A stretch of DNA of 40,901 nucleotides from a virus, in the IMG/VR virus record IMGVR_UViG_3300031857_000455, positions 1 through 40,901 of that record, one strand, 5' to 3'. The translations under genes were made by a program, and so were the position numbers. This document shows, piece by piece, positions 1 through 40,901 of the stretch. Under the pieces are notes generated by a model. The model was not told where the DNA came from and made no database searches. It saw nothing but the letters and a program-made list of their open reading frames with translations. The stretch's first letter is position 1. Each line of letters opens with the position of its first letter.

Positions 1-2302
1 CTGTATTATAATTTTCAAATAAATCATTAATAATTAAATTAACTGATTGCTGCGATAGATTATTACTTGATATGTCGATATAATTTATCCTGTAAATTTT
101 TGAAAAAGCTCCTGGTTCATAACTGGTAAATTGATTATTAAAAAGAATCAAGTAAAATAAATTTGGACAATCTCCAAAATCTGGAATTTTTCCAGTAATT
201 TGATTATTGTGAGCATAAAAATATACTAAATTAGGAAGATTTTCAAATTTTTGTAAAGATGTAAATTGATTATTATAAAGATAAAGATAAGTTAAATTTG
301 ATAAGTTTTTGAGTCCGGGAATAGATCCCGAAAAAGAATTAAAACTTAGATCTGCATAATAAATGCTTGGATTAGCCGCAAAATTGGGCATATTTCCTGT
401 AAAATTATTATAATGAATGACAAAGTATGTTAAACTCCTACAAACTCCAAGACTTGGGAAATTTCCTGTTGTTCTCCCATAAGAAATATACAAAAGATAA
501 TATAAATTTGGTGTATAAGAAAATGCTGTCGGATGAATTTGATTTGTTAACAGCAATGGGGACTGTAAAAGAAAATAAGTAAGATTAGGTGTCAGTTCAA
601 ATGTTTTCTCAGGAATTACGTATGTAGTATCTCCGTCAATATTTCCACCAGTAAGTCTTGTATATCTAAATTCTATATAAGATAAATTTGGGTTTGTAAA
701 CTTTGGCATAGCACCAGTTAATGGTGATGCGTAAAAAGATAAAATATTTAAAGATCCACAATTATCAAATTTGTAAACATCACTAGGAGTAAAAATACTA
801 CCAATGTTTCTGGCATAAGTTGCATCAAAAGATACTAAAGATTGTCTATTACTTAAATCTGGGCAAGGTAAACCGGTATCACTAATTGAAATACTTTGAA
901 TCTTAGTATTTAAAGATGATATTGTAAATGTAGGATCTATAAGATTAGTGTTACCAGTGAGATTTAATGAAACTAGATTTTCAAGTTCTTTAACATTTTT
1001 TGAACTTCCACTTGATGTTCCAAATTGTCTAAAGTCATTCGATCTTACATTATAAACTTCACATACATTAGTTACGTTTGGCAATTCTGAATTTAAATCA
1101 TCATTATCTGGATGAAAATATGGTCCACTATCTCTAGATAAATCTAATGTCGTAAGATTTGCAAAACGATTTGCAATTATATTTTGTGAGATAGATCCAT
1201 AAAAAGTAGAACCAAGTCTTAAAACTTGAAGACTTGTTGGAATTTTTGATACAACATTAGAATTTAATTTTCTTTCTGTTGATGTTTCACTAAGGTAAAG
1301 TGGATTTCTGTCTAAGTATAAATTTTGAAGATTCGGCGCAGAAAAATTTAGATCTGGGAAATTTGAAATACTGTTAACTGCAAGATTGAATGTAACTAGA
1401 TTTTGAAATTTTGCAACAGGGAGGTCAAAAATATTTGCAGAATTTATTTCAATAGATAAAATATTGTCTGAGGTGTAGTAAAATTGAATATATCTTTCTT
1501 TAGAAACTGTAGAACGATATGAAACAGATGATCCTCTATTTGCAAATCGTACAAAGGAATTTGGATTATCTACGTCTACTATTTTCCAACTTGCGGGTAT
1601 ATTATTAATTAATGCCGTTAATCCAATATTAGCATTAAGATTTCTAAAAAATCCAGTAAATATTAGGGGAATTCCCTTCATTGCATATAATGATACTGGT
1701 TTTCCACCTATATTACACAGTATTTTATGTGTAGGAAATTCAGAATTAAATTCCTTTAACTGTGGAGCAATAGTAGTTTGAAGTCTTGGTCCAACTACAG
1801 ATGGTGCTTGTGCTCCAAATTGCAGGGCTCCACCAGTGATAATACCAACTCTTGCTCCATAAGAAATTGGAGATGTAGTTAATAATGGAGATGCACTTGA
1901 ACTCCAAGCACTTGCTCTAGAAGTTGAAATGTCTGCAATTTTAATCGTTGCTGATATTCCATTACCATCAACATATCGATATCTAATTGCGTTTCCACTT
2001 AAAGATCCATTTAATGTTAGATTACCAAATAAGGTTCTATTTACTCCAGATTTTGTATCTAATGTTGGAATATATCTTATAGAATCTCTATAATAACGAT
2101 CAACTTGCTTATAAATCGGAATAGATAGTCTAGATAATGTTACCCAATCATTTCTTGTTGCTCCTGCATTTTGCGATCCTCTAATTACATCAAGATCAAA
2201 TGGTGGGAGATTTAATGAAAATAAGCAGGTATTTTTATCTTGAACATCTGCCAAAAAACTAAGGGCATTTAAACCAAATAGTTTTGGATTAGTAATTCCC
2301 AT
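1..2302 (-). CDS. Leucine-rich-repeat fibre/adhesin-like protein, C-terminus off the left edge
   Basis: I translated this frame by hand: it is open for 767 codons from ATG at 2302 to the window edge, with no stop, so the C-terminus is missing. It begins MGITNPKLFGLNALSF. Residues 1 to about 280 look like a phage virion attachment region that I do not recognise. From about residue 280 onward there are leucine-rich repeats of roughly 22-26 residues, for example NLTYLYLYNNQFTSL and NLVYFYAHNNQITGKIPDF. The NxFxGxIP/NxITGKIP form is the one known from plant and some bacterial LRR proteins. A CATAAATA late motif lies at 2348-2355, and GAGGA/AGGA sequences stand upstream of the ATG. Placed at the end of the large fibre cluster, it is probably a host-binding or decoration protein; that role is inferred. 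Confidence 0.8.
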   Translation of the reverse strand, partial: MGITNPKLFGLNALSFLADVQDKNTCLFSLNLPPFDLDVIRGSQNAGATRNDWVTLSRLSIPIYKQVDRYYRDSIRYIPTLDTKSGVNRTLFGNLTLNGSLSGNAIRYRYVDGNGISATIKIADISTSRASAWSSSASPLLTTSPISYGARVGIITGGALQFGAQAPSVVGPRLQTTIAPQLKEFNSEFPTHKILCNIGGKPVSLYAMKGIPLIFTGFFRNLNANIGLTALINNIPASWKIVDVDNPNSFVRFANRGSSVSYRSTVSKERYIQFYYTSDNILSIEINSANIFDLPVAKFQNLVTFNLAVNSISNFPDLNFSAPNLQNLYLDRNPLYLSETSTERKLNSNVVSKIPTSLQVLRLGSTFYGSISQNIIANRFANLTTLDLSRDSGPYFHPDNDDLNSELPNVTNVCEVYNVRSNDFRQFGTSSGSSKNVKELENLVSLNLTGNTNLIDPTFTISSLNTKIQSISISDTGLPCPDLSNRQSLVSFDATYARNIGSIFTPSDVYKFDNCGSLNILSFYASPLTGAMPKFTNPNLSYIEFRYTRLTGGNIDGDTTYVIPEKTFELTPNLTYFLLQSPLLLTNQIHPTAFSYTPNLYYLLYISYGRTTGNFPSLGVCRSLTYFVIHYNNFTGNMPNFAANPSIYYADLSFNSFSGSIPGLKNLSNLTYLYLYNNQFTSLQKFENLPNLVYFYAHNNQITGKIPDFGDCPNLFYLILFNNQFTSYEPGAFSKIYRINYIDISSNNLSQQSVNLIINDLFENYNT

Positions 2303-2347
2303 CCTAGTTAATCCTCAAGATAATATTAAACACTTTTATCTTTCCAG

Positions 2348-2355
2348 TATTTATG
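2348..2355 (-). promoter_or_regulatory. T4-type late promoter motif for the LRR gene
   Basis: CATAAATA on the minus strand, about 45 nt upstream of the LRR start. It contains the TAA stop (2353-2351) of the preceding gene. It resembles the T4 late consensus TATAAATA. Confidence 0.5.
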
Positions 2356-2863
2356 GAGAAATTTCAAGTGCATAAATTTTAGATGACCCGTTTTGAAAGT
2401 CTCCTGCAGATGTTTGCTGTACATTTGCATATCCAGTACCCGTAGACCAGGATCCTCCTTGAGTAGAATATGTGACTGCTCCCGTAGTTGATGGTTGATC
2501 TACATGGAATATGGTTGCTAACCATGATTGATAATTGAATCCATCTGAACTATCACCAAAAACATAACCAGTATCATATATTACTGTTGCCCCCCTAAGA
2601 AGTCTAAGACCATAAGAGACATTATCACTAGTTGCAATAGATTGATTCGTTACAATTAAAATACTGCTAGTTGAATATGTTGGCGTAATAGTTACACTTA
2701 GATTAGTATTTGCCCAAGCACTATTTCCCAATGTAGATCTGGTCGTTTGTGTTCCTACTGCATATTGCAATATTCTTCCCGTAATCGGCAAATCGTCGCC
2801 AATTGGCAATTCTTGAATTTGATTAGCTGTAGCATTAACAATTAAAGGTCTTCTTACTACCAT
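2351..2863 (-). CDS. Small fibre-tip-like structural protein (170 aa)
   Basis: A 170-aa protein starting MVVRRPLIVNATANQIQELP. After a short N-terminal linker, residues about 30-170 form one compact beta-rich domain with the pattern GRILQY, SVTITPTYSTSSILIV and LRLLRGATVIYDTG. This pattern recurs in small tail-fibre proteins of cyanobacterial and other aquatic phages and is probably a jelly-roll adhesin head. There is no enzyme motif. An AAGGAG ribosome binding site lies 8 nt before the ATG, and a late motif (AATAAATA, 2882-2889) lies just upstream, so it is probably its own late transcription unit. The fold and role are inferred; the family resemblance is from memory. Confidence 0.7.
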   Translation of the reverse strand: MVVRRPLIVNATANQIQELPIGDDLPITGRILQYAVGTQTTRSTLGNSAWANTNLSVTITPTYSTSSILIVTNQSIATSDNVSYGLRLLRGATVIYDTGYVFGDSSDGFNYQSWLATIFHVDQPSTTGAVTYSTQGGSWSTGTGYANVQQTSAGDFQNGSSKIYALEISP

Positions 2864-2881
2864 TATATACTCCTTTTTGTT

Positions 2882-2889
2882 TATTTATT
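2882..2889 (-). promoter_or_regulatory. Late promoter motif for the small fibre gene
   Basis: AATAAATA about 20 nt upstream of the ATG at 2863. It overlaps the TAA stop (2890-2888) of the 1221-aa gene. Confidence 0.5.
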
Positions 2890-5800
2890 ATTGTTCTTTG
2901 AAATTAAAATTCATTTCAGCAGTTCCACTTCCACCACCATCTATTTTTTTAATAGTGACAAATGTTGCTTCAGTATTATTATTGTCGGGAGTGACTACTC
3001 TTCTATCTGGACCAAATATTTTAGTTAAATTAATTGATTCTGTAGAATCTGCTCCAACATAGATAGTATCTCTTTCTGTACTTGGTCTCAAAGTTTGTTC
3101 ATTTTGAATATCTATTAAAGCAGATGACAATCTAGAAATTTCTTGGAAATTTGTTGGAGGAGCTCCAGTAGTATCAGCATTTCCATCGGCATTGGTAATA
3201 GAAATCGCACTTCCACTAATGTACCATTTTGGTGATACTGTTCTTTGGAATTCACCAATTGTTTCTTTTACTGTTATATTATTAATTTGAGAATTATCTC
3301 TAAGTCTGGAAACCAAATAAAGTGGATATGGAATATAATTATAAAGTTTCGTCAAATTAACACCCCCTAATGCAGATATATTAACAGGTCTAATAAGAAT
3401 TGTAAAATCAGTTCCCGCGCTTAAAGTTTGTGTAATTTGAATATATGAAAAAGTAACTCCACCGGCAGCAACATAGCTGCTAGTTACACCTACAAATTTT
3501 GAATTTGTAATATTGACCGTTCCGCCAGATTGTAAGATTGCAATTTGCCCATTATTATAATTAACTGCAGGAAATGCACCTTGAATTTGAATGTAAAGAT
3601 TTCCATCACTAACATTAGTTTGAGGATTTACATTAAATTCATTAACATCATTAATTTGTATAGGATTCAAAACGGTTATTGTTGCTTTAGAGCAAATCCC
3701 ACCAGCGGGGTTTGCAAGAGATGGAATTCTAGCATCTATTCCCATTCTTAATGGAGGTTGTGATGGATTCCATGCCTCCCCACTTTCTACTCCATTTTCA
3801 TCCGTAATAATACTACTATGGGTGTGTTCACCATAAAGAATATCATCATTTAATAAAATTGTTGTCGTTCCAACTCCAGGAATAATAAAACCATTTAATG
3901 TAGATGGAAGAGATACATCAGGTTTTTTATCCGTAATTCCAATTAAGAAATCTGCATAATGTGCATAATCATCAGATGCATTTGGATTTATAAATTGTAT
4001 TTCAATTTTAGATCCAGTGAAAGCAAAATCTGATGCTGCATAACAATCATAGTTGCTTAATCTAACTTGATATGGGTAAGTAACCCCGATTCCAATGGTA
4101 GTTGTGATTCCAAGAACACGATCATAAACTAAATTTTCTGGAGAAGCAATATTTCTGTTTTGTCCAGAAATTCCTTTTATGGTTGCAATCTGCGTATCAA
4201 CATCAACACTTGTGATATATGCATCATAAATTGAAGGGGCAATAATCTTAGATCCAACATCATTACTAGTAAATGAACCTAATCCAACTGTTGAAATCCT
4301 ATTTGCATCAATAAATTCAATATCTAAATATTTTCCACTTTCTGTTTTTGCAATACCTGGAGTATATACATGCCCAAATCCGGGGCAGGCAGAACAAGTT
4401 ACAATTTTTATTTCACTTAATGAATCTGTCGATACACTAAGTTCTGTTGGAATAATAAGTTTTTTATTCTCAATTGCAACTCCATCTTTATTCAAAATAA
4501 AATCTTTTGGTTTAATTCCCAAAATTGCTTTAGGTTTTGCAGAACTTATTGTTTTCTGTTTAGTACTTGTAGAATAAATTTGAGAAGTTCCGTCATCTCC
4601 ACCGTCAATATAGTACGATGCTCCATATTTGTAAATGTATTGTGGAGTTCTAACATCTCCCGTATTTTGGACATCAAGTGAATATTTAAATCTAAAATAA
4701 GAATCTTGTAAACAAGGAGATCCTAAAGAGTTTTCAATTACTAAGGTATGAATAACTACCCATCTAGCATCACCATTATCTGTAGGGATATAAGCGTAAA
4801 ATCTAGCTCCAATTGCACCATACCATCCAAATTCAATCTTATACATTGTAACTTTTTCAGGATTAAGTAGATATCCTGATGGACCATTGGAATTTAATGG
4901 ATCGCCATTAAATTTATCTCTTGGAATTTCAATTGTCCAATATGATTCAGAATCATAAGGATCTCCACTTGATGATAAAAATTGATCTGAAAGTGTAAGA
5001 CCATTTCTTTCTAAGACGGATCTTTCTAATGGAATGGTACTTCTTCGAACAATATATAATTGTCCAGAATCAATTTTAAAAACATATTGATCTGTTGGGT
5101 TTGCAATTCCCCATTCTATATTAATTCCAGTAACGGGTTCTGTTGAGGATCTTACACCAAATGTAAATCCACTAATTCTTCCTGGTTGATATCTAAAAAC
5201 TCTTCTTGACTGTAGGTAAGCATATCTACGATCAGAACTACTATATCCAGGTCTACTTGTTGATGAATCTACATAATAATTTAAAAGTGTAATAACACTA
5301 CTAAAAGTAAAAGTATCTCCACTAACTGGATCAATTAAAATACTATCTTTAATGTCTCTCCAAGTATCAGTCCAAGTATCAATTTGTCTAAATGATGCCT
5401 TAATTCCTGCAGCATAAACAACATCACCATTAAAAACATATGCAACTGATGGGGATAAAAATTTGTTTTTCCAACTTGATGGATAAACTAATGCAGCAGC
5501 TGCTGAGGCACTTGGATTAGGTGCGTAAGTTCCATTAAAATACTCATAAAGATCATTTCCTAGTTGAATAAAGTTTATGTATTGTTCAAATAAAGTTTCA
5601 TTATAGTATCCAAGCTTTTCAAATCTTGGACCAAAGGGGAATGAATATGGAGTAGGAAAAGATCCAAGTTTAATAGCTGATTCTTGAGTTTCTTCCGTTA
5701 TCTCTGCACTATATCTAGATCCATATAATTCATTTTCTCTAGTTTCCCAGGATCCAAAACTATTACCTTCCCCATAAGAAAAATATTCAAATTCATCAGG

Positions 5801-6553
5801 ATCTAGACCATATGAAGAAACGTTAGAAAATAAACTTAATTGAACTTCTGCTCTATTGACTCCAAGCAATGTAACACTAACTTCACTTTGCTCTTTAAAT
5901 TGTTCCTCAATTTTCCAAACAACATCAGATTTTCTGGATGTTTTTTTAGATCTTTTAATGGATACATTTGTATTTTGAACAACACTGTCGGTGGGGATAT
6001 TATTAGACAAATATGCCAGATAAGTGCTACCAAGTGATACTATTCTTGAAATAATAGTATTATCGGGTATATCTGGACCATTTACTTTATCTCCAACTAA
6101 TAAAGACTCTGAATTATTAAAATATATTTTATTAAAATCAGAATTCAGTCTATTAACTACTTTAACAACGGGAAATGGATAATTTGCAATGGAAACAGGA
6201 GAACCTCCTATTGTTGATACAGTTGTTCCAAATCCTATATTTGAACCATCAGTTCTACCGACTGATATGGAAACATTGACATCGAAATCGCCATATATTG
6301 CCGATACGACTCCAACGTTAGTAAATAGATTTCTTGTATAGAGTGAATTTCTCTCATTAAAAGCAACTGAGGTTGATCTCTTTTTACTTGCATCTAGAGT
6401 AAAAAAAGTATCAACCTCAGTAATTAGAGGATTTCCAAATTCATCAGTTAAAACTTCACCATTGGCAATATTGTAAAGTAATTGCTCGTTTGAGGGTACG
6501 ATAGATATTTTACGTTTATCGTCCCCAAACTTTATATTCTTACCACTTGCCAT
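2888..6553 (-). CDS. Large virion structural protein A (1221 aa), paralogue of the next gene
   Basis: A very large virion protein of the cyanomyovirus fibre/baseplate periphery. Three blocks are shared with the neighbouring 1067-aa protein: VFRYQPGRISGFTFGV (about residue 453), VTMYKIEFGWYGAIGARF (about 566) and YGASYYIDGGDDGT (about 641). A further shared block lies around SEVSVTLLGVNRAEVQLS (about 220). The N-terminal 200 residues and the C-terminal 550 residues do not match the paralogue. There is no signal peptide, membrane segment or catalytic motif. It starts 4 nt downstream of the previous stop, with GGAGGAA about 10 nt before the ATG, so it is translated from the same late transcript. 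The exact position in the virion is unknown; it could be a long fibre or a peripheral wedge component. Confidence 0.75.
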   Translation of the reverse strand: MASGKNIKFGDDKRKISIVPSNEQLLYNIANGEVLTDEFGNPLITEVDTFFTLDASKKRSTSVAFNERNSLYTRNLFTNVGVVSAIYGDFDVNVSISVGRTDGSNIGFGTTVSTIGGSPVSIANYPFPVVKVVNRLNSDFNKIYFNNSESLLVGDKVNGPDIPDNTIISRIVSLGSTYLAYLSNNIPTDSVVQNTNVSIKRSKKTSRKSDVVWKIEEQFKEQSEVSVTLLGVNRAEVQLSLFSNVSSYGLDPDEFEYFSYGEGNSFGSWETRENELYGSRYSAEITEETQESAIKLGSFPTPYSFPFGPRFEKLGYYNETLFEQYINFIQLGNDLYEYFNGTYAPNPSASAAAALVYPSSWKNKFLSPSVAYVFNGDVVYAAGIKASFRQIDTWTDTWRDIKDSILIDPVSGDTFTFSSVITLLNYYVDSSTSRPGYSSSDRRYAYLQSRRVFRYQPGRISGFTFGVRSSTEPVTGINIEWGIANPTDQYVFKIDSGQLYIVRRSTIPLERSVLERNGLTLSDQFLSSSGDPYDSESYWTIEIPRDKFNGDPLNSNGPSGYLLNPEKVTMYKIEFGWYGAIGARFYAYIPTDNGDARWVVIHTLVIENSLGSPCLQDSYFRFKYSLDVQNTGDVRTPQYIYKYGASYYIDGGDDGTSQIYSTSTKQKTISSAKPKAILGIKPKDFILNKDGVAIENKKLIIPTELSVSTDSLSEIKIVTCSACPGFGHVYTPGIAKTESGKYLDIEFIDANRISTVGLGSFTSNDVGSKIIAPSIYDAYITSVDVDTQIATIKGISGQNRNIASPENLVYDRVLGITTTIGIGVTYPYQVRLSNYDCYAASDFAFTGSKIEIQFINPNASDDYAHYADFLIGITDKKPDVSLPSTLNGFIIPGVGTTTILLNDDILYGEHTHSSIITDENGVESGEAWNPSQPPLRMGIDARIPSLANPAGGICSKATITVLNPIQINDVNEFNVNPQTNVSDGNLYIQIQGAFPAVNYNNGQIAILQSGGTVNITNSKFVGVTSSYVAAGGVTFSYIQITQTLSAGTDFTILIRPVNISALGGVNLTKLYNYIPYPLYLVSRLRDNSQINNITVKETIGEFQRTVSPKWYISGSAISITNADGNADTTGAPPTNFQEISRLSSALIDIQNEQTLRPSTERDTIYVGADSTESINLTKIFGPDRRVVTPDNNNTEATFVTIKKIDGGGSGTAEMNFNFKEQ

Positions 6554-6556
6554 AAA

Positions 6557-9500
6557 TCACTGTTCCTCCCAAGTGATACTTGCAGATATATCTGCAGTAG
6601 GAGTTAAGTTATTATAAAGTGATTGAGAAGATGCACAAATATATAAACTATCTATTTTATCAGTAAGAGGGAAAGAAAGATAATCTTTATTATAATCAAA
6701 ATATGGGGATAGGTCATGTTGAGATCCTGAAGCAGGTACAAAGATACTAGTAACTACTATCCCAGTTCCTGGAATTGGACTTCTAATTTGAGGATTGACT
6801 TTAACAGAAGATAATGCTGCAAGTGTAAATTCTGTTGTGGCAGATGAAGTCGTAATACCAGTCGGAGTGCTATTTTCTTCCTTAAGGAAATTAAGAGATG
6901 TTGTTATGATAAGATTATCAGATGAAGAATTTAATGCATAAAAATAATATCCATCTGTTGTTCCTCTATTTTCAAGATATCCTAAGACTGGAATTGGTTT
7001 TTGGGTGGTGTCATTTTCAAAATATCCTCTAAAGTATCCATATACTCCAGTATTTGCAGATAAGTAGGATGAATTATTTACAGTAATAGATGTTGGTTTT
7101 CCACTCTTACCAATGTTTGTGTTTGATGAAAGCGCCAAAGATCCCGTTGTTGTATCAGAAGTTTGGAAAATTGGAGTCTTAAGAAAATCTAGTTTAACAA
7201 CACCAGTTGATCCTGAAGAAAATCTTGTTGGATAAACTTGAGTTCTATTTCTAACGTTTCTTCCAGTGCTACTTTGAATAAAATCTCTACACTTTAGTCC
7301 TATTAAAGGTGTTAATCTATTTGGGATAATATTTATGGTGGACAGCGAAGCAGAATTTAATGGAGAATTCAAATATAATCTACTAGTTGAATAATCTATA
7401 AAATTAATTTGAACGTTTTGATCTAGGGGGTTTGTAGTAATAACTTTAGATCCTACGAAAAACGCAGTAGAAACACCAGAAGTTGCACCAGCAGTAATAT
7501 ATGGATCTGTTGCATTGGTTGCATTTGTTAAAGAAACTTGAGTAGTTCCAGCACCAACTACATATGTCCTTTTAGATCCATACACACTAACATCAGTAGG
7601 TGTTGAATAACTAAAGAGTTTTACAGTTCCTCTATCACCACCATCAATATAATATGAAGCACCATACTTAATAATATGTTCAGATGCTGATCCATAAGAG
7701 AATGTTGATGCAAGTCTCTTGTTATTTTGATATCCAAATCTATTTTGTCCACCACCACCGTAAACTAGGTAAGTGATTGGTAGTGTTGCATTTCCAAGAG
7801 AAGATACTTTAAGTTGATTTGATGCTCTTAAATGATGAACTCTTACCCATCTTGCTTCCCCATTACTTACAGGAACATAAGCAAGGAACAGAGCACCAAC
7901 AGCACCATACCATGAGAATTCAATCTTATACATGGTAACTTTTGTAAGATCAATATCCCAAATACTAGTATCTTCAAGTTCTTCCCCTGTTGTTTCATCA
8001 AGAACGGGTTGCCCTGCTCTTTTATCACTTACGGCATCACTATAAAGTAAAGTATTAGTTTCATTATCCAATCTATCTCCACTAAATCTAGATCTTGGAA
8101 TACGATACTCATAAACGTTCCAATAATCTTTCTTTACGTTTTGATTGACCCACTTATCATAATAAGTATTTACATCATCAATTTGATCTTTTAGAGTTAA
8201 TGATGAAGAAGATGGGAGAGTTGTGTCAACATACCCTTCAGTATTTCCAGCACCATCATCATACATGTATGGGAACATGCCAGTTGGTTTAATTGTGGTA
8301 TACTTTGTTCTAGTTGCATCAATTAAGGATCCACTTGTAGGTTGAACAAAAGGAACTGGAGTAATTATTACATGTGATGAAATTCCAGCAACTGTTGCAA
8401 TTCCAGTTAATGAGGATCCATCCAAGTTTCTCAATGTGACTGTACCAATTCCAGTCGTAGTATTGATACCAATAGTCGCTACTCTGTAAATCTTAGTATC
8501 TACTAGACCAGGATTTGCGCCAGTTCCACCAATTGCTGTGGGATTTGATCCTTTAGAATAGGAAATGTACTGTCCTGTAGATAGTCCTACAGCCATTCCC
8601 CCCGAATTATAAAAAGTAGGAACAGTGGAAATACCAATATTAACTGTAAAAGAAGTACTTGAATTTACTACTAAAACATTATATCCTGTTGTTCTATTTG
8701 GATATGAAATTGGTGTAGTTGGATTTAAATAACATGTCATTCCAATTCCACTTAAGGTAATAAATTTACCTTCTGCAAATCCATGAGGAGCAGAAGTGGT
8801 AATTACCATCAATCCAGTATCTATATTGTAAACAGCATTCGTAACGGTTTTACCGAGACCAGCAATGGTAATTGTATTTCCACTACGAACTGATGTAATT
8901 CCAAGTTCAGATTGATCTTGCAGCAATGTGGGGTCATAGACTGCAGCGTGAGTCATTAACAAATTGTCCCTTAAAATAACAAGGTCACCAAACTTTTTAG
9001 GAGTTGCTACTGGATTTAATAATGCTGTAGCATTGGTTTCAGATTCAGATCCTCTTGGTGCTAATGAATCTAATGGATTTGTTCTTCTATAATCTTGAGT
9101 TTGTTGTCCTGCACCAGTTCCAAATGTGAGGGGATTTTCATAAATGATAGATTGTGTTCTTCTAACTACTGAGAAATTATCTCCAGATCCATCGTTTCTA
9201 GATTCCCAATAATATCCATCATAGTTATCAAAAATTCCGTATTTGCGAACACAAGGATTTTGTACAGAAGATCCATCATCATCAATTAAAGTTGTTTTAA
9301 CACCAAACGTTGCTGCAGATACACGACCTGGTTGGTATCTAAAAAATCTCTTTGATGTTAGAACTGCTGATCGATCTGCTGGTGCTTCTACTAGCGCCCC
9401 AGACTCCTCAGGAACGTGCGTGAGACCCCAGGTCATTGTTTGGGCAACACCAGCATAAACGCCACTGTTTGAGACCGATGACACTTGTTCTGGGTTCGAT

Positions 9501-9760
9501 GCCCATTCACTGGGGTTTACATCATAAGTGTTGACATCAGCAAAAATGCCAAGAGCAACTTCAGATCTAGGAATACCAAGAAGAGAAAGAGCAACTTCGG
9601 ACTGAACTTTATTTTGTTCGGCAACAGGAATAGTTGACTGATCACTTGCAATTACAACAGGGATTGACTTCTCAGAAATTTGTTGACCAGGAGGTACTGG
9701 AGCAGTTCTACCTACAACAACAACAGCAGCATTATTATTTACATTAGTATTGTCTGGCAT
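6557..9760 (-). CDS. Large virion structural protein B (1067 aa), paralogue of protein A
   Basis: It shares with protein A the blocks RFFRYQPGRVSAATFGV (about residue 137), VTMYKIEFSWYGAVGALF (about 607) and YGASYYIDGGDRGT (about 697). Between the first and second block it carries some 350 extra residues, including a TTSAPHGFAEGKFITLSG module (about 317) of a type that also recurs in the 2282-aa neighbour. The N-terminus (PDNTNVNNNAAVVVVGRT) is low-complexity and may be a flexible docking segment. It starts 2 nt downstream of the 2282-aa gene's stop, so the two are co-transcribed. Proteins like this are annotated only as structural in cyanophages. The function is inferred from context. Confidence 0.75.
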   Translation of the reverse strand: MPDNTNVNNNAAVVVVGRTAPVPPGQQISEKSIPVVIASDQSTIPVAEQNKVQSEVALSLLGIPRSEVALGIFADVNTYDVNPSEWASNPEQVSSVSNSGVYAGVAQTMTWGLTHVPEESGALVEAPADRSAVLTSKRFFRYQPGRVSAATFGVKTTLIDDDGSSVQNPCVRKYGIFDNYDGYYWESRNDGSGDNFSVVRRTQSIIYENPLTFGTGAGQQTQDYRRTNPLDSLAPRGSESETNATALLNPVATPKKFGDLVILRDNLLMTHAAVYDPTLLQDQSELGITSVRSGNTITIAGLGKTVTNAVYNIDTGLMVITTSAPHGFAEGKFITLSGIGMTCYLNPTTPISYPNRTTGYNVLVVNSSTSFTVNIGISTVPTFYNSGGMAVGLSTGQYISYSKGSNPTAIGGTGANPGLVDTKIYRVATIGINTTTGIGTVTLRNLDGSSLTGIATVAGISSHVIITPVPFVQPTSGSLIDATRTKYTTIKPTGMFPYMYDDGAGNTEGYVDTTLPSSSSLTLKDQIDDVNTYYDKWVNQNVKKDYWNVYEYRIPRSRFSGDRLDNETNTLLYSDAVSDKRAGQPVLDETTGEELEDTSIWDIDLTKVTMYKIEFSWYGAVGALFLAYVPVSNGEARWVRVHHLRASNQLKVSSLGNATLPITYLVYGGGGQNRFGYQNNKRLASTFSYGSASEHIIKYGASYYIDGGDRGTVKLFSYSTPTDVSVYGSKRTYVVGAGTTQVSLTNATNATDPYITAGATSGVSTAFFVGSKVITTNPLDQNVQINFIDYSTSRLYLNSPLNSASLSTINIIPNRLTPLIGLKCRDFIQSSTGRNVRNRTQVYPTRFSSGSTGVVKLDFLKTPIFQTSDTTTGSLALSSNTNIGKSGKPTSITVNNSSYLSANTGVYGYFRGYFENDTTQKPIPVLGYLENRGTTDGYYFYALNSSSDNLIITTSLNFLKEENSTPTGITTSSATTEFTLAALSSVKVNPQIRSPIPGTGIVVTSIFVPASGSQHDLSPYFDYNKDYLSFPLTDKIDSLYICASSQSLYNNLTPTADISASITWEEQ

Positions 9761-9761
9761 T

Positions 9762-12700
9762 TTAAATAACTCCTACTCTTCCTTTGGCTATTGAGAATAT
9801 GTTCCTTATAGATATATATCCACTTTCAGAACCGTTACTTATTGAAGTTGTTGTAATTCCAGAAAGTCTAAGTCTTTTTATAATGGAACTAACATTAATT
9901 TTCTCAGCAACTGTAAATTCTACAGCAGATAAGTCTGGTGAAACTGAGTGATTAACCAATTTCACCACATCTCCTGTTGAAATACCACTAAACTGAGTAT
10001 AATCACTTAAAGTAATAGTGTAATTTGTTGCTCCAGCTCCAATTGTGCTCCAAGTTCCAGTGCCAATTCCAATTGTAGTTGTGAAACCAGTTGGTTGAGA
10101 TAAAAATTCTTTAGCAATAATATCGTATCCAAGTGCTGAAGTTAAACCAAGAGTTGATGTTTGTGCGGATGTGAGACTCAATTGAATGTAACCATTCTGT
10201 CTCCCAAAAGTTCCTGTATCTGGAGTTGTTATATTAAAGTTTAAGAAACGATCTCCAAGAGTCTCATTTGTGGTTCCTTGACCAACGACAGTTCCAATTC
10301 CTGCAGAAACAATAGAAACCTGACTGCTACTAATATCTTTGGCATCACCATCTTCAACATAAAGAAATACTGGACTATTAAATGTTACACCTCTTTGGAT
10401 TGTTAGATTTACTGAATTGTAATCACTATCGTAAATATCTGGTGTTGGAATCCACTCATCAGCTGGTCCAAGAATGATATTGTTTGTGGTTGTGATCTTA
10501 CCAGAAGCATAAGTTCTAAGTCCTGTTCCACAGTTTCTAATGATATTTCCTCCTGTTGAAACTACAGAAGTGACCGATAAATCAACAGGTCCAGGATAAT
10601 TTTCAAATAAACAATCATTTACTCTCAATGTTTCTGATTCTTGTGCATTTAATGGTTGGAATGGATATCTATCAGTAATACAACCATCAACAAATTCTGA
10701 ATCTTCTATAGAAAGTCTATATGAATCATAAATGTACAGACCATTTCCAGTAGAATTTCTAATCTCAACATTTTTGATAAGGGATGAAGTTATTTGTGGA
10801 AAATAAGCAATGTAATTATTAATTTCATCAGCATATAAAATATTATTTCCAGAATTTCCATCAATTGTCAAATCTTTAATAGTAACGTCAGTTGGATTTG
10901 TAGTTCCAACTCCAACTACTGCCGCATTTAAATCTAGAGAATTCCCACCACCATCTGTCAAATCTGTTGCAAAATACTGTGATTTAATAACTGTATTTTT
11001 TCCATTACCACGTAGAGTAAATCTAGAAGGTATTGTAATATTATTTGTATAGTAAGTTCCACTTGGAATATTGAGATTATTTCCACCTAAGGAAATTGTG
11101 GAATCAATTGCTTGTTTAAAGGCATATGTATTATCATGAACCACCTTAATACTGTTGGTTGAATTCCAACTGTATTTTCCACTTAATATAATAGAACTTG
11201 ATCCAACTGCAACTATACCATCAATTGCCCATCCTCTTCTAAATGTAGCAACTCCCACATTTGGGAAATGAATTTGATCACTTGTATATTCATTTAAACT
11301 TCCTTTTACAGACCATGCAGTTTTTTCAAAAAGACCATAATCTATCCATGTAATTCCAGATGTGGAGGATTGAAGTTCCTTTGGTCCAAGAATAGCTACA
11401 AGTTTTGAATTATTAATGTTTGCAATGCCACCAGATCCAGATTTTTGCTCACGATACACTAATAAACCATAATTAGTATTTGTTCTAGAAAGAGTTAATG
11501 TAATATTATTTAAATCGTTCCAATTTTCAATTGATTCCATTCCAATCCCCGAAGTTGGGTTGATTTGTGCCGATGGTCCAACTTTTCCATTTCTTATATG
11601 ATATTGTGCAACCCAATAGAAATAAGTTGAAGTAGTTGCTGAAGTTCCAACCTTTACGGCACTAGATCCTGCTGGTAAATTTTCAATAAGAGTATTATCA
11701 TTAAAATCAGTCACTCCAAAAACTTTAACTTTTTGACCCGCTAAAAACTTAGATGTAGAAATGCCAGTGATTTCAAGGCGATCATTTACAGTTGATCCAG
11801 TTCCAACATAAATTGTTGGGTCATTACTAACTCCAAAACTTGTAAGGTTGGATATTTCTAAATTATTAGAATCAACTAGTTCATAACCACTCGCATTACT
11901 ATTGACTCTTAAAACACGACCTTGAGCAAAAGTTGGTTCACTAGTTTGAGGAAGATCACTCAACTTAAAGTTATCATATCTTGTAGCACGAATTGCATTT
12001 GAAACATCAATTGTATTCGCTCTAACTTCTTTGCTGAAGGTTACTGGACCATCAAACTGAGAAAGTATTGTTCCAGATAAACCACCTTCAACAAGAATTC
12101 TCTTCTTAACAGTAATTTCATCAAAAACAGAATTAAGAGCACTTGGATCTTCTCCTGTGATAGTTGGGCTTGGTATATCAAAGGAAATAAGTTCACCACT
12201 TGCTGAAGAAGTCTTGGTGTTTCCGTTAAAAATATCACCAGCATTATTCATACCACTATAAACAACAATTCCACAAGAACGTTTTTGTGAATTTGCCAAG
12301 AAATTCTCTTCATCACTTAATGTCTTAACTTGTACTTGAGGTAAACCTGTGGAATAGTTTCCAGGTCCATAACCAAGATATTCAAATGTATGACCAGAAG
12401 CGCGGAGAATTGATGGTCTACGAAGTTCTACTGGTAATGGGTTAATTTTACGAATTAGAGAACTTGCATCATGAGTTTCTTGAACTGTTCCAAAAACTCC
12501 ACGAATAACAGATGCAGTAGAATTATTATTACTACTGGTAACTCTCATGATTTCATTATCAATTTGAATGTAAGAACCAAGAGGAAGTTTTTTACTTGTT
12601 CCAATTCCAGAAGAACTAATATTAATGGTTGTTTGAGTTGTAATTCCTGCAGTCAAAGTAAATGAATCTTTCGAATAGAAAGAAACTTGTCTAATTCCAT

Positions 12701-15700
12701 AATTTTCATTTGAACTATCTGAAGAACCTTCATTTGAAGATAATCCGTGCTTTAATACAAATCCATTAGGTGCTGAAATTTGTTTATTGGTAATAGTTGT
12801 AAATTCATTATAACTTAGTCTATCTTTTACAATATATTCACCCAAATTATTATAATTTGAATCTATGATTTGGAATCTATTTCCAGATAATAATCCGTGT
12901 GCTCTGGTTGTTCTAAACGTAGTAATTCCTGTAAAACTATTATATGGACTTAACAATATGGGCGCTGAAGGTCCCACATTAAACATAGATTGTGTTGCTA
13001 AAATATTTGGATCACCAGATGTTCTTCCAACAGCAATTTGTGTAGATGATATGACAGATGTAATTACATGATGAGTACTCGAAGTAGTACCTACACCTAT
13101 AAACTGAACAACATCACCAATATTTGTTGAAATTCCAGCATTAGTAATTGTATATCTTGCAGCACCATCTCCTGTACCAATAGAAGTTTGATCAAAGTAT
13201 AATCCAGTTGCACTGTATCCAGAACCTGGTGCTATAATATCAACAGATGTGACTTGAGTACTAGAAACAACGACTTTCGCAGTGGCACCATTCCAAGTTC
13301 CAGTTTGAGAGTTATTTAAAAGTTTTACATTATAGTAAGTTCCATTATTATATCCACTACCTGCAGTGATTGTTCCAGTATTAATACCAGCAAATCCATG
13401 GAATCTTGAGAATGTAATTGTAGATATACCAGATCCATTTACAACTGAGGAAATTGTAATACCAAGTCCAACAGATTTTAGTAAAAGATCAGCACTTTCT
13501 TTAGTAATGCTCTTTTTCAACTCATTTGTAACTACCGCACCAATAGGTGATCGTTTTGCAAACGTTTTCGCTGCTGGTGGATTTGAATCTGCATTATCTC
13601 TGTCTAATTCTGGATATAGATTAGATAATGGTTGTCCAAATTTGAGAGTTGTAAATTCATCACTTATTGCATTATTAGAATTTAAAACATATACGTGATA
13701 GATTCCATCTTGTTGGTTATAAACATATGGAGAAATTACTTCACTTCTATAAACAAATAAATTATTTCTTAAATCATTTTTTTCAAATCTTGGAAGATTT
13801 GTACTTCTAATTCCTACATTATGTGTAAACGATCCAACATTACGCGATAATCCATTTATATCAGTTGTTGAATATTGGAATGTATAAGCATCCTGTATAC
13901 CAGTAACCTCAAATCTACCATTATAACCACTATTTCCTATTCCAGAAATATTTGTTGAAGATTGTACATTTTTAACACTAACAATATCTCCAATTTGAAG
14001 ACTGTGGGGAAGTTCTGCTAGTATTGTAACAGTACCAGAACTTTGTGAACAAGTCGTAATGAATCTAGGATTTTTGTTATACTCATAATCAGTGCTACCA
14101 ATACTTGTTCTAGTAAAGTCGGTATTACTTCTAGCACCAGTTGAACTAGATTCCTGAATTACAAATCCATTTTCTGGATTTCTAGCATTTTCTTGTTCTT
14201 TTGGAATTACAAGACGGAACTTATAAAGTTTTTCATCTAAACTTCTTTGGTCAATGTAACGCCTAACATAAGATGGTGTTCTATTTGTAGCATACTCTGG
14301 TACTAAATTATTAGCAAAAGCACTGTAAATTCCGCTATTTACCTCTACGTGTATAAACCAGTTGTTGTTTTGTGGATCATATTGAATTGGAGATCCTAAA
14401 TCGCCAGCGTCTTTATCAGAAACTCTACTTAAAATTTTAAGATTTGTTCCACCATAAACTTGTATCGCTTGCCCCTGAAAAGCATTTGTAACAGTTGATG
14501 CTAGTTTTACAGTATTGTCATCTCCATTGTTAATGATATAATAATTATTGTTTTGAATAATATTTTCTGGCAGATCCCCAATATCACTTACAATTTTTAC
14601 TCTTTCTCCAGTAAGTAACTTATTTGATCCAATGGTAAATGAATTAGAAGTTGGACCAGAAGTAACTCGATGTAATTTTACTGAACTTGTAGATCCCAAT
14701 GCTGTAGTCAAACCACTTTCGGCAATTTGATTGTCGCACATATAAACAGGAGCAGTATATGTGCTTGAACCTGTTGTTAGATAAAGTATATCTCCTCCTC
14801 TTGCACCAATTCTATATCCTTGAGATTGTGAAGGTGGTAAAGTATTAAGAGAATCAAATCCATAAAGATAAAGATGACTTGAAATTCCAACTGTTTTTGT
14901 TAATACTTCATCAAATGATAACCATTGAATATCATCTTCATCTTCTCCAATAGACCTTGGTGGAATAATAGAAGTGATAAATGATTTATTATCCTTACTA
15001 AATGCTTCTGCTTTAAATCCTTCGGAAGATAATGAAAATTGTCCAAAGTTAGAGTTAGAGTTTGTAATCGATGCGTCACCACCAGATTTTACATCAAAGT
15101 GCTTGTTAAATCCAATGGCAAAAACTGAAACAATTTGAATAAATCCATCATTCGAAATTTTAATATGACTGGTTTCCCATCCATTTCGATAAACGGCATC
15201 TGAATCTAAGTGATAAACCTTTGTAGAATCTGTTTGAGATGCTCCTTCTGGCAACTGAGATCCGTTGACAGTAGTATAATTGACTCCTTGATATGACCTC
15301 GAAACTTTGTCATACTTTACAAAAGCACGATCATCTTTTTGTAAAGAAATTGCAGTGAATTGTGCAACAACAGTACTTCTAAATCCAGAAGATTTGCTAC
15401 CATCTGCATGAAGACCGTTCATTCCCCATACAGAACGGAGAGAGCAGTTAAAGATATATGGAGATGCTCCAGAAACAGTATCAGTTTCAACAGTAACTGT
15501 TGCACCAACAGCACTTGGACTTGGATTAATACCTGGATAAGATGCAAGTGATGGTAGTAAATAGGTGAATGTTGTAGAACTTGTAACGTTTTGAACTGTT
15601 GTGGAAATATTATAAGGATAGGTAACTCCAGATCCACTGACACCCTTAATTTTAATTGGAGTTCCTTGATTTAATTTATGAGGAGTTGCTGTTGTAACTG

Positions 15701-16610
15701 TTACAATACTTGTTGCAGCGGATCCATTTCCAGAAATAATTGATGAGATAGAAATAGGATCTGATGCAAATGCTCCAACAATTTCCCACTCTTGATTTTT
15801 CTTATTGAATCCTTCAGAAGAACTTGGAAACTTTTGATCAATACTACGATATGAATTATAAGCATTTGATAGCTTACTGTAATACATATCAAGGTCTGTG
15901 AGACCATACGATGCAATTGAATTTACTCCATCACAAAATTCAAAACAGGTTAATTTATGGTGAGAAAACTCTGGCGTTGCTGTGAAAGTCGCACCATAAT
16001 TATCTGGATTTGTATAAACTAATCCTGTAGGGTCAGCATCAAAAAGAGAAAACTGCCAGAAATAACAACCACCAGTAATTCTAAAAATCGCAGAGTTTGG
16101 TGTTGTTGGATCTGTTGGGTTTGGAACGTACTTGGGGCGAAGTTTAGTTTTTCTAAGATCTAAACCAACAATAGATGTTCCTCTTGGAACTACAACTCCA
16201 CCATAAAAACTATTAAATTTATAAAGAATATTATCTTCTTGTGTTAGGTCAAAATTAGAATCTAGACCAAGAGAAAGTACTGAAGAAGCTAAAACTCCAG
16301 CTCCACCTGCTCTAGAAACTGCAAATGCTGATCCACTATTGTCATAAATTGCATAACCAGGTCTATTATCAACGAGGTATTCCCCAGGAAACAGAAGAAT
16401 TGTAGTTTTTTCAATTAAATCATTACTATTTCCTTTTACATATGAAAATCTTGCTGCCTCTAACAGTGCTCTTTGAATTGTTTTAAATGGTTGGGCAAGA
16501 GAATTGCCTTCATTTGTAATAGCATCTGTCGCATCAAGATCATTTGGGTTTACATAAAGAATGCGACCTTCAGTATTTTTGATAAAGTTATCCAGCTTGT
16601 TCAGAGGCAT
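9762..16610 (-). CDS. Giant beta-helix virion protein (2282 aa), probable long fibre or wedge extension
   Basis: The longest gene in the window. Residues about 15-260 look like a pectin-lyase-type right-handed beta-helix that opens with ILYVNPNDLDATDAITNEG and QPFKTIQRALLEAARF. A second beta-helix spans about 1830-2060 (LNIPSGTYYTNNITIPSRF, then repeated NN/DG turns). Between them are several PH(G/K)L..G..I modules (about 303, 862, 1065, 1232) and a YDG-like repeat pair, GSGYNNGTYYNV and GSGYSATGLYF (about 1090-1140). There is no catalytic triad I can name, so binding or cleavage of surface polysaccharide remains possible but unproven. A late motif (CATAAATA, 16642-16649) lies 32 nt before the start. 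Homologous giant proteins are virion components in marine T4-like cyanophages. Confidence 0.8.
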   Translation of the reverse strand: MPLNKLDNFIKNTEGRILYVNPNDLDATDAITNEGNSLAQPFKTIQRALLEAARFSYVKGNSNDLIEKTTILLFPGEYLVDNRPGYAIYDNSGSAFAVSRAGGAGVLASSVLSLGLDSNFDLTQEDNILYKFNSFYGGVVVPRGTSIVGLDLRKTKLRPKYVPNPTDPTTPNSAIFRITGGCYFWQFSLFDADPTGLVYTNPDNYGATFTATPEFSHHKLTCFEFCDGVNSIASYGLTDLDMYYSKLSNAYNSYRSIDQKFPSSSEGFNKKNQEWEIVGAFASDPISISSIISGNGSAATSIVTVTTATPHKLNQGTPIKIKGVSGSGVTYPYNISTTVQNVTSSTTFTYLLPSLASYPGINPSPSAVGATVTVETDTVSGASPYIFNCSLRSVWGMNGLHADGSKSSGFRSTVVAQFTAISLQKDDRAFVKYDKVSRSYQGVNYTTVNGSQLPEGASQTDSTKVYHLDSDAVYRNGWETSHIKISNDGFIQIVSVFAIGFNKHFDVKSGGDASITNSNSNFGQFSLSSEGFKAEAFSKDNKSFITSIIPPRSIGEDEDDIQWLSFDEVLTKTVGISSHLYLYGFDSLNTLPPSQSQGYRIGARGGDILYLTTGSSTYTAPVYMCDNQIAESGLTTALGSTSSVKLHRVTSGPTSNSFTIGSNKLLTGERVKIVSDIGDLPENIIQNNNYYIINNGDDNTVKLASTVTNAFQGQAIQVYGGTNLKILSRVSDKDAGDLGSPIQYDPQNNNWFIHVEVNSGIYSAFANNLVPEYATNRTPSYVRRYIDQRSLDEKLYKFRLVIPKEQENARNPENGFVIQESSSTGARSNTDFTRTSIGSTDYEYNKNPRFITTCSQSSGTVTILAELPHSLQIGDIVSVKNVQSSTNISGIGNSGYNGRFEVTGIQDAYTFQYSTTDINGLSRNVGSFTHNVGIRSTNLPRFEKNDLRNNLFVYRSEVISPYVYNQQDGIYHVYVLNSNNAISDEFTTLKFGQPLSNLYPELDRDNADSNPPAAKTFAKRSPIGAVVTNELKKSITKESADLLLKSVGLGITISSVVNGSGISTITFSRFHGFAGINTGTITAGSGYNNGTYYNVKLLNNSQTGTWNGATAKVVVSSTQVTSVDIIAPGSGYSATGLYFDQTSIGTGDGAARYTITNAGISTNIGDVVQFIGVGTTSSTHHVITSVISSTQIAVGRTSGDPNILATQSMFNVGPSAPILLSPYNSFTGITTFRTTRAHGLLSGNRFQIIDSNYNNLGEYIVKDRLSYNEFTTITNKQISAPNGFVLKHGLSSNEGSSDSSNENYGIRQVSFYSKDSFTLTAGITTQTTINISSSGIGTSKKLPLGSYIQIDNEIMRVTSSNNNSTASVIRGVFGTVQETHDASSLIRKINPLPVELRRPSILRASGHTFEYLGYGPGNYSTGLPQVQVKTLSDEENFLANSQKRSCGIVVYSGMNNAGDIFNGNTKTSSASGELISFDIPSPTITGEDPSALNSVFDEITVKKRILVEGGLSGTILSQFDGPVTFSKEVRANTIDVSNAIRATRYDNFKLSDLPQTSEPTFAQGRVLRVNSNASGYELVDSNNLEISNLTSFGVSNDPTIYVGTGSTVNDRLEITGISTSKFLAGQKVKVFGVTDFNDNTLIENLPAGSSAVKVGTSATTSTYFYWVAQYHIRNGKVGPSAQINPTSGIGMESIENWNDLNNITLTLSRTNTNYGLLVYREQKSGSGGIANINNSKLVAILGPKELQSSTSGITWIDYGLFEKTAWSVKGSLNEYTSDQIHFPNVGVATFRRGWAIDGIVAVGSSSIILSGKYSWNSTNSIKVVHDNTYAFKQAIDSTISLGGNNLNIPSGTYYTNNITIPSRFTLRGNGKNTVIKSQYFATDLTDGGGNSLDLNAAVVGVGTTNPTDVTIKDLTIDGNSGNNILYADEINNYIAYFPQITSSLIKNVEIRNSTGNGLYIYDSYRLSIEDSEFVDGCITDRYPFQPLNAQESETLRVNDCLFENYPGPVDLSVTSVVSTGGNIIRNCGTGLRTYASGKITTTNNIILGPADEWIPTPDIYDSDYNSVNLTIQRGVTFNSPVFLYVEDGDAKDISSSQVSIVSAGIGTVVGQGTTNETLGDRFLNFNITTPDTGTFGRQNGYIQLSLTSAQTSTLGLTSALGYDIIAKEFLSQPTGFTTTIGIGTGTWSTIGAGATNYTITLSDYTQFSGISTGDVVKLVNHSVSPDLSAVEFTVAEKINVSSIIKRLRLSGITTTSISNGSESGYISIRNIFSIAKGRVGVI

Positions 16611-16641
16611 TGGATTATTACTTCTAAATTATTCTATGTTT

Positions 16642-16649
16642 TATTTATG
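16642..16649 (-). promoter_or_regulatory. Late promoter motif for the 2282-aa gene
   Basis: CATAAATA followed by AAAC on the minus strand, 32 nt upstream of the ATG at 16610 and 4 nt downstream of the preceding stop. Confidence 0.55.
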
Positions 16650-16652
16650 AAG

Positions 16653-16955
16653 TCAAACTTCACCACCATAGTCAAATTCAAGTTCATCTGGCAAATCTTC
16701 AGGGTTTTCTAACTCAACTGGAAAGAAGCAAGGATGTGCTTCTTCGTCTATAAGATAGAATGAGTTTCTATATAAGTCTTCTGGTTCGAATGTACGATAC
16801 TTATCCGCTTCTCTACAAAGTTCTTGATCATACAAATGACCATCAGGCAATTCATCAAACGTAAATGGAATCTCGTTAATGAAATACATCTTCACGATCA
16901 TACTGCCATTATTATACCAACAGTGTGCGTGAGTGATTTTGTATTTAAAAGACAT
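16653..16955 (-). CDS. Small acidic conserved phage protein (100 aa)
   Basis: I place the start at MSFKYKITHAHCW (16955) because the longer frame would run back into the 3' exon of the tRNA-Leu gene. The protein is acidic, with many D/E residues and the segment FEPEDLYRNSFYLIDEEAHP; it has no membrane segment. I do not recognise a function. It lies between the tRNA island and the late fibre operon. A late motif, AATAAATA at 16976-16983, stands about 20 nt before the start, so it may be expressed late while also being reached by read-through from the tRNA promoter. Confidence 0.6.
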   Translation of the reverse strand: MSFKYKITHAHCWYNNGSMIVKMYFINEIPFTFDELPDGHLYDQELCREADKYRTFEPEDLYRNSFYLIDEEAHPCFFPVELENPEDLPDELEFDYGGEV

Positions 16956-16975
16956 TGGGTTTTTCCAATATCTTA

Positions 16976-16983
16976 TATTTATT
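16976..16983 (-). promoter_or_regulatory. Late promoter motif before the 100-aa gene
   Basis: AATAAATA located directly after the 3' end of the tRNA-Leu gene (16989) and before the ATG at 16955. Confidence 0.45.
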
Positions 16984-16988
16984 TTAAG

Positions 16989-17270
16989 TAGGAGATGGGA
17001 GACTTGAACTCCCACGGGCATACGCCCAACAGATTTTCATACCACTATAGTTTTCACTACCCTTTCGGTTTGTGGTCTGGACTATACCTTCACCATACCT
17101 TTCGGTTTAGGTGTTCCCCGTCTAGTCTCTACACCTTCATCTTGCGATGCTTGGCTCGGTATTGCCATTTTACAGGTTTCACCGAATTTGAGGAATTACA
17201 CTCATAAAGTTTCCTAAATGAGGCTCAATTTTCATAAGTCTGGTGTGTCTACCGATTCCACCAATCTCCC
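16989..17270 (-). tRNA. trnL-UAA: tRNA-Leu(UAA), split by a group I intron
   Basis: The 5' exon (17270-17236, 35 nt) reads GGGAGATTG, then a D-arm identical to that of E. coli tRNA-Leu(UAA) as I recall it, then CCAGA-CTT. The 3' exon (17037-16989) begins AAAATCTG, followed by a class II long variable arm (GGGC-GTAT-GCCC), a T-arm with stem GGGAG/CTCCC and loop TTCAAGT, and acceptor strand ATCTCCT plus discriminator A. Joining the exons gives loop CTTAAAA with anticodon UAA. The acceptor has G1.U72 and the anticodon stem one C.U mismatch at its base, both slightly unusual. CCA is not encoded. The tRNA reads UUA, a codon expected to be frequent in this AT-rich phage. It has its own sigma70 promoter. 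Confidence 0.9.
17038..17235 (-). ncRNA. Group I intron (IC3-like) in tRNA-Leu(UAA), 198 nt, no ORF
   Basis: Insertion is between U34 and A35 of the anticodon, the site used by the cyanobacterial and plastid trnL-UAA intron. Read 5' to 3' I can assign: P1 (exon CUU with intron GAG in AAAATTGAGCC, giving the U.G pair at the splice site); P2 (CTCAT/ATGAG); P4 (TTCGG/CCGAG) with P5 ACC/GG; the J segment GAGCCAAGC; P6 CATC-GCAA-GATG with a GNRA loop; P7 GACTA/TAGTC; P8 ACC-GAAA-GGT; P9 TAGT-GAAA-ACTA inside a GACCAC/GTGGT pairing; and a terminal G (17038). The blocks GGTG.AGAGACT.GACGGG and AGCCAAGC match my memory of the Anabaena intron. Self-splicing is inferred. Confidence 0.9.
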
Positions 17271-17279
17271 AATAAGACC

Positions 17280-17308
17280 ATTATAACTCAAAGAATCATA
17301 ATAGTCAA
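17280..17308 (-). promoter_or_regulatory. Sigma70 promoter for tRNA-Leu
   Basis: TTGACT (17308-17303), 17-nt spacer, TATAAT (17285-17280). The expected start lies only a few nt before the tRNA 5' end at 17270. It sits between tRNA-CAU and tRNA-Leu, so tRNA-Leu can be transcribed separately. Confidence 0.75.
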
Positions 17309-17309
17309 G

Positions 17310-17382
17310 TGCCCCTTGCGTGGATCGAACACGCCTCAGCCGAATTATGAGTTCGGTGCATTCACCAGATTGCTAAAGGGGC
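17310..17382 (-). tRNA. tRNA with CAU anticodon (elongator Met, or Ile2)
   Basis: A 73-nt cloverleaf with perfect acceptor (GCCCCTT/AAGGGGC), D-stem GCA/TGC with GG in the loop, anticodon stem CCGAA/TTCGG with loop CTCATAA, 5-nt variable loop, and T-stem GCGTG/CACGC with loop TTCGATC. The discriminator is A; CCA is not encoded. The paired G1-C72 argues against an initiator tRNA. A CAU anticodon can be elongator Met or, if C34 is converted to lysidine, an Ile tRNA reading AUA; sequence inspection does not decide. Confidence 0.9.
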
Positions 17383-17386
17383 ATTC

Positions 17387-17409
17387 GCTATTCGCAAATA
17401 ACGAATAGC
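17387..17409 (-). other. Perfect 8-bp stem-loop between two tRNA genes
   Basis: GCTATTCG (17387-17394) and CGAATAGC (17402-17409) pair around a 7-nt loop. No U-tract follows, so it is not a standard terminator. It lies in the 29-nt spacer between tRNA-Ile and tRNA-CAU and could guide processing or protect ends; that is inference. Confidence 0.6.
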
Positions 17410-17411
17410 AA

Positions 17412-17483
17412 TAGGGATACTGGGAGTTGAACCCAGACTAACCCGTTATAAGCAGGCCGCTCTAACCATTAAGCTATACCCCC
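17412..17483 (-). tRNA. tRNA-Ile(UAU)
   Basis: A 72-nt cloverleaf: acceptor GGGGGTA/TATCCCT (two G.U pairs), D-arm GCTTAATGGTTAGAGC, anticodon stem GCCTG/CGGGT with loop CTTATAA (anticodon UAU), and T-arm CTGGG-TTCAACT-CCCAG. The discriminator is A and there is no encoded CCA. It would read AUA, a codon favoured by AT-rich phages. It is the first tRNA of the array, 16 nt after the stop of the 57-aa gene and on the same strand, so it is probably transcribed with it. Confidence 0.85.
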
Positions 17484-17499
17484 ATAAAAACTCAGAATA

Positions 17500-17673
17500 C
17501 TACTGAGCTTCGTTGTTCAACTCAGTGTGTATTCGTATGAGTTCATCATCATTATAGTTGCCGACAAGAACATTTCCAGTATTAGTTTCAAATAGAAAAG
17601 GGTCATCCTTTTCTATTTTTTCAAGATACTCATCAAAAGTTTCTTCTAAATTTTTAATAGTTGTCTTTTCCAT
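17500..17673 (-). CDS. Small protein, weakly similar in layout to Phd/YefM antitoxins (57 aa)
   Basis: I prefer the start MEKTTIKNLEETFDEYLEKI at 17673, which overlaps the upstream gene by 20 nt; an alternative ATG lies at 17691 and neither has a clear Shine-Dalgarno. The chain is very acidic. The order of elements (I..L...FDEYLEKIEKDDPFLFET..GNVLVG.Y.DDEL) recalls the N-terminal DNA-binding half of Phd/YefM proteins. No toxin gene is adjacent, so it could be a free-standing regulator, an anti-restriction type acidic protein, or unrelated. It is transcribed from the consensus promoter at 17889-17917 ahead of the tRNAs. Function unknown. Confidence 0.55.
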   Translation of the reverse strand: MEKTTIKNLEETFDEYLEKIEKDDPFLFETNTGNVLVGNYNDDELIRIHTELNNEAQ

Positions 17674-17863
17674 AGACTGCAAGATCAGCATATTTGATTT
17701 GTTCTGGATTAAGATTACTAGTTACAACGTCTAGCACATTCATAAACTCTTCAACGGTATCACATTCTACCATTTTTTCGTTTCCCTGGTCACTAAGAAG
17801 AAGGAAAGTGCGGGCGCATACATCAATCACAATGCCTTGTACGGTTTCTTGTGCGGTGCTCAT
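17654..17863 (-). CDS. Small hypothetical early protein (69 aa)
   Basis: A 69-aa protein (MSTAQETVQGIVIDVCART...) with one predicted beta-rich half and one helical half; no membrane segment and no motif I recognise. ATG at 17863 is preceded by GGAA at about 7 nt. It is the first gene behind a promoter that matches the sigma70 consensus exactly (17889-17917), so it is probably expressed early by the host polymerase. It overlaps the following small gene, indicating translational coupling. Confidence 0.6.
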   Translation of the reverse strand: MSTAQETVQGIVIDVCARTFLLLSDQGNEKMVECDTVEEFMNVLDVVTSNLNPEQIKYADLAVYGKDNY

Positions 17864-17888
17864 TCAGTGTTCCGTTGATTACCCCCAT

Positions 17889-17917
17889 ATTATAGGGGAT
17901 CCGGATCCTGGTGTCAA
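17889..17917 (-). promoter_or_regulatory. Perfect-consensus sigma70 promoter for the accessory/tRNA island
   Basis: TTGACA (17917-17912), exactly 17 nt, TATAAT (17894-17889). The spacer contains the palindrome GGATCCGGATCC, which could be an operator but may be chance. It drives the 69-aa and 57-aa genes and probably the tRNAs. Confidence 0.9.
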
Positions 17918-17926
17918 CCCCCATTT

Positions 17927-19843
17927 TCAACCAACAATGCCATACCTATTGTATGAGGCATCAAATTTATTCTTAATTTCATCATCTGTATAAGATTTTT
18001 GATAAACTTTTACGACTGATAAAGATATATTAGAGTATATATTTTCATCAGTCCAGGCAGCAATTTTGGTAGTGGTAGTACTCGCTGTCCCAAGAGTAAT
18101 ATTTCCAGTAAAAGTAGAAACATTAACCCCGTTTACATAAAGTTTTGTATTATTTGTCCCATTTCTTACAACAACTCCATGATACCAAACACCATTTGTA
18201 ATTGCAGACCCAACAAGAGTTGTAGTCGCAGCACCAGAAGACACGGTATAGATTAAGCGACCTGTGGAAATTCCAGAAAATATTCCACTTTGACCATAAG
18301 AAATGCCCAACATGTTGGTAGTTGTAGAAGAAGCATTTACATCTACAATTGTGTTTGCATAGTTTGAGTAACTTCCAAAAGTAAAAGTTGATGAAACCGT
18401 ATTAATATTAAGTGATTTGGGGCTGATATAAACGCTTCCAATTCCAATTGCAGTTACGGTTGTTCCAACAGAAACAATAGTCGATAATCCCACAACATTT
18501 TGACCTACAGCAATGCTCGTGGTTGTAATACCGGTAATAATACCAGAAATAGGTCTAACTGTACCAGCAGCAGATACAACTGAATTAAAGATACTGGATG
18601 GACCTCCATTAACCTTAAACCAGGTTTCCATTGTCCAGGTTGTTCCTGCACCTAAAACATTAGATTGATTTGTTGTTTTAATTCCAGTTTGTACATATTG
18701 ATCAATTGCATTGAATGTAAAGTAATTGCCATCAGAAATACTATAAGAAATAGAAGTACCTATTGGATATATCGTGGCATTATTTCCATATCCACTTCTA
18801 TCATACCAAATTGTTCCAATACCTGAATATGAATCAGGATCTCCAACATCTAGATATAAAACAGCAGCATCAGCATTTATTGTTACATCAGTATTGTAGT
18901 TTTTAACTGCAGCAATTGCTCCTAGATTTTTTGTTTCTCTTGCTACAACTTGATTATCGATTCTTTTAGATCCCCAAGCAGCAAGTTCTTTTTCACTTTT
19001 ATTTTCTTTAATTGTATTTAAATCTGCTCTTAAATAATCTCTTTGCTTTCTTAATTCAATAATTTCATTATATAAAACTCGAATACTCGTTCCAATTCCA
19101 ACACATCTAGCAGGATCAGTGGCACCATTATAAGTACGGAATACACTTATGACTCGTGCATTATGATCAGATTGAGTTTCTGATATATCGAATCTACCAT
19201 TTCCTATATTACCTCCACTACCATCAACTCCATTTCCAGTTAATGTTCCATCTTTATTTTTATAAAAATTAGGATCTTGTAAATTTTGATATCCATATCC
19301 AGAATATTCTGAAGTAAGATTATTTACAGAGTCTGGTTCAAAGGGATTAATTGTATCATATCTTACTGCAGGTCCTGCAACATTTGGATATATGCGAAGA
19401 TTTTCAACTTCTTCTTTTACAACAATACTACTTCCATAAAATGTTCCTAGAAAACTAAAAATACCACCACTATATGCAATTCCAGGCCAACAATTCCCAT
19501 TTTCTGCTTCTTCGGATAATATAACTATTTGTTCTTTTTTTATATTAATTTGATTGTTTATAGAAATAATCTTATCATCTATAACTTTACAAAACTGCTG
19601 AAGGGTAATAGCCTCAGAAGCAAATTTAGATCTTAATTCAGAATCAACACCTTCATTCAAATAATTGCTTGGTTGTTCTGTAACTTTTTCAGTTAGAGAT
19701 CCATCAGAATTTACTTTAGTCTCAATAATACTGATAGTATCTGGAACAGATTTTCCCGTTTGAGGATCTAATACATTAATAAGTTGAGTTTGTTCGTCTT
19801 CCAGAATTTTAAGAACATCATTTTTCAAATTTTCATCAATCAT
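17927..19843 (-). CDS. Structural protein with LamG/concanavalin-like domain (638 aa)
   Basis: The N-terminal 300 residues are helical and polar (MIDENLKNDVLKILEDEQTQ; a coil around INNQINIKKEQIVILSEE and another around NEIIELRKQRDYLRADLN), suggesting a trimerising or docking stalk. Residues about 320-630 read as a Laminin_G_3/concanavalin A-like jelly roll: AVLYLDVGDPDSYSGIGTIW, YDRSGYGNNATIY, TWTMETWFKV, GVWYHGVVVRNGTNNTKLYV. Such domains bind carbohydrates in phage fibres. It directly follows the S74-type protein and has a late motif at 19868-19875. Probably a tail-tip or fibre adhesin; the ligand is unknown. Confidence 0.75.
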   Translation of the reverse strand: MIDENLKNDVLKILEDEQTQLINVLDPQTGKSVPDTISIIETKVNSDGSLTEKVTEQPSNYLNEGVDSELRSKFASEAITLQQFCKVIDDKIISINNQINIKKEQIVILSEEAENGNCWPGIAYSGGIFSFLGTFYGSSIVVKEEVENLRIYPNVAGPAVRYDTINPFEPDSVNNLTSEYSGYGYQNLQDPNFYKNKDGTLTGNGVDGSGGNIGNGRFDISETQSDHNARVISVFRTYNGATDPARCVGIGTSIRVLYNEIIELRKQRDYLRADLNTIKENKSEKELAAWGSKRIDNQVVARETKNLGAIAAVKNYNTDVTINADAAVLYLDVGDPDSYSGIGTIWYDRSGYGNNATIYPIGTSISYSISDGNYFTFNAIDQYVQTGIKTTNQSNVLGAGTTWTMETWFKVNGGPSSIFNSVVSAAGTVRPISGIITGITTTSIAVGQNVVGLSTIVSVGTTVTAIGIGSVYISPKSLNINTVSSTFTFGSYSNYANTIVDVNASSTTTNMLGISYGQSGIFSGISTGRLIYTVSSGAATTTLVGSAITNGVWYHGVVVRNGTNNTKLYVNGVNVSTFTGNITLGTASTTTTKIAAWTDENIYSNISLSVVKVYQKSYTDDEIKNKFDASYNRYGIVG

Positions 19844-19866
19844 TGTTATTCAATCTCTCTTTGCTT

Positions 19867-20739
19867 TTATTTATTTTGCTGATTTAAATCATTAATCTGT
19901 TTTTGAAGATCTTCAATTTGTTTTTGTTGTTCCTGAACTGCAGAAATTAAAATGGGGACTATTTTTTCATAACGAATCAATTTATAATTCTCATTATACA
20001 TTTTTCTTTCACCCACAAGATCTGGAGCAATTTCCTCAACTTCTTGTGCGATGAGACCATATTGCCTTTTGACCTTTCCAGGATATCCATATTCATCATC
20101 AGGTTCTCTAAATTCTTGCAAGAATGATGATGGACACTTATCTTCTCTCCAATCAAAACGAACTGGCTTCAAATCCAGAACAATATTCAATCCATTGTCA
20201 AAACGCTCAATATTTTTCTTTAAACGAATATCAGAAGTGGCATCTGGATCAGTAGAAATTTTAAATCCATTGAAAGTCCAAAAACCATTTAAGCTTCCTT
20301 TTGGGGAGGTTAAATCATCCGATGGACTAATAGTAAAATGCTCTGGAACTACATCAGCCTTTAATCCTGCAAAATTATTAGTCATTGCAGAATAATCTAC
20401 ATCTAAGGCACCTGTTTTTATAGACGATCCAATCTCAAAAACTGTTCCAAGAGTTTGTGTGATTCCAGTAACAAAAACTCCAGACCACCCAGTAATAATC
20501 CCAAAAGAACCAAAAATATTTGGAATTATTGGTTTTAGATCAAATGGATTTTTAAGCATCCATAAGTTTCCACAAACCATTTTTTCTCTTAAAGTAACAG
20601 AATTACTTTGCTGAACTGTTTCTCCTGCAATAATTACATTACTGCCAAAGGTTGTTTCAGTGGAATTATAAGTTTTTTCTCCCTTTTGTGGAAAATCTGG
20701 AAATCCTAAAAATTTTAAAACAAGTGAGATAAGACCCAT
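19867..20739 (-). CDS. Protein with C-terminal S74 intramolecular chaperone (290 aa)
   Basis: Residues about 165-260 match the Peptidase_S74 (endosialidase-type) auto-cleaving chaperone: SDIRLKKNIERFDNGL, VRFDWRE, YGLIAQEVEEIAPDLV and YEKIVPILISAVQ, followed by a terminal coiled coil (EQQKQIEDLQKQINDLNQQ). In this family the Ser and Lys near SDxRLK carry out cleavage after the trimer has folded; both are present. The remaining 160 residues are glycine- and threonine-rich and would be the folded fibre or spike segment. It overlaps the upstream spike gene by one base (UAAUG) and lies within the hub operon rather than with the large fibres, so a central-tail-fibre role is possible. That role is inferred. 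Confidence 0.8.
   Translation of the reverse strand: MGLISLVLKFLGFPDFPQKGEKTYNSTETTFGSNVIIAGETVQQSNSVTLREKMVCGNLWMLKNPFDLKPIIPNIFGSFGIITGWSGVFVTGITQTLGTVFEIGSSIKTGALDVDYSAMTNNFAGLKADVVPEHFTISPSDDLTSPKGSLNGFWTFNGFKISTDPDATSDIRLKKNIERFDNGLNIVLDLKPVRFDWREDKCPSSFLQEFREPDDEYGYPGKVKRQYGLIAQEVEEIAPDLVGERKMYNENYKLIRYEKIVPILISAVQEQQKQIEDLQKQINDLNQQNK
19868..19875 (-). promoter_or_regulatory. Late promoter motif for the LamG gene
   Basis: AATAAATA overlapping the TAA stop (19869-19867) of the S74 gene and 25 nt before the ATG at 19843. Confidence 0.5.
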
Positions 20740-21311
20740 TAACCTACTCCTACAGATCCTAGTATTGATGAAAGTAAATCTTGACCTTTTGCTATTTGAG
20801 ATACTGCATCATAATTATGTGCCAAAGAAAATGCCCTCACAAGGAAATTATTAGTAACTGCATTACCATTTATAGCAATTTCATCTATTTTGTCGGCTTC
20901 TAATTTAATTCTTCCAGATCCAGCATTTAAATTAATATTTCTACCTGCTTTTAGATCTAAATCTTCTCCAGCCTCTATCATTATGGTATGTGCTTTTATC
21001 TTAACAGCACCGGTGCTTGTTGCAGTAATCCATATATCACCACCCTGACCTGTAATACAAATATCAACATTACCATCAGATCCTTTTTTTCCAGCAGCAA
21101 TTTCAATACCTTTATCATTTAAAATCTTATAAGATCCGGATTGATTAAAGGATTGTAAATGTTGATTATTTTCTTTGGAAAAAGAGTATATATTAAATAC
21201 TGATGAAGAGTCAGCATTTGTTTTAGGATCATTGGTCGTAATTGCAAAATTTGGACCAATACTAATATAATCTTTAGCCTCATAATTTAATTTTGATGCA
21301 GTTTTTTTCAT
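20739..21311 (-). CDS. Spike-like beta-helix protein, counterpart of the gp5 C-terminal needle (190 aa)
   Basis: A 190-aa protein whose middle (about residues 60-150) is a regular run of short alternating strands with D/G turns: GDIWITATSTGAVKIKAHT, IMIEAGEDLDLKAGRNINL, NAGSGRIKLEADKI. This is the pattern of the triple-stranded beta-helix in the T4 gp5 C-terminal domain and in VgrG spikes. In T4 it is part of gp5; here it is a separate gene right after the OB-fold gp5-like protein. It probably forms the membrane-piercing needle or a neck for a tip protein. The 6-nt gap to the gp5-like gene and the UAAUG overlap with the S74 gene support one assembly unit. Confidence 0.7.
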   Translation of the reverse strand: MKKTASKLNYEAKDYISIGPNFAITTNDPKTNADSSSVFNIYSFSKENNQHLQSFNQSGSYKILNDKGIEIAAGKKGSDGNVDICITGQGGDIWITATSTGAVKIKAHTIMIEAGEDLDLKAGRNINLNAGSGRIKLEADKIDEIAINGNAVTNNFLVRAFSLAHNYDAVSQIAKGQDLLSSILGSVGVG

Positions 21312-21316
21312 TTAAA

Positions 21317-23338
21317 TTATATTGGACAATCTATTTGAGTTTGAATTTTAGTTCCTGGGAAAATAGGACCAAATACTGGGCTTATAACGGCACCAAATCC
21401 AGTGTCAGAATTTACAGTAATTATTGGAAGACCTGCAATTTCAACACTATTTATTGGTCTAGCAGATATAATCCTTCCATTTTCAATAGTTAGATCATAT
21501 TCATTTCCAAAATCATCAGTTGCCGTATCACCTTGAGAATAATTAAGTCCAGAAGATTGAATAATAGTATTTGTAACACCATTAGGTTCTTGATCTCCAA
21601 CTGGGTAATTAATCCCAGGAGATACGATATAAATCGCCTCAAGTTCTCCTTTATCGTTAATTACAGATCTTGCTTTTGCGCCATATCCCAACCCACAATT
21701 ATCAGTAATTTCAACAAATGGTGGAAAACGATATCCCGAACCTATGTTTGTAATAGTAGCACCAATAATACTTGCAGTTTGAGATACGTTTTGATATAGT
21801 GTCGTATTTTGAATTATAGATCCAAAAATTGGAGCTGCTGTACCACCTATACCACCTCCACCAAAAATCTTCAAAGTTGGAGGACCACAACTTGTTGGAG
21901 TCCCAGTATAACAAGAGTTAATGTCTCCCCCAAATTCCAGTGAAGAATTTCCATTCAAAATATCTACAGCTGAATTAATTGAATCTACAGAATTTTGAAA
22001 ACTACCTACTACACCAGACGCTCCTTGAACTGTCGAATCGACAAGAGATGAAATATTATTAACTGAATCCATAATATTTTGGAGATTAGTGCTTTGGGGA
22101 CTTACCGGACCAACACCAATTATCCATTCTTTTACACCATCACATTTTGTATTGCTTTGCCCACAATCAAGAGCACCAAATAAACCAGATAATCCTCCAC
22201 GTAAAAAACTAGCAACATTAAAAGCAATTCCCAAAATACCGAGAATTCCATCTAAAGCAGATGTTAAACCAGTTGAAACCTGATCTACAACTGCATTTAA
22301 TACCACACCAATAAATTGTTCTGCAGCGCAAGTTACAAAAGACTTTACATTTTGAATGAGTGAGTATAAAATTTCTACTATAAATTTTGCTAGTCCATCT
22401 ATGACTGCATTTTTAACACAAACAATTGCTTTTTCAAGTAATTGAACTGGAACAATACATGCATTTTCCGCTTTACATCCAGCTAGATGTGCAACTCCTG
22501 GATTTTGAGTAGCTGCGTATGTTGCTCCATAAACTGCAGTATATAATGCTTGTATTCCTCTTGGTATAATCCCAGGTTTTTCTGTATCACCTACCAGAAA
22601 TAATTCTAACCTTTTAAATATTTCATTAATTACCCAACCCAAGGCACCTTTAATAACTTCAGCAGTATTTCTAACTTTCTCTTGATACTCTCCTATTTTT
22701 GCTTGTTTTTCTTGAACAAACTTAAGTAGATTGTCAATTTCTGATTTAATCACAGGTTGGGTAGTGTTATCGCAAGTATTTGCTGCTACAACTTTTGTGC
22801 CTATTGCACTTGATGTTGTTGCTCCATTTTTAGGATCAATTGCTGGATGTACTCCTTGTGATCTAGTTGTATCCTCATTTGTGGGAAGACCTGTAGGATC
22901 TCCTCTCATAGATGTATCTGATTTTGATATATTTTTAGTATATCCAGTAAAAGGTACAAAGGGATTTTGATATCCAGAATCACCCCATTCATTTGTTTTT
23001 CCCAATACTCCCATAATAACAGGAATTTGAGCATTATCCCCATCTAGGAAAAACCCAATTACCATATCACCTTGGCTTATTTTTGGATTGGTTCCATAAA
23101 AAGCAGCACCAGATCCTGCAGTTGTTGGTAGCATTACCAACGCCCAAGGTAATTCTTCATTACTCAAATCAGTTGATTCTAAAGGATGATATCCAAGAAT
23201 TCTAACTTTAACTCTAAGTCCCCAACCATTTTTATCTGCTTGTTCTTGCCATACTTCAACAGGAGGAACTTGTCCCATCCACCAACGGAAACCATCTCTA
23301 CCTATAAAGTGACTTTGAAGTAATGATTGGTCTAACAT
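21317..23338 (-). CDS. gp5: Baseplate hub protein with gp5-type OB-fold (673 aa), no lysozyme domain
   Basis: The first 125 residues match the gp5/VgrG OB-fold: FIGRDGFRWWMGQVPP, WGLRVKVRILGYHP, ELPWALVMLPTTAGSG, ISQGDMVIGFFLDGDNAQIP. The next section (about 150-400) is helical with several cysteines. The C-terminal 180 residues hold YDG-like repeats (ITNIGSGYRFPPFVEITD, then GYGAKARSVI and AIYIVSPGINYP). No T4-type lysozyme domain is seen; the cell-wall enzymes are instead in the 680-aa protein. It lies directly downstream of the gp27-like gene, as expected for the gp27-gp5 hub complex. The gp5 name applies to the OB-fold part only. Confidence 0.75.
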   Translation of the reverse strand: MLDQSLLQSHFIGRDGFRWWMGQVPPVEVWQEQADKNGWGLRVKVRILGYHPLESTDLSNEELPWALVMLPTTAGSGAAFYGTNPKISQGDMVIGFFLDGDNAQIPVIMGVLGKTNEWGDSGYQNPFVPFTGYTKNISKSDTSMRGDPTGLPTNEDTTRSQGVHPAIDPKNGATTSSAIGTKVVAANTCDNTTQPVIKSEIDNLLKFVQEKQAKIGEYQEKVRNTAEVIKGALGWVINEIFKRLELFLVGDTEKPGIIPRGIQALYTAVYGATYAATQNPGVAHLAGCKAENACIVPVQLLEKAIVCVKNAVIDGLAKFIVEILYSLIQNVKSFVTCAAEQFIGVVLNAVVDQVSTGLTSALDGILGILGIAFNVASFLRGGLSGLFGALDCGQSNTKCDGVKEWIIGVGPVSPQSTNLQNIMDSVNNISSLVDSTVQGASGVVGSFQNSVDSINSAVDILNGNSSLEFGGDINSCYTGTPTSCGPPTLKIFGGGGIGGTAAPIFGSIIQNTTLYQNVSQTASIIGATITNIGSGYRFPPFVEITDNCGLGYGAKARSVINDKGELEAIYIVSPGINYPVGDQEPNGVTNTIIQSSGLNYSQGDTATDDFGNEYDLTIENGRIISARPINSVEIAGLPIITVNSDTGFGAVISPVFGPIFPGTKIQTQIDCPI

Positions 23339-23344
23339 ATGTGT

Positions 23345-24670
23345 TTATTTTCTACCAAAAGTATCTCTAATTAATTTTAAAGAAGTATAAGAACGAGTAG
23401 CATCAAAATGATGACATAACTCTTTAATCATATATAGACCACTTTGATCCTCATCAAACTCTCTAGTAGAAGATCTAGAAATTTTAGGGAAAAGGCATTC
23501 TATTACATCACCAGCTCTTAAATTTGTATTTGAAGGAATCATTACATTCAAAGTTTGAATGAATAAATTATTATATCTCATCAATACTTGTGATTGATAC
23601 TCTGTAGGATCTGCATTAGATTCTCTAGAAATTCCTTTATCCATTGTACCAATATCAAGAATTCCCGTAACAATTCTCGTCGGGCAATCTCCTAAAGTTT
23701 TTCCAGCATTATCAGAAATTTTAGGAAGATTAATTAATTCTTTTCCAAGATTGTTTGTTTTGTCTGCATAATTACTATACTTAAATGTAACTTTTCCTGG
23801 TTCAGTAATATTTCCTGTAAGTGGATTAAAAAAGTATCTTATATTTGAATATGTTCCCAACCTTAGTTTTTCAATTAAATTGTGATTTTTTTGTATGGTA
23901 TAATTTAAAATTTTAAAGTCGTTATTGATTCTGTTACCATCTGCATCATATGTTTCAGTTGCCTCACTATAGATATATGTTGCTTTTTTTGGTTGTTGAC
24001 TCAATACATCAATTGATCTAAATTGAAATCCATCTACTGTTTGAAAGAAAAAGAATCCTGCTGTTCCATTTCCAGACTTTTCAGGAACTGATTTTGATGA
24101 TAACCAAGTTAATACCGTAAATGGTTTTCTTAAATTTCCAATAAAACTATATTTGTTTGAGGTTTTGTCAATTGTTCCAATCTTATTGACTTTTAAAACA
24201 TTTTCTAGAATTTTTTTAACAGATTCACTAATTGGTAACTCTGCATATTTTCTAGATACCCTAGTGGTTTCATTAGTGATTGCTTCTCTTGAAACCAAAT
24301 TAAGTGTAAAACTTTCTTTGTTATTTTCTGCAATCACATCGGCAATACTAGATACATACAAATAACTTTTTGGATCTGTAGAAAAATCTAATCCTGGATT
24401 TTCTTCACTATTCCCTGCAATTTTTATACCAACTCTTTCCCCACCTCTTAAAGGTAGACCAGTATAAATTGCTTGCAATTGGTTATCTTTACTGTCCGGA
24501 CCAACAACTGTATTACCTGTATTAATAACTCTAATTTTTGCAGTAATAGTTGGGGAGAATATATCCTCATAATAATCAATTGCTACAGAACCTGATGTAA
24601 TATCTACAGTTCTTGACTGATCATTTGCCTCAATTGTAATTTCTTCAAATATTGACTGTTTAATTGACAT
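23345..24670 (-). CDS. gp27: Baseplate hub protein, gp27-like (441 aa)
   Basis: A 441-aa protein starting MSIKQSIFEEITIEANDQS. The first 120 residues have the DITSGSVAIDYYEDIFSPTITAKIRV and SSIADVIAENNKESFTLNLV strands typical of the tube-like domains of gp27-type hub proteins. Further signs are LTWLSSKS with FFFFQTVDGFQFRSID (about 200-220) and MLMRY/LNVMIPSNTNLRAGDVIEC (about 385-405), the last being the barrel closing segment. The usual T4 length is about 390 aa. UAAUG coupling to the upstream lysin gene and a 6-nt gap to the gp5-like gene fit a hub cassette. The assignment rests on pattern and order, not on an alignment. Confidence 0.65.
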   Translation of the reverse strand: MSIKQSIFEEITIEANDQSRTVDITSGSVAIDYYEDIFSPTITAKIRVINTGNTVVGPDSKDNQLQAIYTGLPLRGGERVGIKIAGNSEENPGLDFSTDPKSYLYVSSIADVIAENNKESFTLNLVSREAITNETTRVSRKYAELPISESVKKILENVLKVNKIGTIDKTSNKYSFIGNLRKPFTVLTWLSSKSVPEKSGNGTAGFFFFQTVDGFQFRSIDVLSQQPKKATYIYSEATETYDADGNRINNDFKILNYTIQKNHNLIEKLRLGTYSNIRYFFNPLTGNITEPGKVTFKYSNYADKTNNLGKELINLPKISDNAGKTLGDCPTRIVTGILDIGTMDKGISRESNADPTEYQSQVLMRYNNLFIQTLNVMIPSNTNLRAGDVIECLFPKISRSSTREFDEDQSGLYMIKELCHHFDATRSYTSLKLIRDTFGRK

Positions 24671-26712
24671 TAGACGTAATTTAAATCTAGGAGAAGTTTG
24701 TTTCTAATAAAATTATTTAACATAGCAGATTCATTAATTGAAAATACAGTACCACCACCTCCACCACCTACCATAACTTGTTGTATAATGGGAGAACTTC
24801 TGTCGTCAATTACAACTACTTTTCTCCCCTGCCTTTCTTGCGTTATTCCTTCCGCAAGACCTTCTCTATAAGAACTATCTATTTGTGCTTGCTGTTCTTC
24901 TTGAGTAGTTACTGCTGGGGAGATAGGAAGCAGTGGAACTGATGATCTTGATTGAGATGTTACTTGGGCTGGAGTTTTCTTAATTGGATGATTTTTTAAC
25001 CAGGTTGGAATATCTTCACGAGTTCTAAAATTTCCCATTGAATCTGGAGTATCTTTTGAGATCTCCCAGTGTAAATGAGGTCCAGTAGATCTTCCAGTAT
25101 TTCCAACATATCCTAACAATGCTCCCTGATTAAATCTTTGACCTTTTTTAACCTCAGCAGGCTTTAACATGTGACCAAAGAAATGATATGAACCATAAAC
25201 ATCATCTTTCCATATAATCCAATACCCATACCCAGCTCCGTGTTCAGGACCTCTTCCAGGAGCACGATTTTCGTGTGTAACAATACCAGAAAAATATGCA
25301 TAAAGTGGAGCTCCTGATGGAGCTGCTAAATCATATCCAGTGTGTGTCCTTCCATCCCTCAATCCCATAGTAGACGTTATAACAGCACCTGAATTGGGTT
25401 TGAATGGACTAAAAGGAACTCTTGCAGGTCTTCTTCCCATAGAAGAACCACTATCTCCAGAAACTGCAGCAAAATTGGATAATGGAGTAGGTCTTGCCGG
25501 AGATGGGGATGGTGCTGTTAAACCTAAATTTGGAATAGATGATGAAGATCTATTTGTTCTTCCATATTCATATGAACCAGGTCCTACAAAAGTTCCAAAC
25601 ATATTGTCATTAGGATTTCTCCTTCTCAAATCAGTAGAACTGGGATTGGATGGAGTAAGACCTTTTCCTACAAAATCAGTTCTATTTTCAACCCAGGATG
25701 CCGCATTTTTTTGTAATGTTGGATTTGTAAGATTATTAGCAACTCCTTTAATTGTTGCTTCATCAAACCCTGTTGCCTTTGCTGCTGATTTTGCATCAGT
25801 AATTTGATACCATTCTGAATTTGTGTTTCCAGATGAATTTCGTTCGGGATAATCACGAGTTGGTTGATACTGGCGTTTTGCCAAAATCACTTGTCTCATG
25901 TCCTTTCCACCAGGAAATACTCCTGCTGCTACACGATTATAAATTGACTGCGCCACATCTGCTTGCCCTTGTGGATCGCTGTCCTCACGGGCAGCAACAG
26001 CAACTAAAGTCCAAAAATCAGCATTTCCACCACGAGTTCTGGATGATGGTGAAGGTTGTCGTCTACTTTCTTGTTGTTGTCTTTCTCTTTCTAATGCATC
26101 AGAACCAAGTGGAGGAATATCAGTAAAAGGTTGAAGAATTACATTAAATGCATCTAGAATTCCTTTTCCTAAATCATCAACATTTGTCATTAGATCTTCA
26201 AATGAATTTTTCAATTTTGAAGAACTATCCAAGAAATCAAAACTCAAAATATTACTAAAAGCTGTACCAAAAACATTAGTGATTCCCGTTAATACTTTTA
26301 GAGTCTCATCACCATAATTAGTTAAAATACCTCCAGCAGTTCTAAGTCTTCCAACAAGGCGATTTCCTAATGCAACCCAAGTTGGCAGATTACCTAAAAT
26401 CCAACCAGCAGTGGCATACTTCAAAAATCCAATTAGTCTATCACCAATATTCAATCCTTGTTGAGTAATTCTTGATAAAACCTTTGGACCTCCTCTGGAT
26501 CTTACAAGAGTAGGTGCTAGTAATTGAGTTTGTAAAATATCTCTTTTATCTCTATCCTCTCTTCTTTTTTTAAGAATTTTAATATTCGAATACAAATTTT
26601 TCTTTTGTTTTGCATTAGAATTTAAAGAACTCTGTATCGTTTTAACTGTTTTTCCAGTCTGTGATGCTGAGGATGTTAAACCTTTGAGAGAAATTGTAGG
26701 TTTTATTGCCAT
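24670..26712 (-). CDS. Tape-measure-like protein fused to SleB-type hydrolase and M23 endopeptidase (680 aa)
   Basis: Three parts are visible. The N-terminus is a basic coil (1-65) plus a hydrophobic segment (93-116, LIGFLKYATAGWILGNLP) as in tape-measure proteins. Residues about 230-330 resemble the SleB/Hydrolase_2 cell-wall hydrolase: FWTLVAVAAREDSDPQGQ and DVAQSIYNRVAAGVFPGG with a conserved Glu. Residues about 440-560 form a complete M23 (LytM) zinc peptidase: HTGYDLAAPSGAPLYA supplies the first His and Asp, YGSYHFFGHM and GRSTGPHLHWEIS supply the HxH. Two peptidoglycan activities, one glycan-directed and one peptide-directed, would open the wall during DNA injection. The C-terminal tail (GGGGGG, LNYV) resembles that of the 422-aa neighbour. 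Confidence 0.85.
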   Translation of the reverse strand: MAIKPTISLKGLTSSASQTGKTVKTIQSSLNSNAKQKKNLYSNIKILKKRREDRDKRDILQTQLLAPTLVRSRGGPKVLSRITQQGLNIGDRLIGFLKYATAGWILGNLPTWVALGNRLVGRLRTAGGILTNYGDETLKVLTGITNVFGTAFSNILSFDFLDSSSKLKNSFEDLMTNVDDLGKGILDAFNVILQPFTDIPPLGSDALERERQQQESRRQPSPSSRTRGGNADFWTLVAVAAREDSDPQGQADVAQSIYNRVAAGVFPGGKDMRQVILAKRQYQPTRDYPERNSSGNTNSEWYQITDAKSAAKATGFDEATIKGVANNLTNPTLQKNAASWVENRTDFVGKGLTPSNPSSTDLRRRNPNDNMFGTFVGPGSYEYGRTNRSSSSIPNLGLTAPSPSPARPTPLSNFAAVSGDSGSSMGRRPARVPFSPFKPNSGAVITSTMGLRDGRTHTGYDLAAPSGAPLYAYFSGIVTHENRAPGRGPEHGAGYGYWIIWKDDVYGSYHFFGHMLKPAEVKKGQRFNQGALLGYVGNTGRSTGPHLHWEISKDTPDSMGNFRTREDIPTWLKNHPIKKTPAQVTSQSRSSVPLLPISPAVTTQEEQQAQIDSSYREGLAEGITQERQGRKVVVIDDRSSPIIQQVMVGGGGGGTVFSINESAMLNNFIRNKLLLDLNYV

Positions 26713-26713
26713 T

Positions 26714-27982
26714 TTATATCACCACATTATAATTGAGTTGAGCATATAATGTGTAAAAATTATCAGGATTTGCAGAAGGAATTAATGGAACATCAGTTAA
26801 AGTTCCACCCCCACTAGAAGAAATTGTAGATTCTTGTTGATTGCCACTTTGAAGATAGACAACATCTGGAGCAGGTTCTGCAGGAGGTTGTAAATTCCTT
26901 TGTTGTGTTGGTGGAGTTTGAACTTGAGACTGATCGGATCTAAATGGAACTACTTTAAGTTCCATTGGTCCTGCTGATGCTGATTGTGTTGTAGAAGTTA
27001 AAACCGTATCGGCAGCGGGAGCTGCCATTTCTGTTGTAGAAGCATTTAAATTAGGTTCTTCAACATTCGTTCCAAAAATATTTGGAATAGATAAAGTTTC
27101 AAGAAAATTAGAATTTTGGAGTTGATTTGTGATATTACCCAATCCTTCTTTTGCTTTGTCTCCAAAAAAATTATATACTAGAGATGATGTTTCTGCAACT
27201 GAATTTGGAAATAATGCAGTAGTTCCATAGATAGAAGAATTAGTGTAATCTCCAATCAAAGCAGATGCTCCTGCACCAAATCCAGAAGCAAGTTGTGTTA
27301 TTGGTCTCAAAAATCCTTGTAGTGACCCCATAGGACCACCACCAGATGAAGAACTTGTCGATGAAGAGTCTTGATCTGTCGATGGTGTAGTTCCTTTTCC
27401 TAATATACTATTAAAAGCATCAGAAATTGCCTTGAGGGGAGATTTAGCAAGAGATGATATACTCTTAGAAATATCATCTACAACTCCACCAATAGACTTT
27501 ATAACTGATCCAAATCCATCTTTAATAGATCCTAATCCAGATCCTATAGAATCAAAAATATTTTTTAGAAGATTTTCAACCCCTGTAAGAGTACTTTTTC
27601 CAATATCAACTGCTTTACTTAAACCTTTTAAAAATACTCCACCAATAACACCAACAAATAAAAATTTTAAAGCATTTGAAATGTTATTAAAAGTTGAATT
27701 TAAAGTTTTTTCTACTTTATTCACAGGTTCCACAAAAGAAGCAGAAACTTGCCTCTCAAGTGCATCTTCTTGACCTACTCTAATTTTCCTTTCAGATAAA
27801 AGTTGCTCTTCTCTTCTTTCATCTAAAAGTTTTTGCTGGTCCTGAGCACCGTCTACCCTTATTAAAGTTGCAATTCCTTGAAGACCATTATTAGTTGAAA
27901 CAAGTTCTGAACGAACTCCTTCTAACTGCCCCCGAAGACCTATCAATTGAATACTACTTGTAAAAGGAGTTTCGTTATCCAT
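26714..27982 (-). CDS. Tape-measure/hub protein candidate (422 aa)
   Basis: The N-terminal 95 residues are a charged coil (KLLDERREEQLLSERKI). Residues 104-120 are hydrophobic (ALKFLFVGVIGGVFLKG), followed by glycine/serine-rich amphipathic repeats (IFDSIGSGLGSIKDGFGSV). The C-terminal half is low-complexity and proline/serine-rich and ends LNYNVVI. This build, and the place directly after the gp26/T-extension frameshift pair, are those of a tape-measure protein (gp29 position). It is short for one; the 680-aa neighbour has a similar N-terminal plan, so the two may share the task. Start codon ATG overlaps the end of the T-extension by 8 nt. Membrane insertion during DNA delivery is inferred. 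Confidence 0.65.
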   Translation of the reverse strand: MDNETPFTSSIQLIGLRGQLEGVRSELVSTNNGLQGIATLIRVDGAQDQQKLLDERREEQLLSERKIRVGQEDALERQVSASFVEPVNKVEKTLNSTFNNISNALKFLFVGVIGGVFLKGLSKAVDIGKSTLTGVENLLKNIFDSIGSGLGSIKDGFGSVIKSIGGVVDDISKSISSLAKSPLKAISDAFNSILGKGTTPSTDQDSSSTSSSSGGGPMGSLQGFLRPITQLASGFGAGASALIGDYTNSSIYGTTALFPNSVAETSSLVYNFFGDKAKEGLGNITNQLQNSNFLETLSIPNIFGTNVEEPNLNASTTEMAAPAADTVLTSTTQSASAGPMELKVVPFRSDQSQVQTPPTQQRNLQPPAEPAPDVVYLQSGNQQESTISSSGGGTLTDVPLIPSANPDNFYTLYAQLNYNVVI

Positions 27983-28148
27983 TCGGTGAATTCTTTAGAT
28001 TTTCTTCTTCGATATACTGTTGAAGTAGACTAATATAAATCTCTCTTTCCCAAGGAATCATATTTTCCAACTCTGTTAATGAATATTTATGATGGTGAAT
28101 CAAGGCAAAATTAGTTTTGTAGTATGACGCAAGATCTTCATGCGCCAT
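27975..28148 (-). CDS. T-extension of the gp26 tail/hub assembly chaperone, made by -1 frameshift (57 codons from its ATG)
   Basis: A small frame not listed as a gene by length rules. From the ATG at 28148 it encodes 57 aa (MAHEDLASYYKTNFALIHHH...) with the element YSLTELENMIPWEREIYISL, a signature I associate with the T part of G/GT-type tail assembly chaperones. AGGA abuts the ATG, which is too close for normal initiation. Instead the frame is exactly -1 to gp26 and is open back to a slippery T TTT TTC (28163-28157), so the product is expected mainly as a gp26 fusion (28870 to 27975, about 297 aa). It ends within the start of the tape-measure candidate. The short stand-alone form cannot be excluded. 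Confidence 0.75.
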   Translation of the reverse strand: MAHEDLASYYKTNFALIHHHKYSLTELENMIPWEREIYISLLQQYIEEENLKNSPNG

Positions 28149-28150
28149 TC

Positions 28151-28870
28151 CTAGGCGAAAAAAGATGTTAGACCCTCCAATACAACCTCACTTTCTACGC
28201 CAGTATTTGGATTTTTTAATTTAACAGTATGAGATAGTTTTGGCATTGTCTCAAAGAACTTTTCAATTTCTTTAAATTGTTGAGAAGTTAGTTGTTCTAG
28301 AAAATCATTCAACTCTTTCTTTGTGGAATCTGCTGCAGCCCAAGATTCTTCTTCATTATAGATTTGTTCTATACAAGAAGCAATCATATTGAATGTATCT
28401 TGAACTCCATTATTATCTTCGTTTGAAAAATTATTCTTTACAAATTCTTGCATTGAAGGATATTTCATTCGTAAAGTTAAACTGTCATCAAGTTTAATAT
28501 CTCTCGAATGCTCTGATTTTATAACTACTTTAATCTCGTCTAGATTAATTGTTGCAGGAACTTGTGTTGTTCCATCATCAGGACAAGTTAAAAGAACATC
28601 AACATCTTCACCGACTGACTTACCACGAATATTTAAGAAGAGATATTCAATATCAAAAATTGATAATTGATCCACTTTAATTCCACGAGTCAAAATACAA
28701 TTTCCAATTACAGTTTTTAATGCATCTGCAATTTGCTTTGGATCTTCACTCTCCATTGCAATAATGAGAATTTTTTCTTCTTTAACTAGAAAAGGTCTGT
28801 ATTTAATTTTCTTTTTTGATGATGGTATTTCCAACTCATAGGTTGGTGTTGCAATTGTTGGTAAAGGCAT
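28151..28870 (-). CDS. gp26: Baseplate hub assembly protein gp26-like (G-type chaperone, 239 aa)
   Basis: Starts MPLPTIATPTYELEIPSSKK, with IKYRPFLVKEEKILIIAMES at 23-42, the characteristic opening of the T4_baseplate (gp26-type) family. It contains two cysteines in SCIEQ and LTCPDD contexts and a helical C-terminal half (SWAAADSTKKELNDFLEQL). In T4, gp26 is needed for hub assembly and is not a major virion part. Its length is slightly above T4 gp26 (208 aa). The last codons before the stop hold a slippery heptamer and an internal GGAGGG, so a fraction of ribosomes should shift into the T-extension. Late motif at 28896-28903. Confidence 0.8.
   Translation of the reverse strand: MPLPTIATPTYELEIPSSKKKIKYRPFLVKEEKILIIAMESEDPKQIADALKTVIGNCILTRGIKVDQLSIFDIEYLFLNIRGKSVGEDVDVLLTCPDDGTTQVPATINLDEIKVVIKSEHSRDIKLDDSLTLRMKYPSMQEFVKNNFSNEDNNGVQDTFNMIASCIEQIYNEEESWAAADSTKKELNDFLEQLTSQQFKEIEKFFETMPKLSHTVKLKNPNTGVESEVVLEGLTSFFA
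28157..28178 (-). promoter_or_regulatory. Programmed -1 ribosomal frameshift cassette
   Basis: The codons TCT TTT TTC at the gp26 end contain the X XXY YYZ heptamer T TTT TTC (28163-28157). A Shine-Dalgarno-like GGAGGG (28178-28173) stands 9 nt upstream, the spacing known to stimulate -1 shifting in dnaX. Weak stems follow (CGCC/GGCG and CGCA/TGCG within 28157-28128). The gp26 stop TAG (28153-28151) comes two codons after the heptamer. Confidence 0.8.
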
Positions 28871-28895
28871 AATAACCTAAGAACTTCAGTAAATT

Positions 28896-28903
28896 TATTT
28901 AGT
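28896..28903 (-). promoter_or_regulatory. Late promoter motif for gp26
   Basis: ACTAAATA; its TAA is the stop codon (28901-28899) of the gp54 gene. The gp26 start lies about 25 nt downstream. Confidence 0.55.
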
Positions 28904-29714
28904 TGATAACTGGGCGTCCTTGAGAATCAAAAAATCTTCTATTAACCTCTGCAGTAGTTCTGGTGTCTGTATTAGCATCATAAAAAACAACACCACTATT
29001 GCCACGGACTGGAACTAGTCTAGGGCTTGGTACACTACCAGATTGATTTGATTGCTTATTATTATCGTTACCTACAAATGTGTTAAGGCTTAGTGCTCTT
29101 CCTGCAATGTAACGATCAAATTTAAATGTTGCAGAGACTTTCATAATATCAGATGATTGATAAGAAATTGTAGGTGCGCTCATAGCATATGGCCAAAGAC
29201 CTATAAATCTATATTCTATTTCTTGATTATAATCTCTATCAAATTTAAGAATTCTTGTAAAACTACATTTATAAGTTTCTGGATACTGCATTCTCATAAA
29301 GTAGTTTGAATTTGCCTGATTTACTGGTGGCAAACTACTTCCAAGTGGATTATGAGAACCACTTGCAATAAATTCCATCCAAGATTCTAAGAACTTCATT
29401 TGCTGATAATTACTATCAACATAAAAATCTAGTCCAATTTCATCATACAATCTTGCAGTAGCAAATTTTTCACTAATTCCGGTGAAGTTTCCATCAACAT
29501 TTTTAGTAGCAAAAGATGCTGTCGGAAGAGAAGCATTATAACAAAGCAGACCTGCGTTTTCAGCAACAAATGGCAAAGTTACTGATCTGCGTATCAAATA
29601 ATTTGTTAAGGCTATTGGTAGTCCTCCAAAAATTACTTGATAATGGGAAGTTTGTGCTAGATTTCCAAATAGTGGTTTAAAATCAGATATTCTTCTGGGT
29701 CTTATTGTTGACAC
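28899..29714 (-). CDS. gp54: Baseplate tail-tube initiator, gp54-like (271 aa)
   Basis: The frame opens at GTG (29714), giving MSTIRPRRISDFKPLFGNLA. Residues about 20-215 follow the tail-tube fold shared by gp54 and gp19: LCYNASLPTASFATKNVDG, FYVDSNYQQMKFLESWMEF, YRFIGLWPYAMSAPTISYQS and KVSATFKFDRYI. T4 gp54 is 320 aa; this one has a shorter, polar C-terminus (NNKQSNQSG onward). It would cap the hub and nucleate tube polymerisation together with gp48, which is encoded on the opposite strand 870 bp away. The divergent spacer carries a late motif for each strand. GTG is the only reasonable start; no ATG lies between the promoter and the conserved region. Confidence 0.75.
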   Translation of the reverse strand: MSTIRPRRISDFKPLFGNLAQTSHYQVIFGGLPIALTNYLIRRSVTLPFVAENAGLLCYNASLPTASFATKNVDGNFTGISEKFATARLYDEIGLDFYVDSNYQQMKFLESWMEFIASGSHNPLGSSLPPVNQANSNYFMRMQYPETYKCSFTRILKFDRDYNQEIEYRFIGLWPYAMSAPTISYQSSDIMKVSATFKFDRYIAGRALSLNTFVGNDNNKQSNQSGSVPSPRLVPVRGNSGVVFYDANTDTRTTAEVNRRFFDSQGRPVIN

Positions 29715-29715
29715 T

Positions 29716-29722
29716 CTAAATA
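29716..29722 (+). promoter_or_regulatory. Late promoter motif for gp4 operon
   Basis: CTAAATA on the plus strand, 33 nt before the gp4 ATG at 29755, abutting the start codon of the divergent gp54. Confidence 0.5.
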
Positions 29723-29747
29723 CCTTATATGAGTATTATGCTACATT

Positions 29748-29754
29748 TATTTAG
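29748..29754 (-). promoter_or_regulatory. Late promoter motif for gp54
   Basis: CTAAATA on the minus strand, abutting the gp4 ATG and 34 nt before the gp54 GTG. It mirrors the motif at 29716-29722. Confidence 0.5.
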
Positions 29755-30186
29755 ATGTCATATAAAGGAAAATATAAACCATCGTTTCCAAAAAAATATA
29801 AAGGAGATCCAACAAATATCATCTATCGATCTCTGTGGGAACGTAAATTTATGAAATATTGCGATACAAATGAAAATATTTTAGAATGGTCTAATGAGGA
29901 AATGTTTGTTTGGTATAAATCTCCTCTAGATGGAAAACCTCATAGGTACTTTCCCGACTTCCTAATCAAAGTGAAAGAAAGTAGTGGGGCAATTAAAAAG
30001 TATATGATTGAGATTAAACCAAAAAAACAGACTGTTCCTCCACCAAAACCAAAAAGACAAACTAAAAGATATATTAGTGAAGTCTATGAGTATGCTAAAA
30101 ATCAATCTAAATGGGAAGCAGCAAAAGAATGGTGTGCTGATCGTGGGTATGAATTTAAAGTAATTACAGAAGATAATTTATTCTAA
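29755..30186 (+). CDS. gp4: Head completion protein gp4-like, PD-(D/E)XK fold (143 aa)
   Basis: It reads MSYKGKYKPSFPKKYKGDPT, then YRSLWERKFMKYCDTNENI (about 25-43), HRYFPDFLIKVKE (about 63-75) and KYMIEIKPKKQ (about 82-92). The E...D...EIK arrangement is that of TnsA/Vsr-like nucleases, to which T4 gp4 (150 aa) belongs. gp4 acts on packaged DNA or heads before tail joining. It begins the only plus-strand operon of the window and overlaps the next gene by UAAUG. The start is fixed by the ATG right behind the divergent late promoters. Confidence 0.85.
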   Translation: MSYKGKYKPSFPKKYKGDPTNIIYRSLWERKFMKYCDTNENILEWSNEEMFVWYKSPLDGKPHRYFPDFLIKVKESSGAIKKYMIEIKPKKQTVPPPKPKRQTKRYISEVYEYAKNQSKWEAAKEWCADRGYEFKVITEDNLF

Positions 30187-30569
30187 TGCCTAGGAAACCA
30201 GTACAGCAACAGAAATCAAAAATAAATCGTGTTGCAAGACTTGTAAAAAACTTGAATGGAACAGAAAATGCTGATGATATGATGATTGAACTAATGAATG
30301 TTCTAAAAGAAACCAGAGATCCTCCAAGAGTAGGAGCATATTATATTTTTGTTTATAATGCCAAAACTCCAAATGTAAGATATGATCAAAATCCATTAGT
30401 TGCTGTTACGAATGTTTATAAATGGGGATTTAGAGCATTTAATTATCACTGGGGGGAAGAAAGACAATATACCTGGGATGAGGTTGCTGGAGGAATGTAT
30501 GAGGTCTATCAAGAAGAACTCAGCGATTTAAGAAGATTACCTTTTGGGAATATCCGTCTAAATACTTAA
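30186..30569 (+). CDS. Conserved T4-like phage protein of unknown function (127 aa)
   Basis: A 127-aa protein with a basic N-terminus (MPRKPVQQQKSKINRVARLV) and a conserved aromatic core: PPRVGAYYIFVYNAKTPN, RYDQNPLV, WGFRAFNYHWGEERQYTWDE. Proteins with this core lie next to head/tail genes in many T4-like phages, but I know no assigned function. The position between gp4 and gp48 and UAAUG coupling to gp4 suggest a role in virion assembly. There is no membrane segment or cysteine motif. Confidence 0.75.
   Translation: MPRKPVQQQKSKINRVARLVKNLNGTENADDMMIELMNVLKETRDPPRVGAYYIFVYNAKTPNVRYDQNPLVAVTNVYKWGFRAFNYHWGEERQYTWDEVAGGMYEVYQEELSDLRRLPFGNIRLNT
30558..30564 (+). promoter_or_regulatory. Late promoter motif for gp48-gp53
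   Basis: CTAAATA, overlapping the last codons of the 127-aa gene and 17 nt before the gp48 ATG. The spacing to the ATG is short. Confidence 0.4.
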
Positions 30570-30581
30570 AAAATAGCCAAA

Positions 30582-31454
30582 ATGGCAGAGACTTTTAGAT
30601 ATCCACTTACTAAACTTGAAGCTTCTGATGATTACTTGAGAATTACTGCACTTGAATATAAAGCACCAGGATTTAGTTCTCCTACAGGTCGTTTTGATGC
30701 GCCAACTGCAGGAGATCCTAGAGATATAAAAAAAGAATTAGATTATTTTATACTTCCTATTCCTGATGACGTAAAAGATACAAACTCCACTTCATGGAAT
30801 CCCAACAGTCTTAATCCAATACAAGTAGCTGCTGGGGGGGTAGCTCAAAGTTTAGTGCAATCTGACTTTGACAGAATAAAAGCAAAAGGTGAAGAAGCAC
30901 TTAATGAAATAACTAGTGGATCTACTCAAAAACTTATTCAATCCTTATTTATAAATTTCGCTACAAATAAATTATTAGGAGGAAATTCAACTTTAGACCA
31001 AACACTTTCAAGATACGCGGGAGCAGTTACAAACTCTAATATTGAATTGATTTTTTCTGGCGTTAATTTAAGACAACCATTTTCATTTGCATTTGATATG
31101 GTCCCTCGCTCACAGAAAGAAGCACAAGTAATCAAGCAAATTATTAGAAAATTTAAACAATATAGTGCTGCTAAAAAACAAGGTCTGGGAACTGGTAATG
31201 GATTATTTTTAAAAGCACCAGATGTATTCAAATTAGAGTATATGAGTGGAGTGAATCGCCATCCATATCTAAATAGATTTAAAATTTGTGCTCTTAACGG
31301 AATTTCAGTTAATTATACTGGTTCTGGAACTTATGCAACCTATTCTGATGGAGCACCAGTTAATATAATTTTAGGTCTTTCATTTCAAGAACTTAGCCCA
31401 ATATATGCTGAAGATTACGATACGGAAATAGGCGCAGAAGGAACAGGATTCTAA
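30582..31454 (+). CDS. gp48: Baseplate tail-tube cap, gp48-like (290 aa)
   Basis: It starts MAETFRYPLTKLEASDDYLR. The conserved C-terminal half is clear: NSNIELIFSGVNLRQPFSFA, DMVPRSQKEAQVIKQIIRKF, PDVFKLEYMSG, HPYLNRFKICALNGISVNYT, and SDGAPVNIILGLSFQELSPI followed by Y..DYD. These match the gp48/gp54-type tube-cap fold. T4 gp48 is 364 aa, so this is a compact version. gp48 sits on the hub and, with gp54, starts tail-tube growth. It is joined to gp53 by a UAAUG overlap. Confidence 0.8.
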   Translation: MAETFRYPLTKLEASDDYLRITALEYKAPGFSSPTGRFDAPTAGDPRDIKKELDYFILPIPDDVKDTNSTSWNPNSLNPIQVAAGGVAQSLVQSDFDRIKAKGEEALNEITSGSTQKLIQSLFINFATNKLLGGNSTLDQTLSRYAGAVTNSNIELIFSGVNLRQPFSFAFDMVPRSQKEAQVIKQIIRKFKQYSAAKKQGLGTGNGLFLKAPDVFKLEYMSGVNRHPYLNRFKICALNGISVNYTGSGTYATYSDGAPVNIILGLSFQELSPIYAEDYDTEIGAEGTGF

Positions 31455-32122
31455 TGAGCTACTTTAGAGAACTTCCAAATTTACAGTACCAATCATTTTT
31501 ATCAGATAGCAAATCATCTAGTGACTATTTGCTAGTAAAAAATATATTTCGTAGAGTTAAACTTCGTGATGATCTACAAAATGTTTTTACTATTTTTGAC
31601 AAATATCAAATTGCAGATGGTGCAAGACCAGAAACAGTTGCAGAAGAACTTTACGGAAGCCCTCAATATGATTGGGTTGTATTGGTATGTGCAGACATTA
31701 TAAGAGTAAGAGATCAGTGGCCACTTTCTGATTCGCAGTTATATAATTATGCCGAAGAAATATATGGGGATGACTTAAATGATATACATCACTATGAAAC
31801 AACAGAAGTTAGAGATTCTCAAAATAGATTAATTCTTCCATCTGGTAAGATAGTAGATTCGAATTTTACTATTCCAGATCCAGATTCTCCAATAATAACA
31901 TTAAACCCTGTTTTGGGAATAGGTAATTATGAATATGAAATTCGAAAAAACGATGAAAAAAGGTCTATTTACGTTTTAAAACCAAGATATCTACAACAAG
32001 CTCTTCTTGATATTAGAAGAGAAATGTCGTATGATAAATCATCCCAGTATATAAATCAAAAATTAATTAAAACTGAAAATACAAAACTATCAAATCCTGT
32101 TGGATTTAGCAGCATCCCATAA
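31454..32122 (+). CDS. gp53: Baseplate wedge protein gp53-like (222 aa)
   Basis: The sequence MSYFRELPNLQYQSFLSDSK, then FTIFDKYQIADGARPETVAE and YGSPQYDWVVLVCADIIRVR (67-86), with DQWPLS following, is the hallmark of gp53, which completes each wedge and links wedges to one another. The C-terminal third has the RSIYVLKPRYLQ strand-turn element. T4 gp53 is 196 aa. It is the last gene of the plus-strand operon; its end overlaps the 3' end of the convergent Mom-like gene by 33 nt and lies in a perfect inverted repeat (32119-32139). Confidence 0.85.
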   Translation: MSYFRELPNLQYQSFLSDSKSSSDYLLVKNIFRRVKLRDDLQNVFTIFDKYQIADGARPETVAEELYGSPQYDWVVLVCADIIRVRDQWPLSDSQLYNYAEEIYGDDLNDIHHYETTEVRDSQNRLILPSGKIVDSNFTIPDPDSPIITLNPVLGIGNYEYEIRKNDEKRSIYVLKPRYLQQALLDIRREMSYDKSSQYINQKLIKTENTKLSNPVGFSSIP

Positions 32123-32533
32123 GAGTTTGAAACTCTTATCAGCACCCTTTATTTTACCTCGTGAATGCTTGGTGCCGTCTGCATAATAGAAATCTTTTTT
32201 TGCATCTGTAAGACCGCAATACTTAAAGTTGCAAGAACGATAAATTGTACCACTGTGAAAATCACAATCAGCGTAGGAAATGATTGCCTTGACTTCAGCA
32301 TCTTTTCGCAATTGTCTAATCGCTTTTGAAACGAACCAAGAAGTGATATTATACTCGCTCTGTTGAGTTTGTGGATGAATACAGAGTCTTGAACGTTCAA
32401 AGAGTCCTTGTTGTTCATTTCTTTCAAGTCCAAATGCTCCTTTTACAATCTCTGGAACTGGCAATCCAGTAAAAATACAGACTCCTTTTAATCCACCAAT
32501 ATTTAGAGAAGAGAACTCATTTCTTTGAAACAA
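32090..32533 (-). CDS. Mom-like DNA-modification acyltransferase, probably 5'-truncated (147 aa)
   Basis: Residues about 10-130 follow the Mom/GNAT-like family: GLKGVCIFTGLPVPE, ERSRLCIHP (where the family has ELxRLxV), WFVSKAIRQLRK, AIISYADCDFHSGTIYRSCN and FKYCGLTD, then GTKHSRGK. Mom proteins modify adenine in phage DNA to block restriction. The only usable start is TTG at 32533; the family normally has some 30 more residues before this. The frame stays open upstream but runs through the gp32 terminator and gp32 itself with no start codon. So the gene looks truncated, or it uses the weak TTG behind a TATAAT-like box (about 32541-32546). Activity is uncertain. Confidence 0.7.
   Translation of the reverse strand: MFQRNEFSSLNIGGLKGVCIFTGLPVPEIVKGAFGLERNEQQGLFERSRLCIHPQTQQSEYNITSWFVSKAIRQLRKDAEVKAIISYADCDFHSGTIYRSCNFKYCGLTDAKKDFYYADGTKHSRGKIKGADKSFKLLWDAAKSNRI
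32119..32139. other. Inverted repeat at the convergent gp53/Mom-like ends
   Basis: ATAAGAGTT-TGA-AACTCTTAT, 9 bp perfect, with the gp53 stop TAA inside the left arm. No T-run follows on either strand, so at most it is a weak terminator or a 3'-end-protecting hairpin. Confidence 0.55.
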
Positions 32534-32546
32534 TCCGTAATTATAT

Positions 32547-32577
32547 AAAAAAAGGGGGAGTCCCTTGAAACTCCCCT
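32547..32577 (-). terminator. Rho-independent terminator of gp32
   Basis: GGGGAGT-TTCAAGGG-ACTCCCC, then C and seven T on the minus strand, 15 nt after the gp32 stop. A TATAAT box follows directly, so it may also serve as a promoter region for the Mom-like gene. Confidence 0.85.
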
Positions 32578-32592
32578 CATTATACCACAGAA

Positions 32593-33519
32593 TCAGTCGT
32601 CTGATGCAAGTTTTGCGAAATAGGAAAGGGCATCATCGTCCTCATCATCCTCAACCACAGCAACACGACGGGTGGGTTTGAGGTTGTTCAGTTCACTGCG
32701 AAGATCATCATCCAGTTCCTTGACAGAACCACGAGTGTTGTCTTCATCGAGATCTTCAGAATCTTGATACTTAGTATTTCCTTTCAAACCCAGAGTGTAA
32801 TCAAGACGCTTCTTGAGGTCTTCATAACTCTTAAATTCGGCAGGACTCAGGAACTCGGCAAGAGAGTATTGCTTCTTCCAAATTGCTTCCATAGCATCAT
32901 CATCGTCCAGAAGAGACCCCTGAGCGGCAAACTCACTAGAATCATAGTTACGATAACCAGCAACATTCTTTGCCTTCAGTTTGAAGTTAGCACCCTGCCA
33001 GAAGTCAAAAGGATCAATAGGAGTCTCATCTTCAAACTCAGGTTGCATTGCTGCAGAGAGCTTATCAAAGATTTTCTTACCATACTTAAACAGGAAGACT
33101 TTACCTTCATTTTCAGGATTGGAAGGGTCTTTCACAACATAGATGTTGCTCATATAAGTCAGTTTACGCTTTTGTTTGCGAGCAACTTCTTTATTAGCAT
33201 CTACACCAGAATTCCAGAGACCAGAGTTATGCTCACAGATAGGGCACTTTTGATTCAAGGAGGTCAGGCAGTTATCGATCAACCAACCACCAGAACCTTG
33301 AAAGGCATGAGAGTAAATCTTTACAAACGGAAGGTCTTCACCTTCGGGGGCGGGCAGGAAACGAACGACGGCATACCCGTTGCCGCTTTTATCTACATCA
33401 AGTTTCCAGAGACGGTCATCAGCACTACTACTGGAACTATTCATTTTTTCAACTTCTTTCACCAGTTTTTCGGTGAGAGAACCAAGTTTGGATTGCTTTT
33501 TAAGATCTGCAAAAGACAT
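32593..33519 (-). CDS. gp32: Single-stranded DNA-binding protein gp32 (308 aa)
   Basis: It binds ssDNA in phage replication, recombination and repair. The zinc ligands fit T4 gp32: H71, C84, C92 and C95 (H-x12-C-x7-C-x2-C; the middle spacing is two shorter than in T4). The N-terminal B-domain (MSFADLKKQSKLGSLTEKLV) mediates cooperativity, and RKQKRKLTYMSNIYVV begins a core strand. The C-terminus is strongly acidic (EDDEDDDALSYFAKLASDD), the tail that contacts replication partners. It has its own sigma70 promoter (33562-33590) and terminator, so it can be made at a high level apart from the upstream operon. The order 33-59-32 is as in T4, with a DUF1825 gene inserted before gp32. Confidence 0.95.
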   Translation of the reverse strand: MSFADLKKQSKLGSLTEKLVKEVEKMNSSSSSADDRLWKLDVDKSGNGYAVVRFLPAPEGEDLPFVKIYSHAFQGSGGWLIDNCLTSLNQKCPICEHNSGLWNSGVDANKEVARKQKRKLTYMSNIYVVKDPSNPENEGKVFLFKYGKKIFDKLSAAMQPEFEDETPIDPFDFWQGANFKLKAKNVAGYRNYDSSEFAAQGSLLDDDDAMEAIWKKQYSLAEFLSPAEFKSYEDLKKRLDYTLGLKGNTKYQDSEDLDEDNTRGSVKELDDDLRSELNNLKPTRRVAVVEDDEDDDALSYFAKLASDD

Positions 33520-33561
33520 TAGATACCTCGGATACGTTAGATACGGGAGATTTACTTAGAT

Positions 33562-33590
33562 AGTATAGCAAAGATTTCTCAGTCAGTCAA
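33562..33590 (-). promoter_or_regulatory. Sigma70 promoter for gp32
   Basis: TTGACT (33590-33585), 17 nt, TATACT (33567-33562) preceded by TGC (extended -10). The -35 overlaps the stop codon of the DUF1825 gene. Confidence 0.85.
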
Positions 33591-33912
33591 GATACTTTTT
33601 GAGAGATTCAATGGTTTTTGTCATGCTATTAAACAAGATATTCATATCAGTCTCTGGAGGAAACCCCATTATAGCTACTGATTTTCTAAGATTTTCTTTC
33701 ATTTCAATAGCCGTTGGATCATCAGATAGAGAAAGTCTTGTATACATGATTTTCTGCTTTTCAAGCAGTTCTGTCAACTTATCAATGTGTTCCAATTTTT
33801 CTTCACGGGGCATCAATCCAAAAGTTAAGATACTTCCGTAAATTTGCTCTTGCAATTCGTTTATTTCTTTTAATTCTTCTTGAATTATTTCAGAGTCAAA
33901 AAAATTACTCAT
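33583..33912 (-). CDS. DUF1825-family protein (109 aa)
   Basis: The opening MSNFFDSEIIQEELKEINEL and the stretch MPREEKLEHIDKLTELLEKQ with YTRLSLSDDPTA match DUF1825, a family otherwise typical of cyanobacteria (FFDSEIVQEE...). It is all-helical with no membrane segment. Function unknown. It lies between gp59 and gp32, overlapping gp59 by 8 nt, so it is made with the replication/late-transcription proteins. It was probably taken from a cyanobacterial host and may interact with host machinery; that is inference. Confidence 0.75.
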   Translation of the reverse strand: MSNFFDSEIIQEELKEINELQEQIYGSILTFGLMPREEKLEHIDKLTELLEKQKIMYTRLSLSDDPTAIEMKENLRKSVAIMGFPPETDMNILFNSMTKTIESLKKYLD

Positions 33913-34495
33913 AAAGTATTTCCCTTAAAATCTTTTTATATTGAAACACATTGATATTTAGAAATGGTGAATATTTTTTAATTTTTAAACTTACGGTTTC
34001 CCACACAGGATCCAAAAGTTTCTTATCAAAATTATTCCCGAACAGAAATATTCTATCATAGATCACTAGGGTTTCCAGACTAATATTTCCGCTCAGGAAT
34101 TTTTTTAGAACGATTGGATGCCCTTTGGAACAGTTCAAAACATCCTCTAATTTTGTCTGAGAGAACAATTCGTTGCTTTGCTCTTTGAACAAGTAAGTTA
34201 AACTCTGCTGTCGTCTCATCCACTCTGCGTATGTTTTTTCTCCAGAATTGATAATTTCTCCAATCCATAAGTTTTGTGGGTTATCAGATGATGCAAAATT
34301 TGATACTAAAAAATCTACGACTTCTTTATCGGAGTACTTACGTGATGTTTTTTCAAACCAGTATTTGTCCTTTCTCTTATTGAAAGAAGTCATACTAGCG
34401 CGAGTCTTTGCACCGTACTTAAAGAAATCGTATTTTAGATTTGTAAAATGAGATTTTAACGAAAGATAATGTTGGTATGTTTCAAAAGGACTCAT
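33905..34495 (-). CDS. gp59: Helicase loader gp59-like (196 aa)
   Basis: T4 gp59 (217 aa) loads the gp41 helicase on gp32-coated DNA. The match is seen in TYQHYLSLKSHFTNLKYDFF, the K..KRKDKYWFEKTSRKYSDKE stretch (T4: KRRDKYFFQKLSEKYKLKE), FLVSNFASSDNPQNLWIGEI, and FLSGNISLETLVIYDRIF with VWETVSLKIKKYSPFL at the end. It is all-helical. It is coupled by UAAUG to gp33 upstream and overlaps DUF1825 downstream. The order 33-59-32 is the T4 one. Confidence 0.85.
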   Translation of the reverse strand: MSPFETYQHYLSLKSHFTNLKYDFFKYGAKTRASMTSFNKRKDKYWFEKTSRKYSDKEVVDFLVSNFASSDNPQNLWIGEIINSGEKTYAEWMRRQQSLTYLFKEQSNELFSQTKLEDVLNCSKGHPIVLKKFLSGNISLETLVIYDRIFLFGNNFDKKLLDPVWETVSLKIKKYSPFLNINVFQYKKILREILYE

Positions 34496-34755
34496 TAGAT
34501 AGGCAATTTGGCACGGGAAGTTTTCTTCATAAAGTTAAGACGAGTTGCGTCCCACTTTAATCTTTCTTTCAAAGGTTTTGAAATTAGTTTCGTAACAGAT
34601 TCTACTTCAAGGCAATTAATTTCGCAATAGTGGCAAATTGCATCAATGTAATTCATTTTTTCAACTGCCACAATGCTTTCAATTTCCAAAGCGAATTTGG
34701 AAGGTGTTAAAAATTTGCTTTCTATTGCTTGTTCTAGTTCTTTATTTGGTTCCAT
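34495..34755 (-). CDS. gp33: Late transcription co-activator gp33-like (86 aa)
   Basis: gp33 bridges RNA polymerase, the sliding clamp and gp55 at late promoters. I choose ATG 34755 (MEPNKELEQAIESKFLTPSK), with GGAA at 5 nt, over ATG 34854, which would overlap the nuclease gene by 113 nt. The helical core FALEIESIVAVEKMNYIDAI with CHYCEINCLEVESV fits gp33 (T4: FIIEKMVEEFGMSYLEA). It is short next to T4 (112 aa). The many late motifs in this window agree with a working gp33/gp55 system. gp55 itself is not in the window. Confidence 0.8.
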   Translation of the reverse strand: MEPNKELEQAIESKFLTPSKFALEIESIVAVEKMNYIDAICHYCEINCLEVESVTKLISKPLKERLKWDATRLNFMKKTSRAKLPI

Positions 34756-35422
34756 ATAATTCCAGTCTATGTCTAACAAACTCTCTAATATATTTGGTGA
34801 GTAGTTTGATGTACTTTGATTTTTCATATTCTTCATAAACGACAGATTCTCCATTTTCGCAAGCCATAATAATTACAAGTTTTTTAATTGAAATTCCAGT
34901 CAACTCGTAAAGCATACAACCATATGCCATACACTGAACGAAATAATGTTCAACCCACTCTCGTGGTTTTGGTTTTTTAGATGTTTTAAAATCGATTATC
35001 GCTAGTTCGCCATCAAACTCAGCAATACAATCAACTGTCCCAGCAATTCCTAATTGTTTACTGTATAAAGACCCTTCGAGGGCGTAAACATTATTTATAC
35101 GGTTCAAATCTTTCTTTGCAATTTTAAAAAGAAAATCTGAAAGAGGTTGGACAGAAGGAAGTTCTCGATTATGCAAATAATTTTCTACTAGAGTATGCAT
35201 ATCAGTTCCACGACTGGTTGCTTTTCTAGTAATTTTATCTGCCTCTTCTTCACCAATTTTTTTACGCCAGTTTGCAAAGAACTGGCGATTTTTATGGCTC
35301 GTAACTGAAGTAATAGAAACCAACCTTAAGAGTTGGTCTTCATCTGGAACTTTATAATATCGAACACCATCTATAGTTTCCCTCTCAAGTTGAGGTAAAT
35401 TCAAATCAACATGATTAAACAT
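34742..35422 (-). CDS. PD-(D/E)XK exonuclease, RecB/Cas4-like (226 aa)
   Basis: The nuclease core is readable: RGTDMHTLVENYL with H76, ALEGSLYSKQLGIAGTVD with E116 and D131, and IIDFKTSKKPK with D144 and K146, followed by an ...YFVQCMAYGCMLYELTG helix with the family's conserved Q and Y. Such proteins are common in cyanomyoviruses next to phoH and gp33. Likely substrate is DNA ends, for host DNA breakdown or recombination; not proven. There is no Cas4 cysteine cluster. UAAUG overlap with phoH upstream. Confidence 0.85.
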   Translation of the reverse strand: MFNHVDLNLPQLERETIDGVRYYKVPDEDQLLRLVSITSVTSHKNRQFFANWRKKIGEEEADKITRKATSRGTDMHTLVENYLHNRELPSVQPLSDFLFKIAKKDLNRINNVYALEGSLYSKQLGIAGTVDCIAEFDGELAIIDFKTSKKPKPREWVEHYFVQCMAYGCMLYELTGISIKKLVIIMACENGESVVYEEYEKSKYIKLLTKYIREFVRHRLELYGTK

Positions 35423-36174
35423 TAAAATCCAGCTTCCATTTTTGCAAGAATATATTCTTTGACAAGTCCAGAACGAACAATATCATTGACTCCAAATTCA
35501 ATTATATCAAAAGATGGCATTTTACGCAATACTGTCATAAAATCAATAATTCCATTACGCTCGTTTGTTTTTTGAAGATCACTTTGAGTGGCATCACCAC
35601 AGAACATAATCTTAGAGTTCTCACCAACACGAGTAATGATAGAATCTAATTCATGATATGACATATTTTGGAACTCATCCACAATAATGATTGCATTATC
35701 GAGAGTTGTTCCACGGAGAAATGAGGTGCTCCAAAACTTAATGGTTTCTTGAGACTTGAGATTGCCATAAAGCATTTCAAATTCAGCATCACTTGAAAGT
35801 TGAAACATATACTTCACCATATTCTTATATGGAATCTGGTAAATATCTGATTTGTCTTCGTAGGTTCCAGGAAGAAATCCAATTTCTCTTGTTGCTACTA
35901 AAGAGCGGACAAGATAAATTCTTTCAAATGGAGATTTTTCATCTAAAACTTCTTTAAGAGCATTATAAAGAGTGATGAAAGTCTTTCCAGTTCCAGCACA
36001 CCCGTAGGCAACCAAATGCTTTTGAGAGATATACGAATCAAAAAGTTTCTTTTGATTATCCGTAAGTGGATCTATATCAATCAAATAATCTATACTTAGT
36101 GGTTTTTTACGCTTCGTTTGACGAGTGGTAAGACCAACGCCAATTGGTTGATCTGCTCTTTTTCTTCTAGACAT
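35422..36174 (-). CDS. phoH: PhoH-like ATPase (250 aa)
   Basis: Walker A GCAGTGKT at 58-65 and Walker B IIIVDEFQN at 162-170, with IMFCGDATQSDL as sensor region; together a PhoH-type NTPase domain over nearly the whole protein. The basic N-terminus (MSRRKRADQP) may bind nucleic acid. phoH is one of the commonest auxiliary genes in marine phages. In bacteria it belongs to the phosphate-starvation regulon, but the phage role is not settled; RNA-related activity is a possibility. It lies in the thyX-phoH-nuclease-gp33-gp59 operon. Confidence 0.95.
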   Translation of the reverse strand: MSRRKRADQPIGVGLTTRQTKRKKPLSIDYLIDIDPLTDNQKKLFDSYISQKHLVAYGCAGTGKTFITLYNALKEVLDEKSPFERIYLVRSLVATREIGFLPGTYEDKSDIYQIPYKNMVKYMFQLSSDAEFEMLYGNLKSQETIKFWSTSFLRGTTLDNAIIIVDEFQNMSYHELDSIITRVGENSKIMFCGDATQSDLQKTNERNGIIDFMTVLRKMPSFDIIEFGVNDIVRSGLVKEYILAKMEAGF

Positions 36175-36180
36175 AAGTTA

Positions 36181-36420
36181 TTAAAGTTTTTTTACTGCAG
36201 AACCGGGCATTTTTTGAGCACGACCTAAAACATCATTCCATGAAGGATGCTTGGAGGTAAGTTTATTTCTCCAATCACCTACTTCACCAACATTCATTTG
36301 TGTTGGAATGAGTGGTTTGATATGAGGATTTTCATTGAGAAATGGTTCTTTATCTGCCATATACATCCATTTCTCAAAGATTTCACCTGTTTCTGTGTTT
36401 TCGAAGCGATATGTAGGCAT
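36181..36420 (-). CDS. Small FmdB-like protein without zinc cysteines (79 aa)
   Basis: MPTYRFENTETGEIFEKWMY is like the start of FmdB-type zinc-ribbon proteins, but the CxxC pairs of that family are missing. The second half (WRNKLTSKHPSWNDVLGRAQ, then a basic end) is also seen in cyanophage homologues as I recall. Function unknown. A CTAAATA motif (36443-36449), whose TAA is the thyX stop, stands before it, so phoH and the genes after it may get a second, later transcript. Confidence 0.7.
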   Translation of the reverse strand: MPTYRFENTETGEIFEKWMYMADKEPFLNENPHIKPLIPTQMNVGEVGDWRNKLTSKHPSWNDVLGRAQKMPGSAVKKL

Positions 36421-36442
36421 AAGATATAATAATTTGTAAAAA

Positions 36443-36449
36443 TATTTAG
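36443..36449 (-). promoter_or_regulatory. Late-type motif at the thyX stop
   Basis: CTAAATA containing the thyX stop codon TAA (36448-36446), 23 nt before the ATG at 36420. Weaker case than the others because the downstream genes are replication genes. Confidence 0.35.
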
Positions 36450-37201
36450 GGGCTCAATCGTGCCTTATGAAGACGCTTTTCCTCATAATAACTAAAGATT
36501 TCGGGAACCCATTCTTTCATTACAGGAACCATACCTTCACAAAGTGCTTGAATCTCTACTTGAGCATCTAGTTTTGCACGAAGGTCCAAGAAGTGAAGTG
36601 CGGCACGAAGAGAGAACGAAACTACAAAGTTCTGTCGGATGTTCTGGGGAAGGTAATCGCGGAGGTGTTCCTCTGCCATACCACGCTTCTCATAACCCTC
36701 TGCATACCTCTCAGATGCCGCCAGACAAAACTTTAACTGCCTTTCGTAATCTTCCCGCGTCCATTCGTACTTGTGCCCTTTACGGTCCAGGTAGAGACCT
36801 TCTGGGCGTACATAGTAAACCTCTTCGGGTTTCAGTTCACCCTTGGCAACTTTAAGTACACGACGACCGGTGTATCTTTGGGATTGAACATCAAAACTCA
36901 CACCAACTCGGTGAGTTCTTGCCTGCACAATCACATTATGAACAAACCCAACACAGTCCAGAGTAATTGCAGGATGCTCCAGTGGACCCCAATGACCTCT
37001 CTCATTTGCCAGTAGTTGTTCGATCACCCACTTACCACAATCCTTTTCACCAGGAGTCATCTTGGTGTGAATAGGATCTTCAGAGTAATCATTCTTACCC
37101 GCTTGGTAAACAAGAGTCTGGGGAAGTTGTGTTTGACGAATCATTACAACCTTCATATGAGAATCAAGTTCAAGAAGGTCTTTTGCTTTAATTGGTCTCA
37201 T
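36446..37201 (-). CDS. thyX: Flavin-dependent thymidylate synthase ThyX (251 aa)
   Basis: ThyX makes dTMP from dUMP with FAD and methylenetetrahydrofolate. The signature region ARTHRVGVSFDVQSQRY (94-110) corresponds to the RHRx7S motif. GHWGPLEHPAITL (69-81) is the conserved H/E segment, and QNIRQNFVVSFSLRAALHF near the C-terminus is the second substrate-binding block. The start ATG 37201 (MRPIKAKDLLELDSHM) is preceded by GGAAAG and overlaps the stop of the 55-aa gene as ATGA; a longer frame to 37264 would only overlap that gene. First enzyme of the operon behind the promoter at 37552-37581. Confidence 0.95.
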   Translation of the reverse strand: MRPIKAKDLLELDSHMKVVMIRQTQLPQTLVYQAGKNDYSEDPIHTKMTPGEKDCGKWVIEQLLANERGHWGPLEHPAITLDCVGFVHNVIVQARTHRVGVSFDVQSQRYTGRRVLKVAKGELKPEEVYYVRPEGLYLDRKGHKYEWTREDYERQLKFCLAASERYAEGYEKRGMAEEHLRDYLPQNIRQNFVVSFSLRAALHFLDLRAKLDAQVEIQALCEGMVPVMKEWVPEIFSYYEEKRLHKARLSP

Positions 37202-37365
37202 TTCTTTCCAAATCCTTTTGATGTTTTTGCTTCTAATTCTGCAAGTTCTTGTTTCACAACCCACAGTTGTTTTTTCATTTCAATTAGTTTTTCAGGAGGA
37301 TATAAATGATCCTGTTTTGTCATTTTTTCTAAAAGTTTTACCAATTCTCTTGCTCTACTAGTCAT
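37198..37365 (-). CDS. Very small coiled-coil protein ahead of thyX (55 aa)
   Basis: Translated by hand: MTSRARELVKLLEKMTKQDH, then YPPEKLIEMKKQ and an amphipathic helix rich in E, K and L, ending TSKGFGKK. No known family. ATG at 37365 directly follows the stop of the 54-aa gene (TAGATG), and its stop overlaps the thyX start (ATGA), so it is translationally coupled on both sides. That coupling is the main reason to call it real. Confidence 0.65.
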   Translation of the reverse strand: MTSRARELVKLLEKMTKQDHLYPPEKLIEMKKQLWVVKQELAELEAKTSKGFGKK

Positions 37366-37530
37366 CTAATCATAATCCTCGAAAATTTCGTCATAATCTA
37401 GAATTGTTTTCTCTTTGACTTTTGGTTCTTTATAAGAAGAAACAGAAGTATCAGAATAAATTTCTGCTTTCAAAGAGTCAACCAAGAGTTCAAGATTACG
37501 GACTATTAGTTTAAGTCTGTCTTTGTCCAT
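37366..37530 (-). CDS. Very small acidic protein, first gene of the thyX operon (54 aa)
   Basis: Translated by hand: MDKDRLKLIVRNLELLVDSL, then a lysine-rich linker and an acidic end (DYDEIFEDYD). No family recognised. It begins 22 nt after the -10 box of a good sigma70 promoter. An AGAG lies upstream, but better spaced for an ATG 9 nt earlier that opens an 8-codon out-of-frame peptide (ATG TTT TAT GGA...). The stop is immediately followed by the next gene's ATG. Confidence 0.6.
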   Translation of the reverse strand: MDKDRLKLIVRNLELLVDSLKAEIYSDTSVSSYKEPKVKEKTILDYDEIFEDYD

Positions 37531-37551
37531 AAAACATTATTCTCTTTTAAG

Positions 37552-37587
37552 ATAATAGCATAAAAAAAGGGGAGAAGTCAATCCCCA
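37552..37587 (-). promoter_or_regulatory. Sigma70 promoter of the thyX operon, inside a terminator-like hairpin
   Basis: TTGACT (37581-37576), 18 nt, TATTAT (37557-37552) with TGC in front. The -35 lies in the loop of GGGGA-TTGACTTC-TCCCC followed by seven T, which is itself a short Rho-independent terminator for transcripts arriving from upstream. Confidence 0.8.
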
Positions 37588-37641
37588 ATATGTGAATATT
37601 AATTTGTATAAAATGCTACAGTTTTATAAAATCTTAGGGGC

Positions 37642-37674
37642 AAAAAAATACCTGGAAAATTTTTTCCAGGTATT
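37642..37674 (-). terminator. Rho-independent terminator
   Basis: AATACCTGGAAAA pairs with TTTTCCAGGTATT (13 bp, AT-rich inner end), followed by a T-run on the minus strand, 6 nt after the stop of the 118-aa gene. Confidence 0.9.
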
Positions 37675-37680
37675 GGGAAA

Positions 37681-38037
37681 TCACTTCCTCTTTTTCTTTT
37701 CTGGAGATTTGTATCCCCAGGTTTTAGGATTATGTTTACCATATCCCCAATTGATACTCTTAAGATTATCACGAAACTTATCCCAGTACATATCGAACAA
37801 ACGAACTCTTGTTCCGCGTGTAAGGTCGAAACAAATTTTATCATCTATCACATACTTAATAATATGAGCATCATTTGGCGCATCTTTTGTGCAAACCTCA
37901 GCATAAGATCCATTTTGAATCAATATTTCACATCCATAACGGGTCTTACAGGTTTCTTTTTCTGCTGGGGTCCAAAATTCCATATCTTCTTCTTTTTGAG
38001 GTTTTACTCTAGATACCTCACTAGTATTTTTTGACAT
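37681..38037 (-). CDS. Conserved cyanophage protein (118 aa)
   Basis: Start at 38037 (MSKNTSEVSRVKPQKEEDME) is chosen because TTGGAGC lies 7-10 nt before it; the longer frame to 38181 would run into the neighbouring gene. Conserved-looking parts are EFWTPAEKETCKTRYGCEIL, FDLTRGTRVRLFDMYWDKF and a basic end with YGKHNPKTWGYKSPEKKKRK. Three cysteines but no zinc pattern. It is soluble, of unknown function, and followed by a strong terminator. Confidence 0.75.
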   Translation of the reverse strand: MSKNTSEVSRVKPQKEEDMEFWTPAEKETCKTRYGCEILIQNGSYAEVCTKDAPNDAHIIKYVIDDKICFDLTRGTRVRLFDMYWDKFRDNLKSINWGYGKHNPKTWGYKSPEKKKRK

Positions 38038-38065
38038 TATATATGCTCCAATATTTTTTTTATTC

Positions 38066-38671
38066 TTATGACCGATTACCCCAAGTAATATCTGGGTAAG
38101 CTTCGGAAACAATTTCTTTTGTAATTTTATATTTTTCTTGAAGTCTTTTATCTTTGCAAAGACAAACAATTTCAGCTTCAAGAGGATGAAGTCCCTGAAG
38201 AATATTTATAAACATCGTCTCTCTTCGAAGAGAACTTAACGAATCATTACCACCTCTTATAAAATTATAAAACTTTTGATATTCTTTACGAATTGAAGAA
38301 AATCCTTGATCCTGAGAACCTAGAGAATTGCTATTCAATTCTCCCATTTTTGTAATAGCATCTCCAATTTTTTCAGATATTGTTCCACTAAAAGAACTTT
38401 GCTCCCCTACACTTGCGTAAGGAACATCTCCAGGTGGAAGAACTGAAATTATACTTTCATCAAAATTCCAAATGAAAATTGCTTTCAAAGAATTATCTTC
38501 AAATTTTTTAAGAACCTCAACTTTCTTCACATTTGATCTCTGAGAAGAAGCGAGTTGAAGAACTTCAAATGCAAAAGGATTAGCAGGTAAGTCCTTAATT
38601 GGTTTATCTGCCGTTGTAGATTTAACTGCTTTTGCTTTGGTATTAGTCTTTTTTTGTATAGTCGTGCTCAT
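38066..38671 (-). CDS. Conserved cyanophage protein (201 aa)
   Basis: A basic, Thr/Lys-rich N-terminus (MSTTIQKKTNTKAKAVKSTT) leads to a helical body. The C-terminal block RRETMFINILQGLHPLEAEI with VCLCKDKRLQEKYKIT and SEAYPDITWG is the best conserved by eye. There is no catalytic motif. A late motif CTAAATA lies at 38702-38708. Function unknown; perhaps a virion or packaging-related protein given the late motif, which is inference. Confidence 0.7.
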   Translation of the reverse strand: MSTTIQKKTNTKAKAVKSTTADKPIKDLPANPFAFEVLQLASSQRSNVKKVEVLKKFEDNSLKAIFIWNFDESIISVLPPGDVPYASVGEQSSFSGTISEKIGDAITKMGELNSNSLGSQDQGFSSIRKEYQKFYNFIRGGNDSLSSLRRETMFINILQGLHPLEAEIVCLCKDKRLQEKYKITKEIVSEAYPDITWGNRS

Positions 38672-38701
38672 ATAAAACCAGTATGTAAAATAATTTTCTA
38701 A

Positions 38702-38708
38702 TATTTAG
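38702..38708 (-). promoter_or_regulatory. Late promoter motif for the 201-aa gene
   Basis: CTAAATA immediately after the TAA stop (38711-38709) of the small membrane protein, 31 nt before the ATG at 38671. Confidence 0.5.
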
Positions 38709-38942
38709 TTAAACATCATCTTCTTCATCATTTTCATCTAAATCAAAATAATCTGGATTAAAACTAATTGCAAGAACTTCATCAGGAATCACATTTCCTT
38801 TATCATCAAAAAACTCAGGATGAAGTTTTGGGCGATCCTGATAATTCATCATATATTCTCTTGCAACCCATCCAGTTACTAATCCCACTATGAGAAATAA
38901 TATTGCTAAAAAGGATCCAAAAACTAAACTAGTTGCCAACAT
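38709..38942 (-). CDS. Small single-pass membrane protein (77 aa)
   Basis: Residues about 5-27 form one strongly hydrophobic helix (FGSFLAILFLIVGLVTGWVA); the rest is polar, with an acidic C-terminus (DYFDLDENDEEDDV) expected on the cytoplasmic side. GGAGA lies 7 nt before the ATG. Not holin-like in charge pattern (acidic rather than basic tail). Similar small proteins occur near this place in cyanophages as I recall. Function unknown. Confidence 0.7.
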   Translation of the reverse strand: MLATSLVFGSFLAILFLIVGLVTGWVAREYMMNYQDRPKLHPEFFDDKGNVIPDEVLAISFNPDYFDLDENDEEDDV

Positions 38943-39144
38943 TGTTTTTTCTCCGGGAAACTACTATTTTTTTCTTTACGATAATAGAAAATTCAAAGTA
39001 GATGGTTACTTCCCGTTTTAGAAAGCATACCAACTTTTCGAAAATGATGTGAAAGTTTTTTGGATGCTTTCTTTTACCCCCGTATAAAAGAACGTCAACA
39101 CCACGATTTCTATGGTTAAATTTATTTATGTTTGTATTAGACAA
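38929..39144 (-). CDS. Doubtful small basic ORF (71 aa)
   Basis: An open frame MSNTNINKFNHRNRGVDVLL ... RRKNNVGN that overlaps glutaredoxin by 8 nt and the membrane gene by 14 nt. The coding look is poor (very lysine/arginine/isoleucine-rich), and a CATAAATA late motif (39123-39130) lies inside its first codons, pointing to a leader region of the membrane gene instead. Kept because it fills an otherwise empty 190-bp stretch. Confidence 0.3.
   Translation of the reverse strand: MSNTNINKFNHRNRGVDVLLYGGKRKHPKNFHIIFEKLVCFLKREVTIYFEFSIIVKKKIVVSRRKNNVGN
39123..39130 (-). promoter_or_regulatory. Late-type motif upstream of the membrane-protein gene
   Basis: CATAAATA, about 180 nt before the ATG at 38942. 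The distance is unusually long unless the small ORF between is real with another start. Confidence 0.35.
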
Positions 39145-39373
39145 TTCTTTTTTCTTTTAGAAATTCAACAGTATCTACACAACCACCAATTCTTTTATCA
39201 TCACAAAGGACCTGTGGAAATGTTGCTCCATTTCCAAATTCACTATAAAATTCTTCTTTGGTGAAGTGTTCATTAAGATTATACACCACAAAGTTACTTC
39301 CAGTCAACTCTAAAACTTGTTTGACTTTGTAACAGAAAGGACATTCTTCCTTAGAGTATACAGTAAAATTCAT
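39137..39373 (-). CDS. nrdC: Glutaredoxin (78 aa)
   Basis: Full-length small glutaredoxin: redox motif CPFC at 11-14, TFPQVL with the cis-proline and GGCVDTVEFL at the glutathione-binding end. In T4-like phages the nrdC product serves as electron donor for phage ribonucleotide reductase, fitting ThyX in dNTP supply. The CPFC dithiol differs from the usual CPYC only at one inner residue. It is preceded by both an extended -10 (39431-39439) and a late-type motif (39395-39402). Confidence 0.92.
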   Translation of the reverse strand: MNFTVYSKEECPFCYKVKQVLELTGSNFVVYNLNEHFTKEEFYSEFGNGATFPQVLCDDKRIGGCVDTVEFLKEKRIV

Positions 39374-39394
39374 AGAAATTATAAGATTTTTAAT

Positions 39395-39402
39395 AATTTA
39401 TA
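39395..39402 (-). promoter_or_regulatory. Late-type motif before glutaredoxin
   Basis: TATAAATT, one mismatch to the T4 late consensus, 22 nt upstream of the ATG. Confidence 0.4.
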
Positions 39403-39430
39403 CTAAAAAGGAAAGTATAAAAACTCTTTG

Positions 39431-39439
39431 ATTATAGCA
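39431..39439 (-). promoter_or_regulatory. Extended -10 promoter before glutaredoxin
   Basis: TGCTATAAT, a perfect extended -10 box. No convincing -35 at 17 nt. Lies in the 101-bp spacer between the fibre gene and glutaredoxin, with the late-type motif closer to the gene. Confidence 0.6.
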
Positions 39440-39474
39440 CAGTTTTAAGAAAATATCACTATTATCCGAAGTGA

Positions 39475-40901
39475 TTAACGCACCAACCACTCTTCAACGG
39501 AATCGTTGATGTCGCGCATCTTGATCCAACGGGATCCAGTGATCTGACCTTTGCGGATGCGAAGTTTACCCATCAGACCAACGCATCCCCATTCAGGACG
39601 TTGTTCGCGGGGGATGTACTCGGATTCAGGGTCGTAAGCGGGGTTGATCTTACGACGCTGTTGAATAACAGTGTTGCCATCCTCATCTTCAACTTCGTAA
39701 TCCTCTTGGATGTAGGTGCCATACTCATCGCGGAGGTACTTACCACTCCACTTGTTCCAGGCAGCGTCACCAACCACGCTGGGGTTGCCAGAGATCACGC
39801 CGATGGGATCCTCGCCAGCAACAGATTCGCGGATCTTGTCGCCGTCTAGGACAACGCTGATGCCCCGGCGGTCTTCTGTCTCAGGATTGGAGTCAGACCA
39901 TTCGAAGAATTCGGCGTAGTCCGCGCCGCCGCCAGTCCATGTGCCGTCTGCGAAAGCATTGCCATCGCCGCGAAGATTAAACTCAAGATCGGCGGCATTT
40001 CCCGAATATCCCCTTATAAGGCTATAAGCAGTGCTTGCAGATGTGGCGCAAGTTGAGTCCAGTACGCCAGAAGTAAAGCTGGTTGAACTTGCGTAAACAG
40101 AAAGAGAGGGCAGGTTGGTTTGATTTGTATTGATTTCGTGGTAAGCAGTATTTACGTTAGCATAAGCGCCTGTGTTACTGGCTTTAATGAAACCAAGCTG
40201 TCCAATCCTCATCCGCTCTGTCGGAGTACTCGCCCCGTCGGCTGTCGTTGATAGTACGATCCTCCCCGGCATATCATTCGAGCCAGGGGTGCCGTCTACT
40301 TCGCCGCGTATACAAGCAGCCACGGTGAAGTCTGTTCCGTCAGAACCAGAAAAGTTGATTTCACCGACCCGATTGTTGTTAGCAACGATTGTGCTGCTGC
40401 CAATAGAAGTAGCCCCAGATCGGGCTAACGTAAATATCGCCGGGGCTCCAATAGTTGCACTATCAAAGTTTTGAACAATAGAAAAGTTTGTTGTTGCATT
40501 TGCTTGCTCTATTTGTAGTTGCGATCCAGTAGTACCAAGAGCGTAGTCAATGTTCGTCCGCGCACTAGACGTACCAACTAAGAGCCTGCCGCTGGAGTCG
40601 ATGCGGGCAAACTCACTCGAAGATCCTTGAACGATGAGCGGTGTGGTTGCCGCAGCAGCCTTGATGTCAAGTGTGCCACCGGGTGTAGTAGTGCCGAGTC
40701 CAGTGATACCAGCAAGATAGTTCTTCGCTAGTCCCCACTCCTGGCTAATACCCCAGTTATTTGTAACTGTTAAACCAGTGGAAGATGCTGGACTGGTAAG
40801 GCGCAAACCATAGAGGTTTGTAATTGTCGCATTTACCGTTCCCGTTGCTCCACTTACACCCCAAAATGTGCCGGTACCAAAAAACGTGTGATTGGTTATA
40901 T
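39475..40901 (-). CDS. Fibre protein with C-terminal Peptidase_G2 auto-cleavage domain, N-terminus off the right edge
   Basis: The frame is open to the window end (31 codons beyond the first possible internal TTG start at 40806), so the 5' part is missing. The N-terminal and middle parts are Gly/Ser/Thr-rich fibre shaft with phrases such as FARIDSSGRLLVGTSSA and ERMRIGQLGFIKA. From about 150 residues before the end: GGGADYAEFFEWSDSN, EDRRGISVVLDGDKI, EDPIGVISGNPSVVGDAAWN, RPEWGCVGLMGKLRIRKGQI. These match the Peptidase_G2 intramolecular chaperone that trims itself off trimeric appendages. The codons are visibly richer in G and C than those of all neighbours, which suggests recent transfer. 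Confidence 0.85.
   Translation of the reverse strand, partial: ITNHTFFGTGTFWGVSGATGTVNATITNLYGLRLTSPASSTGLTVTNNWGISQEWGLAKNYLAGITGLGTTTPGGTLDIKAAAATTPLIVQGSSSEFARIDSSGRLLVGTSSARTNIDYALGTTGSQLQIEQANATTNFSIVQNFDSATIGAPAIFTLARSGATSIGSSTIVANNNRVGEINFSGSDGTDFTVAACIRGEVDGTPGSNDMPGRIVLSTTADGASTPTERMRIGQLGFIKASNTGAYANVNTAYHEINTNQTNLPSLSVYASSTSFTSGVLDSTCATSASTAYSLIRGYSGNAADLEFNLRGDGNAFADGTWTGGGADYAEFFEWSDSNPETEDRRGISVVLDGDKIRESVAGEDPIGVISGNPSVVGDAAWNKWSGKYLRDEYGTYIQEDYEVEDEDGNTVIQQRRKINPAYDPESEYIPREQRPEWGCVGLMGKLRIRKGQITGSRWIKMRDINDSVEEWLVR

Follow-up and report, generated by a model that had tools for sequence, protein, structure and literature searches.

A conserved -1 frameshift signal at the end of gene 26 in a T4-like cyanobacterial virus points to a G/GT pair of tail-assembly chaperones

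The stretch of DNA analyzed in this study (the window, 40,901 nt of the IMG/VR record IMGVR_UViG_3300031857_000455) derives from a T4-related virus of cyanobacteria, and the features of the frameshift locus described in the following are encoded on its minus strand. The gene for gp26 (28151..28870) codes for a protein of 239 aa, the putative short chaperone form G (TAC-N), which matches PF12322 with E=2e-76 and 257 bits (curated cut-off 24.5) and phrog_150 with E=5e-83. PF12322 was matched by 55 of 55 aligned relatives as well. The gp26 gene is preceded by a gene for a tail-tube-like protein (28899..29714; PF23849, E=1.8e-16; tail tube family phrog_45, E=4e-35) and followed by an open -1 frame, the T domain (TAC-C; 27975..28157), whose product matches phrog_634, annotated as baseplate hub assembly catalyst (gp51), with E=1e-26. 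The same product also corresponds to the C-terminus of phrog_150 (E=1.5e-6), which implies that some members of this family carry both parts in a single chain. An open -1 frame had already been described in the initial annotation with a length of 57 codons; the frame is indeed open, but this number applies to its ATG-started part only, whereas the extension that would be read after a frameshift comprises 60 codons and a stop, giving a fusion product of 298 aa. With its end, the T frame overlaps by 8 nt with the next gene (26714..27982, 422 aa), which had been considered a tape-measure candidate. PHROG tape-measure families do match this gene, although only weakly to modestly (best E 6.8e-7), so that the gene order consists of a clear tail tube gene, G/GT and a tape-measure candidate that is based on these matches and on its position. 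The gene located two downstream of the frameshift site (24670-26712, 680 aa) contains a Peptidase_M23 domain and gave a weaker match to a cell-wall hydrolase, and genes past T are annotated as peptidase M15, lysozyme or endolysin in some relatives.

The final gp26 codons read TTG GAG GGT CTA ACA TCT TTT TTC GCC TAG. They contain the slippery heptamer T TTT TTC in phase (28163-28157), the Shine-Dalgarno (SD)-like sequence GGAGGG 9 nt upstream of it (28178-28173) and the gp26 stop codon TAG as the second codon past the heptamer (28153-28151), all three as initially annotated. After a -1 slip, the protein would continue as ...TSFF-RLGMAHEDLASYYKTNFALIHHHKYSLTELENMIPWEREIY... up to the stop at 27975. 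In the 80 closest environmental loci, TTTTTTC was found in phase without exception, while their stops were TAG, TAA or TGA. Another two scans, for which more distant cyanophages served as queries, yielded 156 uncut loci, all of which contain an in-phase T6 heptamer (149 TTTTTTC, 7 TTTTTTA). Altogether, an in-phase T6N heptamer is present at 254 out of 254 loci scored (244 TTTTTTC, 7 TTTTTTA, 3 TTTTTTT), a set that includes many close relatives and hence does not represent independent events; the heptamer is likewise kept in 151 out of 151 representatives, among which the type of the gp26 stop varies (TAG 102, TAA 31, TGA 18). The same site occurs at the same place in Aeromonas phage Ah1 and its relatives, Vibrio phage D483, phi-Grn1, Acidovorax phage ACP17 and Stenotrophomonas phage Moby, and Pelagibacter phage HTVC008M and Sinorhizobium phage phiN3 possess TTTTTTT at this site. 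A search for relatives using gp26 of Vibrio phage D483 as query found none. The conservation of the heptamer is thus real and well beyond chance.

One record, Stenotrophomonas phage IME-SM1, appeared to be an exception, with five Ts and T in the +1 frame (L084, 4716-4730). Since its sequence is one base short of all 14 other sister records (701 instead of 702 bases), of which the one that was read, Moby, contains six Ts, the five-T site and the resulting false gp26 C-terminus are probably due to a sequencing or assembly error, and IME-SM1 was rejected as an exception.

Such a constant heptamer might in principle be a functionless reflection of a Phe-Phe motif under constraint at the protein level, and conservation of GLxxFF is indeed seen in the protein. 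The codon data already contradict this reading: the codon choice T-TTT-TTC/A/T is fixed at all 254 loci, whereas the form T TTT TTY is used in only 3 of the 139 Phe-Phe pairs found elsewhere in gp26 genes, and at the 7 loci with TTA as second codon the Phe residue is lost while the slipperiness is kept. We therefore regard a mere by-product as so improbable that it can practically be neglected.

In addition to the heptamer, the surrounding sequences were inspected for elements known to stimulate frameshifting. An SD-like 5-mer located 5-18 nt (about 9 nt) before the heptamer was detected in 138 of 151 representatives, in comparison to 0-20 of 151 at eight control offsets, so that the element which the initial annotation compared with the internal SD of dnaX is conserved. 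Furthermore, 37 of 46 contexts near the window use GAG for the Glu residue encoded inside the SD-like site, compared with a background of 29% for the remainder of the gene. On the other side of the heptamer, starting 8 nt past it, the window contains a putative stimulatory hairpin of 8 bp (ATGGCGCA / TGCGTCAT; 28124..28148, arms 28148-28141 and 28131-28124; z -2.5). This hairpin was absent from the initial annotation, and no earlier report of either the hairpin or the SD-like element was found in the open-access literature.

Across 46 distinct sequences, 97.8% of the cells in the hairpin columns are paired, a value that was reached in none of 500 shuffles, while slid versions of the pairing gave 16 to 54% paired cells. 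Using a tree of 76 sequences calculated from gp26 minus the signal region, the sixth pair was found to have undergone at least 13 changes and to be paired in 75 of 76 sequences, which was matched by none of 2000 shuffles. At this pair, a mostly silent third position (Ala GCN) tracks a downstream Ala/Glu/Val change, which points to pairing at the level of the RNA. In other clades, hairpins of a different sequence occupy roughly this position (CCCTC/GAGGG, GGCTCTC/GAGAGCC and others). The mean fold energy in 45-nt windows peaks just past the heptamer (-11.7 kcal/mol vs. a gene mean of -5.3 kcal/mol), with a mean z against shuffles of -2.6 after the heptamer and -0.5 at a control position. Counting against a frameshift, S-WAM2 and ACG-2014i lack the SD-like element, and S-RIM12 and HTVC008M are without an obvious hairpin. 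The window itself contains all three parts of a dnaX-type signal, i.e., SD-like site, heptamer and hairpin. The heptamer, the SD-like site and the -1 frame were all found to be conserved in relatives, so that the comparison by which the initial annotation might have been refuted turned out in its favor.

The position of the T6 run between the SD-like element and the conserved hairpin, both of which are stimulators acting on ribosomes, also bears on the question of whether the two frames might be joined by slippage of the RNA polymerase instead of the ribosome. A homopolymer run does exist, and in HTVC008M it comprises 8 Ts. In nearly all members, however, the run is limited to six Ts and is followed by C or A, and it is always in the phase X XXY YYZ. 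Slippage of the polymerase consequently appears very unlikely.

A further possibility is that the 57-codon frame represents a separate small gene ('gp51') with its own ATG, translated by restart after the gp26 stop. In the clade of the window, this stop is followed after 2 nt by an ATG, which is kept in 43 of 46 distinct contexts near the window, and in Salmonella phage CRW-SP2 and Vibrio phage D503 the T frame starts from a TAATG overlap in the absence of the heptamer, so that restart may operate there. Nevertheless, 60 of 150 representatives have their first ATG at a distance of at least 9 codons into T, 32 of 150 contain no ATG, GTG or TTG within the first 18 T codons, and yet the residues ahead of the first ATG are conserved (FRIALFHNTLEGYYKTNF...). 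With no start near the slip site in many relatives, a frameshift is the only evident route to the whole T domain there. Moreover, GGAGGG in the window is 24 nt away from the ATG, too far to serve it, and a separate gene would leave the invariant heptamer, its phase and the hairpin unexplained. We thus consider a separate gene to be a very improbable explanation. An ATG 3 codons past the slip site is present in 84 of 150 representatives, including the window, and in these some extra free T may be produced by restarting ribosomes in addition to a frameshift product. As for existing annotations, many public genomes list the T domain as an independent gene ('gp51') that begins at a false internal start, or do not list it at all: it is unannotated in several published genomes and has a false start in others (L086, 4717-4887; L087, 4762-4923; L117, 3214-3393; L119, 3211-3393).

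To gain insight into the fold of gp26, the window protein was modeled with AlphaFold2 using 55 relatives, which gave a model of good quality (pLDDT 87.9). Among the chains ranked highest by Foldseek, the three best matches in VIA-align, covering residues 1-96, were 2OB9 of HK97, titled as a tail-assembly chaperone (Z 8.0), 3FGX (Z 7.6) and YqbN (3KLU, Z 7.1), the latter two being described structural relatives of 2OB9. The next structure followed at Z 4.7. As the Foldseek E-values were weak and a Z near 8 is moderate, the weight of this comparison lies in the agreement of the matches, which supports a predicted tail-assembly chaperone fold of the HK97 2OB9 type (TAC-N) for the N-terminal domain of gp26. 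The gp26 and gp51 profiles yielded nothing credible when compared with the sequences of solved structures, and for the gp51 model Foldseek gave no meaningful match and a second comparison no chaperone.

In T4 itself, both gp26 (208 aa) and gp51 (249 aa) match PF12322. T4 gp26 ends just past the slip position, while gp51 continues in frame through this position into the T domain. The same pair is present in 44RR2.8t, and in EC-F2 the genes for gp26 and gp51 are adjoining. A tree with 34 rows places the gp26 and gp51 sequences of T-even phages together in a single supported group, within which gp51 makes up one branch (99/99 and 100/98). T4 gp26 and gp51 are sister paralogs that correspond to G and GT. 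The natural reading is that a duplication in the T4 lineage replaced the frameshift, a direction that depends on a tree whose root is not fixed. A weak match of T4 gp26 to the gp28 family (E 9e-4) suggested T4 gp28 (gene 28, L081, 6349-6882) as a possible third chaperone-like paralog, which was not supported by the profile comparison with its probability of 2%. T4 gp51 was described to be required, yet to be absent from the final particle (PMC3004832). In Vibrio phage D503 and in Salmonella phage CRW-SP2, a member of the Ackermannviridae, the T frame overlaps with the gp26 stop as TAATG and no heptamer was seen (L085, 4720-4899; L089, 4813-4962).

The features of this locus are best explained, by a wide margin, by a programmed -1 frameshift that yields a G/GT chaperone pair, and as judged from the sequence data this explanation is highly probable. 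The proposal of the initial annotation that gp26 is a G protein with a GT form is supported by the conserved signal, by the T4 gp26/gp51 pair as G/GT paralogs and by the predicted fold. In this view, gp26 and the -1 frame behind it would constitute one tail-assembly chaperone gene. Most ribosomes would stop after gp26 and thereby form G (239 aa), while a minority, held up by the upstream GGAGGG and the downstream hairpin, would slip from TTT TTC to TTT TTT and carry on in the -1 frame to form GT (298 aa). By analogy to lambda, many G and few GT molecules might then coat the tape-measure protein, with the T domain bringing in tube subunits. More tentatively, and with a little less than even confidence, it can be suggested that the supply of G and GT within one chaperone family is set in three ways, namely by frameshifting with a hairpin that compensatory selection keeps rebuilding (cyanophages, pelagiphages and phages of the Ah1 and phi-Grn1 types), by a pair of paralogous genes (T4 and its relatives) or by an overlap of stop and start codons (one phage of the Ackermannviridae and one Vibrio phage), and that the ratio is regulated by the SD-like element and the covarying hairpin, a role not reported so far.

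The abstract of an earlier study on T4-like phages reportedly names T4 genes 26 and 51 and states that several groups of T4-like phages have conserved the frameshift. This study of the TAC genes of T4-like phages (Vladimirov, Gautam & Davidson, 2022, Virology 566:9-15, doi 10.1016/j.virol.2021.11.003) is cited in PMC12846349 and PMC10885494; as rendered there, poly-T slippery sequences are present in TAC-N genes of T4-like phages (PMC12846349) and some of these phages possess one short and one fused long TAC gene (PMC10885494). The core finding of a frameshifted chaperone in T4-like phages was therefore already published in 2022, and the link between T4 hub assembly and lambda-type chaperones put forward in the initial annotation is supported but not new. 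A review from 2016 still excepts T4 from the G-T frameshift of long-tailed phages (PMC5009743). New in the present analysis are the covariation of the hairpin, the statistics of the upstream site, the environmental breadth and this particular member. As far as the citing papers describe the published system, it resembles the window in its TAC-N and TAC-NC forms, with window gp26 belonging to the same gene family, and differs in that the window is a fragment of an uncultured phage. T4 gp26 and gp51 share PF12322 with window gp26, and in gp51 the T domain is present at the slip position; in contrast to the window, they are encoded by two divergently transcribed genes, so that T4 does not need a frameshift. 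For gpG/gpGT of lambda, the comparison with the system described here gave no sequence-level match; the order of tube, G/GT and tape measure would be the same, provided that the tape-measure candidate is correctly assigned, whereas the slippery heptamer of lambda is a different one and clear SD-like and hairpin elements are found here. The signal of E. coli dnaX consists of an SD-like site about 10 nt upstream, a slippery heptamer and a hairpin a few nucleotides downstream, the same three-part layout as in the window. It uses A AAA AAG in place of T TTT TTC, and the shift shortens the product in dnaX, whereas it would lengthen the product here.
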